Assembly (NCBI GenBank): GCA_015067005.1
Contig: SVNH01000006.1
Span: 1-64,000, forward strand
Direction: 5' to 3'
DNA from: Ruminococcus flavefaciens
Lineage (GTDB): Bacteria; Bacillota; Clostridia; Oscillospirales; Ruminococcaceae
Length of the DNA: 64,000 nucleotides
This document shows, piece after piece, positions 1 through 64,000 of this stretch (positions within the stretch are counted from its first letter, which is position 1; every line of letters starts with the position of its first letter). Below the pieces are notes generated by a model, which worked only from the letters and a program-made list of their open reading frames with translations, was not told the DNA's origin and searched no databases. Position numbers and translations under genes: made by a program.

Positions 1-34
1 TCATTTGGTATAATTTTTCTGTAGGAGTGATATT

Positions 35-598
35 GTGAATAAGAATCTTGAATTGTTCCTGACCTTTATGAAGATCGGAGCATTTACCTTTGGCGGCGGT
101 TATGCGATGATACCGCTGATACAGAAGGAAGTTTGCGAAAACAAAAAATGGCTGAATGAAAAGGATATCACCGATATTGTTGCAATCTCTGAGTCAACGC
201 CCGGACCGATCGCTATCAATGCCGCAACCTTTGTAGGATATAAGACATCGGGTTTTCTCGGTGCGTGTATGGCTACTATCGGAGTTGTCCTGCCATCGTT
301 TCTTATCATTTCGCTTATCTCCATGATATTGACACATTTTCAGAGCATCAGACCGGTAAGGTATGCTTTTATGGGTATCCGTGCAGCCGTGCTTGCACTG
401 ATACTGAAGGCACTGTGGATGATGTTTAATCAGGTGAAGAAGAAAAAGAAACCGTTTTCCTATGCGATCATGGGACTTTCTCTTGTACTGACTGCTTTTC
501 TGAAAATTGATGCTGTCTTTGTCATTATCGGCTGCGGCTTGTTTGGTTTGATTTGGTCGCTTTTGAGCAGAAAGGAGCAAAGCAATGGTACTGATTAA
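35..598 (+). CDS. Chromate transporter, short-chain CHR subunit 1
   Basis: This is an inner-membrane CHR-family protein (chromate/sulfate-type anion transport). At 187 aa it has the size of a single-domain 'short-chain' CHR protein, a type that works as a pair. The N-terminal motif GAFTFGGGYAMIPL and the following ESTPGPIAINAATFVGY are CHR signatures, and several hydrophobic segments follow. The GTG start is preceded by 'taggagtg'; a 'tataat' at 9-14 may be the -10 box, so the upstream promoter is cut by the window edge. It overlaps the second subunit by 14 bases, which indicates translational coupling. The real substrate in anaerobes is unproven. Confidence 0.9.
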   Translation: MNKNLELFLTFMKIGAFTFGGGYAMIPLIQKEVCENKKWLNEKDITDIVAISESTPGPIAINAATFVGYKTSGFLGACMATIGVVLPSFLIISLISMILTHFQSIRPVRYAFMGIRAAVLALILKALWMMFNQVKKKKKPFSYAIMGLSLVLTAFLKIDAVFVIIGCGLFGLIWSLLSRKEQSNGTD

Positions 599-1151
599 AC
601 TGTTTCTTGCCTTTCTGAAAATAGGTGCGTTCACATTCGGCGGCGGATATGCAATGATCGCAATGATACAGGCGGAAGCAGAACGTCAGGGCTGGCTGAC
701 ACAAGAGGAACTTGTCGATTTTGTGGCTTTGAGTGAAAGCACACCCGGACCGCTTGCAGTGAATATGGCTACATTTGTAGGGATGAGAACTTGTGGTGTG
801 CTCGGAGCAATCATCGCAACACTTGGTATTGTTCTGCCGTCATTTATCATTATACTCATCATTGCAAAGTTTTTTGAGAAGTATAAGAAAAGCAAGGCTG
901 TCGGCGGTATCATGTCTGGATTGAAGCCTGCCGTAGTCGGAATGATCGGAGCCGCATTTATAACTGTCGCGAGAACTGTGTTTTTTCCTTCAGGTGTCAG
1001 CGTATCGGCTTTTTCAGATGTAAGTTTCTGGGTATTTCTCGGATTATTCGCCGTTACAGCCGCGCTTGCGTTCAAAAAGGTTCACCCGATCAAGATCATT
1101 ATTCTGTCTGCGGTGATAGGGGTAGGTGCAGGGTACGGAATGGGTTTATAA
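585..1151 (+). CDS. Chromate transporter, short-chain CHR subunit 2
   Basis: This is the second half of the CHR pair, 188 aa. It repeats the same signatures as its upstream partner (GAFTFGGGYAMIAM, then ESTPGPLAVNMATFVG), so the two genes are tandem homologues from a split or duplicated ChrA. About five to six hydrophobic segments can be seen. Its start lies inside the end of the first gene, so both are probably translated together and form a heterodimer. A strong promoter and an ArsR-type regulator fragment follow immediately downstream on the same strand. Confidence 0.9.
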   Translation: MVLIKLFLAFLKIGAFTFGGGYAMIAMIQAEAERQGWLTQEELVDFVALSESTPGPLAVNMATFVGMRTCGVLGAIIATLGIVLPSFIIILIIAKFFEKYKKSKAVGGIMSGLKPAVVGMIGAAFITVARTVFFPSGVSVSAFSDVSFWVFLGLFAVTAALAFKKVHPIKIIILSAVIGVGAGYGMGL

Positions 1152-1170
1152 TAGAATTTAGAAAAACATA

Positions 1171-1199
1171 TTGACATTTTTCTATGTGTATGATATAAT
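1171..1199 (+). promoter_or_regulatory. Sigma-70 type promoter for the truncated arsR
   Basis: TTGACA at 1171-1176 and TATAAT at 1194-1199 are separated by exactly 17 bases. It points at the ArsR fragment starting at 1229. Confidence 0.7.
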
Positions 1200-1228
1200 A
1201 TAGAAAATCTTCGATATGAGGTGAGGAC

Positions 1229-1345
1229 GTGGAGCTTTCAAACAAGCAGATCACTGTGATATTCAAAGCCCTGTGCGATGAAAACAGAGTGCAGATATTC
1301 AGAATCCTGCAAAACGGCGAACTATGCGCTTGTCATCTCCTTTAG
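1229..1345 (+). pseudogene. ArsR-family metal-responsive repressor, truncated
   Basis: A GTG-started reading frame of 38 codons, too short for the ORF track, translates to VELSNKQITVIFKALCDEN and continues to ELCACHLL, where it stops. This is the N-terminus of an ArsR/SmtB winged-helix repressor up to the ELCxCxLL metal-binding helix; a full protein would be about 100 aa. The break falls exactly where sequence of the oppositely oriented dxs remnant begins (about 1340). A strong promoter lies upstream. It probably once controlled an arsenite or heavy-metal operon whose remainder was deleted. Confidence 0.75.
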
Positions 1346-2483
1346 GATAGACTCGTTTCCTTATTAAATGGTATGGTGACAGGAGTTCTGTTCAGACATA
1401 TATCCTGCAATATCTGATCGAATGTCCTTGGCATGAAGGTGCTGTTCACACCCAAAACAGGCTTTCCTCCGTTTCTTGCAATACCCGACGCAAGTGCAGC
1501 AGCGGTCTCTTCAGCAATGCCCACATCAAAGAATTGCCCCTTGAACTGCCTGCGTTTATCCGCATCAAAGCCCATAATCCCCGGAGTAGCGGCATTTACG
1601 CCGCATACCGCTCTGTCTTTTTATTTTCTCTGTATGATAATTTCCGGTAATGGAGCCGTAGTTCTCCCCACTCCAGTCCCATTTGCCCTCGCCTGTTTCG
1701 GTATCGAAGGGCATATGCCAGTGCCATTCTTCTCTGTTTTCCTCGGCAGGCCTATATCCCTTGCCCTTCTGCGTTACGATATGTACAGCGACAGGTCTGA
1801 CCGAACCCTTTACACTTCTGAACGCATCTATAAGCTGTTCAAGATTATTCCCTTCCTTTACAAAAACATAGTCAAGCCCCATTGCGGTAAACAGGTTCGT
1901 TTCGGCTTTTCCGTTCCCATCGCGCAGAGCTTTCAGATTTTTGTACATACCGCCGTGGATTTCAGCTATAGACATATCGTTGTCGTTCACTACGATGATA
2001 AGATTGGTATTCATCTCACCAGCAAAGTCGATGCCTTCAAGCGCCTCGCCGCCGCTGAGCGAGCCGTCCTATCACTGCGATCACGTTTTCATTTCTGCCC
2101 ATAAGGTCTCTGCCCTTGGCGAGCCCTGCCGCAAGGCTCACGGAGGTCGATGTATGCCCTATATTGAAAAAGTCATGTTCGCTCTCAGCAGGCTGCGTAT
2201 ATCCCGAAATATCCCCGAAGTGAGCAGCATCGGTGAAGGCAAGCCGCCTTCCGGTGAGCATTTTGTGAGTATAGCACTGGTGTGAAACATCAAATACCAT
2301 CTTGTCTGCCGGTGAATCAAAAACATAATGAAGCGCTATCGTTGCTTCGACCATGCCGAAATTCGGACCGAAATGCCCTCCACACTTTGAAAGTCGGTTC
2401 ATAAGAGCTTCTCTGACTTCTCCGGAGAGCTGCTTCAGCTCGCTGATGTTTAGTTTTTTCAGATCCTTGAGACTGTCTATCAT
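1342..2483 (-). pseudogene. dxs: 1-deoxy-D-xylulose-5-phosphate synthase remnant (frameshifted, C-truncated)
   Basis: Three consecutive minus-strand ORFs (2483-2037, 2014-1565, 1575-1342) rebuild the first ~380 residues of DXS, the thiamine-diphosphate enzyme that starts the MEP isoprenoid pathway. The N-terminal piece has CGGHFGPNFGMVEATIALHYVF and IGHTSTS, and the middle piece begins at NDNDMSIAEIHGG. Two lesions explain the breaks: about two bases are missing near 2066-2070, where GDG-SLSGG should be encoded, and one base is missing from an A-run near 1616-1622. The last third (transketolase C-domain) is absent, and the end abuts the arsR fragment. A separate intact dxs elsewhere is expected, since ispE is intact in this window. 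Confidence 0.85.
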
Positions 2484-2529
2484 ATTGAGTATATCATAAA
2501 TAACATTTTACCTCATTTCATTTTATAAA

Positions 2530-3948
2530 CTAATATTTTACCGACAGACCATCGGGGTGTTCGCCTGACCGATCTCTTTCGGGCATACAGGACAGATATG
2601 ACATATCGTCAGCGTTCGCTTCCTTTTCGCGTGCGAATATGATCTTATAAGCTGATGCATTCAAAACCAATGCCCCTGTCCATGCGCATATCTCGGCGTA
2701 AGCAGTTGCCTTGAAACCTGTCTGACCGATAAGCAATGATATCGTGCCTATACGCAGTACCATTTCTGCGATACCCGATATCATTGGAACAAGCGGAAAG
2801 CCCATACCCTGTACCGCATTGCGGAATACAAACAGCATATCGACCGCAAACAGCATTGCACCGCATATAGGAAGAAATTCTGCGGCGTAGGTTATTTGCT
2901 CTCTGCCCGAAAGAAGCCGTGAGGCAAGCCACTCGGGGAAAAACGTCATTACCGTACCAAGCACTGCATAGGCTGTCAGCGCAATGAAAAGGCAGACCTT
3001 CAGTCCCTCGCCTATTCTGTCAAAACGCTTTGCGCCGAAATTCTGACCAGTGTACGCCGACATTGCAAATCCCGCTGTACAGGCAGGCTGCATGAACATA
3101 TTGATGTACTTGCTGCACGCCGAATATGCCGACGTAAAAGCCACTCCGAGTCCGTTTACATAATACTGCACCGCCATACAGCCTATCGCGGTTATTGAAT
3201 TCATCAGCGCCATAGGCACTCCGTTTTTCATCAGCTGTCCATATAAAGCACCGTCAGGCTTGAAGTCGCCATCCTGCTTTTTCAGAAAATCAATACTGCG
3301 CAGCTTTTGCAGACATACCGTACCCGATATTATTTGCGAGACTACGGTTGCAGCCGCAGCACCCCATACACCCGTATGCAGAACAAGTATAAAAAAGCTG
3401 TCCATCGTGATGTTGAGAAGCGAAGAAACAACTATAGCCCTGAGAGGTGTTTTGCTGTCTCCGAGCGAACGGAGAATGCCCGCACTCATATTGTAGAATA
3501 TCGTTGACGAAAGTCCGCCGAACAATATGTAGCCGTAAGTCAGACTGTCACCGATTATGCTTTTGTCCGTCTGCATGAGTTTCAGGACAGGATACAAAAA
3601 AGCTATACTGAGTATCGTTAGTATACCCGTTATCATTGCTGCGAGACGTACCATAGCAGACATGGTGCGGCGAAGCTCCGAGAAATTCTTTTCACCGTAT
3701 CTCTGAGCGATAAGCACCGAAAAGCCGTTCGCAAGCCCCATAGAAAACCCGATTATCAAAAAGCACAGCGAACCCATGTTTCCTACTGCCGCAAGTGCGT
3801 TGTCACCCAATCCTCTGCCGACGATAGCCGTGTCCGCAAATGAGTAGAACTGCTGTAACATTCCCGTTGCAAGCATCGGGAAGAAAAAACGCAATATCGC
3901 ACGGCTTGGTTTTCCCTGAGTAAAATCAATATTTCCGCTCATATACAC
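2530..3948 (-). CDS. MATE-family efflux transporter
   Basis: This 472-aa protein has twelve predicted membrane spans and matches the MATE/DinF multidrug and toxin extrusion family: the N-terminal GNIDFTQGKPSRAILRFFFP is typical, followed by FADTAIVGRGLGDNALAAVG. Such pumps export cationic drugs or metabolites using Na+ or H+ gradients. The track start is GTG just after 'aaggag'; an ATG two codons later is possible. It is divergent from the AraC regulator at 4073, with a ~120-base shared control region, so that regulator is its likely controller. No truncation is seen. Confidence 0.92.
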   Translation of the reverse strand: MYMSGNIDFTQGKPSRAILRFFFPMLATGMLQQFYSFADTAIVGRGLGDNALAAVGNMGSLCFLIIGFSMGLANGFSVLIAQRYGEKNFSELRRTMSAMVRLAAMITGILTILSIAFLYPVLKLMQTDKSIIGDSLTYGYILFGGLSSTIFYNMSAGILRSLGDSKTPLRAIVVSSLLNITMDSFFILVLHTGVWGAAAATVVSQIISGTVCLQKLRSIDFLKKQDGDFKPDGALYGQLMKNGVPMALMNSITAIGCMAVQYYVNGLGVAFTSAYSACSKYINMFMQPACTAGFAMSAYTGQNFGAKRFDRIGEGLKVCLFIALTAYAVLGTVMTFFPEWLASRLLSGREQITYAAEFLPICGAMLFAVDMLFVFRNAVQGMGFPLVPMISGIAEMVLRIGTISLLIGQTGFKATAYAEICAWTGALVLNASAYKIIFAREKEANADDMSYLSCMPERDRSGEHPDGLSVKY

Positions 3949-4021
3949 AACAACTCCTTTTTACTCTCTCAGATCATACCACTATTATACGATTGTCAAT
4001 AATAATTTTCTATCTATTCTA

Positions 4022-4050
4022 TTGATTTTTTGTCGAAACTATGGTATAGT
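4022..4050 (+). promoter_or_regulatory. Promoter of the araC-type gene
   Basis: TTGATT (4022-4027) and TATAGT (4045-4050) are 17 bases apart. Its position shows that the track start at 4022 cannot be the translation start of the regulator. Confidence 0.55.
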
Positions 4051-4072
4051 TAAGCTATGCGGGGGTGATGCT

Positions 4073-4825
4073 GTGAATACAAACAGAGAACTCAATTATC
4101 GTCTTTATATTCAGACGGAAGAGGACTTCCGGCGAACAGAAATACGAAGTGAATTTGCAAGATATGATGACATAAAAAACGGCGACATCGAAAAGGTGCG
4201 CAAAAACATCATCGAGATAAAGGCGCACTACTACGAGGGCAAAGGTATGCTTTCTGACAGTCTTCTTAAAAACAATCAGTATCATTTGGCTATCGGTGTA
4301 GGGATAATAGCGCGTGTATGCATAGACGGCGGCATGAAGCACAATATCGCTTATACGCTGAGCGATATTTATATCCGCCGAGCGGACAAATGCCGTGAGC
4401 CGCAGGATATCATTGAGCTTACAGGAACTATGATGCTCGATTTTGCAGGACGTATGGCAGATATACGAAAGGAGAAAGGAGTATCGCTCCATGTCCGCAG
4501 AACGGTCGATTACATTTATAATAATCTCCATAAACCGCTGACTCTGAAAAAAGCGGCGGAACATGAACATCTCGACCCAAGCTATCTTTCAAAGCTGTTC
4601 GCAATGGAAATGGGGATACCGATAAAGGCGTATATCCTCAAAGCGAAAATAATGACTGCACAGAATATTCTGATATTCTCTGATTTTTCTATCGCCAACA
4701 TCGCAGACTCGCTCGGTTTTTCATCACAAAGCGCATTTACGGCGGCTTTCCGCAAGATCACGGGACTGACTCCGCTGCAATACCGCAACAGATATAGTGA
4801 AGAATACTCTCTGCGGAAAGGGTAA
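4073..4825 (+). CDS. AraC-family transcriptional regulator
   Basis: The protein is about 250 aa. I choose the GTG at 4073 because 'gggggtgat' precedes it and a promoter overlaps the track start at 4022. The C-terminal ~100 residues form a double helix-turn-helix of the AraC/XylS type (HVRRTVDYIYNNLHKPLTLK, then DPSYLSKLFAMEMG, and IADSLGFSSQSAFTAAFRK with GLTPLQYRN). The N-terminal ~150 residues are not a recognised sugar-binding cupin and presumably sense a ligand. It is transcribed divergently from the MATE pump and probably activates it. Confidence 0.88.
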   Translation: MNTNRELNYRLYIQTEEDFRRTEIRSEFARYDDIKNGDIEKVRKNIIEIKAHYYEGKGMLSDSLLKNNQYHLAIGVGIIARVCIDGGMKHNIAYTLSDIYIRRADKCREPQDIIELTGTMMLDFAGRMADIRKEKGVSLHVRRTVDYIYNNLHKPLTLKKAAEHEHLDPSYLSKLFAMEMGIPIKAYILKAKIMTAQNILIFSDFSIANIADSLGFSSQSAFTAAFRKITGLTPLQYRNRYSEEYSLRKG

Positions 4826-4847
4826 GACACGATACAGCACCAAATAA

Positions 4848-4887
4848 AACAGCCGTCTGTAAGAAAAAGGCCATACAGACGGCTGTT
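4848..4887 (+). terminator. Terminator after araC-type gene
   Basis: AACAGCCGTCTGT (4848-4860) pairs with ACAGACGGCTGTT (4875-4887), a 13-bp stem. The U-rich tail is weak on both sides, so it may serve both converging genes. Confidence 0.6.
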
Positions 4888-4897
4888 GTTGTCAGCG

Positions 4898-5208
4898 TTA
4901 CACACCTATCGAATCCGTGTATATCGGAATATCCGATTCGGCTTTTTTCACGGCTTCTTCAAGCGTTAGCCCGTAGAAATTGCCTGCGGAGAAATTTCTT
5001 CCCGAGCGCATCTATTTCTGCAAGCTTTTTCCACCTGCACAAGATTGGAAAACTCCGCACCTACCGCATAAGCCTCGGCCCCAAGAGCCTTGACTTCTTC
5101 AAGCACCTTAGCACAGTTTTCCGCTTTTCTTGCGTGAAGAATCAGGTTGCAGCCTATACCTCTTGCGGCACCTGTGATAAGCGCCCATTTCCCATTTACG
5201 TCAACCAT
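4898..5208 (-). pseudogene. Short-chain dehydrogenase/reductase, internally deleted
   Basis: The N-terminus MVDVNGKWALITGAARGIG carries the Rossmann TGxxxGIG motif of SDR oxidoreductases, but the protein then jumps to LILHARKAENCAKVLEEVKA and frameshifts. A C-terminal piece, GNFYGLTLEEAVKKAESDIP ending near 4900, lies in another frame; the two pieces together span 311 bases, not a multiple of three, against ~250 codons for a full SDR. The active-site YxxxK region is gone. Its start overlaps the end of the upstream epimerase gene by 8 bases, so it was the second gene of that operon. Confidence 0.75.
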
Positions 5209-6211
5209 TGAAGTCCTCCTTCATCTTCTCTGCTGCTTCGATAACTCTGTCGCACCATTTATCGAATTCCTCATCATCACGCTGACATTCCGGATGAGCG
5301 AGAACATACTCGACAGTTTGCCTTATTCCCTCACGCGCGCTGATTTCCGCACTGAACGATGGAACTAGCTTCTTCACCTTTGAGTTGTCGAACACCACCG
5401 AACATGCCTTGTCTCCGATAAGGCTTCCGGTAAAATCGTAGTCTTTCCCGAGCACTGCGAGCGTTTCGGACGACACATAGTAAGGCTTCAGCTGAACACC
5501 AAGTGTGTCTGCTATATAGCCGTATATCTCGTTCCAGCTCACGCTCTCGTCCGATGTGATGTGAAAAGTCTCTCCTATCGCCGCAGGGTTGCCGATAAGC
5601 CCTGCATACGCCTTGGCAAAGTCGCTGTTATGAGTTATCGTCCAGATCGAAGTCCCGTCGCCGTGGATTATCACGGGCTTGCCGTCTCTGATACGCTTTA
5701 TGACCTGCCAGCTGCCGTTTTTGCCGTGAACTCCGAGGGGTACGCTGCGCTCATCGTAAGTGTGACTCGGGCGCACTATCGTTACGGGGAAGCCGTCCTC
5801 GCGGTAACGTGTGAGCAGGTATTCCTCGCAAGCCTTTTTATTGCGCGAATATTCCCAGTAGGGGTTCGTTTCCTCGGTGATCTTATAGCCCTGCATAGGC
5901 TTTCTATATGCTGATGCAGAGCTTATGTATATGAACTGCTTTGTTTTTCTGTTAAACAGCCTGAAATCACGTTCAAGCTGCGAGGGCACGAAGCCGATGA
6001 ACTCGCCTACACAGTCGAACTCCATACCGCCGAGCTTTTCTGCGGCAGACTTTTCGTCGCTGATGTCACAGTTTATCACCCTGACATTTTCGGGCAATGC
6101 GGCATTTCTGTTCCCGCGGTTGAGCAGCCACAGCTCGTTGCCGCGCAGTGCGAGAAACCGTGTTATCGCCATGCTGATAGTCCCCGTTCCGCCGATAAAC
6201 AGTATTTTCAT
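5201..6211 (-). CDS. NAD-dependent epimerase/dehydratase (extended SDR)
   Basis: This 336-aa extended SDR starts MKILFIGGTGTISMAITRFL, a dinucleotide-binding Rossmann motif. It has YISSASAYRK around residues 95-105 and IVRPSHTYDERSVPLG further on, as in sugar-nucleotide epimerases and isoflavone-reductase-like proteins. Substrate is not predictable. The start follows 'ggaggagct'. It lies 9 bases downstream of the alcohol dehydrogenase gene and 8 bases into the SDR fragment, so all three form one minus-strand operon of redox enzymes. Confidence 0.82.
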   Translation of the reverse strand: MKILFIGGTGTISMAITRFLALRGNELWLLNRGNRNAALPENVRVINCDISDEKSAAEKLGGMEFDCVGEFIGFVPSQLERDFRLFNRKTKQFIYISSASAYRKPMQGYKITEETNPYWEYSRNKKACEEYLLTRYREDGFPVTIVRPSHTYDERSVPLGVHGKNGSWQVIKRIRDGKPVIIHGDGTSIWTITHNSDFAKAYAGLIGNPAAIGETFHITSDESVSWNEIYGYIADTLGVQLKPYYVSSETLAVLGKDYDFTGSLIGDKACSVVFDNSKVKKLVPSFSAEISAREGIRQTVEYVLAHPECQRDDEEFDKWCDRVIEAAEKMKEDFNG

Positions 6212-6220
6212 AGCTCCTCC

Positions 6221-7399
6221 TTACAGTACGGTATGTGCGGCTATTTTGTATATCTCGGCAACATCGTGCTTGTCAAGCTGAACAAATCCGCCTGTTTTGC
6301 CGTCACCAATGCCGAATTTCTCAACAAGCACAGGTATATCTTCCTCCTTTGCCCCGAGCTCCGAGAAGTTTATCGGCATACCAATACTTTTAAGAAATAC
6401 ACGGAACCTGTGTATACTTTCAAGAGCAGTGGCTTCGGGATCTTCATAATTCATCTGACAGCCGAAAACACGGGTCGCCATCTGACAGAACCGCATTACA
6501 TTATGACCGTGTACATACTCCATCCACGCAGGCATTATCACGGCAAGTCCGGCGCCGTGAGCCACATCGTACAATCCAGAAAGCTCATGTTCAAGTCCGT
6601 GGCTGTTCCAGTCCTGCTGTCTGCCCACGCCGCAGATATTTGTGTGTGCGACTGTTCCTGCCCACATGATATTGGCACGGGCTTCATAGTTATTCGGGTC
6701 AGCGATAACGCGGGGTGTTTCTTTCAGCATAGTCAGCAGAACAGCTTCGCAAAGGCGGTCGGTGATCTCAACCTCTTCCGTGTTTGTGAAATAGCGCTCG
6801 AAAACGTGTGCCATAATGTCTGTTGCTCCGCAGGCAGTCTGATATGCAGGCAGAGTCTGCGTCAGGGAAGGATCCATTATCGAGAACTTCGGGCGCAGCA
6901 GATCTGAGCCTGTTCCTCGCTTGAGCATACCGTCCTCTTTGGTGACAACGGAATCTCCCGAACCTTCGCTCCCGGCCGCGGCGATAGTAAGAACTGTTGC
7001 GACAGGCAGAGCTTTTTCGACGGGCTTGCCGCAGTACATATCCCAGAAATCGCCGTTATAAGGCACGCCTATCGCTATGGCTTTTGACGAGTCTATGACC
7101 GAACCGCCGCCTACTGCCAGAATAAAGTCAACATCCTCGGCTCTGCACAGTTCTATACCCTTATAAACAAGAGTATCACGGGGATTCGGCTTAACACCGC
7201 CAAGCTCGCAGTATTCTACACCTGCATTTTCAAGCGATTTTTTTACGATGTCGATAAGTCCCGACTTTACAGCCGAGCCGCCTCCGTAGTGTATAAGTAC
7301 CTTGTTTCCGCCGTACTTCTTAACAAAATTCCCTGCTTCGGCTGCACGTCCTTTTCCGAATACAAATTCTGTCGGGCTGTAAAAATTGAAGTTTTCCAT
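6221..7399 (-). CDS. Iron-containing alcohol dehydrogenase
   Basis: This is a group III (Fe-dependent) alcohol dehydrogenase of the butanol dehydrogenase/YqhD type, which reduces aldehydes with NAD(P)H. I place the start at 7399 (MENFNFYSPTEFVFG) because 'aaaggagga' lies just upstream; the track start adds 23 unlikely residues. GGGSVIDSSKAIA (about 95-107) binds the cofactor. The metal ligands fall in ATDIMAHVFERYF, DWNSHGLEHELSG and YDVAHGAGLAVI. At ~392 aa it is full length. It heads the redox operon with the epimerase and broken SDR. Confidence 0.93.
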   Translation of the reverse strand: MENFNFYSPTEFVFGKGRAAEAGNFVKKYGGNKVLIHYGGGSAVKSGLIDIVKKSLENAGVEYCELGGVKPNPRDTLVYKGIELCRAEDVDFILAVGGGSVIDSSKAIAIGVPYNGDFWDMYCGKPVEKALPVATVLTIAAAGSEGSGDSVVTKEDGMLKRGTGSDLLRPKFSIMDPSLTQTLPAYQTACGATDIMAHVFERYFTNTEEVEITDRLCEAVLLTMLKETPRVIADPNNYEARANIMWAGTVAHTNICGVGRQQDWNSHGLEHELSGLYDVAHGAGLAVIMPAWMEYVHGHNVMRFCQMATRVFGCQMNYEDPEATALESIHRFRVFLKSIGMPINFSELGAKEEDIPVLVEKFGIGDGKTGGFVQLDKHDVAEIYKIAAHTVL

Positions 7400-7449
7400 A
7401 AAGATTTTCCTCCTTTGATTTATGATCTCTGAAATACGAGTGTGTATTA

Positions 7450-8198
7450 TTACTGTGGTTCGCTGCAAAGATATGCGAGTACAAAAACTGTTGGTGAGTT
7501 CCAGTATATAGTGATCTCATTGAGCGAGTAGCTTGCTGTATCGTCCGCATAGCACTTCATGGGCGGAGTTCCATCGGGTATGACCTTTCTTGCAAACAGG
7601 TCGGAAAGATGTTTGTTGGGACCTCCCGCTATCATTCCCGGTATGCATTCCTCTATGCCGTCAGCAAAAGCGGGACGAAGATGAGGATAATTACACCTGA
7701 ACTCTCCTATCCCCGTGATATAGCTTATGCCGAGAGCATTGCACCGAGAAGACAATGAATATGACTGTTCGCATATTCGCGGCAGGTATGGTCGCCGAAA
7801 ATAACATCTGTTATTGCAAATATCATAGCTTTTTTCATAAGTATCATATTGCTGCCACAGCGCAGGTAATAGAATGCCTTCGAGACTTTGTCAAAAACAT
7901 CATCATATACATCATTTCCGATACAGAACACTGAGGATGTTTTGCCTCCTGCATATACAAAGTATCTTCCGTTTTCTGTCAGCTCCGAAAAATCGGCAAT
8001 ATATACGTTGTCACCCGATGCATCGTCCGGTCCGACAGATAACGTATTCCCTGAATAACGAACATTTCTGTTTAGATCCATAACTGTAAAGCTGTCACAT
8101 TCAAACGGAATAACGGCTTTCTTCGTGCCTGATGGGAGATATCCCGCCTGATCGACAAAAATACCGAACGGTGTGGTACGGGGAATAAGCACAGTCAT
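7450..8198 (-). pseudogene. GH9 cellulase remnant (catalytic core deleted, frameshifted)
   Basis: The ORF 8198-7725 starts with the N-terminal Ig-like domain of family 9 glycoside hydrolases (GIFVDQAGYLPSGTKKAVIP, then DNVYIADFSELTENGRYFVY and FYYLRCGSN). It then jumps straight to the GH9 C-terminus, HIHCLLGA, and shifts frame by about one missing base near 7738-7743. The next ORF (7755-7450) continues NALGISYITGIGE, RPAFADGIEE, AGGPN, SLNEITIYWNSPTVFVLAYL. About 350-400 residues of the catalytic barrel, including the DAGD region, are missing. No signal peptide remains. It shows that the lineage had cellulolytic capacity. Confidence 0.8.
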
Positions 8199-8422
8199 TT
8201 CAAAATATTTTCTGTTCGTAATATCACCTGCCTTCGTATATCCTTATGTTATTATATCAGTTGAACAATGAAATCATCTATCAATTCTATTGTGTATTTG
8301 TCAAAAAATGGTGTTTTTGAGATTTTTCAATGTATTTTTAAGTGTTAGGTAGTAATACAAGAGTAAATAGTAGTGAAACAAAAATTGTTCATATATGGCA
8401 GCTTATAGTTATATGTTTTTGA
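8199..8422. other. Intergenic, no feature
   Basis: An AT-rich stretch separates the GH9 remnant from mobile-element remnants. I see no ORF, hairpin or clear promoter in it. It is the likely left border of a decayed integrated element. Confidence 0.4.
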
Positions 8423-8614
8423 TCAGGACGAAATTGACAATGAGGAAAATAGCAAGAAGACTATTATCGTTTCAAGGAAATACTCTTTTGCTTCTTCATG
8501 GTCCGTCCAGACCTCACGCCTGCCGTTGCATACGGTAGTTGCCTTACGTGACTTCGGCATTGCCAATTCGGGTATTGCTAACATTTGAAGCACCTCCAAT
8601 TTCATAATAACCAT
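8423..8614 (-). pseudogene. Small conjugative-element protein, truncated
   Basis: A 63-aa minus-strand ORF contains AMPKSRKATTVCNGRREVWTD and HEEAKEYFLE, which resembles small proteins common in clostridial conjugative elements ('..VNGRREVWTDREEAKEYFLE..', recalled, not searched). The C-terminus IIVFLLFSSLSISS looks like out-of-frame sequence after the break. Its function is unknown. It belongs to the decayed element that ends with the serine recombinase tail. Confidence 0.4.
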
Positions 8615-8712
8615 ATTATAGCCTATGATGTTTTTGGAGTCCAGCCCTGCGGAGAAATTGTAACCATTCTTGTGCAGGGCGCAGCAATTTCAGAAACAAA
8701 TCCGTTGCAGTT

Positions 8713-8915
8713 TCACGATTCCTCGCTTGGCACATGAACGGCGAGCCATCTGATGAACATATCAATCCTCCAAATCGCATAAATCTGTTCCTCGATCTCC
8801 TGAAAATCCTTTAGGTAGGTATCATCATTTTTCGTAACTCTGAGTTTCATCTGATTGACATTGTTGTTGATGCGCCATCCGAGGGCGCTGCTCTTGAAGC
8901 TCTTGATAGAGTTAC
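8713..8915 (-). pseudogene. Possible relaxosome (MobC-like) C-terminal scrap
   Basis: Reading the minus strand up to the stop at 8713-8715 gives GWRINNNVNQMKLRVTKND and then QEIEEQIYAIWRIDMF. The 'NNxVNQ..' plus acidic helix ending in 'xIW' is reminiscent of plasmid MobC-type proteins, but this is a weak resemblance by eye. No start codon is evident. It overlaps the start of the serine recombinase remnant on the other strand. Confidence 0.25.
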
Positions 8916-8921
8916 CGAAAA

Positions 8922-9356
8922 ATGAGAAGACGATTATCCCAACGCTATGAATCCAAAATTAGTCAGCTCGACAATGCGATACAGCTCCTCTTCATGGACA
9001 GGGCAAACGGAAAGATTACAGATGAGCGTTACGATATGCTTTCAGCCAACTTTGAAAAGGAGCAGTCCGAGCTTAAAGCGAAGCTCAATGCTCTTGATTC
9101 ACAGCTTGACGAAATGAAAGTGCGAGAGAAGTGTGTCAGAGACTTCATTAACAACGCAAAGCAGTACACGGAGATACACAGGCTCACTACCGAGATACTG
9201 AAAACATTCATCTGTCGCATTGAAGTCTACGAGAAGGCGGTCAAGCATTCAAGGACTTGTGGTAATCGAGTCGTGATCTACTTCACATTCTCGGCTGACA
9301 AGGCAATAATGATTGACAGAATAATAAACGAAAACGGCGATATACTGGTACTTTAA
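8922..9356 (+). pseudogene. Large serine recombinase, C-terminal fragment (DUF4368)
   Basis: The 144 aa are a coiled-coil followed by the DUF4368-type tail of large serine recombinases (TnpX/Tn4451 class): NGKITDERYDMLSANFEKEQ, then TEILKTFICRIEVYEKAVKH and a final IYFTF. Full proteins are ~500-560 aa; the catalytic resolvase domain with its Ser is missing. A clear terminator follows. These recombinases lie at one end of clostridial integrative elements, so 9391 should be near an old element boundary. Confidence 0.8.
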
Positions 9357-9366
9357 CAACGAAAAT

Positions 9367-9390
9367 CTCCGAGGGTCACCTCCCTCGGAG
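9367..9390 (+). terminator. Terminator after serine recombinase remnant
   Basis: CTCCGAGGG (9367-9375) pairs with CCCTCGGAG (9382-9390), a 9-bp GC-rich stem followed by an A-rich tail. Confidence 0.6.
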
Positions 9391-9488
9391 AAAACATAAA
9401 TATCAATTGTTCGTTAAGAAACGTGAGATAAGTGTAGTGATATGATTTTTTATAACGTAAGCCCCCTTTTGAATGTTTACTTAGTAGG

Positions 9489-9520
9489 TATATTCAGACG
9501 AAGCATAGCTTCGTCTACCA
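9489..9520. repeat. Isolated palindrome
   Basis: The sequence CAGACGAAGC-ata-GCTTCGTCTA is a 9-10 bp inverted repeat with a 3-base loop. It lies just after the broken sensor gene and may be a decayed palindromic element or terminator. Confidence 0.5.
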
Positions 9521-9527
9521 TCACAAT

Positions 9528-10259
9528 AGCCTTACAGCTTCATACTCTTCTGAAGACTCGTTATAGGCAGAACGACCTGTTTTTTGAGCACAAAATACAT
9601 CAACGCCATAAATACGGAGATAACGAGCATAACGCTTACTACTACCACAATAAGGAAGTGTATAAGCGTCGTGCGGATACCGTCCATAGAAAGGTCTGCG
9701 CCTGCAAGCGCCACAGGGTTGCCCTGACTCATATATCGGGTAATAGGCTGAAGCCAAGTAGCCCTGAACGTCATAATAGGCATAATAGAGCTTTTCCTCA
9801 GGGGCCTTTGTGAATGCCCTGAACGCAGCGTCCTTGCCGCCTTGCATATACTCTTCTTTCTCGCCGAGCTCACAGGAACCTTCCTCATCTGCGTCCCATA
9901 TATATCAGTCCGTCTTCTGTGGAGATACAGACATAATAGTATTTCAGGTCAGTCTGCTTCTGTACGGTATTGAAATAGCGGCTGACTTCCTCGTAGTATT
10001 CATCTTTCTCAAGTGTCTGCGCATAATGTGAGATACGGTCTCCGTCTATATACTCGGCAGCTGCCCTGGCATAGCCGAATTCCTGGTGCTGTGTCTGAGT
10101 AATATATTCCTTTACGTACTGTACCCCGACATTAACAGAGGTGACAACTATCAGTGCGGCACCTATGACCATCAGCCATCTGATGACCGATGAACTCAGT
10201 TTATGCTTTTCTTCAACATATGCACCTGCCTTTTGCTGTGAATTTATCCGATTTTCCAC
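9528..10259 (-). pseudogene. Membrane sensor protein, N-terminal part with frameshifts
   Basis: Three overlapping minus-strand ORFs in different frames rebuild one sensor. The start (10259) has SSSVIRWLMVIGAALIVVTS as a transmembrane helix, then an extracytoplasmic domain (EFGYARAAAEYIDGDRISHY, QKQTDLKYYYVCISTEDGLIY), continuing in a second frame (LYYAYYDVQGYLASAYYPI) and ending in a third with GADLSMDGIRTTLIHFLIVV and a second helix before LPITSLQKSMKL. At least two indels have occurred, and everything after the second membrane helix (HAMP, output domain) is missing. It may have been a chemoreceptor, GGDEF or PP2C sensor; the output cannot be told. Confidence 0.65.
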
Positions 10260-10275
10260 TTTCTTTATACTACGC

Positions 10276-10449
10276 GCTATTGCAAATCGTAATAACGATT
10301 TGCAATAGCCGTCTTTGACGGCGGGCGGCGCACAGCGCCGTTAAGTGCTGCGTTATACGCCCTCTTTCAAAGCCGCTATGTGGCTTTGATGGCTGCTCCG
10401 CAGCCTGCAAACCACAACTATGTTGTGGTTTGCAATAGAGGGCAGTATA
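10276..10449. repeat. String of palindromes A, with cloverleaf-like closing stem
   Basis: A 15-bp perfect inverted repeat (10276-10290 with 10295-10309) is followed by a closed three-hairpin unit. The closing stem is TATAC-GCCCTCT (10354-10365) with AGAGGGC-a-GTATA (10437-10449). Inside are TCAAAGCC/GGCTTTGA (10367/10382), GGCTGC/GCAGCC (10391/10400) and the 13-bp TGCAAACCACAAC/GTTGTGGTTTGCA (10406/10422). The region from 10260 to 10556 has no gene. It could be a structured RNA, a palindromic mobile unit or a recombination site. Confidence 0.7.
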
Positions 10450-10556
10450 TAAGTAGTCTCTCCTCAAGTCATGATGAAAAATGATGCTTTCTGAGAGTGC
10501 TGGTTATTGAGGAAAGACTAAATATCGTAATGGATTATCTGCGTAGTGAATCATGA

Positions 10557-11387
10557 TTACGCTTGACTTAACCATATCTCAGCATACTTTACTGCATGAT
10601 CCTTCCAAGGTTTCCGGGGACCTATATAATGAATAATGGCAGGATGAGACAGGGCTTCATCATGGAATATATCGTCGGTTCCGACAATATGTTCTCTTAG
10701 AAATTTCATATCAGACACAGTATCATCGGGAAACACATTAAACCGCTTATTCAGGAACCGGACGTTCCCTCCGCAGCTATAATTTATAATATCCTGATCC
10801 AGATAGGGAAAAAATTTTGACTTCCCCAATTCCTTCATTCGGCTAGTTATATTGTCTTTTCTTAGCCGTTTCAGATTCATCAGAAGCACGCCTGAATTGA
10901 CATAGCTGCCGAAAGGAAGGCTGTGATCTGTCACAAAACCATATTGCCGCTTATCAAGACACAGCCGATCGGTAACTCCCATAATATACGCATCCTGTAT
11001 GTCTGACTTGAATATATCCATCACATCTCCGCAGACAGCTATATCCGCATCAAGGTACAGGCATTCATCATCTTCCAGAAGATCGGGGAGTAGCATACGA
11101 TAAAACGGTGTTTGATTTGATACACTTAGGAAGTTGTCGCCCTCATTCAAATGAAATCGGAATTCATATTCCTTTTCCGGGTATAAGAAGCACGGCTCAC
11201 AAACTCCCCGCGTAATTGCTGTTTCACGCAGCAGTTGGATTTCCTTTTCTGTCACATCAGGATTCAGAAGAAAAGCAAACTGTATCTTTTCAGGATTCGC
11301 TGTATGCTGAAGCAGGGACCTGACACAGATACAGACATACTCCACATAGGGTCTGTTCATGGAAAAACATATCTTTTTTGCGTTCAT
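10557..11387 (-). CDS. Glycosyltransferase family 8
   Basis: This ~277-aa GT8 enzyme (retaining, GT-A fold) transfers hexose from a UDP-sugar. It has the DxD metal motif in CLYLDADIAV (about residue 115-125), plus YVNSGVLLMNLKRLRK and FPYLDQDIINY, all typical of LPS/teichoic-type GT8 galactosyl- or glucosyltransferases. A start at ATG 11387 is supported by 'ggaaa' nine bases upstream; the track begins at a TTG three codons earlier. It is third in the operon after the sugar kinase/nucleotidyltransferase fusion and the MATE-ATPase fusion, so it may use the activated sugar made by the first gene. Confidence 0.88.
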   Translation of the reverse strand: MNAKKICFSMNRPYVEYVCICVRSLLQHTANPEKIQFAFLLNPDVTEKEIQLLRETAITRGVCEPCFLYPEKEYEFRFHLNEGDNFLSVSNQTPFYRMLLPDLLEDDECLYLDADIAVCGDVMDIFKSDIQDAYIMGVTDRLCLDKRQYGFVTDHSLPFGSYVNSGVLLMNLKRLRKDNITSRMKELGKSKFFPYLDQDIINYSCGGNVRFLNKRFNVFPDDTVSDMKFLREHIVGTDDIFHDEALSHPAIIHYIGPRKPWKDHAVKYAEIWLSQA

Positions 11388-11408
11388 TTCTATCAATTTC
11401 CTTTCTTT

Positions 11409-13136
11409 CTAAATTTTCATGAGAAGTGTATTGATACCAACCGTGTTATAATAGGATATATCTTTAGTAAGCATGCCTATCATTCGTATTCCGATATTCT
11501 TACACGGATCATCAGGTGAGAACTGATTCATACGCTCGACAGGATCAAAAGCCACGCAGTCATCCCGGATTCGGATGGTGAGATCACCGTTTTTAATGAC
11601 AGTTCTGATGTCAATGCAGTGTGGTTTTTTATCAGTAAATCCATGCGTAACGATATTGCCTGCCATCTCTTCTATACAAAGACCTGCGATCTTGCTGTCA
11701 TGGGACGACATTCCCTTTTCTCCGCAAAAAAAGATGATTTTCTCAGAAATATGAATAACCTCGTTCATGTTTTTGACAGAAAACTCCATTTTCTGATCCT
11801 CCGAAGCACCGAAGTCACTGTTCAACCAGAGCCATGACTTTTTTCGGATTCCAATGAACGCAATCACCAGAAGCAGTGTTAGCTCTGCTAATGGAAAAGC
11901 GAGCCAGACCGCATCTGCTCCAATGACAGAAACGCCTAAAGCCGAATAGAGACCGATGATCAGGTTTTCTGCTACGGATGCAATATTAACAAAACTCTTC
12001 TCATCTTGGATCTGGTAGCATTTCAAAAGCAGATTCAGAACAGTGTTACATACTAAGAATGACGGAAAAATAAGAAGCATACGACGAGCGATAGCCCACG
12101 CAGGATCGCCTTGCGTGAAGAACAGTGCAGGGATCAGGTTTGAGCAAGCCATTATCAGTATCATAAGTCCTGCTGATATGAAGACTCCCACTTTCATAGC
12201 ATAGCGGAATGTATCCAGATAGCCTTTTCTGTCCTCTTCGCCATAGCTTATTGCAGCTAATGTCATGAAGGCAGCAGCGCATCCCATAGGTACTGCGCCG
12301 GCGAAAGAGCATACAGAATTCTGCACATTGATGACTGCAACAGCATCAGTTCCTATGGCGTTCATCATACAGCGGTTCATAATGTATGATTTTGCTGTGC
12401 ATCCGACAGTAAACATTAGATTTGGCATTCCGGTCATAAAAGCCTCGGGAAGCACACTTAAATGCAGGGATTTCAAATCCAAGTACATGGTTCTTTTTTT
12501 GTCAAAAAAGCCAAATAACATAAACGCGGATGATAGTAAATAGCTTACGGAAGAAGCAAATCCCATACCCCATAGACCCATTCCCAATACAGGAACCAGC
12601 AGGATATCCAGTGCAATATTTGATGCAACCATAATTCCTATCCCAATATAGGATCTTGTTTTATCATTATTAAGTGGAAGAAAAAACAAAAGGATACCGG
12701 AGAGCACTTGCCCGATGATACCATAGGAATATCCTGCTATGTAGGATGCTGTGAGGGAAACTGTCTCACCCTTTGCACCAAGAAAAGCAGCCAGCGGCTT
12801 AGAAAAAATGTTGCTTGAAACCGATACGGCAAAAGCAAACGCCCCTAATGTAACGACCGCGGTCGAGAACAGCGATGCAACCCGCTTTTTATCACCGCAC
12901 CCTATGGCTTTTCCGCACACGATCTGTACTCCGGTTGTTATCACATAAGCAATGCCTAAAACTGTGGAGACTGGTACAAATAATCCTATGGCTGCCAGAC
13001 CTTCTGTTCCAATATATCTACCTGTGATAACAGAATCGATCATGGTGTTGATTGCTGCTACCAACACACTGATAATCTGAACGGGGAGAACGCGGAAATA
13101 CGATTTTTTAATGATATTTGATATACTTCCTGACAT
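11409..13136 (-). CDS. MATE-type transporter fused to RsbW-like ATPase domain
   Basis: Residues 1 to about 440 form a MATE/MOP-superfamily transporter with twelve membrane spans (GRYIGTEGLAAIGLFVPVST, then FFLPLNNDKTRSYIGIGIMV). The last ~125 residues form a cytoplasmic GHKL ATP-binding domain of the anti-sigma-factor kinase type, with an N-box like IEEMAGNIVTHGF and a G1-like RIRDDCVAFDP and NIGIRMIGM. I choose ATG 13136 (after 'gaggtg') over the TTG at 13142. The fusion suggests a transporter whose state is coupled to, or gated by, a serine-kinase-like domain. It sits between a sugar-activating enzyme and a GT8, so it may flip a glycoconjugate or export a small glycoside. Confidence 0.85.
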   Translation of the reverse strand: MSGSISNIIKKSYFRVLPVQIISVLVAAINTMIDSVITGRYIGTEGLAAIGLFVPVSTVLGIAYVITTGVQIVCGKAIGCGDKKRVASLFSTAVVTLGAFAFAVSVSSNIFSKPLAAFLGAKGETVSLTASYIAGYSYGIIGQVLSGILLFFLPLNNDKTRSYIGIGIMVASNIALDILLVPVLGMGLWGMGFASSVSYLLSSAFMLFGFFDKKRTMYLDLKSLHLSVLPEAFMTGMPNLMFTVGCTAKSYIMNRCMMNAIGTDAVAVINVQNSVCSFAGAVPMGCAAAFMTLAAISYGEEDRKGYLDTFRYAMKVGVFISAGLMILIMACSNLIPALFFTQGDPAWAIARRMLLIFPSFLVCNTVLNLLLKCYQIQDEKSFVNIASVAENLIIGLYSALGVSVIGADAVWLAFPLAELTLLLVIAFIGIRKKSWLWLNSDFGASEDQKMEFSVKNMNEVIHISEKIIFFCGEKGMSSHDSKIAGLCIEEMAGNIVTHGFTDKKPHCIDIRTVIKNGDLTIRIRDDCVAFDPVERMNQFSPDDPCKNIGIRMIGMLTKDISYYNTVGINTLLMKI

Positions 13137-13160
13137 TTTCAATACACCTCGACTATTTCA

Positions 13161-15107
13161 CTAAGATTTACCGAAGCAACTCATTGCTTCACGATAGGCA
13201 TCTGGGTTTCCGATATCAAAGGCTCTTCCTTTTGGTAAAAATCCTATCAATCCGCCTTTGTGGCATACCTTTACCAGAGCGTTTGTCAGATTAATTTCTC
13301 TTCCGTCAGATGCATCACCTGACTGAATCTCTGTTTCGAGTGCATCATATACTTCAGGTGTGATGATATACTGACCAAATGTAGCGTAATAATTCTTTTC
13401 TTCAAATTTATCACAAACGCCCAAATATTTCTTAGCATATAGTGTCTCAGGCTTTTCCACCATATTATCAACCAGCATTAAGGATCTGTTTTTTGTAATC
13501 CACTTTCCGTGAATCACTCCGTAATCCGTAACTTTATTGAGAGGTATTTCTGAAATACTGATCACTGTCCTGCCGCTTTGGGTATATGCATCCATGACCT
13601 GTTTGCAACAGCTTTTATCAATAAAAGACTGATAAACAAAATCACCTAGGAGCAAAAGTACAGGATCATTGTCGGCAAATGATCTTGTTAGCCAGACAGC
13701 GTGACCAAAGCCCTTTCTTTCGGTCTGGATCACAAAAGATATATGCTTTCGTATCTCTGCGATCCTGGCTGCCATCAATTGTTTTTCAGGTGAAAGTAAA
13801 TTCAGCATTTCCGCATCTAAGGGGGCAAATAAATGTTCTATGTCTTTTATATCGTCTTTTCCAACAACTAATGCAATTTCCCTGATACCAGAAGCAATGA
13901 CTCTATCAAGCAAAATCAGTAATAAAGGTTTGAGAATTCCATCCGTATCCACTAATGGCATCAGGCTTTTCTTCAGAACCCTTGTCGCCGGAAACAATCT
14001 TGTGCCCAATCCAGCTAATGGTATGACCGCTTTTGTAACTTGTCTTGCCTGAGTAATGGTATGCTTGTAAGAAGGCATTCTTTTTTCATCCCATAAATAC
14101 TTTCTTAATGCTTCACTTTCTTTCTCTCCCTTTGCTAAAAACTGCACGGAACCATCTCCCTGCGAACCAACACCTTTTCCACCGTAAACCCATTTTTTAA
14201 TATTCGGGTCATTTAGGACAGAATGAAGTATAGGTGCTTTCAATTCAGGGGAAATGGGCATAACCATTTCATCAAAAACTTTCTGTGCTTCATCCATTAG
14301 TTTTCCGAGTTCCTCAGGATTTCCCTCTTCAATATAACGAACTGCCGCAGAAATGATCTGTTTATTCCTTTCTCCAAGTGCTTGCTGAACTTTTTCTGCG
14401 AATTCACTTTCAGCAAACGGATAGGCGCTGTTTAAGTCTGTCAGGATTTTGATTGTATCCTTTGAAGACATAAGGTTTGCAATCACCAAATGAAAAGTCG
14501 CTCCCACCTTCAACGGTTCAATCCCAACTTCCATGCCATCAAATTCCATCAGCATAGGACCGGCCCTATAAGCACAGGATTGATCCATACGGCCGCAGTG
14601 AGAGCCGGCACGCTGTTCTCCTATGAAAGCAGCCTCAATTTCATCCGTGATACTCATATTCAAATGATATAATCGGTTAAAAGCTCTTGAAATAAGCACA
14701 CATATCGCAGCCGAAGATGATAGCCCACTTTTCATTGGCAAATCTCTTTTCACAATGGTTATTTTGGCACCGCCGATTGCGTAATTCTCACACATATAAG
14801 AGACGACACCTGCAACATAAGAAAAGAAGCCACCTTGCTGTGCTGCCAAAAGCAGCTTTTCTGAATCCATTTCGCATGTCCAGAACTCGTTTTCTTGCAA
14901 TTCAGGGGAACTCTCCATGATAAACAAATCGGCTTTTTCCGCCATTGCATAGATTCCCATTTCTGTACTTGTTACAATGGCAAGTCCTTTTTCAATGTCG
15001 TGATTGATCGTCCTGTACATTCCTGCCCAATCCGAATGTTCTCCAAACAGACATAATCTGCCAGGAACAAACAGGTTTATCATTTCTTCTGGTATTTGCT
15101 TTTCCAT
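13161..15107 (-). CDS. Fused GHMP sugar kinase / sugar-1-phosphate nucleotidyltransferase
   Basis: The N-terminal ~340 residues are a GHMP small-molecule kinase: FVPGRLCLFGEHSDWAG matches the galactokinase-type opening, and PMKSGLSSSAAICVL is the ATP-binding loop. The C-terminal ~300 residues are a GalU-type nucleotidyltransferase: VIPLAGLGTRLFPATRVLKK, then a VEKPETLYA segment and GREINLTNALVKV. Such a fusion would phosphorylate a sugar at C1 and then charge it to an NDP-sugar in one protein, analogous in logic to Bacteroides Fkp but in the opposite domain order. ATG 15107 follows 'gaggt'; the track ATG at 15122 lacks that spacing. It is first in a tight operon (13161 to 13136 gap about 24 bases). 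Confidence 0.85.
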   Translation of the reverse strand: MEKQIPEEMINLFVPGRLCLFGEHSDWAGMYRTINHDIEKGLAIVTSTEMGIYAMAEKADLFIMESSPELQENEFWTCEMDSEKLLLAAQQGGFFSYVAGVVSYMCENYAIGGAKITIVKRDLPMKSGLSSSAAICVLISRAFNRLYHLNMSITDEIEAAFIGEQRAGSHCGRMDQSCAYRAGPMLMEFDGMEVGIEPLKVGATFHLVIANLMSSKDTIKILTDLNSAYPFAESEFAEKVQQALGERNKQIISAAVRYIEEGNPEELGKLMDEAQKVFDEMVMPISPELKAPILHSVLNDPNIKKWVYGGKGVGSQGDGSVQFLAKGEKESEALRKYLWDEKRMPSYKHTITQARQVTKAVIPLAGLGTRLFPATRVLKKSLMPLVDTDGILKPLLLILLDRVIASGIREIALVVGKDDIKDIEHLFAPLDAEMLNLLSPEKQLMAARIAEIRKHISFVIQTERKGFGHAVWLTRSFADNDPVLLLLGDFVYQSFIDKSCCKQVMDAYTQSGRTVISISEIPLNKVTDYGVIHGKWITKNRSLMLVDNMVEKPETLYAKKYLGVCDKFEEKNYYATFGQYIITPEVYDALETEIQSGDASDGREINLTNALVKVCHKGGLIGFLPKGRAFDIGNPDAYREAMSCFGKS

Positions 15108-15149
15108 ATCTGTTAACCTCATTTGCTGTTCAGCCGATCTTTACTGCAC

Positions 15150-16320
15150 TTCTCAGCACGCATCCATAAACCGCATGTTTCTGTCTGTAAAATCGCGTAG
15201 TCCATACCATCAACAAAACAATGATTTGTTTCCTGATTCCGCAAAACTCAAAACGATTCAGCGGCTCTGAGAAAGGTACAAAACCAGCCGTTACAGTGAC
15301 CAAGCGCAAGTCGTAATTTGCGAGCGTGATTCGTCAAATGTCCAGCAATCAGAATCAGATTGTCGATCACTGTCCGAATTCTTCTGTGCTTGATTGCATC
15401 GTGACGAACCGGCATATCCTTTCCCTTCATTGCTGCTGTTCCGATGATGCGCAGGATGTTGTAAGCGATCATTGTAAGCTTCAGGATCAGCGCATTCGTC
15501 TCGAACTTACCGCTGGGCATGTGCTCGATTCCCATATCCATCTTGATTTCATGGTGATACTGTTCACAGACAGCATGATTGTGGCATAGTTCGATCAATT
15601 CATCATCAGATACGCCGAGTGATGTCCAGTACATATTGATTTCTGTTTCCAGGAACAGCATTTCCTGTCCGTCTGCGGATGTTGTTCGTTCGGTGATTTC
15701 ACAGGCCATACGAATGGCAAATTTACCTTCCTTTTCCGTCTAAAAATAACGCCATGTACTGCCGATATATACACTTTCCCGTCTCTGGGATGCTGTACAT
15801 TCTGACAGACGGATTCCAGTTCCTCTGCGATTGCATAACGATCTTCACGGCGAAAATTGTGCTTGATCAGGAATTTCAGCTGCGGATCATGCTGATATTC
15901 CCATCGAGGATCTGCGTATCCATCAAAGTGCCGGTCTGATCCATTCGATTGCGAAGTGATGATTCCGATGGGATGCCGTATGCAATTCCGAGAGAAATCT
16001 TGTAGAATTCTTCGTCTGCAGAAATTCATTGACATTCTCAAAATCTGATTTTCCAAGCTACAGCAGTCCAATCATGGTCAGAAGAATATCACCGTTTTTA
16101 ATCTGCAGCTGAGAACTCTTATCCTTTCTCATGCGGTTGGCTTTTTTATCAAATTTGACTTGCCGAGCACCTATCCCGCGAGCGATAGTCCGCTTGGTGT
16201 GCTCAGTCTTTCATTGCTGACAACATACTCGATTTTCCGCATTCGAAATCTCACCCTTCAGATGCTGTTTGAACAGCGTAGTTTCCACCTCTATTATAAC
16301 ATATTTACGCGTTTTATACA
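15150..16320 (-). mobile_element. IS1380-family insertion sequence, degraded
   Basis: Minus-strand ORFs 16071-15595 and 15709-15248 are frames of one decayed IS1380 transposase (DDE group 1). The 3' part has HHEIKMDMGIEHMPSGKFET, NALILKLTMIAYNILRIIG and LTNHARKLRLALGHCNGWF, which is the conserved C-terminus. The 5' part includes FLIKHNFRREDRYAI. Further upstream a fragment beginning MRKIEYVVSNERLSTPSGLS stops after ~20 codons, downstream of a 'tataat' on the minus strand near 16300. Multiple frameshifts make it inactive. Precise terminal inverted repeats could not be fixed by eye. Confidence 0.75.
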
Positions 16321-16330
16321 GCTTTTTACG

Positions 16331-16618
16331 GTGTGAGTTTTTCGAAATCAGGTTTTTATAATCAACAGTAAGTTTTAGTATCTTCTATTATTGTCAAAAC
16401 AAGATGGCGTAAAAAACAATAAGTCATAGTTAAGAAAATACTACCAACACAACGATTTTTCGCAAAATTATTGATTTGTCGATACGAGCAAAAATGCCGT
16501 AACCGGATATACCTATACACTTAAATTATACCCCAAATTCCTACGTATGTCAAGAAACGAATAAGCGATTTTGTCAGTTAGGTAGAATGAACATAAAGAC
16601 TATTTCGGGGGAATTAAG
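16331..16618. other. Intergenic, AT-rich
   Basis: No gene is seen here. The stretch separates the IS1380 remnant from integrase scraps and contains only AT-rich sequence with possible weak -10 boxes ('aaattata' near 16523). Confidence 0.4.
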
Positions 16619-16755
16619 ATGAATAAAGGAACAGATATAAACGCAGGTACGAACGCTGGGAGTGCCATATTTCTATGGAAAGAGATGATAATGGAAAGCG
16701 CGTGTTCAGGTCATTTTATGGCAAGAGCCTTGAGGAAGCCGAAGCCATGCTTTGA
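16619..16755 (+). pseudogene. Tyrosine integrase N-terminal scrap
   Basis: After a start at 16619 with a frameshift within the first codons, the frame from 16630 reads NRYKRRYERWECHISMERDD followed by NGKRVFRSFYGKSLEEAEAML and a stop at 16753-16755. This matches the arm-DNA-binding N-domain of phage/ICE tyrosine integrases (basic start, RWECHIS, GKRxxRSFYGKS). The catalytic domain is absent and an IS630 remnant begins two bases later on the other strand. The track ORF 16619-17032 is in the wrong frame. Confidence 0.6.
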
Positions 16756-16756
16756 C

Positions 16757-17115
16757 CTACTCAGGCTTCTGCTCCATTTCCCTTTTGGCAGGGTGCTGTA
16801 CGGTCAGTCCCCAGCACTTCAGATACTCGCCGATGGTACGAATGGGCATAATAATCCCATATCTCTGCTGAATCAGCTCACGCACATTGTTCCGTGTCCA
16901 CAGGCAACCTTTGAGTTTCAGCTGATCCGGAGTTCCATCTGCAAGAATGAAAAATATCTCCTTTTCCTATTTAGGTGTAAGATGGCGCTTTTCGCCTTTC
17001 TTTCGACCGCGCGTCTTGAACTTGATAGCTGATAGTCCACCTTCATCATATTGTCTGAACAGGTTGCGTTATCGATGAATGGTTCGACGTACCTGACGTA
17101 CTTACAATATCCGAT
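16757..17115 (-). mobile_element. IS630-family transposase, N-terminal fragment
   Basis: The minus strand reads GGLSAIKFKTRGRKKGEKRH and, after an in-frame stop, DQLKLKGCLWTRNNVREL, IMPIRTIGEYLKCWGLT and then KREMEQKPE before a stop at 16757-16759. This is the helix-turn-helix and winged-helix N-domain of IS630-type transposases. The DDE catalytic half is absent. It is clearly non-functional and lies between two integrase/excisionase scraps. Confidence 0.65.
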
Positions 17116-17309
17116 GTCGCAGGATAACAGGCTACACTTCTAATGCTGTTGACCATTGGATCGTGAAAGGCAGCCTGCGCTAGGTTATTGTACAGACAGG
17201 TATCATCACTTGCCGTGATTGGCTAATCGACTTCTACTGTGGCGATGGATATAACATCGTGAAAAAGGTTGATAAGCATAGGAAATTGCTGCCAAAACTA
17301 TTGATTTAA
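17100..17309 (+). pseudogene. Excisionase-like HTH protein, frameshifted
   Basis: One plus frame reads ITGYTSNAVDHWIVKGSLR then stops; a shifted frame continues RDWLIDFYCGDGYNIVKKVD and KHRKLL before a stop at 17307-17309. Together they resemble small MerR/excisionase-type HTH proteins carried by clostridial mobile elements. At least two indels are present. It supports the view that 8.4-17.7 kb is the wreck of more than one element. Confidence 0.5.
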
Positions 17310-17766
17310 TAGCCATTCTGTGATATATATAAAAAAATTTACTGCACAAAGGAGGAGATTCTATGTCTAAGGTAATCAACATCAACGGTAAAAAGGAAAC
17401 TCGAATATCGTAATGGAACCTGAGTCGGCAAAACGCAGGCTCAGCCAAGGGGTGAACGAAACGTTCTATGCTTATATACCAGCCCTAATTCAAGGCAGGT
17501 GCAGAACGGTTCGTTCAGTACCCAACAGGCGTTTCCAAAATGGCAGCACTTTCAAATCATCCGTATCGGAAGGTATGAGCTGACAGAACGATTCGTTCGT
17601 TCAGTAGATGAGGGCACGAAATGTGACTCCATAAAATGGGGACTCGACTATTGTAACGGTAGCTGAATCGTCAAACTGAAAGGGGGAAGAATAAAATGCT
17701 GGACAAATAAATCCCTATATGCTATACTTTTAGTATCTAAAACGAAATTGATTATAAGGTGATAAT
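17310..17766. other. Degenerate mobile-element sequence
   Basis: A well-placed 'aaaggagga' and ATG at 17363 open a frame MSKVININGKKETRIS that stops after 16 codons. Later, variants of the motif 'gaacg(a/g)ttcgttcagta' recur (near 17500 and 17590), suggesting small duplications. No intact gene is visible. Confidence 0.45.
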
Positions 17767-17964
17767 ATGTACTATGGCAAAATGACAAATGAGCTTGAGA
17801 GACTATATGATGAATATAGAAAAAAATGGGGCTGTGATCCAAGTGGATACGAAAATGCTGAGTACGGCATCGATGAATATAGAGAATATGTTTCTGATAT
17901 AAAAAAAGCCTTAAAGCTGGGGATTGAATTGCCGGATTTATATCCACATGATGATGAGTTTTAA
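17767..17964 (+). CDS. Small hypothetical protein
   Basis: A 65-aa, strongly charged soluble protein (MYYGKMTNELERLYDEYRKK... ending in DLYPHDDEF) with 'aaggtgata' before its ATG and a hairpin terminator immediately after its stop. These signals argue that it is a real gene. I do not recognise the family. It lies in the mobile-element region, 170 bases before the xis gene, so it is probably cargo. Confidence 0.6.
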   Translation: MYYGKMTNELERLYDEYRKKWGCDPSGYENAEYGIDEYREYVSDIKKALKLGIELPDLYPHDDEF

Positions 17965-17973
17965 TACCAACTT

Positions 17974-17996
17974 AACCGCCTCACCTGAGGGCGGTT
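17974..17996 (+). terminator. Terminator after small hypothetical gene
   Basis: AACCGCCTCA and TGAGGGCGGTT pair in a stem of about 10 bp followed by 'ttttct'. Confidence 0.75.
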
Positions 17997-18011
17997 TTCT
18001 TACACCCTGAA

Positions 18012-18049
18012 AGCACCTATGACCTACATTTATGCTCGTCATAGGTGCT
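18012..18049 (+). terminator. Inverted repeat, terminator-like
   Basis: AGCACCTATGAC (18012-18023) and GTCATAGGTGCT (18038-18049) form a perfect 12-bp stem with a 14-base loop, followed by 'attttattt'. It insulates the xis/int genes from upstream transcription. Confidence 0.65.
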
Positions 18050-18129
18050 ATTTTATTTAAAGGAGAAAGTTAAAATGAACAATGTAGATCATATGAGAAA
18101 CACAAACGAAAGAATAACAGGAGGAACGA

Positions 18130-18345
18130 ATGAGATATACAGAAATGTTCAGAAACGAACCGGACGTGCTGACTGTTCCCGAGGCAGCAAAGCTGCTCCG
18201 CATTGGAAAGAATCAGGCTTACGAGCTCGTGAAAAATGGAAGTCTCGGAGCGATAAGGCTGGGCAAGAAGATAATTATTCCGAAGCCCGCTCTTGTTGAC
18301 TTCTGCCGAAACGAGAGAAACTATTTAGTGCTTCTGCCGAAATGA
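18130..18345 (+). CDS. Excisionase-type DNA-binding protein
   Basis: This 71-aa protein is an excisionase-family winged HTH: DVLTVPEAAKLLRIGKNQAY is the recognition helix region and GAIRLGKKIIIPKPAL is the wing. Such proteins direct the integrase to excise the element. 'aggagg' lies 5 bases before the ATG. It lies ~95 bases upstream of an intact tyrosine integrase on the same strand, the normal xis-int arrangement. Confidence 0.85.
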   Translation: MRYTEMFRNEPDVLTVPEAAKLLRIGKNQAYELVKNGSLGAIRLGKKIIIPKPALVDFCRNERNYLVLLPK

Positions 18346-18440
18346 GGTGAAAGGTATGGATTTTTCGGGAGAAGTGTGGTATTGTTGTCGTGACGAAAGT
18401 CACGATAAGGAACGATTTGGGAATTGAAAGGAGAATGCTG

Positions 18441-19628
18441 ATGAAAAGAATAACGGGACATTTAGCCGAGAAGCACGGCAAATGGTACGCCGTAATAAAC
18501 CTGTATGACGCCGACGGAAAGCGCCGCGAAAAGTGGCGCTCCCTCGACCTCGAAGCCAAGAAAGGCACAAAAACTGAAGCCAACCACCGTATGAACGAAG
18601 TGCTGGAGCAGTACAATCTCGGCGACCAGTACCTGCACGAAGGTATGTCGAGAGCCGACAAGGAACGCAACCGCATAGCTAATATGCGAGTTGAGGACTA
18701 CCTTGCGGAGTGGCTTGAGTCCTACAAAGGCAACATAACAAAATCAACGTACACAAGCTACAAACGGTATATGGACGTACACATGATACCGTTCTTCAAG
18801 AAGATGAAGATAAAGGTCAAGGAGATCACAGGCGACGAGATAAACGAATACTACGCTTATCTTCGCGGCAGAGGTATGAAAGGTACTTCTTGTCAGCGGC
18901 ACCACTCGCTCCTGCACCTTGCATTCAAATCTGCTATGAAGCGCCGTATCATTCCGACAAATCCCGTTGATCAGGCAGACCGCCCTAAGTCGATACAGTT
19001 CATCGGCAGCTACTATAACGCTGAGGAGATAAAGCAGCTCATCGACTGCACAAAGAACGATCCGCTGCACATCGTCATCATTATAGCCGCCTATTACGGA
19101 CTGCGCCGCAGCGAGGTCATCGGGCTGAAATGGTCGGCGGTGGACTTCGTAGGCAAGACCATAAGCATCAAGCATAAGGTGTTGCAGGACGAGGACGGAG
19201 TTGCTGGCTACGACGTAATGAAAACGAAATCGTCGTACAGAACGCTTCCGCTGATACCGGTAGTCGAGCAGGCACTCATCGCCGAGCGTGAACATCAGGC
19301 TGAGATGAAGAAAGCCTTTGGCAGAGGCTACTGCAAGAAGTACGAGGACTACATCTGTGTGGACGCTGTGGGAGAGCTGATACGTCCCAACTATGTGTCA
19401 GACCATTTCCCGATAGTGCTCCGGAAAAACGGTCTGCGTAAGATACGATTCCATGATCTGCGGCACAGTTGTGCCAGTCTGCTCCTTGCAAACGGAGTGC
19501 AGATGAAGCTGATACAGGAATGGCTGGGCCATAGCGACATAAGTACAACGAGCAACGTGTACAGTCATGTGGACAGCGAAAGCAAGAAGATGAGTGCGGA
19601 GGCGATAGCTAAAGCGCTCTCGGAGTAA
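18441..19628 (+). CDS. Tyrosine recombinase (integrase)
   Basis: This integrase is ~395 aa and looks intact. I choose ATG 18441 because 'aaaggag' is seven bases upstream. The N-terminus (KHGKWYAVINLYDADGKRRE) is the arm-binding domain and about 70-160 the core-binding SAM-like domain. The catalytic domain has AYYGLRRSEVIGLKW (first Arg), FHDLRHSCASLLLA (HxxR), WLGHSDISTT (His) and NVYSHVD (Tyr nucleophile). It lies ~520 bases from the 3' end of tRNA-Ser, facing it, consistent with tRNA-directed integration. Confidence 0.93.
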   Translation: MKRITGHLAEKHGKWYAVINLYDADGKRREKWRSLDLEAKKGTKTEANHRMNEVLEQYNLGDQYLHEGMSRADKERNRIANMRVEDYLAEWLESYKGNITKSTYTSYKRYMDVHMIPFFKKMKIKVKEITGDEINEYYAYLRGRGMKGTSCQRHHSLLHLAFKSAMKRRIIPTNPVDQADRPKSIQFIGSYYNAEEIKQLIDCTKNDPLHIVIIIAAYYGLRRSEVIGLKWSAVDFVGKTISIKHKVLQDEDGVAGYDVMKTKSSYRTLPLIPVVEQALIAEREHQAEMKKAFGRGYCKKYEDYICVDAVGELIRPNYVSDHFPIVLRKNGLRKIRFHDLRHSCASLLLANGVQMKLIQEWLGHSDISTTSNVYSHVDSESKKMSAEAIAKALSE

Positions 19629-19634
19629 ATAAAA

Positions 19635-19660
19635 GCCTCTGAACGGTTATGTTCAGAGGC
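19635..19660 (+). terminator. Terminator between int and a convergent gene
   Basis: GCCTCTGAAC (19635-19644) and GTTCAGAGGC (19651-19660) form a 10-bp stem with a 6-base loop, flanked by A-runs upstream and 'acaaaaac' downstream. It probably works for both converging genes. Confidence 0.7.
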
Positions 19661-19667
19661 ACAAAAA

Positions 19668-20078
19668 CTATGATAATTCTAATCGCCGCAGAATCTCACG
19701 ATAAATCTTTTCATCATCATAAATTAGATAATTGTAATTCGGCACGATAGGACGCAAGTTGATCTCTAAGTTGATTTCATCAATAAAGTCGTCCATTGAT
19801 TTACAGGTTGAAGTCAAAGCTACTTCATCAGAATTAGGATGTACCTTAATATCCGCAAGATCAGTTTCCAAATGCCAAATTGATTCTTGCTGACCATAAA
19901 AGGTGAAATCTTTACAGCCAGCAACGATCAAAGAAAGTACCTGCTTTCTGATAAAATCAATATCGTGAATATGTTCGACTATCATAAAACATGTGATTGT
20001 ACCATTTTTTAAATCCATAACGCCGCGTTCAATATCTAATCCCCAAAAATTGGAACCTAACATTTCAGTTGCTGACAT
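19668..20078 (-). CDS. Hypothetical protein (possible immunity-like)
   Basis: A 136-aa soluble acidic protein with 'agaggtgata' before its ATG. It has an alternating beta/alpha pattern (MDLKNGTITCFMIVEHIHDI, then KDFTFYGQQESIWHLETDL) and ends LIYDDEKIYREILRRLELS. I do not recognise a family. Its size, acidity and placement between an integrase and a tRNA gene are like orphan immunity or element-edge cargo genes, but that is only inference. Confidence 0.65.
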   Translation of the reverse strand: MSATEMLGSNFWGLDIERGVMDLKNGTITCFMIVEHIHDIDFIRKQVLSLIVAGCKDFTFYGQQESIWHLETDLADIKVHPNSDEVALTSTCKSMDDFIDEINLEINLRPIVPNYNYLIYDDEKIYREILRRLELS

Positions 20079-20116
20079 ATTATCACCTCTGAAATAATGA
20101 TGAAAAGATAGTAAAA

Positions 20117-20143
20117 ATCGACATCAAATAAATGATGTCGATT
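20117..20143 (-). terminator. Terminator of the tRNA-Ser transcript
   Basis: AATCGACATCA and TGATGTCGATT form an 11-bp stem around 'aataaa', just 3' of the tRNA on the minus strand, followed on that strand by 'tttttac'. Confidence 0.7.
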
Positions 20144-20147
20144 GGCT

Positions 20148-20236
20148 TGGCGCAGTGGGTGGGATTCGAACCCACGTCCCTCAAGGGGCATCATGATTTC
20201 GAGTCATGTCCGTTATGACCACTTCGATACCACTGC
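20148..20236 (-). tRNA. tRNA-Ser (anticodon CGA)
   Basis: The minus strand folds as a class II tRNA: acceptor GCAGTGG/CCACTGC, discriminator G and encoded CCA, anticodon stem CATGA/TCATG around loop CTCGAAA (anticodon CGA, reading UCG), a short variable arm GCCCCTTGAGGG-type, and T-loop GGTTCGAATCC. The long variable region and GGTTCGAATCC support serine. Its 3' end points toward the integrase, making it the likely attachment target. Confidence 0.93.
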
Positions 20237-20327
20237 ACAAATTACTATAATATTATATCACAAGAGCTACGAAAAATCAAGAGCGGAGAAATAAAATAAT
20301 AGTTATAACCAAATAATATCAATATCT

Positions 20328-21209
20328 TTAAGTAAAAACGAGACTCATAACAAATTTATCCCCTTCGATTGAAGCGTCTATACTTCCGCCGAGGAGTTCA
20401 GTAAACTGTTTTGCAATAGCAAGACCAAGACCAGTATTTCCTTTAGTACGTGAAATATCAGTTGTATAGAACTCATCGAAAACATGATCTATACTGATTT
20501 CCTCAGAGCCGAGAGTATTCTCAAAAACTATCCTGATAGAATCCGAATCAATAACGCTTATTGAAAGGTCTCCCGCACTGTGTTTAAGAGCGTTGCCGAT
20601 AAGATTATCGAAAATACGCATGAGCATATTGCGGTTTGAGGCGATTTTCAGCCTGTGCTTATCACAGTTGAATATGACCTTTCTGCCGCGGCAGGAATAG
20701 TCGTCATAGTAATGCACTATCGACTCTTCAAGAACGCCGATGAGATCAATTTCAGAAAGCTGAGGTTTTTTTCCGCTTGAAACGATCTGTGAAAGTTCAA
20801 AGAAGGAATTAATAAGCTCTTCGAGTCTTATCAGTCTTTTATGAATGATCTCAAGTTCGCGTTTCTTCTCATCTTCTGAGATGTTGCTGTTGCGTATGAG
20901 ATCCATGTATCCCATAGCTGATGTAAGCGGAGTACGCAGATCATGAGAAATATTAGTCATCATCTGTTCGAGGGTATGGTTTTTCTGTTTATACTCTGCT
21001 CTTATGGTACGTGTTTCCTTCAGAAGAGAGTTTATCTCATTGATAAGTTTTTTCTCGGCACCTCTCTGAGAATGAAGAAGCACATTAGTATCCTTGTGGC
21101 TAACATCGCGCATTTGTACGATGATACTCCTGAGCTCTTTCATATGAACAAAGCAGAGGAACAGAAGTATGCACACAGCCGCTGCGAGTATTATAGTTAG
21201 TTTTAGCAA
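20328..21209 (-). CDS. Sensor histidine kinase
   Basis: This 293-aa kinase has one N-terminal membrane helix (LTIILAAAVCILLFLCFVHM), a short linker, the H-box MTNISHDLRTPLTSAMGYM (about 90-105), N-box LIGNALKHSAG, and G-box GNTGLGLAIAKQ. A TTG start is supported by 'aggagg' 8 bases upstream. With almost no extracytoplasmic domain it is an intramembrane-sensing type, as in antimicrobial-peptide response systems. It is the last gene of an operon with the ABC exporter, and pairs with the response regulator at 23082-23762. Confidence 0.92.
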   Translation of the reverse strand: MLKLTIILAAAVCILLFLCFVHMKELRSIIVQMRDVSHKDTNVLLHSQRGAEKKLINEINSLLKETRTIRAEYKQKNHTLEQMMTNISHDLRTPLTSAMGYMDLIRNSNISEDEKKRELEIIHKRLIRLEELINSFFELSQIVSSGKKPQLSEIDLIGVLEESIVHYYDDYSCRGRKVIFNCDKHRLKIASNRNMLMRIFDNLIGNALKHSAGDLSISVIDSDSIRIVFENTLGSEEISIDHVFDEFYTTDISRTKGNTGLGLAIAKQFTELLGGSIDASIEGDKFVMSLVFT

Positions 21210-21232
21210 AATCTGTTCCTCCTGATAAACAG

Positions 21233-22069
21233 TTATCTTATCTCAGCCTTTTTAAAAGAGAAATAGCTGGTTGAAATAAAGAATGCAAATATCACAAAGC
21301 ACAGCAGATATACCCTGTAAAGGTATGTATCTGAAGGCTCATGCAGAACATTATACATTGAAGATGAAAGCTCATATTCCGCATACTTATCGTCCACTTT
21401 TGCCAGTGAGCCATAAAGCGCAAACACAAGTTGACAAATAAGTATAAATGGTATGGCCAGTCCATTATAAAAAGAGGCTTTCCGGCATATAAAAGCCAAT
21501 CCGATGACTATTCCTGCAAGAGCCATGATTATAGGGAACTGATACATATACACTTCAAATGTCTCAGTAATTGTAAGGCAGCTTTTTCCGTTAAAAATGA
21601 CGCCTGCTGCATGAAATGCAAGATCATTCAAAAGTGTGAAAGCAGCACAGGCAAACAATGTGAAGCCTACTTTTGAGAAATAGTACCTGTTTCTGCTTAT
21701 TGCAGAGGAAAGTGTATTCTTAACGCTTCCTGCTGAAAAATCAGATGTTATTATCACGAACGCCAGAACTACAAAAGCATAGTAAAGGTTCACATTCTGA
21801 GAAAGGTAATCCCTTTCAAGGCAGTAATCATCGCACGAAAGCATATATTCACGCAAAGCATAAAGGCTCATACTATTATACTCTTCTGCCGGTATCTTTG
21901 ACAGAATATTTGAAGCATCACTGTGACCGAAACCTATATTCAGTATCATTCCGGGAGCGACCTGAAAAAGCGAAATCGCCATAAAAAACGCCGTTACCAG
22001 AATTATTATGTATGCCGACTTTCCTCTAACCAATCTATAAAGATCAGATCTGCATATATTTATCATCAC
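21233..22069 (-). CDS. ABC transporter permease
   Basis: The 278-aa protein has six hydrophobic segments and an ABC-2 type layout (SAYIIILVTAFFMAISLFQV at the first span, then a soluble ~70-residue loop, then VLAFVIITSDFSAGSVKNTL, the conserved ABC-2 motif region). Similar small permeases work in lantibiotic-immunity (LanFEG) and bacitracin-type exporters. It overlaps the ATPase gene by 4 bases. Confidence 0.85.
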   Translation of the reverse strand: MMINICRSDLYRLVRGKSAYIIILVTAFFMAISLFQVAPGMILNIGFGHSDASNILSKIPAEEYNSMSLYALREYMLSCDDYCLERDYLSQNVNLYYAFVVLAFVIITSDFSAGSVKNTLSSAISRNRYYFSKVGFTLFACAAFTLLNDLAFHAAGVIFNGKSCLTITETFEVYMYQFPIIMALAGIVIGLAFICRKASFYNGLAIPFILICQLVFALYGSLAKVDDKYAEYELSSSMYNVLHEPSDTYLYRVYLLCFVIFAFFISTSYFSFKKAEIR

Positions 22070-22980
22070 GAACCCTCCCCTACAAGCTTCTTGAAATAGT
22101 CCTCAAGTGAAACGCCGGATTCAAATATTTCCCAAACATCAACATCATTATTGATAAGTGTTCGGTTAACAATATCCGGTCTTACATTTTCCTCGTAGAT
22201 CCTGAGTTCTCTGTTATCTATCACCTTATAGTCAGACAGCCCGAGCTTATCCTCTATTACTGTAACAGCACGTTTTATATTTTCTGATCTCAGAACGATA
22301 CATCTGCTGCATTCAAGATCAAGCTCCTGTTTTGTTGACTCTTTGATCACCTTTCCGTTGTCAATAAAAAGGAAGCGGTTCGCAACAGCATAGAGTTCCG
22401 AAAGAATGTGGCTCGAAATGATAAGCGTTATACCGCGCTCTGTATTCAGCTTCCTGAATGTCGTTCTGAGCTCACTTATTGCGATCGGATCAAGTCCGTT
22501 GATCGGCTCATCAAGTATCATAAGATCAGGCGCATCGAGCATCGCAAAGGCGATTCCGAGACGCTGCTTCATTCCAAGCGAAAACTTCCTGAATTTTTTA
22601 TTCTTATTCTCTGTCAGCCCGACCATTTTTAGTGCCTCGTCGATCTGACCACGGTCAGTGATCCCCTTCTGGCAGGAATAGTAGCAAAGGTTCTGATAGG
22701 CTGTAAGATTACCGAAAAATGCAGGATTCTCGATAAGCGAGCCTATTCTCCTCACTTCATTTGCCGCCTCAGCACCGGTCTTTCCGAACAGCTCGAATTC
22801 TCCGCTTGTCTTGTAGGTCAGACCGGTCAGCAATTTCATAATAGTAGTCTTACCTGCTCCGTTGCGACCGATAAGTCCATATATATCCTCGCGGTAAACG
22901 GTCATATCAGCCGCATCGAGCGCTGTGCAGTTCTTATACTTTTTGGTAAGCTTATTAGTCCTTACTACGATCTCGCGCAT
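22066..22980 (-). CDS. ABC transporter ATP-binding protein
   Basis: This 304-aa ATPase has Walker A GRNGAGKTTIMKLLTG (about 37-52), signature FSLGMKQRLGIA, Walker B LMILDEPINGLDP and the H-loop ISSHILSEL. Its length with a ~90-residue C-terminal tail is typical of the BcrA/LanF-type exporter ATPases for peptide antibiotics. 'ggggagt' precedes the start. It follows a promoter with repeated CTTAAA boxes and is co-transcribed with the permease and kinase. Confidence 0.92.
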   Translation of the reverse strand: MREIVVRTNKLTKKYKNCTALDAADMTVYREDIYGLIGRNGAGKTTIMKLLTGLTYKTSGEFELFGKTGAEAANEVRRIGSLIENPAFFGNLTAYQNLCYYSCQKGITDRGQIDEALKMVGLTENKNKKFRKFSLGMKQRLGIAFAMLDAPDLMILDEPINGLDPIAISELRTTFRKLNTERGITLIISSHILSELYAVANRFLFIDNGKVIKESTKQELDLECSRCIVLRSENIKRAVTVIEDKLGLSDYKVIDNRELRIYEENVRPDIVNRTLINNDVDVWEIFESGVSLEDYFKKLVGEGS

Positions 22981-23022
22981 ATAATGTGACTCCCCTTTGC
23001 ATCGTTTTCAGTTTATAGTCAC

Positions 23023-23067
23023 ATTATAACATCTAATCATAAAAAAACACTTAAACTAATTCTTAAA
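23023..23067 (-). promoter_or_regulatory. Regulated promoter of the ABC exporter with response-regulator boxes
   Basis: On the minus strand a TATAAT lies at 23028-23023, with no good -35. Just upstream are two TTTAAG boxes (23067-23062 and 23055-23050) spaced by 12 bases, with an ATT-AG sequence between. Direct repeats overlapping a weak -35 are what an OmpR-family activator needs. Confidence 0.55.
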
Positions 23068-23081
23068 TATTCCTAAAAACT

Positions 23082-23762
23082 TTATGAAAGCTTTTTCAGA
23101 CGATAGCCTATGCCCCAAACTGTTTCGATATATTCCTCGTCCGGATCGAATTCCTTCAGCTTTTTACGCAGCTTGCTTATATGGACGTTCAAAGTATTAT
23201 CATCGGCTGAATTCTCATAGTCCCATACAATATCGTAGATCATGCTCTTAGTGCAGGTACGGTCGGGATTATCCATGAGAAGCTTCAGCAATGCGAACTC
23301 ATGCTTTGAAAGCTCTAAATTGCGTCCTTTTACTGTTACGCTGAAATCATTTTTATTCAGCACAAGATTCTTATATGTAAGCTGCTCGGCAGCTGCACGT
23401 TCATTGGACTTTCTGAGTCTTGCGGCAATTCGCGCAAGGAGCTCATCGTTATTGAACGGCTTCGTTACATAGTCATCCGCACCGAGTTCAAAAAGCTCAA
23501 CCTTCTTGCCGACCTCATGAACAGCACTTATTACTATTACCGGCACATTGTATTTGGCTTTCAGTTCACTGATGACTTCCTCACCGCTTTTCCCCGGAAG
23601 CATGAGATCAAGAAGTATCAGGTCAATGCCGCTGCCGTTTACGAGAAGCCCCTCAGTACCCGAATATGCGCTGATTGTATTATATCCGTTCTGTCTGAGG
23701 AGTATCATCAGCATATCGTTGATACCAACGTCGTCCTCAATTATCAGAATTTTGTTGCTCAA
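23082..23762 (-). CDS. OmpR-family response regulator
   Basis: The 226-aa regulator has a receiver domain (KILIIEDDVGINDML, phospho-acceptor Asp in LILLDLMLPGKSG, Lys in DDYVTKPF) and an OmpR/PhoB winged-helix domain (SKHEFALLKLLMDNPDRTCT, then DDNTLNVHISKLRKKL and VWGIGYRL). The start is TTG after 'gggagg'. Its own promoter is strong and constitutive-looking, while the downstream ABC genes have a weak promoter with repeat boxes, so it likely activates them in response to its kinase. Confidence 0.93.
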   Translation of the reverse strand: MSNKILIIEDDVGINDMLMILLRQNGYNTISAYSGTEGLLVNGSGIDLILLDLMLPGKSGEEVISELKAKYNVPVIVISAVHEVGKKVELFELGADDYVTKPFNNDELLARIAARLRKSNERAAAEQLTYKNLVLNKNDFSVTVKGRNLELSKHEFALLKLLMDNPDRTCTKSMIYDIVWDYENSADDNTLNVHISKLRKKLKEFDPDEEYIETVWGIGYRLKKLS

Positions 23763-23801
23763 ATCAAATTCCTCCCTGTATCATGAATGATGTCTTATAA
23801 T

Positions 23802-23830
23802 ATTATAGAATAAAATCCAGATTATGTCAA
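23802..23830 (-). promoter_or_regulatory. Promoter of the response regulator
   Basis: The minus strand has TTGACA (23830-23825), a spacer of 17 and TATAAT (23807-23802), a consensus sigma-70 promoter. Confidence 0.8.
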
Positions 23831-23879
23831 GAAATCCGCAATTTCTTCCTCAGCTCCGGAAAGCGCAGTATAAGTAAAA

Positions 23880-23904
23880 AAGCCGGTTTATTGCAAACCG
23901 GCTT
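23880..23904 (-). terminator. Terminator after the Cache-GGDEF gene
   Basis: AAGCCGGTTT (23880-23889) and AAACCGGCTT (23895-23904) form a 10-bp stem, with an A-run at 23875-23880 that reads as a U-run on the minus strand. Confidence 0.75.
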
Positions 23905-23926
23905 CTTTATTATTCAGTATTTAAGA

Positions 23927-25489
23927 TCATTTGCCGTCAATATCAGCATATCCGACCTGACCGTTATACTTGTTCACCATATCCTTCAGAGCTGTGATAA
24001 CTGAACCGTTTATCTTAGTGGACTTCTTAACGATAGCAGCCTTGAACTGGAATGTATGCTTTCCAACAGGAGTGCTCTGCTTGGAGTTGAGCTTATCCAT
24101 TGCTTCATTGACCATATCCATTACAGATTCCTTAGTAACCGACTTGTTATCGCCCTTGATAGCAATTACAAATTCATCAGAACCTGTACGATAGATCTTG
24201 CCGCCTCTTACAGTCTGCTTCAGCTGATCCACTGTTCTGACGAGCAGCCAGTCGCCTATATCGTTTCCGTACTGCGAGTTAACTCCGCTGAAATCAGCGA
24301 TGTTGAACATTGCGAAGAAGTAAGGTGTATCGCTGCTAACCTTCATTTCATCTGCGTCCATTGAGAACGAGATACGGTTGTTTACATCTGTAAGAACATC
24401 CTTGAACATAGCAGTATAAAGCGATTCCTTAGTCTTGTTGTTCTTAACGATAGTGGAAGCGAGCTTCTGGCTTACCTTCTGCTGCTTTCTTGTGATGAAG
24501 CTGAATACTATCATGAGACCGATGAGGATGATAGCAAAGATTATCATGTATACTCTGAGGTCATAGGTAAGTGAGTAAACCTCTTCTCTTGTATCATCGA
24601 GCATGAGCAGCCAGCCGTACTCAGGAATATATGAGTAAATGGATACGTACTTCTTGCCGTCCTTCTTATACTCGAAATCGCCGTCCTCAGCTTGTTTTGT
24701 ACCTGCGTATTTCGCACAGATATCCTGTATGTCCTGATTCTCGGCAGGCTTATACATAAGATCCTTGTCATCGTTAAAGACGTATCTTCCGTCATTAACG
24801 TTGACCATGCTGTAAGATGAGTTTTCGATTCCCTTGATAGAAAGCGAATTGAGTTTATTGATAAGCTGCTCGGTGTAAATACCAAGACCAACGAAGCCGA
24901 TAGGCTCGCCTGCGTCGTTATATACAGCCTTATACATTGATACGATCTGCTTACTTGTAGCCGGTGAAAGGATCATGCCGGTATTATAAACGTCATTGCC
25001 TGCTTCAAGCATAGCGTCCTGAAGCTGTTTGAGTTCCTTTTCCTTAGTGTCCTTAGGTCTTGTGGTCATGCCGACTGTCTTAGGATTTGTATGAGCGAGA
25101 CAGTGAGTTTCCCACGAACCGATCCAAAGACCTTCAAGGTTATCTATCTCACCGGAGAAAGCCTCAGTGTAAGCCTGAGCTGCTGCGATAAGTTCGCTGC
25201 TGCCGGAATCACTGAGAATATCAGTAGACTGTCCGAGCGCATTCTGTCTTTCGAGAAGCTTCTTGACCTCATAACCTTCACTGAAATATGTAAGTGTCTT
25301 TTCAGCGTTTTCAACATAGTTGAGAATGATAGAAGCACGCTCATCAGTAATGGTCTGCATATGTTCGATAGCATTCTTCTTGGTAGTTTTTGTAATAGTT
25401 GCTGTCATTATAGTTGAAAGTACGATCATAAGCACAAGCTGTATTATGAGCGCAACACTCAAAGCCGATATTTTCTTAGAACCATTCAT
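23927..25489 (-). CDS. Cache-domain sensor with GGDEF-like domain (GSDEF)
   Basis: This 520-aa protein has an N-terminal membrane helix (ISALSVALIIQLVLMIVLST), a ~270-residue extracytoplasmic double Cache-type domain (EGLWIGSWETHCLAHTNPKT, FVGLGIYTEQLINKLNS, YSYIPEYGWLLMLDDTREEV), a second helix (YMIIFAIILIGLMIVFSF) and a C-terminal GGDEF fold. The signature is RTGSDEFVIAI, so the second Gly of GGDEF is Ser, which may lower or abolish diguanylate cyclase activity. It is downstream of the deaminase-like gene with a 20-odd base gap, so the two are probably co-transcribed. Confidence 0.88.
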   Translation of the reverse strand: MNGSKKISALSVALIIQLVLMIVLSTIMTATITKTTKKNAIEHMQTITDERASIILNYVENAEKTLTYFSEGYEVKKLLERQNALGQSTDILSDSGSSELIAAAQAYTEAFSGEIDNLEGLWIGSWETHCLAHTNPKTVGMTTRPKDTKEKELKQLQDAMLEAGNDVYNTGMILSPATSKQIVSMYKAVYNDAGEPIGFVGLGIYTEQLINKLNSLSIKGIENSSYSMVNVNDGRYVFNDDKDLMYKPAENQDIQDICAKYAGTKQAEDGDFEYKKDGKKYVSIYSYIPEYGWLLMLDDTREEVYSLTYDLRVYMIIFAIILIGLMIVFSFITRKQQKVSQKLASTIVKNNKTKESLYTAMFKDVLTDVNNRISFSMDADEMKVSSDTPYFFAMFNIADFSGVNSQYGNDIGDWLLVRTVDQLKQTVRGGKIYRTGSDEFVIAIKGDNKSVTKESVMDMVNEAMDKLNSKQSTPVGKHTFQFKAAIVKKSTKINGSVITALKDMVNKYNGQVGYADIDGK

Positions 25490-25511
25490 GTTATTTTCTT
25501 CCTTTCATAGC

Positions 25512-26252
25512 TTATTTATTGAAAAAACCAAATCGTTTTTTCTTGGATGTTATCCGGTCGATCTCTTCGTCATCGTCTGAAGCAGCTCTCAACAGACTAT
25601 TCACTCTGTTTTTCAGAAGATCGCTGCTCGAATTATTACTTGTTGCAGTTACAACTTCCTCTTCGTCTTCATCGTCTTCATCATCGACCTGCTGAGCAGC
25701 CGGCTGCGGCTGAGCCTTCGGAAGCGGATTAACAGGAGGCGGAGGTGCTGCCGGCTGATTTACCGGCGGCGGAGTTACTGGCTGTGCTGGTGCTCTGTTG
25801 AAGCCATTGCCCATTATTACCGGACCGTTATTCCCGCCGCGCATCATAGGCGGTTCAGGAACAACTCCCGGATTTGAAGCAAACATTCCAACATCAGTGA
25901 TCCTTATCATTCTGTCAGGCATCAGCAGTACACAGTTAGCGTTTTCCGGATGCAGCGAAAGAATATAGCCGATACAGTTATTACACGGCAGCATCTGCAT
26001 TCTTGTCTGAGTAGCTATAAGCACGAGCTCATCAATAATATTTTCTCCTGCATCAAGCATACTCTGAACAGCTTCTACCTCAGCGTGTACTCCCATTACA
26101 CCCGGTGCATTAAGACGGCTTACACCTGTAAACACTCTTCCGGATCTTGTTCTGATAGCACAAACAGTATCATCAGGTGATACGAAATGATTTGATTCAA
26201 GTACCCTGATCGCAATAGTATGTGCTGCATTGATAGTATCATTAGTGTTCAT
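25512..26252 (-). CDS. Cytidine-deaminase-like protein with proline-rich tail
   Basis: I start at ATG 26252 (after 'aggggtg'). Residues ~1-130 look like a CDA-fold zinc deaminase: GVHAEVEAVQSM supplies the HAE motif and MLPCNNCIGYIL the PCxxC ligands. A long low-complexity middle (PVTPPPVNQPAAPPPPVNP, then acidic DDEDDEDEEEVV) leads to a basic C-terminus with NRVNSLLRAASDDDEE. Classic CDAs are ~130 aa, so the tail is an extra. It shares fold features and the C-terminal 'RxNSxL..DDD' element with the protein at 45896-47134. Its substrate is unknown; partnership with a GGDEF sensor is inferred from gene order. Confidence 0.65.
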   Translation of the reverse strand: MNTNDTINAAHTIAIRVLESNHFVSPDDTVCAIRTRSGRVFTGVSRLNAPGVMGVHAEVEAVQSMLDAGENIIDELVLIATQTRMQMLPCNNCIGYILSLHPENANCVLLMPDRMIRITDVGMFASNPGVVPEPPMMRGGNNGPVIMGNGFNRAPAQPVTPPPVNQPAAPPPPVNPLPKAQPQPAAQQVDDEDDEDEEEVVTATSNNSSSDLLKNRVNSLLRAASDDDEEIDRITSKKKRFGFFNK

Positions 26253-26769
26253 TTGTGCTTTCACCCCTGCGTTCTTATACTTTAAATAAGTGCTTTATAT
26301 TATTGTACACCTATTCTCCGAATACTTCTACCGAATTGTTTGTAGAGTTGATTGAAATACTATTAAATATAATTAGTAAATTTGTGACTTATTTTCTTTT
26401 TTAAACTAATGGCTAATTCTTTTGAAATATTTCGTCTTGTGTATATATTAATAATAGCAAATTTTTAAGCTTTTGTCAATGAAAGTTGTTTGATTGTCGA
26501 TAATTTTGGCTGGTTACACAAATAAACCATATCAAAAATAACAAAAAGTCCAAATTTTAAATTTTGCTTATATAAGTTAAAACTTGATTCGCTTTAAGTC
26601 CGGAATTTGGTATAATATATTAGATTAATCACATTTTCTACACATAGCCACATTCCAGACAAACGTTATGTTAACTTTTCGTAAAATTTGACCACAAACT
26701 ATGGAAATTTACGAAAAGTGTGTTATAATATAGTCAGACAAACAAATACGACTCATTCGGTGAATTAAT
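26253..26769. other. Long AT-rich divergent intergenic region
   Basis: About 500 bases lie between two divergent genes. An extended -10 'tttggtataat' ends at 26616, and an 11-bp inverted repeat with a TATAAT lies closer to vanX. No ORF or RNA gene could be supported between. Confidence 0.5.
26675..26729 (+). promoter_or_regulatory. Promoter with 11-bp inverted repeat upstream of vanX-like gene
   Basis: CTTTTCGTAAA (26675-26685) and TTTACGAAAAG (26708-26718) are perfect inverted repeats spaced 22 bases apart. A TATAAT at 26724-26729 begins six bases after the second arm, in the place where the spacer to a -35 would be. It may be an operator or RNA hairpin. Confidence 0.5.
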
Positions 26770-27510
26770 ATGAATATCAAACCGATCGCTGTGATCGCTC
26801 TTTCTGGTATTGCCGCAGCAGCTTATGCAAGAGCTTCCAGAATCGAATGCAAGTGTCCAGACGATCACAACGAAGCAGCAGAAATTGCTGCATCCGGATT
26901 CACTCTTTTGTCGGATGTGATACCGGAAGCTATATTCGATATAAGATATTACTCAGCTTACAATTTTGTAGGCGAAAGAATAAACGGTTACGAACAGCCT
27001 GCCGCACTCCTTACTAACGAAGCTGCATCAGCACTGAAAAAGGTCAGCGATGATCTTTCAGGCAAAGGATATATGCTGAAAATATTCGATGCATACCGTC
27101 CGCAGAAAGCAGTGGATCACTTCGTTAAATGGGCTGAAAATGTCTCAGATACAAGGATGAAGAAAATCTTTTATCCTGATATTGACAAGTCTTTACTGAT
27201 AAAAGAAGGCTACATCGCATCTACTTCAAGTCACAGCCGCGGAAGTGCAGTAGACCTCACACTCGTGGATATGAACACCGGTAAAGAGTTGGATATGGGA
27301 AGTCCTTTCGACTTCTTCGGTAAGATCTCACATCCGGATTTCAAAGGCGTGTCCGAAAAGCAGTACAGCAACCGTATGCTTCTTCGAGAAGCAATGACCA
27401 AGCAGAATTTTATGCCGCTTAATGAAGAATGGTGGCATTTCACTCTTCATAATGAACCCTTCCCCGTCACCTATTTCACCTTCCCTGTAAACGAAAATAT
27501 GGTAAAATAA
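26770..27510 (+). CDS. D-alanyl-D-alanine dipeptidase (VanX/DdpX type)
   Basis: This 246-aa protein has an N-terminal hydrophobic stretch (IAVIALSGIAAAAYARA) and then a VanX-type zinc dipeptidase domain: FDIRYYSAYNFVGERINGY, AYRPQKAVDHFVKWA, the Zn motif SSHSRGSAVDLTLVD, and EEWWHFTL near the end. VanX cleaves D-Ala-D-Ala. No vanA/vanH ligase or dehydrogenase is nearby, so a role in peptidoglycan turnover outside the membrane is more likely than vancomycin resistance. A long hairpin terminator follows. Confidence 0.9.
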   Translation: MNIKPIAVIALSGIAAAAYARASRIECKCPDDHNEAAEIAASGFTLLSDVIPEAIFDIRYYSAYNFVGERINGYEQPAALLTNEAASALKKVSDDLSGKGYMLKIFDAYRPQKAVDHFVKWAENVSDTRMKKIFYPDIDKSLLIKEGYIASTSSHSRGSAVDLTLVDMNTGKELDMGSPFDFFGKISHPDFKGVSEKQYSNRMLLREAMTKQNFMPLNEEWWHFTLHNEPFPVTYFTFPVNENMVK

Positions 27511-27517
27511 GGCGCAA

Positions 27518-27556
27518 GCATTAAAGTCTCCCGAACTATGCGGGAGACTTTAATGC
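27518..27556 (+). terminator. Terminator after vanX-like gene
   Basis: GCATTAAAGTCTCCCG (27518-27533) and CGGGAGACTTTAATGC (27541-27556) form a perfect 16-bp stem with a 7-base loop, followed by 'ttttatt'. Confidence 0.85.
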
Positions 27557-27611
27557 TTTTATTCATATATCGAAATTATGAACTTTTCTTAAACTTTTCT
27601 ACAAACCTCTT

Positions 27612-27817
27612 GATTTTTATGGAAATAGTGATAAAATAGTATTAACGGAAGGCATATAAAATAAGTGCACGTCCAGCACAATGAACGCGTATGTATAATG
27701 TCTAACCGCATATGCTTGATATATCGGCACTGCAGCCGCGAACTGCGGACAGTCCCGCATTAATATCATTATCGAAATCATAGTCCCCGTGTTACAACCT
27801 CTTCGGCACGGGGACTT
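27612..27817 (+). ncRNA. Candidate small RNA
   Basis: A TTGATT-16-TAAAAT promoter (27612-27639 region) is followed by ~150 bases of hairpin-forming, non-coding sequence (GTGC..GCAC near 27665; GCGTATG..GCATATGC; CCGC..GCGG near 27737) and ends in AGTCCCCGTG (27781) pairing with CACGGGGACT (27807) followed by 'ttccctttg'. It lies between two plus-strand genes and has its own start and end signals. I matched it to no known RNA family. Confidence 0.35.
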
Positions 27818-27830
27818 TCCCTTTGTACTA

Positions 27831-27860
27831 TTGACATCACTGCACAAAATGTGATAAAAT
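27831..27860 (+). promoter_or_regulatory. Promoter of the PIG-L deacetylase gene
   Basis: TTGACA (27831-27836) and TAAAAT (27855-27860) are separated by 18 bases. Confidence 0.65.
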
Positions 27861-27910
27861 ACTTTTGTGAGACTTTTCTCGATTTTTTACACCTTCAGGA
27901 GTGATGCCAT

Positions 27911-28642
27911 ATGTCAAAATCAACTAAGCCCAAAATATTCATCGTAGTTTTTGCAATACTTCTGCTCTTTGCAACAGCGCTTTCAGGCTACTGTTACAGC
28001 GTTTTCCGGGTACCTCCGGTAACCGACTGTGAGCTTCAGGAGCATGGCATCGACAACGCTTCAAAGCTGCTTATAGTCGCTCATCCGGATGACGACATCC
28101 TCTGGGGAGGCGCTCACCTTATGGAAAAGGGCTATTTTGTAGTTGTCGTTACAAATAAGACCAACTTAAAGCGTAAAAAGGAGTTTTATAACGTCCTCGA
28201 AGCAAGCGGAAACGATGGTATCATCCTCGCCCACCCCGATAAGACCTTCGGCAAAAAGGACAGCTGGGACAGAAGCCGAGAAGGTATCCAGCGTGATCTC
28301 GAAAAAATAATCCGCTATAAGCACTGGGATCTGATCGTTACCCATAACGTTGAAGGCGAATACGGTCACATCCACCACAAAATGACTCATAGCTTTGTCA
28401 GAGACATTTACAGGAAGTATTCAGATGAACTGAATACCAAGCTTTATTTCTTCGGAAAATATTACAATAAGACCGATATTCTCGATGTTCAGGATTCAAT
28501 GCCGCGCATTACCGAGGAACAGCTTAAATTCAAGGAAGATATGCTGAAGCTCTATACTTCCCAGAAAAACACTATCGCTATGTTCAACCAGATGAATCCA
28601 TTTGAAGAATGGACTCTTTATGATGGTTCAGAAAACGGTTAA
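27911..28642 (+). CDS. PIG-L / LmbE-family deacetylase, membrane-anchored
   Basis: The 243-aa protein begins with a single membrane anchor (IFIVVFAILLLFATALSGYC) and continues as a LmbE-like zinc N-deacetylase: LLIVAHPDDDILWGGAH is the AHPDD metal motif, and the third ligand lies in VEGEYGHIHHKMTHSFV. Family members deacetylate GlcNAc-containing glycolipids, thiols or antibiotics. The exported location suggests a cell-wall or exopolysaccharide substrate. It follows the VanX gene and the candidate small RNA. Confidence 0.88.
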   Translation: MSKSTKPKIFIVVFAILLLFATALSGYCYSVFRVPPVTDCELQEHGIDNASKLLIVAHPDDDILWGGAHLMEKGYFVVVVTNKTNLKRKKEFYNVLEASGNDGIILAHPDKTFGKKDSWDRSREGIQRDLEKIIRYKHWDLIVTHNVEGEYGHIHHKMTHSFVRDIYRKYSDELNTKLYFFGKYYNKTDILDVQDSMPRITEEQLKFKEDMLKLYTSQKNTIAMFNQMNPFEEWTLYDGSENG

Positions 28643-28646
28643 TGCA

Positions 28647-28690
28647 AAGCGTCTGCAAAAGGGGTTACCTTCCCTTGCAGGCGCTTTTTT
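28647..28690 (+). terminator. Terminator after PIG-L gene
   Basis: AAGCGTCTGCAAAAGGG pairs with CCCTTGCAGGCGCTT (one bulge), followed by TTTTTT. Confidence 0.8.
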
Positions 28691-28725
28691 GTTTTGTTAA
28701 TTTTAGGTTATTTTTTCTAAATCTC

Positions 28726-28754
28726 TTTACTATTGTTGACATTTGTGGTATAAT
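28726..28754 (+). promoter_or_regulatory. Promoter with extended -10
   Basis: TTTACT (28726-28731), a 17-base spacer and TATAAT (28749-28754) with TGTGG before the -10. It drives the GntR-type gene and probably the TtcA-like gene. Confidence 0.65.
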
Positions 28755-28828
28755 GTAATGTAGCCGCGGCCCTTCCGCACTACGAAACAATCGCAAGCAA
28801 TACCGTATATTTCTGTACATCAATCATT

Positions 28829-28850
28829 GACTGCTGCAATAACAGCAGTC
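28829..28850 (+). promoter_or_regulatory. Inverted repeat before the GntR-type gene (possible operator)
   Basis: GACTGCTG-caataa-CAGCAGTC is a perfect 8-bp palindrome lying ~75 bases after the promoter and 18 bases before the start codon. FadR-type regulators bind such palindromes, so autoregulation is plausible; it could also be an RNA hairpin. Confidence 0.45.
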
Positions 28851-28868
28851 ACCCACTATGGAGGAATC

Positions 28869-29543
28869 ATGGATAAGAGTGAATACCAGAAAACTATTGA
28901 TTATATCTTCGCTCTGATCGAAAGCGGTATGATCAAAAACGGCGATCAGCTGCCAACAGAAAGGAGCTTTTCCGAAAGGCTCGGAATCAGCAGGAATTCC
29001 ATACGCGAAGCTCTGAGAACTCTCGAAAACCTCGGTCTTGTCGAATGCCGTCAGGGTTCAGGAACTTACCTTACAGATCATGTTTCTGAGACCTTTACTA
29101 AAACTATCAACATCATGCTCATGCTAAAGCATACAACCAAAGCCGAAATATGCACTTTCCGCAGACATATGGAAAAAGCCATTTGCAGTTATATCATATC
29201 CAGCGGATGCAGCAAGGAGCATCAGGACACTATATCCTCGTCACTTGCAAAGCTGCTCGATGCCGATGATATACACTCCCTCGTTCAGGCTGATACGGAA
29301 TTCCACTACACTCTGATAAACGCTACTGAAAACAGTTTCATGACCACTATCATGGAATCAGTCAGCGACGTTTACAGAAAGTGGATAGACGAAATGCAGA
29401 CACTGTGTCCCGAAGAACTGCGTCCGGAACTCATTGATTGCCACAAGAAAATAGCAGAAGGTATACTCAGCGGCGATTACAATGCCTGTGTTAAAGCCAT
29501 TGACAGGCATTATGATATAGTAGACAGTATAAGTCCGCTTTGA
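28869..29543 (+). CDS. GntR-family (FadR subfamily) regulator
   Basis: The start at 28869 follows 'ggagga'; the track start at 28827 lies within the palindrome. Residues ~1-70 are a GntR winged helix (NGDQLPTERSFSERLGISRN, SIREALRTLENLGLVE) and the rest an all-helical FCD effector domain (FRRHMEKAICSYII, EFHYTLINATENSF, CHKKIAEGILSGDY). FCD regulators usually sense organic acids or sugar acids. It is followed closely by a TtcA-like gene with 4-base overlap by track, 26 bases by RBS. Confidence 0.9.
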   Translation: MDKSEYQKTIDYIFALIESGMIKNGDQLPTERSFSERLGISRNSIREALRTLENLGLVECRQGSGTYLTDHVSETFTKTINIMLMLKHTTKAEICTFRRHMEKAICSYIISSGCSKEHQDTISSSLAKLLDADDIHSLVQADTEFHYTLINATENSFMTTIMESVSDVYRKWIDEMQTLCPEELRPELIDCHKKIAEGILSGDYNACVKAIDRHYDIVDSISPL

Positions 29544-29569
29544 TTTTCCACGTTCCAGGAGGAAGCTTA

Positions 29570-30433
29570 ATGAACCCCATTGAGGAGACCATTGCCGGTA
29601 AATTCGGCAAACAGATATGGTCGCGCTTCAACAAGAGCATAAATACATACGAACTGATCCAGCCCGGCGATAAGATCGCCGTTTGTATTTCCGGCGGCAA
29701 GGATTCAATGCTCATGTCCCTTTGCATAAAAAGATTCCAGCGATTCAGCAAAATACCGTTTGAGGTAGAATTTCTCGTTATGGATCCCGGATATGCCCCC
29801 GAAAACCGTCAAAAAATAGAGAGCAATCTCAGTCTTCTCGGTATAGAAGCAAGGATACTCGATACCAATATTTTCACATCCATTGAAAAAGAAAACAGTA
29901 ATCCATGCTTTCTCTGCGCCCGCCTGAGACGAGGCTGGCTCTACAAGTCCGCGCAGGAGCTCGGATGCAATAAAATAGCCCTCGGACACCACTTTGACGA
30001 TGTTGTTGAGACTATCCTTATGGGGATGCTCTATGGCTCTCAGATGCAGACCATGCTTCCGAAGCTTCATAGTGAAAATTATGCCGGTATGCAGCTGATA
30101 CGTCCGCTTTATCTTGTCCGCGAAAAAGACATAATCGGCTGGGCTGAATACAATAACCTCGAATTCATACGCTGTGCCTGCCGCATGACAGAAAACCTTT
30201 CAAATGAAACCAAAGTCTCGAAGCGTCAGGAGATAAAAGACCTTCTTAAAGATCTGAGAACAGTCAATCCGGCTGTTGATATGAACATTTTCCGCAGCGC
30301 AGAAAATGTCAATCTCAGGAAACTGATCTCCTACCATTCCGGCAGCGAATACCACCATTTTCTCGATGACTACTCAGAAGGCATAAGCGTCCGCGGAACT
30401 AAATCAGGCGAAAAACAAAAGAAGTCAACATAA
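29570..30433 (+). CDS. TtcA-like tRNA 2-thiolation protein (PP-loop ATPase)
   Basis: About 287 aa. ATG 29570 is preceded by 'caggagga'. The PP-loop CISGGKDSMLMSL (about 40-50) adenylates a tRNA base; NPCFLCARLRRG carries two Cys (CxxC) expected to hold an Fe-S cluster, and a third Cys pair is in FIRCACRM. GHHFDDVVETILM is another family motif. TtcA-family enzymes insert sulfur into tRNA cytidine 32, but some members act elsewhere. It continues the GntR operon, and is followed 24 bases later by an antitoxin-like gene. Confidence 0.85.
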   Translation: MNPIEETIAGKFGKQIWSRFNKSINTYELIQPGDKIAVCISGGKDSMLMSLCIKRFQRFSKIPFEVEFLVMDPGYAPENRQKIESNLSLLGIEARILDTNIFTSIEKENSNPCFLCARLRRGWLYKSAQELGCNKIALGHHFDDVVETILMGMLYGSQMQTMLPKLHSENYAGMQLIRPLYLVREKDIIGWAEYNNLEFIRCACRMTENLSNETKVSKRQEIKDLLKDLRTVNPAVDMNIFRSAENVNLRKLISYHSGSEYHHFLDDYSEGISVRGTKSGEKQKKST

Positions 30434-30457
30434 ACAAATCAAAGGAGCTGATCAAAT

Positions 30458-30730
30458 ATGATCTCTATCAAGCAAGAAGACTTCAACGACAATTACGAAT
30501 TATTTGTAAAACTATGCGAAATAACATCAGAACCTCTGAAGCTCGTCAAGGAAGGCTCTTCTGACCTCATCGTCATGAACGCAGAGGCTTTCGACAGAAG
30601 ACGCAAAATGCTCGATCTTCGTGAAAAGCTCCTCAGATATAACGATGATGAACCTCTCGGTACAAAAGGCATCTCACTCGAAGAACTCGGAAAATATATA
30701 AATGAACTCGAAAGCGATAAATCAAAATAA
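30458..30730 (+). CDS. Phd/YefM-like protein (orphan antitoxin-type)
   Basis: This 90-aa acidic protein (EPLKLVKEGSSDLIVMNAEA, then FDRRRKMLDLREKLL) has the beta-hairpin and helix pattern of type II prevent-host-death antitoxins. No RelE/Doc-type toxin gene is found next to it, so it may be an orphan or a regulator. 'aaaggag' precedes ATG. The next gene has its own promoter. Confidence 0.6.
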   Translation: MISIKQEDFNDNYELFVKLCEITSEPLKLVKEGSSDLIVMNAEAFDRRRKMLDLREKLLRYNDDEPLGTKGISLEELGKYINELESDKSK

Positions 30731-30790
30731 CTTCTGTGTTCATAATTATTTCACAGCGATGAAAATTTGATGAAATCACAGTCATAATTA

Positions 30791-30819
30791 TTGACATATC
30801 GCCAATTATCAATTATAAT
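30791..30819 (+). promoter_or_regulatory. Promoter of the PspA gene
   Basis: TTGACA (30791-30796), 17-base spacer, TATAAT (30814-30819): exact consensus. Confidence 0.85.
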
Positions 30820-30880
30820 GGTATCAACGCCGAAGTTACCGGCGTACATGATATATTTTATTTACAGGAGGATTTGAAAA

Positions 30881-31576
30881 ATGGGAATTTTTGGAAGATT
30901 AAGCGATCTGCTCAGATCCAATGTCAACGATCTTATTGACAGAGCTGAAGATCCTGAAAAAATGGTAAAGCAGATAATCATTGATATGCAGACAGAGCTT
31001 ACTAAAGCTACTCAGAATTACGGTAAGGCTAAGGCAAGCGAACGTCTCGCTGAAAAGAGATACCTCGAAGCTAAGAAGCAGTCTGAAAACTGGGAGAACA
31101 AGGCTAAGGCTGCTCTCTCTCAGGGTAAGGAAGACCTCGCTAAGCAGGCTCTGGCTAAGAAAGTCAAAGCAGATGAGGACGTTGCTAACTACAAGCAGAT
31201 GTATGAGTCAATCTCAGACCAGACCGAAGCTATCGGCAGTCAGGTAGAGGTACTCAAGGCTAAGCTCGAAGAAGCTAAGAGCCGTCAGGCTATGCTCATC
31301 GCACGTTCACAGATGGCTGACACTCAGAAGAGCCTCGCAAAATCAGCAGGCGGTTTCGATGGCAATTCAGCACTCGAAAAATTCAACAAGATGGAAGAAA
31401 AGATCGAGCGCAAGGAAGCTGAAGCTGCTGCTTTCTCAGAAATAGCAGGCACCGATAACGACCTTAACGATACCTTCGAGAAGATCGAGGCTGACGCTAA
31501 AGTCGATGCCGAACTCGCAAGACTTATGGCTGAAATGAACGGCTCTTCTGCCGCTGCTCCAGCCGATGACCAGTAA
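30881..31576 (+). CDS. pspA: PspA/IM30-family envelope stress protein
   Basis: The 231-aa protein is almost entirely coiled-coil: GIFGRLSDLLRSNVNDLIDR is the PspA/LiaH/Vipp1 N-terminal amphipathic helix region, and the rest repeats KAxxxLxxA heptads. These ESCRT-III-like proteins stabilise stressed membranes. Codon usage looks strongly biased (many GCT, AAG), which suggests high expression, and it has a consensus promoter and 'aggagg' RBS. A small membrane protein follows 18 bases after its stop. Confidence 0.9.
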   Translation: MGIFGRLSDLLRSNVNDLIDRAEDPEKMVKQIIIDMQTELTKATQNYGKAKASERLAEKRYLEAKKQSENWENKAKAALSQGKEDLAKQALAKKVKADEDVANYKQMYESISDQTEAIGSQVEVLKAKLEEAKSRQAMLIARSQMADTQKSLAKSAGGFDGNSALEKFNKMEEKIERKEAEAAAFSEIAGTDNDLNDTFEKIEADAKVDAELARLMAEMNGSSAAAPADDQ

Positions 31577-31594
31577 TTATAAAGGATTATTATT

Positions 31595-31765
31595 ATGAGC
31601 CGCAAAGATACTCAATACAACTCACCAAAATACATCAAGGATTCACTTCCTTTACTTGCAGCGATCTTTCTCGCTATATCTTCTGTCGTTTATATAATGT
31701 TCAGAAGCTGGAGCAATAAGCTCTATTCAGAGCGCTGGAAGGATTATGAAGACTGCGGAATCTGA
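31595..31765 (+). CDS. Small membrane protein downstream of pspA
   Basis: Too short for the track: 56 aa, with 'aaagga' upstream of ATG. It has one membrane helix (SLPLLAAIFLAISSVVYIMF) flanked by basic residues and a polar tail (WSNKLYSERWKDYEDCGI). A terminator starts 24 bases after the stop. Placement 18 bases after pspA suggests it is a membrane partner or anchor of PspA. The family is not known to me. Confidence 0.65.
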   Translation: MSRKDTQYNSPKYIKDSLPLLAAIFLAISSVVYIMFRSWSNKLYSERWKDYEDCGI

Positions 31766-31788
31766 ACCGCATTTGCTTCAAAAAAATT

Positions 31789-31811
31789 CAGCTCCCGTTC
31801 TTCGGGAGCTG
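31789..31811. terminator. Terminator between pspA operon and spoVM-like gene
   Basis: CAGCTCCCG (31789-31797) and CGGGAGCTG (31803-31811) form a 9-bp stem with flanking A-run and T-run, so it works on both strands. Confidence 0.8.
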
Positions 31812-31817
31812 TTTTGT

Positions 31818-31901
31818 TCAGGATTCTTCTTTCTTGATCCTGAAAATTACACGGAGAAGTCCGGAAATAAACTTAGGACTCTTTATCACAACTACTTTCA
31901 T
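31818..31901 (-). CDS. spoVM: Stage V sporulation protein M-like peptide
   Basis: A 27-residue ORF on the minus strand, absent from the track, reads MKVVVIKSPKFISGLLRVIF with a basic-acidic tail RIKKEES. SpoVM of Bacillus is 26 aa (MKFYTIKLPKFLGGIVR...), and this copy keeps the start, the PKF kink and the amphipathic helix. 'aaaggaggg' lies just before ATG, and a terminator follows. SpoVM marks the convex forespore membrane and recruits SpoIVA for coat assembly. It implies a spore-forming lineage. The call rests on a short alignment by eye. Confidence 0.72.
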   Translation of the reverse strand: MKVVVIKSPKFISGLLRVIFRIKKEES

Positions 31902-31986
31902 ATGTATCCCTCCTTTGTATAGTTTATTATATTCAGCGGGAGTTTTTTTGTGAGTAGTTTTCATCAAAATATGTCAGGAGATAATT

Positions 31987-32244
31987 ATGGATTACAAATA
32001 CAAAACTAAAATGGTGTGCTCTCAGGAGATCAGATTCAATATCGAAGGCAACGTTATCACCAATGTTTCTTTCATCGGAGGATGTAACGGCAACCTTAAA
32101 GCCATATCCAAACTCGTCGACGGCATGACTGTTGAGGAGATCGAAGCTAAGCTTAAAGGCAATACCTGCGGAAGCCGTCCGACTTCCTGCGCCGATCAAC
32201 TCTGTCTTGCTATCCGCGAAGCCTATGATTCAGCTAACAAGTAA
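31987..32244 (+). CDS. TSCPD-domain protein (TIGR03905 type)
   Basis: The 85-aa protein is a stand-alone TSCPD domain (VCSQEIRFNIEGNVITNVSF, GGCNGNLKAISKLVDG, TCGSRPTSCADQLC). Its conserved Cys residues probably bind zinc. The domain is otherwise found at the C-terminus of class II ribonucleotide reductases, so a role with metals or nucleotides is likely but undefined. 'caggag' precedes ATG and a strong terminator follows. Confidence 0.85.
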   Translation: MDYKYKTKMVCSQEIRFNIEGNVITNVSFIGGCNGNLKAISKLVDGMTVEEIEAKLKGNTCGSRPTSCADQLCLAIREAYDSANK

Positions 32245-32250
32245 CATATA

Positions 32251-32289
32251 AAAGCCCTGCATATGAGTATTACACATATGCAGGGCTTT
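32251..32289. terminator. Bidirectional terminator
   Basis: AAAGCCCTGCATATG (32251-32265) and CATATGCAGGGCTTT (32275-32289) form a 15-bp stem ending in T-runs on both strands, serving the TSCPD gene and the converging EAL gene. Confidence 0.85.
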
Positions 32290-32306
32290 TGATATGACTG
32301 CTGTTA

Positions 32307-34478
32307 TCATGCGTTTGAAGGCATCTTCAATTTACCGGAAGTTATCAGCTTCTTGATCTCTTCATAAGGCTGAGGTTTACTGAAATAATATCCCTGAACC
32401 TTGTCACAGCCGATAGATTCAAGGAACTTGAACTGTTCCGCTGTTTCAACGCCTTCAGTAAGTGAATTCATTCCAAGCTGCTTTGTAAGGTCAACAACAT
32501 TTTTGAGAATAGTTTTGGTCTTTGCGTTATCATCAAATCCGGAGAGGAACTTCATATCTATCTTCATAACATCGAAATTATAGTCCTTGAGGACATTGAG
32601 CGATGAATAACCGCTTCCGAAATCATCAAGCCAAATACTGTAACCGGATTCATGCAGCTTCTTTGTTGCATTTTGCAGGAAATTCTGCTGCTCAGTAAGT
32701 GCGCTCTCGGTTATTTCGACATCAAGGTAAGACTTCGGAACTTTGTACTTATCCGCCATTTTTCCAAGATAGCCGACTATATCGCAAAGTTCAAAATCAA
32801 GACGCGAGAAGTTCAGCGATACCGGTACAAAAGGCTCATTATTGTCAACAGCATTACGATAATCACGGCAAACATTTTCGATTATACACATATCAAGTTT
32901 ATGTATCTGCCGGTACTCTTCGAGAACATCAATGAACATCGCCGGCGGAAGAAGTCCGTAATTAGGCTCCTTCCATCTTGCAAGCGCTTCAAATCCGCAT
33001 ATAGTGCCGTCCTTAGTAGATACAACAGGCTGATAATAAACCTTGATACAATCGTTTTCGATAGCATTGTCGATATTATTGACAATGTACTGCTTGAGTG
33101 TGAAGCGTTCTTCGAGAGTTTTATCATACAGACAGAAACTGCGTCCGAAATGCTTCTTGATATTATTGCAGGCGAATCTTGCTCGATCGCAGGCATGACT
33201 TACATCGCTCTCGTTTCCTAATGGTTTATATGCACCGCATTTCAGCGAAAGCTGTACCTCTCCCTGAAGATGGTGTATCGACTCAGAAAGCATCTCAATT
33301 ATGTCCATACTGCCTTCGCTCTGTGTCAGAACCACAAAATGGTCATCGGAATAACGTGCAACAAGCGAGCCCTTAAAGCTGTTATTGATCTCATGCGCGA
33401 ATTTGATAAGGAGTTCATTTCCGGCGTAGAAGCCATACTTATCATTATACGACTTAAAATTCTCAATATCAAAGAACAGGAAAATTACCCTTTCCTTATC
33501 GGTCGTTACATAATTCAGCAGCTTCTCTGCCTCGCTGCGGAAATACACCATATTGTGAATTCCGGTAAGTTCATCCTCAACAGATATGCGGCTGAGATAT
33601 GTGTTCATTTCCTCAAGGTTCTCGTCCTTCTGCGCCTGAGACAAGGTCTTATTATAGTTTGCTATACAGAACAGCAGCGTTGACAGCCACATCGTAAATC
33701 CGTTGATCTTGATACCGTCACCGAGACCGGTCTCAACTGTTGAGAAGTCCACAACACCGGTGAATTTTCCGACTGTGCTGAGATCTATCATTCCGCTTAT
33801 TCTGTAATAGAATATGAGGTATGAAACTGTGAGGACAATGAATCCCCATATCGGTCGCCACACAAGCAGACATATAACGAATAATTCCATAGTCAGGAAT
33901 GTGAGCATCTGCTCGCCCTTAGCATAGCCGTTTACCGATATAATTATACCGAAATTTATGCACACGAATGAGAACACATACATTACAGAAAGGCTCTGCC
34001 ACTTTCTGTCTTCACTGCCTCTCATAAGCAATACAGAGAATATCATCATCAGTATCGCTGCGGAAAGAAGTATGATGTAGTTTACGAGATCCGCAAGCTT
34101 TTTGCCGCTTCCGTTATACTTCGACAGCATCCAGACCTCAAACACTGCAACCGCCGCACACATTATCATAACTAAAAATGCTATCCATTTATGCTTGTGC
34201 TTCTTAGTCAATGCGCGTATCGCATAAAGCAGCATCAGAATTCCAGAACTCAGCAGCAGCACATAATTCGAGTAATACTTTTCCGTAAGAGTCCAGATCT
34301 GACTTTGAAGGTTCTTTTCAAAGATAGTGCGGGTCATTCGCAGTATCATCCATATTTCAAGCACTATTACGACAATAGACATATATATGCTTGCTTTCAT
34401 ATTGGTCATATAAAAATATTCCCTGACATACTTGCTCTGTTTATCAACGCCGAGCCAGCTTTTCAATTTCCTAAGCAT
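32307..34478 (-). CDS. Membrane GGDEF-EAL protein, probable c-di-GMP phosphodiesterase
   Basis: The 723-aa protein has a ~280-residue N-terminal membrane domain with about eight helices. The GGDEF domain (about 300-455) is degenerate: where GGDEF should be it has RYSDDHFVVL. The EAL domain (about 470-715) looks intact: GFEALARW, EITESALTE, LDDFGSGYSSLNVLKDY, and TEGVETAEQFKFL, keeping the metal-binding Glu and Asp residues. It therefore likely degrades c-di-GMP, with the GGDEF as a regulatory unit. 'gaggggagg' precedes ATG. Confidence 0.92.
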   Translation of the reverse strand: MLRKLKSWLGVDKQSKYVREYFYMTNMKASIYMSIVVIVLEIWMILRMTRTIFEKNLQSQIWTLTEKYYSNYVLLLSSGILMLLYAIRALTKKHKHKWIAFLVMIMCAAVAVFEVWMLSKYNGSGKKLADLVNYIILLSAAILMMIFSVLLMRGSEDRKWQSLSVMYVFSFVCINFGIIISVNGYAKGEQMLTFLTMELFVICLLVWRPIWGFIVLTVSYLIFYYRISGMIDLSTVGKFTGVVDFSTVETGLGDGIKINGFTMWLSTLLFCIANYNKTLSQAQKDENLEEMNTYLSRISVEDELTGIHNMVYFRSEAEKLLNYVTTDKERVIFLFFDIENFKSYNDKYGFYAGNELLIKFAHEINNSFKGSLVARYSDDHFVVLTQSEGSMDIIEMLSESIHHLQGEVQLSLKCGAYKPLGNESDVSHACDRARFACNNIKKHFGRSFCLYDKTLEERFTLKQYIVNNIDNAIENDCIKVYYQPVVSTKDGTICGFEALARWKEPNYGLLPPAMFIDVLEEYRQIHKLDMCIIENVCRDYRNAVDNNEPFVPVSLNFSRLDFELCDIVGYLGKMADKYKVPKSYLDVEITESALTEQQNFLQNATKKLHESGYSIWLDDFGSGYSSLNVLKDYNFDVMKIDMKFLSGFDDNAKTKTILKNVVDLTKQLGMNSLTEGVETAEQFKFLESIGCDKVQGYYFSKPQPYEEIKKLITSGKLKMPSNA

Positions 34479-34711
34479 CTGATCCTCCCCTCAGCTGTAA
34501 TGATCTAAAATAATAAAACAGCTGTATCAAGCTATTCTTAGAGATATTTCTTTCATAATGCTCCTATATGTGAACGTGGAACATAGTATATATAAATTAT
34601 ACCAAAAAGCTTTTATAATGTCAATGATTTTTAAGTAAATTGGTTATAATTTTAAATGTATTATCACACAAAAAAACAGCCGCATTTTAACTGCGGCTGT
34701 TCATAAAATGA
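34479..34711. other. Intergenic between EAL and hydrogenase-sensor genes
   Basis: No gene is seen; AT-rich, carrying the upstream region of the EAL gene and the terminator of the hydrogenase-like gene. Confidence 0.5.
34675..34701 (-). terminator. Terminator after the hydrogenase-sensor gene
   Basis: AACAGCCGCA (34675-34684) and TGCGGCTGTT (34692-34701), 10-bp stem; the upstream A-run is a U-run on the minus strand. Confidence 0.8.
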
Positions 34712-36400
34712 TTATTTTTCCTCTTTTTCAGTCTTTATAAGAGTTCCGTTGATCTTCTCAACCAATTCTGAGATCTCACCGATAGACTGATGAATAACAC
34801 CTGAACTTTCGTTCGTAACATTAACATTGTCATCAAGTACACTGAATGCAGAAATAGTCATTTCAAGGATACTGATAAGCTGCTTAACGCTGTCGCCGTC
34901 CATTGTAGGATTCTCATTGCAGAATGTAACAACGTTCTGAAGCAGATCCTTAACAACTGTTGCTCTCTCGCTCGTTGCAGATGTAGAATCGCCGATGGTG
35001 TTCATATTCTTGCTGATAGCAGCTACTTCTTCCTTCAGTTTGTTTGAAAGCTCAAGACACTCTGCTGTGATCTCAGCAAGCTGTTCATGCTGCTTTGCAA
35101 GTTCTGAATGTCTTGCAATGAGAACTGACTTAGCATAGATCACACAGTTTTCAGGAGTATTAAGTCCTCGTGAAATAGCGATAGCCATACTACGACAGGT
35201 ATCGTATCCACAGGCACGGCAGTCATAATGCTTATCTGCATCAGTTAACTTGCCCATCTTCTCATAGATCGGTTCAAGCTGTTTCTCGCTCGGAACAGGT
35301 GAAGGCATAGTGCCCTTGTAGGTTCTTACGAAATCTGCGATCCTGAGTTCCTCATCAAATCTTTTGAAGAGTTTATCCTCTCCTCTGCCCATGATACCGC
35401 CTGACTTACGTCTGCGCTTAGCTTCGTTCTCAATTGATCTCATTGTAGCCATCATGTCGAAGATAGTCTGATTTGTAGCAGTAGCCGGTCCGCCGTTACA
35501 ACCTGCATCGCACGAAAGAACATCGAACACCTGCGGGTGCTTGGACTCAGGCATTTTGCCATACATATCTATCTCTTTATATACCTTGTAGAGACCTTCT
35601 GAGGTTGCTATATTGAGTTCCTCATCATGTGCCCAGAGGTTATCGCGGAGTCCGCCCGGACGTGGATATACAGAACCGAGCTGTCCCTGCTGATCGTCGA
35701 ATTTATACTCAAAATCGTCGATCGGGTTTATCGGTATATTAATGTCATTTCTGTCGAAATAGTTCATAAGCTTCTTGAAGGTAACGTTATACTCAACAAG
35801 ACCTGTCTCGTCGAATTCGCTCTTCTTTGCGATACAAGGTGAAAGGAATGCAATAGGGTTGTTTCTTCTGAGATACTGCTTTATGTATATAGCTCCGCAG
35901 GCAACAGGGCTGTGTACCGGTGAAAGGTTTGAAAGCAGCTTAGGCTGATACTTTTCAATATAGTTTACGATAGCAGGACATGGCTGTGTAATGATATTGC
36001 CGACCTTGCTCTGCTCAAGCATTCTCAGATGCACCCATGTACAGATATCTGCACCAAGTGAAACATCGTAAACAGAACATCCCTGGCTCTTGAACCAATC
36101 AAGGATACCCTTCCACTTATTCGGAAATACTGTCTTGATAGCCGGAGAAGCCATGATAATCATCTTCTCCTTGACTACTCTTGACATACACTCCTCTGTA
36201 TCATCAACATAGTCTCTTGCTCCATGCTGACAAACCTTTACACATTCGCCGCAGGCAATACACTTATTCGGATCAACTGATGTTATGAATCTTCCGTCTT
36301 CAAGTCTTTTCGTGATATTGGCTTCCGGTGCAGGACAGCATCTCACACACGCATTACATCCATCACATTTTTCAGGTCTTACAATTACTAATTCATTCAT
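34712..36400 (-). CDS. HydS-type sensory [FeFe]-hydrogenase protein
   Basis: The 562-aa protein has two N-terminal 4Fe-4S motifs (CDGCNACVRCCP, CIACGECVKVCQ), an H-cluster domain and a C-terminal part with CRACGYDTCRSMAI and a receptor-like coiled-coil. The H-cluster motifs are variant: L1 reads IITQPCPAIVNYIE, with Pro in the place of the proton-relay Cys (TSCCP in catalytic enzymes); L2 is LSPCIAKKSEFDETG; L3 is DVLSCDAGCNGGPATA. This fits the HydS/group D sensory type rather than a catalytic hydrogenase. The C-terminal helical region resembles a methyl-accepting chemotaxis signal stalk. It likely reports H2 or redox state. Confidence 0.82.
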   Translation of the reverse strand: MNELVIVRPEKCDGCNACVRCCPAPEANITKRLEDGRFITSVDPNKCIACGECVKVCQHGARDYVDDTEECMSRVVKEKMIIMASPAIKTVFPNKWKGILDWFKSQGCSVYDVSLGADICTWVHLRMLEQSKVGNIITQPCPAIVNYIEKYQPKLLSNLSPVHSPVACGAIYIKQYLRRNNPIAFLSPCIAKKSEFDETGLVEYNVTFKKLMNYFDRNDINIPINPIDDFEYKFDDQQGQLGSVYPRPGGLRDNLWAHDEELNIATSEGLYKVYKEIDMYGKMPESKHPQVFDVLSCDAGCNGGPATATNQTIFDMMATMRSIENEAKRRRKSGGIMGRGEDKLFKRFDEELRIADFVRTYKGTMPSPVPSEKQLEPIYEKMGKLTDADKHYDCRACGYDTCRSMAIAISRGLNTPENCVIYAKSVLIARHSELAKQHEQLAEITAECLELSNKLKEEVAAISKNMNTIGDSTSATSERATVVKDLLQNVVTFCNENPTMDGDSVKQLISILEMTISAFSVLDDNVNVTNESSGVIHQSIGEISELVEKINGTLIKTEKEEK

Positions 36401-36470
36401 AATACATTCTTACCCCTCTGATGATCTTTGATATTGAAAGAACACATAGCAATATACCAGTATTCCGGGT

Positions 36471-37589
36471 TTATTTCTTGCCGCCGAGTGCACTTGCCTG
36501 TGCTGCAAGAGCCGCAAGGTCTATCTTTCCGCCTTTTTTCTCCTTTGGCTCTTCAGCTTTTGCCTCTTCCGGCTTTTGCTCTTCCACTGGTGCTTCTGCC
36601 GGTGCTTCGACAGGTTCTGTCACCTTACTGCCAGATGTCTCATGAACATTCTTGTCTTTTTTGCCGCCGATAGCTTCAGCCATCTGCTTCAGCTTATCGA
36701 GCTCGCTTCTCTTTTTCAGTCTCTCCTCAGCTTCCTCTTCACGGTCCTTAAGCGCATTGCGTTTAGGTGCTTCCGGAATTTCCGGCGCATACGACTCCGG
36801 CTCTCTGAACACAGGAACTCCGCCTTCTCTGAGGGTATTGCTGACAGAGAAGAGTCTTTCCTCAGCATCGCTTATATCACCGAGACCTGTATCAACGAAA
36901 GCTTCGAGAGTTGTTCTCAGCTGCGACATCTGAGCGCCAAGCTTTGTAACGTCATCAAGCATAATAGCCTTTAGATTATTGGAAGAAACGTTCATCTCTT
37001 CCGCTTTATTCTTAGCCTCTGCCAGTTTTAAAGCAGCCGTTCTCTCAGCCTCATATATGATCTGGGCAGCCTCGTCATTAGCATCAGCTATTGCAAGCTC
37101 AGCAGCTTTTTTAGCTTCATCATTGAGGTTTTCAGCCTCTCTCTTTGCATTATTAACGAGCATATCAGCCGATTTCTGCGCTTCGATGAACACCTGACTG
37201 AGTGAAGCCGGATTATTTCCCGACTCATATCCTGCAAGCTTATCATTTGCTGCTTTAAGCTGCTCTTTGAGTTCTTCGATAGAGGCGTTAAGATCAGCGA
37301 CCTTCTGTTCAAAGCCTTTATTCTCTTCCTCAGTTGCCTTTAACTTGGTCGTGAGAGTCTCATTCTGCACCTGCACCTGAGTAAGCTTAGCCCTTTCCCC
37401 TGCCATAACTGTTTCGTTAGCCTTTTCAGCATCCGTACCTTTTTTATAAGCATCGAGAAGAAGCTTAGTCTCTCTGAGTTCATTCTTCATATCGTAGACC
37501 TGTGAATAAAGGTACTCAAGTCTGCGTATGACCTCTGTTTTATCATATCCACCGAAGGTCACAGTTTTTATGAATCTTGCCTCTGCCAT
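36471..37589 (-). CDS. DivIVA-like coiled-coil protein
   Basis: The 372-aa protein starts VTFGGYDKTEVIRRLEYLYSQ, similar to the DivIVA/GpsB N-terminal membrane-binding and coiled-coil entry. Long coiled coils follow (residues ~30-240, Ala/Glu/Lys rich), then a low-complexity tail (EAPAEAPVEEQKPEEAKAEE, KKGGKIDLAAL). It may be a cytoskeletal or polar scaffold. 'caggagga' precedes the ATG. It precedes the hydrogenase sensor on the same strand with a 70-base gap, so co-transcription is possible. Confidence 0.75.
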   Translation of the reverse strand: MAEARFIKTVTFGGYDKTEVIRRLEYLYSQVYDMKNELRETKLLLDAYKKGTDAEKANETVMAGERAKLTQVQVQNETLTTKLKATEEENKGFEQKVADLNASIEELKEQLKAANDKLAGYESGNNPASLSQVFIEAQKSADMLVNNAKREAENLNDEAKKAAELAIADANDEAAQIIYEAERTAALKLAEAKNKAEEMNVSSNNLKAIMLDDVTKLGAQMSQLRTTLEAFVDTGLGDISDAEERLFSVSNTLREGGVPVFREPESYAPEIPEAPKRNALKDREEEAEERLKKRSELDKLKQMAEAIGGKKDKNVHETSGSKVTEPVEAPAEAPVEEQKPEEAKAEEPKEKKGGKIDLAALAAQASALGGKK

Positions 37590-37777
37590 ATCAATTCCTC
37601 CTGCGGCACTGATTTTGGTACAAAAAACTACGCAAATCCAGCGCTCTCTACTGTTTGTATTTATAAGTTCAATTATACATCATTTTAACGCCAAAGTCAA
37701 TATAAGAATTATACAAATTACTCAGGCATTTTATGTATATTGCACATTATTTTACAAAATACATCCAAAATAAAAAA

Positions 37778-37805
37778 CGTTTCCTGACAATTTTCACAGG
37801 AAACG
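37778..37805 (-). terminator. Terminator after hypothetical 185-aa gene
   Basis: CGTTTCCTG (37778-37786) and CAGGAAACG (37797-37805), 9-bp stem, with a poly-U on the minus strand side. Confidence 0.7.
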
Positions 37806-37814
37806 CATAGTTTT

Positions 37815-38372
37815 TTACCAGTCACCGTTATTATCTTTGATAAGCCTCTGAACTTCCTCATTATCATAAAGTCCGAGGTCAAAGAGACGGTTTATCTGTT
37901 TATTTGTTATTCTTCCGCTGTCGGAATGAACATACTGTCCATGCTGACGCACTTTGCCATCCCACGAATCTATGATCTTCAGCCAGCCGCCGCGTCCGAG
38001 AGCAGTTTCAGGGTATTTTGATTTCGGGAAAAACTTCTTGGCGAGCATTATCGCACATTTATTGTGATTGGTATAGCTGCAAGAATAGGTGTCGCCATCC
38101 GGAGACATCCAGCCCAGCTTGAAATCAGGATCGTTCTTATAGTACATCTCTTCAAGCTTCAGAGGGCACTCTTTATCGCTTTCGATAACCTTAAGGAAAC
38201 AATAATCGCCATTGTCAAAGTTGAAATAACCGCCGTTTCCGTCAAGCACTATCGGAAGCTGTTCTTCTGTAACGAAATCCGCAAAATCAGTTTTTGCAAG
38301 TTTTTCCATTGTGTCGATATATTCATAGCAATACAGACCTGTCGGTGATCTGAATACAGCGTACTTTTTCAA
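37815..38372 (-). CDS. Hypothetical protein
   Basis: A 185-aa soluble protein started by TTG after 'gaggtgag'. It has aromatic, beta-rich N-terminal sequence (VFRSPTGLYCYEYIDTMEKL, GGYFNFDNGDYCFLKVIES) and a GRGGWLKIIDSWDGK segment, with NKQINRLFDLGLYDNEEVQ at the end. Two Cys pairs are not arranged as a known metal site. I recognise no family. It stands alone with its own terminator. Confidence 0.75.
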   Translation of the reverse strand: MKKYAVFRSPTGLYCYEYIDTMEKLAKTDFADFVTEEQLPIVLDGNGGYFNFDNGDYCFLKVIESDKECPLKLEEMYYKNDPDFKLGWMSPDGDTYSCSYTNHNKCAIMLAKKFFPKSKYPETALGRGGWLKIIDSWDGKVRQHGQYVHSDSGRITNKQINRLFDLGLYDNEEVQRLIKDNNGDW

Positions 38373-38503
38373 CTTTGCTCACCTCGTTTCGCAGTAATAT
38401 CCCCAAATTCAGCCAACACTTTCATTTTAACATCTATCTAAGGATTTGTCAAACTATATTTAACTTACAGAAACCATTACAAATTGGCTATATTGCACAA
38501 AAA

Positions 38504-38528
38504 GCTGCCGGAACAACGTTCCGGCAGC
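38504..38528 (-). terminator. Terminator after the lipoprotein/GGDEF pair
   Basis: GCTGCCGGAAC (38504-38514) and GTTCCGGCAGC (38518-38528) form an 11-bp stem with a 3-base loop; 'caaaaa' upstream gives U-run on the minus strand. Confidence 0.85.
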
Positions 38529-38544
38529 CAATTGAACTATTGTA

Positions 38545-39780
38545 TCAGATGTCAACAACAGTGTTGATCATGTTACCGCCGTTCAGCTTAGCATTTCTGA
38601 GTGCTGTATCAAGCTTAACGAGCAGTGAGTTTACGTTGAGGCAGTCGCCCGGGAGGTAGTGGTAAACACTTCCTGAAGCCGGAAGCTGTACTGTAAGGTT
38701 AAGCACATCGTAAGGACTGCTGATAACAGCGTGGATATTCTGAACGATACCCATTGCCTGGCTCTCTGAGATCTCCTTATTGAATACGAAGCAGAACTCA
38801 TTACCTGTGATGTTATAGATCTCGGCAACTGAACCGAACTCACTTTTAAGTCTGTCTGCAACTGCGATAAGATACTCATCACCGAAATCATAACCGTAGT
38901 TATCGTTTATGCTGCGGAAGTTATCCATATCGAATACAGCGATGTTGAAACGATCAGACTCAAGTCTCTCGGTAATATCGTTATCAAGAGCATAACGGTT
39001 CTTCATACCTGTAAGGATGTTCATAACAGCAAGGTCGCTTGCCTTCTGACGTGTAGTCTTGAGCTTAGCGTCAACCTCACGGAGGCTCTTCTCACGCTCT
39101 TCGAGCTCAAGTCTTGCCTTCTTAGCCATTCTTGCGATGAACATGATAGCAATTTCACCAACGATAAGGAGAAGGAACATAGCAGCTTCAACTGAAACGA
39201 AAGCTGTTACAGTCTTTCTTGACTCCTTGGATGCGTCCTGGTTAGCGATGTCGATAGTAGCTTCGAGCATTTCTGAAGCAGTGATCTGAAGCGGATAAAT
39301 ATCCTGAATGTAGAGGTTGTTCATGTTTCCGCTGAAAGCGCTTGTGCCAAGCTGCTGACCGTTTGCATCTACCTTATTGAACATCTCACGGAAGGTGACA
39401 AGTCTGTCATTGTAAGTTGTGATGAATGACTTAGCGTGATTGAATCGACGAACAAGGTCATCGGATTTGCCTTCGAGTTCATCGAAGTCGTCCATAGCAT
39501 CGTAGATGTTATCGAATGCTCGCTGAGTATCCTCAGCAAGAGCAGTAGCATCACCGATGCCGGCAACGATCTGAAGAACGTTACCATTGATGTACTTAAG
39601 TTCTGAGTTGATTCGGTTAACGCAGTTCATAGTACCTGAAGTCTTTTGTGAAATAGCACGGTTTTTGTTTGAAAGATATCCCACGAGCGCCATGTTTGCC
39701 AAAACGACTACCGCAAGAAGAATCGCACCAAATGTATACGCTCTGGACTGATATCGAGCATTATTTCTATCTTTAGCCAT
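38545..39780 (-). CDS. Four-helix-bundle sensor with degenerate GGDEF domain
   Basis: The 411-aa protein has two membrane helices (FGAILLAVVVLANMALVGYL and VEAAMFLLLIVGEIAIMFIA) around a ~150-residue helical extracytoplasmic domain like those of chemoreceptors. The C-terminal GGDEF fold (VFDMDNFRSINDNYGYDFGD) has ITGNEFCFVF where GGDEF is expected, so catalysis is doubtful. It starts 15 bases after the sugar-binding lipoprotein gene, which probably feeds it a ligand signal. Confidence 0.85.
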   Translation of the reverse strand: MAKDRNNARYQSRAYTFGAILLAVVVLANMALVGYLSNKNRAISQKTSGTMNCVNRINSELKYINGNVLQIVAGIGDATALAEDTQRAFDNIYDAMDDFDELEGKSDDLVRRFNHAKSFITTYNDRLVTFREMFNKVDANGQQLGTSAFSGNMNNLYIQDIYPLQITASEMLEATIDIANQDASKESRKTVTAFVSVEAAMFLLLIVGEIAIMFIARMAKKARLELEEREKSLREVDAKLKTTRQKASDLAVMNILTGMKNRYALDNDITERLESDRFNIAVFDMDNFRSINDNYGYDFGDEYLIAVADRLKSEFGSVAEIYNITGNEFCFVFNKEISESQAMGIVQNIHAVISSPYDVLNLTVQLPASGSVYHYLPGDCLNVNSLLVKLDTALRNAKLNGGNMINTVVDI

Positions 39781-39795
39781 AATTACTTACCTCCA

Positions 39796-40911
39796 TTAAT
39801 AGTTCTCTGGGTGGAGAAGAAGCTGAACGTAAGTATCGTTCAAGTTATCGGCATTTACGTAAGTAACTCCGGTATCAAGAGTCTTCGGAAGGCTGTCATC
39901 ATTAATAGCTTTCTTAGCAAATCTTACTCCAACGTATCCCATATTGTAAGGGTTCTGAATGATAGTACCGTCAAGAACACCTGTCTTGAGATAATCAAGC
40001 TCCTTCTGGTCTGAGTTGAATCCTATTACGAACACCTTATCTGCCATATCGAGTTCTTCAACTGCTCGGCAAACGCCAAGTGTAGTATTTGTATTTGTAG
40101 CATAGAAACAGATAACGTTACAATCTCTTGCGCTGAGAATCTTCATTGCCTCTTCATAAGCAGCATCAATACTTGAACATCTCTCACCTTCGATGAAGAA
40201 CTTCGAGAACATATCAGAGATCTGTTCCTGAGTGAGATCCATCTTTGAAAGATCAACACCATCAGCTGCCATCTGACGCTGAACCTCAGATGCAGTAGAT
40301 TCCTTGAAGCCCTGAATACGCTTATCAGCTGTTGCAGCTGTATGACCTATAATAGCAACAGCGCCGCGTCCGAGACGTGCAACATCGGTGATCTGAACGT
40401 CACCGCGATCCATAACCGCTCTTACTGTATTACTGAGAAGAACTCCATCAGCAGCGTAACGTGCAGCAACAGAACCGCCGTCTATATCGGACGAACTGAT
40501 ACATGAAATAACATTCGGGTAATCTGTTTTTGAGTTGATATTGATGATCTTGATTCCTGCGTCATCAGCCTTCTTGAATGCCTCATCAAGTTCAGCATTT
40601 CCGTTAGGAGCGATGATGATAGCATCAACGTCTTCCTTGATCGCATCATTGATAGCCTCTACCTGTGATGCGAAATCATTATCTCCTGAAGCTGCTGTAT
40701 AGATGATATCATAACCGAGCTCATCACCGGCTGCTTCCGAGCCTTTTTTAACGTCATCCCAGAAAGATACGCTCTTGTTCTTGGTGATAACAGCTATCTT
40801 GCCCTTAGTGCTTCCGCCGCCCGGCTTGCCGCAGCTTGTAGTCATCAGAACTGACATACTAACTGTGCAGAGGGCAAGAGAACTAAGAATCATTTTTTTG
40901 CCTTTGTTCAT
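39796..40911 (-). CDS. Sugar-binding lipoprotein (periplasmic-binding-protein type 1)
   Basis: The 371-aa lipoprotein has a signal peptide ending in the lipobox-like MTTSCGK (Cys anchor), then a RbsB-type solute-binding fold (IAVITKNKSVSFWDDVKKGS, DAIIIAPNGNAELDEAFKKA, VFVIGFNSDQKELDYLKTGV, IIQNPYNMGYVGVRF). It would bind a sugar or autoinducer-like ligand. No permease or ATPase gene is adjacent; instead the next gene is a membrane GGDEF sensor, so it is probably a receptor component. 'ggagg' lies upstream of ATG. Confidence 0.87.
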   Translation of the reverse strand: MNKGKKMILSSLALCTVSMSVLMTTSCGKPGGGSTKGKIAVITKNKSVSFWDDVKKGSEAAGDELGYDIIYTAASGDNDFASQVEAINDAIKEDVDAIIIAPNGNAELDEAFKKADDAGIKIININSKTDYPNVISCISSSDIDGGSVAARYAADGVLLSNTVRAVMDRGDVQITDVARLGRGAVAIIGHTAATADKRIQGFKESTASEVQRQMAADGVDLSKMDLTQEQISDMFSKFFIEGERCSSIDAAYEEAMKILSARDCNVICFYATNTNTTLGVCRAVEELDMADKVFVIGFNSDQKELDYLKTGVLDGTIIQNPYNMGYVGVRFAKKAINDDSLPKTLDTGVTYVNADNLNDTYVQLLLHPENY

Positions 40912-41419
40912 AAAAACATAACCTCCTTAAAGTATTTTAAGCCACTTACGAAGAGCCGTAGCGATCATGTGCTTACGATCGCCGGCACAACCGTGAACTC
41001 AAACTGCTTTCTATTTAGCTTATTTAATTCTATCACATATTCAGCAGAATTTCAACACAATTCCAAAAATATTTCATTCACACTTTTACCAATAATTTTT
41101 ATGAGAATATATGCAAGTTCAACTATTTTATACCATTTTTTAATATTTTCTTTGATATTACTCTTTGTATATAAAATTGTGCATAAATTTCGCCATTTTT
41201 TATGTCGCTTCTATAATCCCCTATTTATTGCCCTATCGCAAATACACCAGTATACTTCGAGTTAAAAAAACTGCCTAAAAATAATATTTTTAACACTTTG
41301 ATACTTGACAACTATTATAAAAGATGATATACTATTCGTGATAGCAATGTGTAAATATTCGCGTAATTGTATTATCATACTTTTTATACCTACAAAATAT
41401 TATGTCAGGAGGGTAATTT
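40912..41419. other. Divergent AT-rich intergenic region
   Basis: About 500 bases of AT-rich DNA between divergent operons. The only clear signal is the promoter at 41305-41333; I see no ORF with an RBS. Confidence 0.5.
41305..41333 (+). promoter_or_regulatory. Promoter of the TerY/kinase/phosphatase block
   Basis: TTGACA (41305-41310), 17 bases, TATACT (41328-41333). An ~80-base untranslated leader follows before the first gene. Confidence 0.75.
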
Positions 41420-42457
41420 ATGCAGTGCGAGAAATGTGAAGCTCAAGTCGATCCACGACTTGTCTCGTGCCCCAATTGCGGTGCGCCGGTCCCGCAGAAT
41501 ATAGAGGGATTTGAAAATACTATGGAATTCCAGCAGGAACTGCGTTCGATCGTTGTCAACCACGGTCCTTACGGTGTTATCAAACAGAACCGCTTCGTCG
41601 GCCTTCTCAACGACTATATTCCTGATTACAGCAAAGAACGCAGACTACTTATTAATATGTATAGAATGGGCGTTCTCAAGCTTATGCTCAAAGAACCTAA
41701 CCGCGAGATCTCTATAATGCGAGCAAAAAGCTTTATGCTCGGAGATGCTTTTCTCTCCGAAAATGCTACCGAATTCGTACTTGCCTGCTATACATATATG
41801 CTCGGCTGGCCTTATGAATCAACTCTGAAAGTTCTCCCGCCTGACGAAAACGGCGAGGAACAGCCGGTCGAAGAAGCACCCAAGAAACGTGCAGCAAGCA
41901 TTGATGATATGGTGTTCACTCCGCGTAACGCCTTCAGATACCGTCTCAGCAGCAATATCGTTATCCCGGATGGTTTCACAAAACTCGAAGCTTTCTGCTT
42001 CGATAAATTCGGTTCCCTCAGAACGATCCAGCTTCCGCAGTCGCTGCTCGCTATCGGTGAGTATGCTTTCTCAGGATGCAAGCGTCTGAGAGGTCTCGAT
42101 CTTCCTGAATCACTGAGAATTATCAAACAGGGCGCATTCAGCCAGTGTGCAAAGCTTGTGGTAGTCAAGATCCCTAAGGGCGTAATGGAGATCGAAGACA
42201 GCACCTTCTCTTTCTGCACAAGCCTCGAAGTTATCGAGATACCGGATACAGTCAGCAGCATAGGCGCTGAAGCTTTCTCAGGCTGCGATAAGCTGAGAAA
42301 ACTCTTCCTTCCAGAGAGCGTTAAATTCATCGACATCAATGCGTTCTCCTACTGCCCTAACTTAACTATTCATTGCATAGAGAATTCTTACGTTCATAAA
42401 TACTGCCTTGTAAACGGTCTCAGCGTTAAACTCGTTACCTCATCGGCAGAAGTTTGA
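41420..42457 (+). CDS. Zinc-ribbon and leucine-rich-repeat (BspA-like) protein
   Basis: The 345-aa protein starts with a CxxC-x10-CxxC zinc ribbon (MQCEKCEAQVDPRLVSCPNC). A helical middle (about 35-170) is followed by LRR_5 repeats of the BspA type (FTKLEAFCFDKFGSLRTIQL, LAIGEYAFSGCKRLRGLDLP, and three more to ~330). No signal peptide, so it is cytoplasmic. It heads the kinase/vWA/PP2C block and may be a scaffold. Confidence 0.82.
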   Translation: MQCEKCEAQVDPRLVSCPNCGAPVPQNIEGFENTMEFQQELRSIVVNHGPYGVIKQNRFVGLLNDYIPDYSKERRLLINMYRMGVLKLMLKEPNREISIMRAKSFMLGDAFLSENATEFVLACYTYMLGWPYESTLKVLPPDENGEEQPVEEAPKKRAASIDDMVFTPRNAFRYRLSSNIVIPDGFTKLEAFCFDKFGSLRTIQLPQSLLAIGEYAFSGCKRLRGLDLPESLRIIKQGAFSQCAKLVVVKIPKGVMEIEDSTFSFCTSLEVIEIPDTVSSIGAEAFSGCDKLRKLFLPESVKFIDINAFSYCPNLTIHCIENSYVHKYCLVNGLSVKLVTSSAEV

Positions 42458-42488
42458 GTTCCAGTAATTAACGAAAGGATGAATTCAG

Positions 42489-43832
42489 ATGGTTGAACTC
42501 GAAATCGGTCAGGAAGTTGAAATGGAATACGGAGGGAGCGCTAAGGTTCTCAGCGTTATCGGCAGCGGCGGTCAGGGTACTGTTTATCTTGTAAGATTCA
42601 ACGGTATGAAATGGGCGCTGAAATGGTACGACATCGACAAGATGAAAAAACCAAAGGTGTTCCGCAAAAACCTTCAGAATAATATCAATGACGGTCCGCC
42701 AAGCAATAAATTTCTCTGGCCCAAATATCTGACTAAAGAAACCGAGGACGGTACTTTCGGTTATATAATGGATCTGAAACCCGATGGCTTTGATTCATTT
42801 GTTGATATCCTCAATACATATAAACTTGAGATCGATCCTCTTACAGGTCACGCTGTGAAGAGACCTGTCAAATTCAACAGTCTCTCAGCTATGGTGACAG
42901 CTGTTATCAACATTGTAAACGCTTTCCGTCAGCTCCACAGATCCGGTAAGAGCTATCAGGATCTTAACGACGGAGGCTTCTTCATCAATGTGAATACAGG
43001 CGCTGTTCTCGTCTGCGACTGCGATAATATCGCTCCGGACGGCAGCAACTTCGGTATCGGCGGTAAGCCCGGCTATATGGCTCCTGAGGTCGTAAGAGGC
43101 ATCGCTCAGCCGAATGTTCAGACTGATAAATACTCACTTGCAGTTGTACTCTTCAAGCTTCTCTTCAGAGGAGATCCTATGGAGGGCGAAAAGGTAGTCA
43201 GAGACGTTTGTCTCACCGAATCCTCAGAACTTAAACACTATGGTCAGAATGCAGTTTTTGTATATGATCCGAACGATTCCTCAAACCGTCCGGTAAGAGG
43301 TATCCACGATAACGTTATCAAGTTCTGGAGGATCTATCCGGATTATATCAAGGACGCTTTCATACGCTCATTTACCACTGGTATCACTGAGCCTGCAAAG
43401 CGTATCATAGAGAACGAATGGCAGAAGCTTTTCATCCGTCTCCGCTCTGAAATAATCATGTGCGGCTGCGGCAGAACAAACTTCTCATCAATGTTCGTTC
43501 AGCCGAATGATAAAACATTCAAATGCCCGAAATGCGGAATGGAATTTGCTTCCCTCGGATTCAGCGACCGCGATTACCGTATGCCGCTCTACCTCGGATG
43601 TAAGTTCTATGATTGCGAGATCAGCGCAGATTCAGACGATTTCACAAAGATAGCCGGCGAACTTGTTGAGAACAAGCTCAAGCCCGGTGTTCTCGGAATC
43701 AAGAACTGCTCTGAAAGAAAATGGCGAGCAAAAATGCCTGACGGCGTATTTTATGATATTGCCCCCGGAAAGGGATTCCCTGTTTGGCAAGGTCTTGAAA
43801 TAGACTTTGGCGAAATCAAGGCACAGATATAA
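42489..43832 (+). CDS. Ser/Thr protein kinase-like protein with C-terminal zinc ribbon
   Basis: The 447 aa hold a kinase fold: glycine loop VIGSGGQGTVYLVRF (about 22-36), Lys in MKWALKWYDI, a catalytic Asp in GKSYQDLNDGGFFIN (instead of HRDLKPEN), metal Asp in LVCDCDNIAPDG (instead of DFG), and PGYMAPEVVRG. The C-terminus has CGCGRTNF and CPKCGMEF, a zinc ribbon. These variants are those of the TerY-P-type kinases, which are thought to act with a TerY vWA protein and PP2C. 31 bases separate it from the LRR gene. Confidence 0.85.
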   Translation: MVELEIGQEVEMEYGGSAKVLSVIGSGGQGTVYLVRFNGMKWALKWYDIDKMKKPKVFRKNLQNNINDGPPSNKFLWPKYLTKETEDGTFGYIMDLKPDGFDSFVDILNTYKLEIDPLTGHAVKRPVKFNSLSAMVTAVINIVNAFRQLHRSGKSYQDLNDGGFFINVNTGAVLVCDCDNIAPDGSNFGIGGKPGYMAPEVVRGIAQPNVQTDKYSLAVVLFKLLFRGDPMEGEKVVRDVCLTESSELKHYGQNAVFVYDPNDSSNRPVRGIHDNVIKFWRIYPDYIKDAFIRSFTTGITEPAKRIIENEWQKLFIRLRSEIIMCGCGRTNFSSMFVQPNDKTFKCPKCGMEFASLGFSDRDYRMPLYLGCKFYDCEISADSDDFTKIAGELVENKLKPGVLGIKNCSERKWRAKMPDGVFYDIAPGKGFPVWQGLEIDFGEIKAQI

Positions 43833-43885
43833 TCCGCTGTTGAGTTATCAAACCTATACAGCTTATCGAAAGGATGTATTTAATT

Positions 43886-44761
43886 ATGAGTAACGAAAAC
43901 ATGACAGAGCCAGTAGTAAACGAGAATAAGAACGTTTCAGGTCTCGATGATTTCGAGCCGGCTTCAGCTCCTGAGAATACAGCTCCTGCTGCTGATAGTC
44001 TCCTCGATTTCGATGACGATCCGCTCAGCGCTACCGGTGTTTCAAGAAAAAGCCTTGTTATCTTCTTCCTGATAGATACTTCGGGAAGTATGAAAGGCAA
44101 GAAAATGGGTGAGCTCAATACCGTTATGGAAGAACTTATCCCTGAGATCAGAAGAGTCGGCGAAGCTGATACAGAAGTTAAGGTAGCAGTTCTTACATTC
44201 TCTACCGAAGTAAGATGGATGTATTCAACCCCTATCGCTATCGAAGACTTTGAATGGGCAAGACTCCGTGCAAGCGGCGTTACCAGCATGGGCGCTGCAT
44301 TCAAGGAACTCTCTCTCAGAATGTCCCGCAACAGCTACCTCAATTCACCTTCGCTTTCATTCGCACCTGTTATCTTCCTTATGACCGACGGCTACCCATC
44401 AGATGATTATAAGGAAGGTCTTAAAGAACTCCAGTCCAACAGCTGGTATAAGTTCGGTCTTAAAGCCGCTCTCGGTATCGGTGAAGAGGCTAACGATGAC
44501 GTTCTCGCTGAATTCACAGGCAGCAAGGATACAGTTGTCCACGCTTATTCAGGTACACAGCTCGCTCAGATGATCAAGATCATTGCTGTTACTTCCGCTC
44601 AGATCGGCAGTAAGAGTATGACACTTTCCGATGACAACGGCCGTGAGATCGGCGAAGAAGACGTTTTCTCTGCTAAGCAGAAGCTCCTCGGTCAGCAGAT
44701 CCAGGAACTCGTAAACAACAAGGTAGAAGAAAGCGACGTTCCTTTCGATACAGGCTGGTAA
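43886..44761 (+). CDS. TerY-like von Willebrand A domain protein
   Basis: About 291 aa; I use ATG 43886 over the track start. A ~50-residue acidic, disordered N-tail leads to a vWA domain with a MIDAS motif: FFLIDTSGSMKGKKMGEL, VTSMGAAFKEL (Thr) and IFLMTDGYPSDD (Asp). It resembles TerY of stress/tellurite-type systems. It lies between the kinase and the PP2C gene, matching the TerY-P triad architecture. Confidence 0.87.
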   Translation: MSNENMTEPVVNENKNVSGLDDFEPASAPENTAPAADSLLDFDDDPLSATGVSRKSLVIFFLIDTSGSMKGKKMGELNTVMEELIPEIRRVGEADTEVKVAVLTFSTEVRWMYSTPIAIEDFEWARLRASGVTSMGAAFKELSLRMSRNSYLNSPSLSFAPVIFLMTDGYPSDDYKEGLKELQSNSWYKFGLKAALGIGEEANDDVLAEFTGSKDTVVHAYSGTQLAQMIKIIAVTSAQIGSKSMTLSDDNGREIGEEDVFSAKQKLLGQQIQELVNNKVEESDVPFDTGW

Positions 44762-44833
44762 TATACTCTGTTCCAACAATGCAATACTATAACACAGTAT
44801 ATTTCTACTAATCGGAAGGAGGACTGAGTAAAG

Positions 44834-45751
44834 ATGTTCAACGGTTTCAGCCACTCGGTCAAAGGTGCAAGCCACGACAAATCTGGCCTTGTATGTCAGG
44901 ATAGTTCTTCACATAAGGTCACTGACCGTTACGCTATCGCCGTCGTTGCCGACGGTCACGGAAGCAAGAAACACTTCCGCAGCGATAAGGGATCTAAATT
45001 CGCTGTTGAAGCCACTATCGAGGCTATCGACACTTACTTCGAGGATTACGATCAGTTCGTAAGTAACTTCCCCTCAAACCACAAAATGATCATCAAAAAT
45101 ATCCAGAAACAGGCTATTTTCAACTGGAATAAAAAGGTAAATGCTCACCTCTTGGATAATCCGGTAACAGATGAAGAAAAAAGCAAGTTCACCCCTGAGG
45201 AATTTGAGGCTATCCCGCCCGAATCCTACTACGGTTCAACTCTCATCGCCGGCATCGCCGCTAAGGACTTCACCTTCGGCATCCAGATCGGCGACGGAAG
45301 CCTTGTTGCTATTTTTGATGACGGTGAAGCTATTATGCCAATGGAATATAACGAAGCCGCTCCGGCTAACGTTACCGCTTCTATGTGCAACTCGAACGCT
45401 GCCTCAATGTTCAGCGGATTCTACGTGGAGAACAAGAAGCTTATCGCTATGTATGCTTCTACTGATGGTCTTTACACCTCTTTCGGCAGCGAGCGCGACT
45501 TCCTTGATTATCATACTATAATCACAAGTCAGCTTGCAAATATCGAGAATTTCAAAACAGTTATCATCAATAATCTCACTAAACGTTCACATTTCGGTAC
45601 AGAGGACGATATTTCCCTCTCCTGCGTTTATGATACCGATATTATAGATACTCAGATGGATCTGATCGTATCAAAGGTAGAGGAGAATAAAAAACGTGCC
45701 GCAGCAAGAAAAGCTGAGCTTCTTACCAAAAAGATCGATAATTTTGAATAA
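44834..45751 (+). CDS. PP2C-type Ser/Thr phosphatase
   Basis: The 305-aa phosphatase has AIAVVADGHGSKKHFRSDKG, the PP2C metal motif DGHG, and later GIQIGDGSLVAIFDDGEAI and EDDISLSCVYD, also PP2C metal sites. 'ggaaggagga' upstream. With the kinase and the vWA gene it completes the triad that reversibly phosphorylates targets. Confidence 0.88.
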   Translation: MFNGFSHSVKGASHDKSGLVCQDSSSHKVTDRYAIAVVADGHGSKKHFRSDKGSKFAVEATIEAIDTYFEDYDQFVSNFPSNHKMIIKNIQKQAIFNWNKKVNAHLLDNPVTDEEKSKFTPEEFEAIPPESYYGSTLIAGIAAKDFTFGIQIGDGSLVAIFDDGEAIMPMEYNEAAPANVTASMCNSNAASMFSGFYVENKKLIAMYASTDGLYTSFGSERDFLDYHTIITSQLANIENFKTVIINNLTKRSHFGTEDDISLSCVYDTDIIDTQMDLIVSKVEENKKRAAARKAELLTKKIDNFE

Positions 45752-45895
45752 CTATGCAAATAACGGTTCGTAATACCGTTTAACCGTGAGATCTGCGGAA
45801 TTTCCTCTTTGCTCATAGCAGCCGCAGCTTCTCCGGAATAAATAAGGCGCTGTTCACAGCGTAATATAAATGAAAGGGAAAAGTGGTGTTTGTTT

Positions 45896-47134
45896 ATGGA
45901 AATTAGTGCTTTCTACAATACTGCAAAAAATTTCGCAAACAAGATCAAATCCGAAAGACCAGATATGGTTTCTGATCCGGACGCTTGCCTCTGCCTTATT
46001 ATAGCAGATACAGACGAGATCTTCTCAGGCGTTACTACAATAGGCGTTAACGACGAAGGAAATGTTGTTACAGTTCCTGCTGAGAATATTGCCGTTATGT
46101 CTGTTATTGCAAACGGTAAGGCTAAAGCAAGACAGATGATAATCATTACATTTGATGATAACAGCTTCTTTGAGCCAAGTCAGGACGCTCTGACTATGCT
46201 CGTTAAATCCGGAGCTGAAAACAGCAGCTGTCAGATCGTTACCTCTCCTGAGGAATCTGCTACTGCTGCAAGTATGTGCAATTATACTCCTGATTTTCTC
46301 AGCGATTATGATGATGCAACTTCATCACCTCTCGGTGCTCCGGCTGACTTCGCTGCCGGCTTCGATGTTGATGAATCAAATCCATTCAATGCTCAGAATT
46401 CAAACGGCGCAGCTCAGAACGGTGCTCAGTCCGGCGAAGGTCCTAAGTTCCTCTATGAGACAGCTGCTGATGCTCAGCAGCAGGGCGCAAGCGGTTTCGT
46501 AAATCCACAGCAGAGCGGCTATCCGCAACAGGCTGGTTATCCACAGCAGAGCGGTTACCCTCAGCAGAGCGGTTACCCTCAGCAGAGCGGCTATCCGCAG
46601 CAGGGCGGCTTCCAGCAGCAGGGCGGTTATCCACAGCAGGGCGGCTATCCGCAGCAGGGCGGTTACCCTCAGCAGGGCAGCTTCCCGCAGCAGGGCGGCT
46701 ATCCTCAACAGGGCGGTTACCCTCAGCAGGGCGGATATCAGCAGCAGGGCGGTTTCCCTCAGCCTAATCCTTACATGGGCGCAGGTACACATACCTCAGT
46801 TTACCAGAACGGCGGAGTTAATGCTGCTCCTTACACTCAGGGCTACGGCGGTTCACATTCTGTACACGTTGGCGGCGCTGCACCTCTCCGCAGCAACTAC
46901 CAGCAGAGCAGTGTAATGCTTTCAAAGACAAGCGGCGGTGCTTTCAAGAAGAGACTTAACAGCTTCCTTGATGATGATTCCGATGTAGACGCTGAAACAG
47001 CTGAGATCGCTGCAAACGCTGCAACAGCCGGCGCTACTGACCTTGAAGACGGTCCTATGTCCAAGAACGATATGCTCAAACAGGCTAAGGATAAAAAGAA
47101 AATCGCTAAGGCTAATCTGAAAAGTAAGTTTTGA
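45896..47134 (+). CDS. Deaminase-fold-like protein with YPQQ-repeat tail
   Basis: Residues 1 to about 135 align by eye with the deaminase-like protein at 25512-26252: [20 protein letters not shown] matches SPDDTVCAIRTRSGRVFTG, and the zinc motif HAEVEAVQSML is [12 protein letters not shown] here, with His replaced by Pro; the PCxxC site is also gone. So this is a zinc-less, presumably non-catalytic paralog. The middle has ~14 hexapeptide repeats ([S/G]G[Y/F]PQQ, DNA 46507-46764). The C-terminus [17 protein letters not shown] matches the paralog's NRVNSLLRAASDDDEE. The ATG 45896 follows a weak RBS; the track begins at a TTG two codons earlier. Last gene of the triad block. Confidence 0.7.
46507..46764 (+). 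repeat. Tandem 18-bp coding repeats (GYPQQ)
   Basis: About fourteen degenerate copies of an 18-base unit encoding [S/G]G[Y/F]PQQ lie in the protein above. The units differ mainly at silent or Y/F sites, which suggests ongoing repeat turnover. This is coding low complexity, not a CRISPR. Confidence 0.85.
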
Positions 47135-47448
47135 TCTATGATTATCTTGCAAGTTTTTTTCTGTTCACTCAGTAAGCACTTGCATTGATAACTCTTGATA
47201 AGATACGGATATACCGCGTTTTATCAGCTATCACATTAGCCAATTCCAAGCACAGTAGATTTTTTATTATGCACATTCTTAAAAAAGTTGTTTTTTAGTG
47301 CCATTCATGCTTGCATTTTTATTTGATGTGTGTTATAATATAAAATGTAGCTATTGCTTTTGAACTAACTAAACTACAACATGAGACTTGTACATAAAAT
47401 TTAACAAGCACTGTTTAGTATATTAAAATGTCAAGGAAGGGTTATTTT
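47135..47448. other. Intergenic before membrane protein gene
   Basis: About 310 bases without a gene. It holds the promoter at 47311-47339; otherwise AT-rich with no hairpin that I would defend. Confidence 0.5.
47311..47339 (+). promoter_or_regulatory. Promoter of the 177-aa membrane protein gene
   Basis: TTGCAT (47311-47316), 17-base spacer, TATAAT (47334-47339). Confidence 0.7.
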
Positions 47449-47979
47449 ATGACTTATTTGCTAAATATTGATGAGGCTATTGACAGAAAATTTCTTGTGA
47501 CTAAAAGCATTAAGGGACAGGCTGAAGCAGGCACTATAATCCATGTTATGGATGCTGAAAAGGTTTCTAATTCCCTTCTCGTCGCTTATCGCGTTTCACG
47601 TTTCAATGGTAAATTCCACGATTTTCAGGACTATAACGCTAAATTCGATGACGTAAATCAGTTCTGCAAGTGGGCTCAGCCGGATAACTTCATTGCAAGA
47701 AATTATGAAAGTTTCAGCATTAAGGACATCCAGCACTACATAAAGGTCAAGAACAGAACATTCTTCTCGTTCTGTCTGCCTCTTATTCTTCTTGCAGCTA
47801 TCGTTATCTGGGCACTCGCTTTTGTCCTTCTCGATGGTGTTATCAAATTTGTACTCGGCGGCGCACTTACTGTCGTTGCAATTTTCTTTGTTTTCTCTTT
47901 ATTCAAATCACAGAAGAAAAAAGAAAAAATGCGAATGTACAAAAAGATCAGCAGCGGCTGGGGCGTTGTTATCGAATAG
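47449..47979 (+). CDS. Membrane protein of unknown function
   Basis: 176 aa from ATG 47449 (after 'gaaggg'). A ~100-residue soluble N-domain (LLNIDEAIDRKFLVTKSIKG, FNGKFHDFQDYNAKFDD, VNQFCKWAQPDNFIARNYES) is followed by two hydrophobic spans (LPLILLAAIVIWALAFVLLD, and FVLGGALTVVAIFFVFSLF) and a basic C-tail. No family recognised. A terminator lies right after the stop. Confidence 0.75.
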   Translation: MTYLLNIDEAIDRKFLVTKSIKGQAEAGTIIHVMDAEKVSNSLLVAYRVSRFNGKFHDFQDYNAKFDDVNQFCKWAQPDNFIARNYESFSIKDIQHYIKVKNRTFFSFCLPLILLAAIVIWALAFVLLDGVIKFVLGGALTVVAIFFVFSLFKSQKKKEKMRMYKKISSGWGVVIE

Positions 47980-47983
47980 TTTT

Positions 47984-48011
47984 AAGCCATATGAGTTTTC
48001 TCATATGGCTT
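47984..48011 (+). terminator. Terminator after membrane protein gene
   Basis: AAGCCATATGAG (47984-47995) and CTCATATGGCTT (48000-48011), 12-bp stem, tetraloop 'tttt', then TTTTTT. Confidence 0.85.
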
Positions 48012-48063
48012 TGTTTTTTAGTTTCGGTAAGTTAACAAACGTGATATGATCTTATTATTGTGG

Positions 48064-48069
48064 TATAAT
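48064..48069 (+). promoter_or_regulatory. Extended -10 promoter of the Fe-S assembly genes
   Basis: TATAAT with upstream TGTGG, no clear -35. It lies 40 bases before the NifS/IscS gene. Confidence 0.6.
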
Positions 48070-48108
48070 ATATCAAGTTGATAGGTTATATATACAAGGA
48101 GAATGATC

Positions 48109-49299
48109 ATGGAAAAACGTTTTATATACGCTGATAACGCTGCAACTACGGCTGTTTCGGAGGAAGTCCTCGAATCTATGCTTCCCTATTTCCGCGAAGA
48201 CTATGGCAACGCTTCAAGCATCTACAAGCTCGGAAGAGATGCTCAGAAAGCAGTCGAGACAGCCCGCGAAAAAGTCGCAAATGCTATCGGTGCTGATCCG
48301 CGCGAGATATTCTTCACAAGCTGCGGAAGCGAATCTGATAACTGGGCAATAAAAGGTACAGCAGACCTCATGGCAGGCAAAGGCAAAAAACACATAATCA
48401 CTTCTGTCTTTGAGCATCACGCTGTTCTGCATACTACGGAATATCTTGAAAAACACGGTTTTGAAGTAACATACATACCGGTAAGCGATAAGGGATTGAT
48501 CGACCCGCAGGACATTAAAAATGCCATCCGCGAAGATACTGCTCTCGTTACTATAATGTATGCAAATAACGAGATCGGTACTATTCAGCCAATAGACGAG
48601 ATAGCTGCGATATGCCGCGAAAAAGGCGTACTCTTCCACACAGACGCTGTTCAGGCAGTCGGTCACGTAAACATTGATGTCCACAAGCAAGGGATAGATA
48701 TGCTGTCGCTTTCAGGTCACAAGATCCACGCACAAAAAGGTATCGGCGCACTTTATGTCCGCAAAGGCATAAACCTTCCGAATCTGATACACGGCGGCGG
48801 TCAGGAACGCGGCAAACGCGCCGGAACAGAAAATGTTCCAGCAATTGTAGGTCTTGGAACTGCCATTGAGATCGCCACACGCGATATTGATGCAAAAAAC
48901 GCTGTCATAACACCACTCCGCAACAAGCTCATTGACGGCATACTGAAACTGCCTTACACACGTCTTAACGGTGATAGAGATAAGCGCCTCCCCGGCAATC
49001 TCAACATATCTATCGAAGGTATCGAGGGCGAATCACTGCTGCTTATGCTGGATATGAACGGCATCTGCGCTTCGTCAGGTTCAGCCTGCACATCGGGGTC
49101 ACTTGATCCCTCACACGTTCTGCTTTCGATCGGTCTGAAGCATGAGGTCGCTCACGGATCAATGAGGCTTTCTATCGAAGAAAACATCACCGATGAAGAT
49201 GTCGATTATATACTTGAAGTAGTTCCGAAAGTTGTAGAGCGTCTTCGCAGTATGTCTCCTGTGTGGGAAAAAATGATGAAGGGCGAAAAATACGAATAA
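48109..49299 (+). CDS. Cysteine desulfurase (NifS/IscS-like)
   Basis: 396 aa from ATG 48109 ('aaggaga' upstream). PLP-dependent class V aminotransferase fold: [12 protein letters not shown] at the start, [14 protein letters not shown], the Schiff-base Lys in [17 protein letters not shown], and the active Cys loop [17 protein letters not shown]. It releases sulfur from cysteine for Fe-S assembly or tRNA thiolation. The scaffold gene follows after 11 bases, the usual nifS-nifU pairing of Clostridia. Confidence 0.95.
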
Positions 49300-49310
49300 G
49301 GAGAATAATT

Positions 49311-49727
49311 ATGTTATATAGTGAAAAGGTACTCGATCATTTTTCAAATCCAAGAAACGTCGGAGAAATTGAGGATGCCGACGGCATCGGTGAGATCGGC
49401 AACGCCAAATGCGGCGACATTATGAAAATGTATCTGAAAATCGACAACAACATAATTACCGATGTAAAATTCAAAACATTCGGATGCGGTGCTGCTGTTG
49501 CAACATCCTCAATGGCAACCGAACTTATCAAGGGAAAGTCTATCGACGATGCGCTGAAACTCACAAACAAGGCTGTTGTGGAGGCTCTCGACGGTCTGCC
49601 GGCTGTAAAAGTACACTGCTCTGTACTCGCTGAACAAGCTGTACGCGCTGCGCTTTCCGATTACTATACCCGTCAGGGAATAGATCCGCTTCCGATAGTC
49701 GGCGAGATCAAAGAACCGGAGGAATGA
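49311..49727 (+). CDS. NifU-like/IscU Fe-S scaffold protein
   Basis: 138 aa from ATG 49311 ('ggagaataatt' upstream). The IscU fold is clear: SEKVLDHFSNPRNVGEIEDA, NAKCGDIMKMYLKI (first Cys), FKTFGCGAAVATSSMATELI (second), and AVKVHCSVLAEQAVRAA (third). It builds 2Fe-2S clusters on sulfur from the upstream desulfurase. It continues ~20 residues beyond minimal IscU, as in clostridial members. Confidence 0.93.
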   Translation: MLYSEKVLDHFSNPRNVGEIEDADGIGEIGNAKCGDIMKMYLKIDNNIITDVKFKTFGCGAAVATSSMATELIKGKSIDDALKLTNKAVVEALDGLPAVKVHCSVLAEQAVRAALSDYYTRQGIDPLPIVGEIKEPEE

Positions 49728-49841
49728 TCTGATCGGATACCTCGCACCAAATGCTTCCCTTATTGGGGTAAATAACTTTTTTTGGTGATTGAAATTAGCT
49801 GGGCGTTTGCGTAATTGCCCCACATCACAAACACACATTCT

Positions 49842-49999
49842 GTCAAGACCGCCATTTATGGCGCTTGCCTTGGTCTTGACTGTATCTGAAAATGTGAAAT
49901 GATTCAGATACAATGCTGTGAGCGCAAGCAGATTAACGTTTTCTTACAAAGTGAGCGAGTAAAACGAGTGCCCCCGTGGAAGGGGGCGCAGGCTCTGCG
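49842..49999. repeat. String of palindromes B
   Basis: At least four inverted repeats follow one another: GTCAAGACC (49842) with GGTCTTGAC (49872), GTATCTGAA (49882) with TTCAGATAC (49903), GCCCCC (49969) with GGGGGC (49981), and GCGCAG (49985) with CTGCGC (49994). It is between the IscU gene and the GAF-GGDEF gene, and resembles units A and C in layout, not in sequence. Confidence 0.6.
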
Positions 50000-50135
50000 C
50001 TGGGTTTGTAGTATAATATGCAATTGCGAACGCCGGATGCGTATTAAACCACCATAATATTTATTTTCCCCCCTTATTTTACGTACAGCATTAAACATTT
50101 TTATGCAAAGTTTCACTTTTATAGCAGGAATCTAC

Positions 50136-50164
50136 TGGACAAACTATAATAATTGTGGTATAAT
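50136..50164 (+). promoter_or_regulatory. Promoter of the GAF-GGDEF gene
   Basis: TGGACA (50136-50141), 17-base spacer, TATAAT (50159-50164), with TGTGG extended -10. Confidence 0.75.
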
Positions 50165-50230
50165 TATTATATATAATTGATCGTGAAGCGTTCAGTTCAA
50201 AAGCTGTATTAAGATCAGAAAGGAAGCACC

Positions 50231-51643
50231 ATGGATTTTCAGGAATTTGTTGCCGGTTTTCATACAATGACCAGTATAATGTCCGTTGAAAAGAAAAACA
50301 GCGGATATGGCGATATAAGAATAGTAGCCGGAAATAAAAAGTTTGTGAATATGCTGGAAAATCTGTATCATTCAGAAACTGTTCAAGCAGGCACAAGAAA
50401 ATTCATACCGAACTCATTGTATACCGATTTTCTTTCAAAAGACCTCAATCTTGAGGATCTGTGCTATCGTTCTGCCATTCTGAAACAGCCTATCCATACC
50501 TATGTTCACCCCAGCGGCTACGAATACTGGTTCAATATATACGTAATGCCGATCGACCATGAAGACGGCGATTTGTGTTACTGTACATATTCCTTTGAAC
50601 AATGTGAACTTGCCAACATAGACCTGAAAACTACATACTTCATGGATACATCTGCTGATGTGCTTAAAACCTGCATAAAACTGCACGATACCAAAGACTT
50701 CGAGCAGACTATGGCTGAGATAATCAAGGATGTACGTGTTATCTGCGATGCGGAAGTATGTACCATAATGCTTGTGAATTTCAGTGCCGGCACCTGCAAG
50801 GTTCTCGCAACTAATGTCAGAGAGGGCAGCACCCTCAAAAGAGTTACTCAGTTTAAGAATATCAATTTCTACGATATTGTGGCTTCATGGATAGATACTA
50901 TCGGAGAGAGCGATTGCCTCATTATAAAGAACGAACAGGATATGAAGTATATCAGCGAGGTCAATAATCCGTGGTACTTAACGCTTGAAGAAGCCGGTGT
51001 TGACAGTGTTGTAATGTTTCCGCTGAGATATAACAACGAGGTCCTCGGCTATATATGGGCTACCAATTTCGATACAAAAAACACTATGCGTATCAAGGAA
51101 ACTCTTGAACTCACGACCTTCTTCCTTTCATCTGAGATTGCAAGCTATAAGCTTATGCAGCGTCTTGAACTCATCAGCTATACCGATCTGCTCACCGGCG
51201 TTAAAAACCGCAACGCCATGAACAACAGGATATGTGATATAATTTCAGGGGCAGAAAAGCTTTCGGAACAATTCGGAGTTATATTCGCCGATCTTAACGG
51301 TCTGAAGCGCGTGAACGACAGCAGCGGACACTCTGCCGGTGACCTGCTTCTGAAAAAAGCTGCACTTCACCTTCAGGAAGCCTTCAACGGCAATGATATT
51401 TACCGCGCCGGCGGCGATGAGTTTATGATAATAGTGTCTGATTGTACTGAAGAAGAATTCAACGAAAAGGTTCTTGCATTGAAAGAGAGTTCAAAGGATC
51501 CGGATAATGTCTGCTTCGCTATCGGAAGCTATTACGACCGCTCAGGCAGTGACATACGCGGCGCTATGCGTAAAGCCGATGAGAATATGTATAAGGATAA
51601 GGAATACTATTATTACGAATTCCCAGATAGAAAAAACAGATAA
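50231..51643 (+). CDS. GAF-domain diguanylate cyclase (GGDEF)
   Basis: The 470-aa soluble protein has a GAF-like domain (about 135-300: DVRVICDAEVCTIMLVNFSA, VMFPLRYNNEVLGYIWATNF) and a C-terminal GGDEF domain: ISYTDLLTGVKNRNAMNNRI, DLNGLKRVNDSSGHSAGDLL and the intact RAGGDEFMIIVS. It is the only GGDEF in this window with a canonical motif, so it is the best candidate for an active cyclase. No membrane segment; it must sense a cytosolic signal. 'aaggaag' precedes ATG. Confidence 0.92.
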   Translation: MDFQEFVAGFHTMTSIMSVEKKNSGYGDIRIVAGNKKFVNMLENLYHSETVQAGTRKFIPNSLYTDFLSKDLNLEDLCYRSAILKQPIHTYVHPSGYEYWFNIYVMPIDHEDGDLCYCTYSFEQCELANIDLKTTYFMDTSADVLKTCIKLHDTKDFEQTMAEIIKDVRVICDAEVCTIMLVNFSAGTCKVLATNVREGSTLKRVTQFKNINFYDIVASWIDTIGESDCLIIKNEQDMKYISEVNNPWYLTLEEAGVDSVVMFPLRYNNEVLGYIWATNFDTKNTMRIKETLELTTFFLSSEIASYKLMQRLELISYTDLLTGVKNRNAMNNRICDIISGAEKLSEQFGVIFADLNGLKRVNDSSGHSAGDLLLKKAALHLQEAFNGNDIYRAGGDEFMIIVSDCTEEEFNEKVLALKESSKDPDNVCFAIGSYYDRSGSDIRGAMRKADENMYKDKEYYYYEFPDRKNR

Positions 51644-51670
51644 AAAAACTCCCTTAACCGGGAGTTTTTT
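51643..51670. terminator. Bidirectional terminator
   Basis: AAAAAACTCCC (51643-51653) and GGGAGTTTTTT (51660-51670), 11 bp, symmetrical for both converging genes. Confidence 0.85.
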
Positions 51671-51675
51671 TATAT

Positions 51676-52509
51676 TCACACTTTGATCTGATCGGCTGGA
51701 ATAAGCGAAGGATCAAACATTACTTCGGAATGATTATCGAGTACAAGCTCCTTTTCTACGAGTTCGCCGGAAGCCCTGTCATAGGCATTCTTATATATCT
51801 TGGAAACTCTGAAGAACTTGTCGCCTTCCTTCCGGAAGTGGTGACCTTCCTCGCTTATCTTGTAGGTATTTGGGAACTCCCTTTCGCTGCGGAGTTCAAT
51901 ATTCAGATTTTCCTCATCGCACCACGCAAGCAGCTGAACATTCTGAGCGGTATTGTTTCTGAATCTGTAATCAATATAATTATAATTCACTGAAGTACCC
52001 GAACTGAACGGAACTCTCTTTCCCTCATCGGGAGCAAGAGCATCAGAATGCTGGTGGAATTCCGTTACTTCAAGCGGACTGTGAAGTATAGTTCTATGGA
52101 TAGTATTGCTGAGATTGCAAAGACCGCCGCCGATACCGGGGATAAGCTTTCCCTGCACGATAACTCTGCCGTCCTTGAAGCCGCGGCGCTTGGTAGTCTT
52201 TCCGACAGTGTGCCAGAATGAAAAGGTCTCACCCGGACGTATAATAGTACCATTTATCTTTTTGCAGGCAAGACGTATATTCACAGCCTTGTTCAGCTGA
52301 AGAGTGAGGTCAATACCGGGAGCGCGTTTTATAAGATGTGATTCCTGATGATAAACTACATTAGGGAGCTTTCTTCTGAATCTGGTTTCAGCATAATTTG
52401 TTTTATTCAGGAAATTCTGAATATGTCTTATGCATATGCCTTTCTGCTCAGAAATAGCATAACAGGTAGGGTTTATATCACAGAATAATTTATCCTTGTT
52501 CCAGAACAT
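51676..52509 (-). CDS. VanW-family protein
   Basis: 277 aa from ATG 52509 (MFWNKDKLFCDINP, after 'aaggaagg'); the track start adds ~47 unlikely residues. The VanW domain is clear: IDLTLQLNKAVNIRLACKKI, GTIIRPGETFSFWHTVGKTT, GIGGGLCNLSNTIHRTIL and DYRFRNNTAQNVQLLAW. Its role is undefined, though found with glycopeptide-resistance genes and in cell-envelope contexts. It overlaps the HAD gene by ~20 bases, so they are translationally coupled. Confidence 0.9.
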   Translation of the reverse strand: MFWNKDKLFCDINPTCYAISEQKGICIRHIQNFLNKTNYAETRFRRKLPNVVYHQESHLIKRAPGIDLTLQLNKAVNIRLACKKINGTIIRPGETFSFWHTVGKTTKRRGFKDGRVIVQGKLIPGIGGGLCNLSNTIHRTILHSPLEVTEFHQHSDALAPDEGKRVPFSSGTSVNYNYIDYRFRNNTAQNVQLLAWCDEENLNIELRSEREFPNTYKISEEGHHFRKEGDKFFRVSKIYKNAYDRASGELVEKELVLDNHSEVMFDPSLIPADQIKV

Positions 52510-53050
52510 TTTTACCTTCCTTTTTAACATAAATATCGCCGAGACGGCTTCTGTAAGTCTTATTCCTGCGGTAGAACCACAGAATAAGCTTTTCGATGTA
52601 TCTTTTTTTGCCGATGCGTTTTTCCTCAGGCAGCTGGATATAATGTACAAGAATACTCGGTATGCCGCACCGGTTAGCGCCGATTATGTCGATAAAGATC
52701 TGATCGCCTATACATACGGCTTCGTCTTTACTTACTCCGAGCATATCAAGTGCTTTCAGATAGCTTGCAGGCTCCGGCTTATCCGCATCACAGATGTAAA
52801 GCGTGTCGATATTCTTTATAAATCTGAGGACGCGCTCTTCATCGTTGTTTGTGAGCAGTATCGTTTTCAGACCTGCCTTATGTATAGTTCTGAACAGCTC
52901 GTCCACTTCAGGAGTAGAATCATCACCATGATGAACGAGAGTATTATCAAGATCGAATATTACTGCGCTGAAGCCTTTTGCGCGGAGTTTTTCATAGTCG
53001 ATCGAGAATACGCTTTTTGTATAAGCGCATGGGTAAAAGCGTTTAAACAT
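52490..53050 (-). CDS. YqeG-family HAD phosphatase
   Basis: A 186-aa HAD phosphatase: AVIFDLDNTLVHHGDD (nucleophile Asp, motif I), ILLTNNDEERVLRFIKNI (motif II Thr), ADKPEPASYLKALDML (Lys) and CIGDQIFIDIIGANRC (motif III). The layout matches the YqeG/PgpA-like HAD-IIIA family. It sits between VanW and a TIM-barrel protein in one operon. Confidence 0.88.
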   Translation of the reverse strand: MFKRFYPCAYTKSVFSIDYEKLRAKGFSAVIFDLDNTLVHHGDDSTPEVDELFRTIHKAGLKTILLTNNDEERVLRFIKNIDTLYICDADKPEPASYLKALDMLGVSKDEAVCIGDQIFIDIIGANRCGIPSILVHYIQLPEEKRIGKKRYIEKLILWFYRRNKTYRSRLGDIYVKKEGKNVLEQG

Positions 53051-53735
53051 AAGCCGGCTCTCCGCAGCGGCTGCTGATATAATCGCATACCTTGTCTATC
53101 TGTTCAGCAAAAGTCCCCTCAAACTGATTCTCAAAGAAGGCACTTCCGATAGTGAAAGCACAAGGTGAGATCGCTGCCAGCTCATCAAGCCTTCTGAAGC
53201 TGTCAACACTTCCGGCTATACATATAGGAGCATTTACCTCTTCAACGATACGTCTGTTGAGTTCAAAAGCATCGCCTGTGTACCTGTAACCAAGAAGGTC
53301 TATACCGTAAACGCCCTTATCAACATACGACTTTGCTTCTGCGACCATACTCTCTATGCTTCCGCTGAGAACAGACGGTCTGCCGGCTATTTCGCCGACA
53401 AACGGCATATACTTGATATTATTCGCCTTGCAGATCTCATTAACCTTATCTGAATATATAGTTCCCATAAGTATATCGCATCCGCATTCAACAGCAAGCT
53501 GAGCACCTTCGATACACTTATCCTCTGTGTATGCAACAACTTCAAGAACCGTCGTTTTTCCGCATTCCTTCATATATCTGTAAAGAGCCTTCATTTTCTC
53601 AGGCGGAAGGGATTCTTCCTTGAAGCCCCAGTATTCAGCTTTTGAATCCTTACATTTATCGAAGATCTCATATGCATCGTCAACAGTTCTGTCATTGTAT
53701 GTAAGCATAACGATAAGGATGGGTTTGTTTTTCAT
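53043..53735 (-). CDS. TIM-barrel protein of unknown specificity
   Basis: 230 aa in a beta/alpha-barrel pattern: LIVMLTYNDRTVDDAYEIFD, TTVLEVVAYTEDKCIEGAQL, DILMGTIYSDKVNEICKANN, YGIDLLGYRYTGDAFELNRR, ICIAGSVDSFRRLDELAAI. The final GSVDSFRRL and IGSAFFENQF look like a phosphate-binding end, as in hexulose-phosphate synthase or NanE-like epimerases. The exact reaction is not clear. It overlaps the HAD gene by 8 bases. Confidence 0.65.
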   Translation of the reverse strand: MKNKPILIVMLTYNDRTVDDAYEIFDKCKDSKAEYWGFKEESLPPEKMKALYRYMKECGKTTVLEVVAYTEDKCIEGAQLAVECGCDILMGTIYSDKVNEICKANNIKYMPFVGEIAGRPSVLSGSIESMVAEAKSYVDKGVYGIDLLGYRYTGDAFELNRRIVEEVNAPICIAGSVDSFRRLDELAAISPCAFTIGSAFFENQFEGTFAEQIDKVCDYISSRCGEPAYV

Positions 53736-54097
53736 AATCTCACCGACCTGTTAAGAATGTATTGATGTGCTAAATCAATTCTGTATTCTATTATCACCGC
53801 AGAAATCCCTCCGTGCGATCCGGAAGCTTTGATATGTCAGTATTTACGCAGCATAGTTCCCTTTATAAATTTCTTTTTGAATGCGTATTAACTTAGATCC
53901 ACTGCTGTCATAGCAAAATGATTCTGGGCATTAACAATTAATTATATCATAATTTTCAAAACTTGTCAAATATTGTCATTAAACCACTGCTGAAAGCAGA
54001 AATATGTCCGATGATTCCGAAAATAACAACTTGATAATGACAAAACTCAGGATATGTGTTATAATATAATCTGACATCTCAAAACAGGGAGTTCCAG
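53736..54097. other. Divergent intergenic region
   Basis: About 360 bases between divergent genes; only the promoter at 54037-54065 is clear. Confidence 0.5.
54037..54065 (+). promoter_or_regulatory. Promoter of the flippase gene
   Basis: ATGACA (54037-54042), 17 bases, TATAAT (54060-54065). Confidence 0.65.
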
Positions 54098-55528
54098 ATG
54101 AATAAATATAAAAAACTTGCATTTAATACTGTCATATTTGCGATTGGAAGCTTCAGCTCGAAGATTTTTTCCCTTCTGCTGAACAATCTCTACACAAAGC
54201 ATTTCAGTCCTTCGGGCTTCTATACTAAAACACTGCTCGATACGCTTCTGCTTTTTCTGCTTCCGATATTCACTTTCTCAATAACAGAGGCAGTAGTCCG
54301 CTACGGTCTCGACAATAACTACGACAAAAAACAGGTATTCACGACCGGTGCAGCAGTTACTGTTTTCGGACTTTCTGGAATGCTGCTTGCAGCGCCGTTT
54401 CTGCATTTGCTGCCGTTCTTGAAACAAATAAGCGGATATACGCTCCTGTTGATAATATACGTATGTGCTTCGGCGGCAAGGGCACTATGTTCGCAGTTCG
54501 TGCGCGCAAACGGTCAGGTGAAGCTGTTCTCGCTTGACGGCATCCTGACTACCATGACGCTTTTCATTTTCAGCCTTGTATTCATCTCAGGCATGGAACT
54601 CGGCGTTAAAGGCTTTATGATCTCGGGAATACTCTCAGATACCTGCTCGGCAATATTCCTGTTCTTTGCTGCAAAACTAAAGACATATTTCAGCCTCAAC
54701 AGCTTCAGCAAGGATTTCGCTGCGGTAATGCTGAGATTCTCGCTTCCGCTCGTTCCGACTACAATAATGTGGACATTCACAGGCTTCTCCGATCAGATAT
54801 TCATCGGAAATATGCACAGCGATAAGGTGTTCATAGGCGAGGATGCTGCCGGTATATATTCAGCAGCAACAAAGGTGCCGAATCTTATGTCAATGGTCGC
54901 AACCGTGTTCTTTCAGGCATGGAATATGTCCGCGATAATGGAAAACGACTCCAGAGACCGCAACCGCTTTTACGAGAAGGTCTACTCGTCCTTTGAGGCG
55001 CTTATGTTCATCGGTGCAGCCGGACTGATCGTACTGCTCAAACCACTTTCTGCAATACTTATCAATTACAGTACCTACCCCGAATACTCAACCGCTTACA
55101 GATACACTCCCCTTCTTATCGCCGCTTCAGTTTTCACCTGTATGTCACTGTTTCTGAACGGCATTTATACTGCTACCAACCACACTAAAAACGCATTCGT
55201 AAGCATAGCGGCAGTCTGCGGAATAAACATAGTTCTGAACTACTGCCTGATACCGGAATGGGGCATACAGGGCGCTGCTCTTGCGACATTCCTCAGTTAT
55301 CTGCTCTGCTACTGCATAAGAATGATAGATGCACGTTACTACGTACCATTTGATTTTTCACCGCTGAAAAATGCTGTTAATACAGCCCTTCTTCTTGCAA
55401 TGTGCTGGCTGATGATAAAGCAGCCCGCCTGCTATATGCTTTTCATAATCATTACAGCCTGTGGAGTAACGGTACTCAATTTCCGTCCCATGCTGATAAC
55501 TTTCAACAAGCTGCTCAAGCGCGGCTAA
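54098..55528 (+). CDS. Polysaccharide flippase (Wzx/MurJ-type MOP exporter)
   Basis: The 476-aa membrane protein has ~12-14 spans and the opening AFNTVIFAIGSFSSKIFSLL of polysaccharide transport proteins of the MOP superfamily. TFSITEAVVRYGLDNNYDK and LVPTTIMWTFTGFSDQIFIG are also typical. It would flip lipid-linked oligosaccharides. The CobW-like gene follows 10 bases after, but functional linkage is unclear. 'cagggag' upstream of ATG. Confidence 0.88.
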   Translation: MNKYKKLAFNTVIFAIGSFSSKIFSLLLNNLYTKHFSPSGFYTKTLLDTLLLFLLPIFTFSITEAVVRYGLDNNYDKKQVFTTGAAVTVFGLSGMLLAAPFLHLLPFLKQISGYTLLLIIYVCASAARALCSQFVRANGQVKLFSLDGILTTMTLFIFSLVFISGMELGVKGFMISGILSDTCSAIFLFFAAKLKTYFSLNSFSKDFAAVMLRFSLPLVPTTIMWTFTGFSDQIFIGNMHSDKVFIGEDAAGIYSAATKVPNLMSMVATVFFQAWNMSAIMENDSRDRNRFYEKVYSSFEALMFIGAAGLIVLLKPLSAILINYSTYPEYSTAYRYTPLLIAASVFTCMSLFLNGIYTATNHTKNAFVSIAAVCGINIVLNYCLIPEWGIQGAALATFLSYLLCYCIRMIDARYYVPFDFSPLKNAVNTALLLAMCWLMIKQPACYMLFIIITACGVTVLNFRPMLITFNKLLKRG

Positions 55529-55538
55529 GGAGTAATTC

Positions 55539-56519
55539 ATGACTAAAATTGATCTTATTACAGGTATTCTCGGTTCGGGCAAGACAACATTCCTCGTAGG
55601 CTATGCCAGACACCTGATAAACAACGGCGAACGTATCGCTATACTGGAAAATGATTTCGGTGCAGTTAATGTGGATATGCTTATGCTCAGTGAATTGAAG
55701 GGGGCTAACTGTCAGCTGGAAATGGTATCGGGCGGAGGAGATCACGACTGTCATAAACGCCGCTTTAAAACTCAGCTGATAGCACTCGGAATGCAGCACT
55801 TCGACCGCGTTATCATCGAACCTTCCGGTATTTTTGACATGGACGAATTCTTCGATATTATCCATGAGCCTCCGCTTGATTGCTGGTTTGAAACAGGCAG
55901 TATCATAACGATAGCCGATGCGTGTATGGAGGATGAACTCAGCGGACAAATGGAGTATCTGCTCGCTTCCGAAGCTGCCTGCTGCGGAAAGCTGCTGCTC
56001 AGCAAGACCGAGCAGCTTAAAGGCGAGACTGTATCTCAGGCAGCTGAACGTGTTATCGCTCACTTGAACAAAGCGCTTTCAGAAATTAAATGCGACCGCA
56101 GATTCACTGCAAAGGATGTGCTTGCTGACGGCTTGAAGGATCTTACTGACGCTGATTATGATATATTGTCAAAAGCCGGATACCGCGGTTCATCCTACGT
56201 TAAAAAGTACCTGCCCGAAGAGATAAGCAGTGCAGTTCATTACTTCATGAACATACGTATTGCGGACGATAAAGTGCGCGAATTACTGGAAGCGATCTTC
56301 TCTGACAATAACTGCGGCAGAATATACCGCATCAAGGGCGCACTGCCCTCGTCCGAAGGCGGCTGGCTCAGGATAAATGCTGCCAATGAAAAAATAGAAA
56401 TAACACAAATCGACGAGGGACAATCCGTTCTGATAGTCATAGGGGATAATGTTGACAAAAACGCAGTTGACGGACACATACGTCCACTTAACACCGATCC
56501 CGAATACGTCTGCGTATAA
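55539..56519 (+). CDS. CobW-family GTPase (putative metallochaperone)
   Basis: 326 aa with a Walker A GILGSGKTTFLVGYAR (about 9-24), ILENDFGAVNVD, and IIEPSGIFDMDEF (Walker B/ESTG-like). A metal-binding motif is expected after the ELKGANCQLEMVSGG stretch; here it reads VSGGGDHDCHKRRFK, so only one Cys (with His) remains where CobW/G3E members often have several. The C-terminal ~80 residues are the CobW_C type. Probably metal-dependent, metal unknown. Confidence 0.82.
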   Translation: MTKIDLITGILGSGKTTFLVGYARHLINNGERIAILENDFGAVNVDMLMLSELKGANCQLEMVSGGGDHDCHKRRFKTQLIALGMQHFDRVIIEPSGIFDMDEFFDIIHEPPLDCWFETGSIITIADACMEDELSGQMEYLLASEAACCGKLLLSKTEQLKGETVSQAAERVIAHLNKALSEIKCDRRFTAKDVLADGLKDLTDADYDILSKAGYRGSSYVKKYLPEEISSAVHYFMNIRIADDKVRELLEAIFSDNNCGRIYRIKGALPSSEGGWLRINAANEKIEITQIDEGQSVLIVIGDNVDKNAVDGHIRPLNTDPEYVCV

Positions 56520-56528
56520 ACACAAAAA

Positions 56529-56561
56529 GGCTGCCTGACTTTAATACGCTGTCAGGCAGCC
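56529..56561. terminator. Bidirectional terminator
   Basis: GGCTGCCTGAC (56529-56539) and GTCAGGCAGCC (56551-56561), 11-bp stem with flanking A- and T-runs on both sides. Confidence 0.85.
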
Positions 56562-56567
56562 CGTTTT

Positions 56568-57443
56568 TTATAATGTTATAAACGAATCCTTTACCGTTTC
56601 GCAGACTTCTGCAAAAAAGCCCTTATTTCTCAGATCTGCGGAACACCTTTCTGCTGATTTTACATCGCTGAAAATTCCGAACACTGCCGAGCCGCTACCT
56701 GTCATGCAGGAATTCAAAGCCCCGTGAGAATTCATTATGCCGCATATATCACCGACCTCCGGAAGCTTTACCGCCTGTTCAAACAGGTTTCCGATGAACT
56801 GCGGAGCTTTATCAGAGAAATTGCGGAGTGCCTCAACAAGTTCTGACGTTTTCGGATGGACAGGCGATTTCAGCGCATCTATACGCGCATAAGCCTCTCC
56901 CGTTGATACTCCCTGCTCCCCTTTTGCAATGACAAGTATGCGTCCGGAATAATCCGGCAGCGGAGTTATCTCCTCGCCAATGCCTCCGACATAAGCTGTT
57001 CCGCCCGTAAAGAAAAACGGAACGTCCGCGCCAAGCTTCTTGCCCATTACCGCAAGCTCAGCGGGAACAAATACATTTCCGGCAAGAGAATTGAGACAGT
57101 AAAGCACTGCTGCTGCATCGGTGCTTCCGCCGCCCATACCAGCCTGTGACGGTATCCCCTTCCTGATATGTATGCTGCATCCTGAGGACATATCCGCAGT
57201 CTCAAAGAATAGCTTTGCGGCTTTATGAGCAATATTGCGCTCATCACATGGTATCGGATCTGATTTTGCAAAAGAATCAGGCAGTTCACACGAAATACTT
57301 ATTCCGCTCTCAGCAAGTTCGACTGTAACCTCATCGTACATTCCAACGGTCTGAAAAACGCTTTCGATAAGGTGATAGCCGTTATCAAGTCTGCCTGTGA
57401 CATCCAGTGCAAGGTTTATCTTGGCAGCTGTCTTAATTCTCAT
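56568..57443 (-). CDS. ispE: 4-diphosphocytidyl-2-C-methyl-D-erythritol kinase (IspE)
   Basis: 291-aa GHMP kinase with the IspE pattern: AAKINLALDVTGRLDNGYHL at the N-terminus, IPSQAGMGGGSTDAAAVLYC (ATP loop), VPFFFTGGTAYVGGIGE and a C-terminal MTGSGSAVFGIF. It phosphorylates CDP-methylerythritol in the MEP pathway. The gene overlaps the aminotransferase gene by 11 bases. Confidence 0.95.
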   Translation of the reverse strand: MRIKTAAKINLALDVTGRLDNGYHLIESVFQTVGMYDEVTVELAESGISISCELPDSFAKSDPIPCDERNIAHKAAKLFFETADMSSGCSIHIRKGIPSQAGMGGGSTDAAAVLYCLNSLAGNVFVPAELAVMGKKLGADVPFFFTGGTAYVGGIGEEITPLPDYSGRILVIAKGEQGVSTGEAYARIDALKSPVHPKTSELVEALRNFSDKAPQFIGNLFEQAVKLPEVGDICGIMNSHGALNSCMTGSGSAVFGIFSDVKSAERCSADLRNKGFFAEVCETVKDSFITL

Positions 57444-58620
57444 GTTTCTCAGCCTCTAACTTTTTCAGGAATTTCTCAATACGCTTCATAGCCTCCATAA
57501 GGTGCTTTAGCGAATAAGCATAGGAAATACGCATATAGCCCTCGCCGGAATCACCGAACGCGCTTCCGGGAACTGCTGCGACCTTCTCCTCATAGAGCAA
57601 TCTTTCACAGAATTCCTCACTCGTAAGACCTGTGGATTTTATACACGGAAATACATAGAACGCCCCCTCAGGATCGAAACAGGTCAGTCCGAGACGATTG
57701 AATTCGCTGACAAGGAATTTACGGCGTATGTTGTATTCGTCAACCATTTTTGCTATCTCGTCATCGCAGGATTCAAGAGCCTCAACAGCTGCATTCTGGC
57801 TGATATACGGACTGCACATTATACCATACTGATGTATCTTTGCTATCTGCGAGATTATCGGCTCAGGCGCAGTAACATAGCCAAGTCTCCAGCCTGTCAT
57901 AGCATAAGCCTTAGAGAAGCCGTTTACATAAATGGTACGCTCACGCATATCCTCAAGCTCTATTATAGATACGTGCTTTCTGCCGTATGTAAGCTCAGAA
58001 TATATCTCATCTGAAAGCACCATGATATTGGTATCGCGCAGAAAATCCGCAATAGGTTTGAGATCCTCGCGTGTCATAACAGCGCCGGTAGGATTGTTCG
58101 GGAACGGCAGTATGAGCAGCTTAGTGCGCTCAGTTACCTTGTCGCGGAAGTCCTCAACTGTAAGCTTGAAATTATTCTCAATACGTGTAGGTACTGATAC
58201 AGCCTTACCGCCTGCGAGTTCAACGAGCGGAGCATAACACACAAAACACGGCTCTACTACAAGCACTTCATCCCCCGGATCGAGTATACCGCGCAGAGCG
58301 AGGTCGATAGCCTCTGAACCGCCGACAGTGACGATTATCTCGGAAGCCGGATCGTACTCAACGCCGTGCTTTTTGTTAATGCGCTGCGAAATGGCATTTC
58401 TCAGCGGTTCAAGTCCCTTGTTAGGACCGTATACGATGTGCTTGCGTTCAAGCACCTGAATTGCAGCTTTTCTTATCACCCATGGTGTCGAGAAATCAGG
58501 CTCGCCTACTCCGAGCGAGATAACGTCCTTCATAGTGCCGGCAATATCGAAGAATTTTCGTATGCCGGAAGGCTTTATGTTCCTGATCTTATTTGATAAG
58601 ACCTTGTCATAATCTATCAC
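57433..58620 (-). CDS. Class I/II PLP-dependent aminotransferase
   Basis: 395-aa fold type I aminotransferase: GVGEPDFSTPWVIRKAAIQV, YGPNKGLEPLRNAISQRINK, FPNNPTGAVMTREDL, the PLP Lys in VNGFSKAYAMTGWRLGY and AAVPGSAFGDSGEGYMRISY with the substrate-carboxylate Arg. The likely substrate is aspartate or an aromatic acid, as in AspC/PatA types. GTG start; the Lrp gene ends 3 bases upstream, so they are coupled. Confidence 0.92.
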   Translation of the reverse strand: MIDYDKVLSNKIRNIKPSGIRKFFDIAGTMKDVISLGVGEPDFSTPWVIRKAAIQVLERKHIVYGPNKGLEPLRNAISQRINKKHGVEYDPASEIIVTVGGSEAIDLALRGILDPGDEVLVVEPCFVCYAPLVELAGGKAVSVPTRIENNFKLTVEDFRDKVTERTKLLILPFPNNPTGAVMTREDLKPIADFLRDTNIMVLSDEIYSELTYGRKHVSIIELEDMRERTIYVNGFSKAYAMTGWRLGYVTAPEPIISQIAKIHQYGIMCSPYISQNAAVEALESCDDEIAKMVDEYNIRRKFLVSEFNRLGLTCFDPEGAFYVFPCIKSTGLTSEEFCERLLYEEKVAAVPGSAFGDSGEGYMRISYAYSLKHLMEAMKRIEKFLKKLEAEKHEN

Positions 58621-58622
58621 GA

Positions 58623-59099
58623 TCAGCCGAGTCCCCTTTCATCCGGTTCTTCACCGTCGATGAAGATTCCTTTTTCCTTGTATTTTTTGAGGATAAAGTG
58701 TGTGGAGGTTGAAAGTATGCCGTCGATAGTAGCAAGTCTTTCCGAGACGAAAAATGCAACATCCTTGAGATTAGAGCCCTTGACCTCAACTGCAAGGTCG
58801 TAAGCACCGGATGACATAAGGCTTACGCTCTCGACCTCATCATACATCATGATAGTCTTTGCTATGTCATCGAAACCGCAGTCGCGCTGAGGTGTGACTT
58901 TGAGCTCGATAGTCGCATGAACTGTGGACTTATCATATTTATCTTCATCGAGGATAACGCTGTAACCTCTGATTATCCCCTGATCTTCGAGTTCCTGTAT
59001 CTCATCAGAAGCTTCTTCCGGAGATATTCCGAGTATCTCACCGAGCGCTTCATTGGATATACGGGCGTTCTGCTGTAAAATTTTAACGATGTCGTTCAT
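58623..59099 (-). CDS. Lrp/AsnC-family regulator
   Basis: 158 aa from ATG 59099 ('aaaggaag' upstream; the track ATG at 59120 is too early). N-terminal HTH (QQNARISNEALGEILGISPE, EEASDEIQELEDQGIIRGYS) and C-terminal ligand-binding RAM domain (ATIELKVTPQRDCGFDDIAK, VESVSLMSSGAYDLAVEVKG). It regulates amino-acid metabolism, probably the aminotransferase downstream. Confidence 0.92.
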   Translation of the reverse strand: MNDIVKILQQNARISNEALGEILGISPEEASDEIQELEDQGIIRGYSVILDEDKYDKSTVHATIELKVTPQRDCGFDDIAKTIMMYDEVESVSLMSSGAYDLAVEVKGSNLKDVAFFVSERLATIDGILSTSTHFILKKYKEKGIFIDGEEPDERGLG

Positions 59100-59128
59100 A
59101 ATAACAAAACTTCCTTTCATATTATTTC

Positions 59129-59983
59129 TTAGTCTATTTTAACGAAGTACGGCTTGCGGTCCTTGAAATATGCAAGGTGTCTGAATCCTGCGGCTGAGGC
59201 TATCTCAGCGCCTTCCGCAACGTTTGCACCAATGTCCTCAACGGTATGTGAATCAGAACCTATCGTAAGTATCTCACCGCCGAGTTCGCGGAACATCTTA
59301 ACATATTTCAGATCCGGGAATGCCGCTCCGAAACCCTGACGAAGCCCTGATGTGTTTATCTCGATACCCTTGCCGTTCTGAATGAGCATCCGAAAGCTTT
59401 CCTCAATAATGTCATCGAACCGGCTTATATCGGCTTCTATACCGTTTCGCTGCTTCATATAGCGCAGGCAGTATGTAAGGTGTCCGATAACATCGAACAG
59501 ACCTGTGCGGCAGAGATCATTGACCTCTTTGAAGTAGCGTTCAAGAAGAGCGTATATCTCGTTCATAGAAAGCTTTTCGTAGTCTATGAAGTAGAAGTCC
59601 TTCTCGCCGAGCACCTGATGTACAGAGCCTATAATGAAATCAACTCTTTTATCGGCGTTCACTTTCTGAGCAGCTTCAACATCATGAAGTATCTGTCCGA
59701 GTTCAACACCGCATATCATATTAAGCTTACCGTTATATTTCTCTTTAAGCGCGGTTACTGCCGCGACGGAGCTTTCAAAATCTAAAGCGTAATCGAAGCT
59801 TTCGCAGAGTTCCCATTCATCGGGACTGTAATGCTCCTTAGTGTACCATGCATTACATTCACAGTGGTCAGTTATCGCATAGGCAGCAAGACCTATCTCC
59901 GCGGCACGAGCTGCACAAAGTTCAATATCCGCCTCTGAATCCACGGAAAACTGAGTATGAGTGTGACAGTCAATAAGAGTCAT
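59129..59983 (-). CDS. PHP-domain phosphatase, histidinol-phosphatase (HisJ) type
   Basis: 284 aa from ATG 59983 ('aagaggtga' upstream). DCHTHTQFSVDSEADIELCA carries the HxH metal motif, then AITDHCECNAW, MICGVELGQI, DFIIGSVHQVLGEKD and EILTIGSDSHTVEDIG, all PHP metal sites. It is similar to the HisJ/HisK family of histidinol phosphate phosphatases, but other phosphoester substrates are possible. It lies upstream of the Lrp gene in the same operon. Confidence 0.9.
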   Translation of the reverse strand: MTLIDCHTHTQFSVDSEADIELCAARAAEIGLAAYAITDHCECNAWYTKEHYSPDEWELCESFDYALDFESSVAAVTALKEKYNGKLNMICGVELGQILHDVEAAQKVNADKRVDFIIGSVHQVLGEKDFYFIDYEKLSMNEIYALLERYFKEVNDLCRTGLFDVIGHLTYCLRYMKQRNGIEADISRFDDIIEESFRMLIQNGKGIEINTSGLRQGFGAAFPDLKYVKMFRELGGEILTIGSDSHTVEDIGANVAEGAEIASAAGFRHLAYFKDRKPYFVKID

Positions 59984-60092
59984 ATATTCACCTCTTGAGA
60001 TCAATGTATTCTATTATTATATCACATCGGGAGTTAATTTTCCACTGTTTTTACAAATTTGTAAGATTAAAAAATAAAATTAATGATAGGTC

Positions 60093-60121
60093 TTTATTTT
60101 TTTATAATAGTATGTTATAAT
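60093..60121 (+). promoter_or_regulatory. Promoter of the ACT/UPF0210 leader transcript
   Basis: A weak -35 (TTTATT at 60093-60098) lies 17 bases from TATAAT (60116-60121). It would start RNA near 60128. Confidence 0.5.
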
Positions 60122-60122
60122 T

Positions 60123-60347
60123 AATGCGTCCGCAATAAACGCATTATGGCGGTTATTGCCGCGAACTATGTTCGGGGAGCGCAAATTGCTTGAAAAACAG
60201 AGAATTTGTGCATCGCACTGATTGATGTCAAGCTCATTTTGTCCTGAAGGACAAAACAAAGTGCAGGAAAAATCATCATTATTTTAGTTTTTTCTGCACT
60301 TTGACAGCTCAAAAATGCCTTTCTAAATCTGTATAAAGGCATTTTTG
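60123..60347 (+). ncRNA. Structured leader/attenuator with string of palindromes C
   Basis: After the promoter come AATGCGT/ACGCATT, GGCGG/CCGCC-type and CGAAC/GTTCG hairpins, then TTTTGTCC (60237) with GGACAAAA (60249), CAAAGTGCAG (60257) with CTGCACTTTG (60294), and last CAAAAATGCCTTT (60310) with AAAGGCATTTTTG (60335), a 13-bp stem with U-run, i.e. a terminator, ~80 bases before the ACT gene. This looks like a leader that ends transcription conditionally, or an independent RNA. Confidence 0.5.
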
Positions 60348-60352
60348 AATTG
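60310..60352 (+). terminator. Terminator within the leader of the ACT gene
   Basis: CAAAAATGCCTTT pairs with AAAGGCATTTTTG (13 bp), the 3' arm itself ending in a run of T. It stands before, not after, a gene. Confidence 0.7.
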
Positions 60353-60428
60353 TTGAGCAGACATTGATTATAACAGACATTGCAGCTTTGATTCTATTGC
60401 TGCATAAGATCAAACGGAGGTATTTTTT

Positions 60429-60698
60429 ATGAGAGCAGTCGTAACTGTAATAGGCAAGGATACTGTCGGTATTCTTCACAAGGTAAGCGGTATCTGTGCA
60501 GAATACAACGTAAACGTTATCGAAGTAACACAGAGCGTACTTCAGGATATGTTCGCAATGATTATGCTCGTTGACATCTCTTCTATCAACACTGATTTTG
60601 CAAAGCTCGTTGGAAGCATGGATTCCCTCGGAAAGCAGCTCGGGCTTTCCATACACACAATGCATGAGGATATTTTCAACTCAATGCACACAGTTTGA
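60429..60698 (+). CDS. ACT-domain protein (UPF0237)
   Basis: 89 aa, single ACT domain (AVVTVIGKDTVGILHKVSGI, CAEYNVNVIEVTQSVLQDMF, AMIMLVDISSINTDFAK), similar to GcvR-type amino-acid sensors. In many Firmicutes it is coupled to the UPF0210 gene, as here (25-base gap). 'acggagg' upstream. The pair's job is undefined. Confidence 0.9.
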   Translation: MRAVVTVIGKDTVGILHKVSGICAEYNVNVIEVTQSVLQDMFAMIMLVDISSINTDFAKLVGSMDSLGKQLGLSIHTMHEDIFNSMHTV

Positions 60699-60723
60699 TC
60701 TATAACTGAAAGGAAGTTCGTTA

Positions 60724-62082
60724 ATGCTTAACGCTTATAATATTCTCGAAACAATTAGAATGATACAGGATGAATACCTCGATATACGTACTATCACTAT
60801 GGGTATCTCTCTCCTCGATTGTATCGACACTGATATTGATAAAGCCTGCGAAAAGGTTTATAACAAAATAGTCTCAAAGGCTGGAAATCTTGTAAAGATC
60901 GGTCAGCAGATCGAAACTGAATACGGTATCCCGATCGTAAACAAGAGAATTTCCGTAACCCCTATTGCTATGCTCTGCGCTGCTTGTCCGAACGGCGATC
61001 CGGTAAAGTTCGCAAAGGCACTCCAGAAGGCTGCTGATACCTGCGGAGTAAACTTCATAGGCGGCTACTCTGCCCTCGTACATAAGGGATTCAGCGCCGG
61101 TGATATGGCTCTCATAAAGTCTATCCCGGAGGCTCTCGATGTTACTCAGAATATCTGTTCATCTGTAAATATAGGCTCAACGAAGTCCGGTATAAACATG
61201 GACGCTGTTAAGATCATGGGACAGATCGTGAAGCAGTCCGCTGAAAGAACTGCCGACCGAGACTGCATAGGTCCTGCTAAGCTCGTTGTATTCTGCAATG
61301 CCGTTGAGGATAATCCGTTCATGGCTGGTGCATTCCACGGTGTCGGTGAGCCTGACTGTGAAATACACGTTGGTGTATCAGGTCCGGGCGTTGTACGCGC
61401 AGCACTTACAAAGTACCCCGACGCTTCTATTGATGAACTCGCAGATGTCATCAAAAAGACTGCTTTCAAGATCACTCGTATGGGACAACTCGTCGGTGCA
61501 AGAGCCTCTGAACTTCTCGGTGTTCCTTTCGGTATCGTTGACCTTTCACTCGCTCCTACTCCGGCTGTTGGCGACAGCGTTGCTCATATCCTTGAGGAAA
61601 TGGGACTTGAAATGTGTGGAACTCACGGTACTACTGCCTGCCTTGCAATGCTTAACGATGCTGTCAAGAAGGGCGGAGTAATGGCATCTTCGACAGTCGG
61701 CGGACTTTCAGGTGCATTCATTCCTGTTTCAGAGGATGCAGGTATGATAGACGCAGCTGTTGCAGGTGTACTCAGTCTTGAGAAACTCGAAGCTATGACC
61801 GCTGTTTGCTCAGTTGGTCTCGATATGATAGTTGTTCCCGGCGAGATCTCACCGGAGACTATTTCCGCTATTATAGCCGATGAAGCTGCTATCGGCATGG
61901 TAAATTCCAAGACCACAGCAGTACGTCTTATCCCTGCTATCGGAAAGAAGGAGGGTGAAACTCTCGAATTCGGCGGACTTCTCGGAAGCGGTCCTGTAAT
62001 GCCGGTAAGAGAGAAATCACCTGCAAAATTCATCAACCGCGGCGGACGTATCCCTGCACCAATGCAGAGCCTCAAAAACTAA
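60724..62082 (+). CDS. PFL-like UPF0210 family protein
   Basis: 452 aa with the UPF0210/DUF711 pattern: [80 protein letters not shown] and [20 protein letters not shown]. It has a glycyl-radical-like fold by homology but no radical loop. Co-occurring ACT gene upstream. Function unknown; substrate-binding in amino-acid metabolism is speculative. A terminator follows. Confidence 0.92.
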
Positions 62083-62114
62083 CGGGTTGTCCCCGATCAA
62101 TGCAATAACCAAAC

Positions 62115-62133
62115 GGGCGAACATCGTTCGCCC
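62115..62133 (+). terminator. Terminator after UPF0210 gene
   Basis: GGGCGAAC and GTTCGCCC, an 8-bp stem with a 3-base loop, then 'ttgcttttat'. Confidence 0.75.
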
Positions 62134-62154
62134 TTGCTTTTATAAGGAGAAGCT

Positions 62155-62628
62155 ATGGAGATAATAAAGGCTGATATTTCATTTTTTGAAGCAGTTAAGC
62201 GGATAACTCACGATACTATAAATGCAGTATATCCCCACTATTATCCCGACGGCGCAGTGAGATTTTTCCTTGATTATCATAACAAAGACAGCATCATAAA
62301 TGATATTGAAGCCGGAAAGGTGTTCATACTGCTTGATGACGGTGTTCCCGCCGGAACAGTAACGATAAACGCCAACGACATCGGACGCTTTTTCGTCCTT
62401 CCTGAATATCAGGGACGCGGCTTTGGCAGTAAGCTGCTGCGTTTCGCTGAGAATATAGTCTTTTCTGAATATGACGAAGCAGTCCTGAGTTCATCTTTTC
62501 CAGCTAAACAGATATATCTCAGCAAAGGCTACGTTCCTACTGATTACCACATACTGGATGCCTTCGGAGATCATCTCTGCTTCGATAATATGAAAAAGAA
62601 AAAAGAGGTCTTTGAACGTGAAACTTAA
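62155..62628 (+). CDS. GNAT-family acetyltransferase
   Basis: 157-aa N-acetyltransferase with a GNAT acetyl-CoA loop FFVLPEYQGRGFGSKLLRF (the Q/RxxGxG/A motif) and strand IFVL. Residues KVFILLDDGVPAGTVTIN precede it. The substrate is unknown. It is transcribed with the kinase that follows; the two overlap by about 10 bases using GTG 62618 as the start of the latter. 'aaggag' upstream of ATG. Confidence 0.9.
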   Translation: MEIIKADISFFEAVKRITHDTINAVYPHYYPDGAVRFFLDYHNKDSIINDIEAGKVFILLDDGVPAGTVTINANDIGRFFVLPEYQGRGFGSKLLRFAENIVFSEYDEAVLSSSFPAKQIYLSKGYVPTDYHILDAFGDHLCFDNMKKKKEVFERET

Positions 62629-63619
62629 TGAACTCCCATCTCTGTTCGGGATAAGCAGCGTTTATGATATATCTCCGTTCGGAACAGGTCACATAAATTC
62701 AACATATCATGTCGTTTCTGCCGGCGGTGAATACATTCTCCAGTCCATAAACAGGAATGTGTTTCATGATCCGGGAAGTGTAATGAACAACATTTCACTG
62801 ATCGTTAAGGCTTTTGCCGATACCGGAAGCGACATCGGCATTCCGGAATATCTGTCCGCAAACGGCAGAAACTACGCAGTCTGTAATGGTGAGTTCTGGC
62901 GTATGTACCGCTATATAAAAGCCTCACACGTCACTGAAAACAGCGACTTTTTATCCGGCTGCGCTTTCGGAAGCTTCATCAGGATAACTGACGGTCTGAA
63001 GCTTCAGCCCGTCATTGAGGGCTATCACGATATTGATCACTATTTCAAACGCTTCATACAATTGTCCAAAAGTAAAAATACTGATGCCGCGGTCATACAA
63101 AAACTCAGCAGCATCAACGATACGTTAAAAAGCATTTTCAGCAGCGGCATCCCGCTGCGCTGTATTCACGGCGATGCTAAAGCAGACAATGTTATAACCG
63201 GCGATAAATGCACAATAATAGATCTTGACACCGCTATGCAGGGATTCGCTGCGCTCGATTACGGCGACCTGATACGGTCGGTCTGCCGCAGCGGAAATGC
63301 TTCACCTGAGCGCATAAGCCGTATCACTCAAGGCTTCGCAAAAGGGCTCGGAGGCGTACTTACAGCCAGCGAGATAGATTCGCTGTATTATGGCATACTC
63401 TGGGTCACCGCAGAGCTTGCCATCCGCTACCTCACGGACTACATCAGCGGTGAACGCTACTTCCGTGACAAAACTCCGGAAGAATGTCTCAAACGTTCAG
63501 ACGAGCTGCTGAGACAGCTCGATATGTTTACTTCAAATGGCAGCGAAATAAAAAATATCATACAAGTTTCATTCAGTAAAACGATTTACGGAGGGGATCA
63601 TGCAGTTCAAAGCTTCTGA
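62618..63619 (+). CDS. Aminoglycoside/sugar phosphotransferase-fold kinase
   Basis: 333 aa; GTG 62618 with 'gaggt' eight bases before fits better than the TTG at 62612. It has an APH/choline-kinase fold: GHINSTYHVVSAGGEYILQS (Lys/ATP loop), CIHGDAKADNVITGDKCTII (catalytic HGD), DLDTAMQGFAALDYGDLIR. NahK (N-acetylhexosamine 1-kinase) proteins share this layout, so a sugar 1-kinase is a better guess than antibiotic resistance. Overlaps the next ORF by ~20 bases. Confidence 0.85.
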   Translation: MKLNELPSLFGISSVYDISPFGTGHINSTYHVVSAGGEYILQSINRNVFHDPGSVMNNISLIVKAFADTGSDIGIPEYLSANGRNYAVCNGEFWRMYRYIKASHVTENSDFLSGCAFGSFIRITDGLKLQPVIEGYHDIDHYFKRFIQLSKSKNTDAAVIQKLSSINDTLKSIFSSGIPLRCIHGDAKADNVITGDKCTIIDLDTAMQGFAALDYGDLIRSVCRSGNASPERISRITQGFAKGLGGVLTASEIDSLYYGILWVTAELAIRYLTDYISGERYFRDKTPEECLKRSDELLRQLDMFTSNGSEIKNIIQVSFSKTIYGGDHAVQSF

Positions 63620-64000
63620 GACTGCCATTGCGGTCAAAAAAGTAACCGATATGTTCGGTATCGAAATAATAGCAGATCAGAAACGCTTCTGTGCAGCTTT
63701 CAGTGATCTTGCGCCAAAGCTTTCAAAGGAAAACAAAGCGTTTTACGTCGCACTGAGCGAAAACTTGGGTAAACTCTATCTTAGAGAAAATGAGAACGTG
63801 CTCTCAGGCGATAAGCTGCCGGAAACCGTCATAAGACTCGCCGTGAGTTCGATAGGCGAATACCTAAACGAAGAAAAAGCCGAAATGGTTGCTTACAGCA
63901 TCGCCTACGCCCTTGGCTGGGATATTGAAAACAGTGCTCCTGCTCAGCCCTCCGAAACATCTACCGGAACAGTCATAGAGGAACTGTTCAGAAAAGCCGA
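63600..64000 (+). CDS. Partial ORF at window edge, unknown
   Basis: ATG 63600 ('cggagggg' upstream) opens a frame that runs off the window after 133 codons: MQFKASETAIAVKKVTDMFG, FCAAFSDLAPKLSKENKAFY, AEMVAYSIAYALGWDIENS. The helical pattern with 'xxFSDLAPKL' and 'YALGW' resembles an N-terminal module seen in several gut-Firmicute multidomain proteins (by eye only). It overlaps the kinase gene, so it is in the same operon. Confidence 0.6.
   Translation, partial: MQFKASETAIAVKKVTDMFGIEIIADQKRFCAAFSDLAPKLSKENKAFYVALSENLGKLYLRENENVLSGDKLPETVIRLAVSSIGEYLNEEKAEMVAYSIAYALGWDIENSAPAQPSETSTGTVIEELFRKA

Follow-up and report, generated by a model that had tools for sequence, protein, structure and literature searches.

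A predicted sugar kinase-nucleotidyltransferase fusion beside a MATE-ATPase protein and a GT8 glycosyltransferase in Ruminococcus flavefaciens

Three adjoining genes and their flanks

The stretch of DNA analysed here (the window, 64,000 nt) contains three intact genes in a row on the minus strand (Table 1). The first encodes a fusion of a GHMP kinase with a nucleotidyltransferase, the second a MATE transporter bearing an RsbW-like ATPase domain and the third a GT8 glycosyltransferase, with gaps of 18 nt between the fusion and MATE genes and 12 nt between the MATE and GT8 genes. A preliminary description of this DNA had presented the set as tightly spaced, intact and co-directional, which the open reading frames, gaps and Pfam matches bear out; the first gene is present on the minus strand as described, but ends at 15122 rather than 15107. 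No terminator-like sites were found on the minus strand between the three genes, and their close spacing makes co-transcription likely. The third gene was rightly called a GT8, with a Glyco_transf_8 match of 3.1e-38 (132.2 bits against a gathering score of 24.3) and the motifs LYLDADIAV (DxD) and HYIGPRKPW.

Table 1. Features of the three-gene set and its upstream flank
Feature	Position	Strand	Evidence
Fusion gene, galactokinase-like GHMP kinase + GalU-like nucleotidyltransferase, 653 aa	13161..15122	-	ORF, Pfam, AlphaFold2, Foldseek, VIA-align
Kinase domain, residues 15-356	14055..15080	-	Structural alignment, fusion alignment
Kinase catalytic loop, residues 172-186	14565..14609	-	Fusion alignment
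GalU-like nucleotidyltransferase domain, residues 360-650	13173..14045	-	Pfam, phmmer, alignment, fold match
MATE transporter ending in an RsbW-like ATPase domain, 577 aa	11409..13142	-	ORF, Pfam
HATPase_c_2 domain, residues 437-577	11412..11834	-	Pfam, alignment
GT8 glycosyltransferase, 279 aa	10557..11396	-	ORF, Pfam
IS1380 transposase remnant, upstream of operon	15248..15709	-	Pfam and curated-profile matches

The neighbouring genes had been described as decaying. This holds for the immediate neighbours, which are broken, but genes leftwards from 7468 are intact. Upstream, the IS1380 remnant is in frame for profile positions 292-417 of 419 only. Downstream, broken pieces span 7725-10259 and comprise a truncated cellulase N-terminal domain (7725-8198), a recombinase C-terminal piece (8922-9356) matching DUF4368 as found in large serine recombinases, another sign of mobile-element debris near the operon, and short fragments at 9532-10259.

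Elsewhere in the window, a second MATE transporter, of the ordinary kind that lacks an ATPase domain, is encoded at 2530-3948. A plus-strand row at 41420-47134 reads as genes for a protein with zinc-ribbon and leucine-rich-repeat parts, a protein kinase, a von Willebrand A protein, a PP2C-like phosphatase and one more protein with many YPQQGG repeats.

The kinase-nucleotidyltransferase fusion and its family

Both halves of the fusion protein are recognized by Pfam above the gathering score (GHMP_kinases_N, 1.9e-14; NTP_transferase, PF00483, 1.1e-19), and the motifs quoted for them earlier, PMKSGLSSSAA and LAGLGTRLFPATR, are both present. By phmmer, the C-terminal half leads to GalU enzymes (E 2.8e-32) and the N-terminal half to galactokinase. 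The AlphaFold2 model (mean pLDDT 88, from an alignment of 57 sequences) divides in the same way, with Pyrococcus galactokinases at the top of the Foldseek ranking for the N-terminal part and enzymes of GalU type at the top for the C-terminal part. VIA-align scores the kinase half at Z 35.7 with galactokinase 1s4e, 31.3 with GalNAc kinase and 30.4 with the FKP kinase, and the nucleotidyltransferase half at Z about 31 with GalU. Pfam, fold matches and motifs thus agree on a GHMP kinase and a GalU-type nucleotidyltransferase in one protein, as first described. Identification of the GHMP half as a mevalonate kinase was rejected, as the match falls under its curated cut-off and ranks structurally behind galactokinase. 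The curated profiles for galactokinase (TIGR00131; 58.2 bits, cut-off 226.65) and GalU (TIGR01099; 162.4 bits, cut-off 326.8) are missed as well, and since the fusion lies under all three cut-offs its sugar is not readable from a family name.

Structural alignment pairs R22, E28, H29, D31 and D180 of the fusion with R11, E17, H18, D20 and D151 of 1s4e, residues that in 1s4e make sugar contacts or serve as the catalytic base, and all five are without variation across 84 aligned fusions. The nucleotidyltransferase residues R375, K385, D494, E556, K557 and D636, taken as catalytic from their roles in GalU, are equally invariant, so that every mapped catalytic residue of both active sites is kept. 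Conversion of a free sugar to an NDP-sugar by one protein, as originally envisaged, would fit these residues and a large conserved fusion family, and on its sequence the fusion is probably a bifunctional enzyme that would perform the two steps. For the tyrosine that lies close to the sugar in galactokinase, no clear equivalent could be made out when the fusion was aligned with 1s4e, and we name galactose as the specific substrate only tentatively.

In outline the enzyme resembles FKP of Bacteroides fragilis, a bifunctional L-fucokinase/GDP-fucose pyrophosphorylase of 949 aa in which the pyrophosphorylase precedes the kinase (PMC11982464, PMC12732313). Each joins a GHMP sugar-1-kinase to a pyrophosphorylase in a single protein leading from free sugar to NDP-sugar, an activity that for the window enzyme is a prediction. 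The window enzyme, however, has its kinase first and a GalU-type PF00483 nucleotidyltransferase, with no fucose pyrophosphorylase domain by Pfam, and the reversed domain order and absent domain rule out its membership of FKP. The zebrafish glucuronokinase/putative pyrophosphorylase GKUP also unites a GHMP kinase with a bacterial-type nucleotidyltransferase in a single salvage protein, but in reverse order relative to the window fusion and with a kinase specific for glucuronate; bacterial pyrophosphorylases of its group are reported as unfused only (PMC3938481). Among single-function enzymes, galactokinase 1s4e of Pyrococcus furiosus is the nearest fold to the kinase half, with counterparts of the five mapped residues but only 23% identity, and GalU (UTP-glucose-1-phosphate uridylyltransferase) is the nearest family to the C-terminal half; both differ from the window protein in standing outside a fusion.

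The two fusions of the set had been called unusual; both are real, but both architectures recur in many genomes. At least 83 further full-length kinase-nucleotidyltransferase fusions exist besides the window copy. A genome scan with the kinase alignment kept 80 full-length fusions of 46-58% identity among 511 relatives; an earlier scan with the window protein alone as query had returned no matches. The hosts belong to several phyla and are bacteria of the rumen and gut, namely Lachnospiraceae, Oscillospiraceae, Bacteroidales including Prevotella, and Treponema, and within the window's genus the fusion occurs in 2 of 125 genomes. A phage origin was rejected, the sole full-length match in a phage collection (MT836394) being a faecal scaffold of unverified status whose genes look bacterial. 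The family seems undescribed, no paper on it having been found in literature searched mostly without subscription journals.

Unfused kinases of the family occur on Nostoc plasmids, and on a Sphaerospermopsis (cyanobacterial) plasmid a kinase, apparently truncated in frame, and a nucleotidyltransferase are separate adjoining genes (L003:14968-16725) with a GT28 nearby. In a Clostridia family (f64; L007, L008 and L009) the kinase lies between a gene that reads as GH127-like and one for an RmlA-like nucleotidyltransferase, a gene row that hints at L-arabinose salvage. The side-by-side placement of unfused kinase and nucleotidyltransferase in both settings counts for a role of the fusion in sugar activation.

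The closest relatives of the fusion usually sit with genes of GtrB/GtrA/YfhO three-component glycosylation systems, where loading of an NDP-sugar on a polyprenyl carrier is followed by flipping (PMC7389260). As described, these systems have no kinase-nucleotidyltransferase, and the window has neither GtrB nor GtrA. Sixteen of the 84 fusion loci carry a GtrB-like GT2 no more than 5 kb away, directly adjacent and co-directional in 12, and other neighbours include GtrA (5 loci), UDP-galactopyranose mutase-like genes (4) and a GalE-like gene (1). Among 55 close co-directional neighbours GT2 is the commonest Pfam family (13), followed by GtrA (3), and the locus of a same-genus relative (G488) runs from a 567-aa protein that reads as YfhO-like through GtrB and the fusion to GtrA. 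In the window's own genome, no GtrB closer than 30% was found. RmlA lies near 27 of the 84 loci, mostly of Prevotella type, and was discarded as pathway evidence because it is convergent and reads as synteny with core genes. These neighbourhoods lead us to propose that the family usually would supply nearby glycosyltransferases, most visibly those of GtrB/GtrA systems. A galactokinase above cut-off is already present in 21 of the 31 fusion hosts checked, which counts against simple galactose catabolism as the role. One further locus (L013:10222-17917) reads as the fusion followed by a thioesterase gene, NRPS-like genes and two glycosyltransferases of MGT type, a row that suggests a glycosylated natural product.

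The window copy is divergent within this family. It groups with Oscillospiraceae sequences in the kinase-domain tree (support 99/93) on a branch of 0.8, against 0.22-0.33 in its sisters, and both of its domains have diverged more than theirs. It carries 12 private departures at positions where 97.5% or more of the other fusions agree, where the median elsewhere is 0 and its sisters have 1-2. Five of these (T172A, R175H, L179M, A182S and G186R) lie around the catalytic base in the catalytic loop. The private changes could reflect an altered or weakened function, but the absence of stops on the long branch and the retention of the mapped catalytic residues argue that the enzyme still functions, perhaps on a different sugar.

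The MATE-ATPase protein and the company it keeps

The description of the second gene as a MATE transporter fused to an RsbW-like ATPase domain is upheld by Pfam, with MatE (4.1e-25; 88.8 bits against a gathering score of 24.9, in two stretches) and HATPase_c_2 (1.3e-8) both above their gathering scores; the likelier ATG start lies two codons inside the called ORF. The C-terminal domain resembles the anti-sigma factor kinases RsbW and SpoIIAB and keeps the N-box EEMAGN, with the Glu and Asn of SpoIIAB, but it differs from them in being fused to a transporter and in its degenerate G1 box, the latter shared with most relatives. The ATPase domain occurs in 21 of 391 Clostridia genomes (about 5%), for the most part within open frames 570-670 aa long. 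No paper on such fusions was found in a literature search made mostly without subscription journals.

Twenty stretches around relatives were compared, of which 19 hold the MATE fusion (one truncated) and one (L140) a different protein. Partner-switch genes lie within a few genes of 8 of the 19 loci (STAS at 6, SpoIIE at 2); Pfam confirms STAS in L124, L127, L130 and L132 and SpoIIE in L138, and those in L133, L135 and L139 were assigned from resemblance. The window operon contains no STAS gene; its own genome has eight STAS matches and four HATPase_c_2 matches, two of the latter adjoining STAS genes. The RsbW-like domain would probably couple the exporter to STAS partner-switch proteins, to judge from the neighbours of its relatives, and the earlier idea of ATPase-gated transport would thereby gain a specific form, that of partner-switch control by STAS proteins. 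Single proteins that unite STAS, APH-like kinase and HATPase_c_2 domains are encoded near MATE-ATPase fusions at L124:7139-8701, L127:9452-11041 and L130:11702-13309. Directly adjoining such fusions at L124:1831-3681 and L128:8661-10553 are two proteins, 616-630 aa long and related to each other, that end in a PnrA-like (PF02608) domain.

The proposal that the three genes form one pathway is not supported by comparison across genomes, and it fails by the refutation stated with it, homologues of the three seldom being found side by side. Within flanks of up to 8 kb, many contigs being shorter, none of the 84 fusion loci has a MATE-ATPase gene and two have a GT8 (L047 and L088, directly upstream in the latter). 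Conversely, the 19 MATE-ATPase loci have neither a kinase-nucleotidyltransferase nor a GT8 nearby. Unfused MATE proteins occur, not adjacent, in four fusion loci (L024, L026, L027 and L069). No close relatives of the window GT8 or MATE-ATPase protein were found in about 400 genomes each. A conserved three-gene cluster was discarded on these counts, and the set is, as far as searched, private to its own genome.

Proposed recruitment of a sugar-activating enzyme, and alternatives

The explanation that best accounts for the locus, and in which our confidence is evenly balanced, is that a common sugar-activating fusion was recruited into a set with a GT8 and a MATE exporter. From the computed domains, residues, family, neighbourhoods and long branch, we infer its catalysis, sugar, use by the GT8 and export as follows. 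The N-terminal galactokinase-like domain would use ATP to phosphorylate C1 of a free hexose. The GalU-like domain at the C-terminus would then convert the sugar-1-phosphate with UTP to a UDP-sugar, the likeliest sugar being galactose or a galacto-configured relative. Recruitment into the tight set would have taken place beside mobile-element debris. The GT8 would probably be the consumer of the UDP-sugar in the cytoplasm if the explanation is right, although taken by itself its use of the fusion's product is a tentative claim; the RsbW-like domain of the exporter would probably be linked to STAS partner-switch proteins, and export of the glycosylated product by the MATE protein is doubtful. 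The two intact domains with their invariant residues, the many full-length relatives, the GtrB, GtrA, mutase and GalE genes near some of them, the lack of a close GtrB in the window's own genome, the tight same-strand spacing, the lack of a terminator-like site and the GT8 near two other fusions count for this explanation; the galactokinase redundancy, the tyrosine without a counterpart, the lack of the trio elsewhere and the 12 private changes count against it.

A sugar other than galactose, for example L-arabinose, GalNAc or glucose, is a serious possibility that falls somewhat short of even, and the window copy may itself have switched sugar. The GH127-like gene read beside kinase-only relatives, the structural closeness of GalNAc kinase, the redundancy of galactokinase in most hosts and the altered catalytic loop of the window copy all favour it, against which galactokinases head the structural ranking and the mutase and GalE neighbours at a few loci fit galactose. 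Less probable, at about one chance in three, is that the three genes, the fusion gene having been transferred, landed together in mobile-element debris as accidental neighbours with no common product, each acting by itself. Mobile-element remnants flank both sides, the trio does not co-occur elsewhere and MATE-ATPase relatives keep company with STAS and SpoIIE rather than with glycan genes; yet the genes share a strand with minimal gaps and no intervening terminator-like site, they are intact amid broken immediate neighbours, and a GT8 lies near two other fusions. That the fusion is heading for loss under selection relaxed since it parted from GtrB and GtrA, and is now barely active or inactive, is improbable, for despite its private departures, long branch and decayed immediate neighbours it retains 653 codons without stop or frameshift, the mapped catalytic residues of both domains and two intact downstream genes. 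At the far end of speculation, and very improbable as a whole, the fast-evolving fusion might make a changed UDP-sugar that the GT8 transfers to a small molecule, exported in turn by the MATE protein, with STAS phosphorylation switching its RsbW-like domain so that a partner switch would gate the transporter directly.

The occurrence of STAS and SpoIIE genes beside MATE-ATPase relatives makes it testable whether partner switching controls transporters besides sigma factors. The fusion, if active, would be useful for one-pot synthesis of UDP-sugars, as FKP is for GDP-fucose. Rumen and gut bacteria would then possess a large, so far undescribed family of enzymes that make NDP-sugars within one protein, which would explain how scavenged sugars are fed directly into surface glycans.
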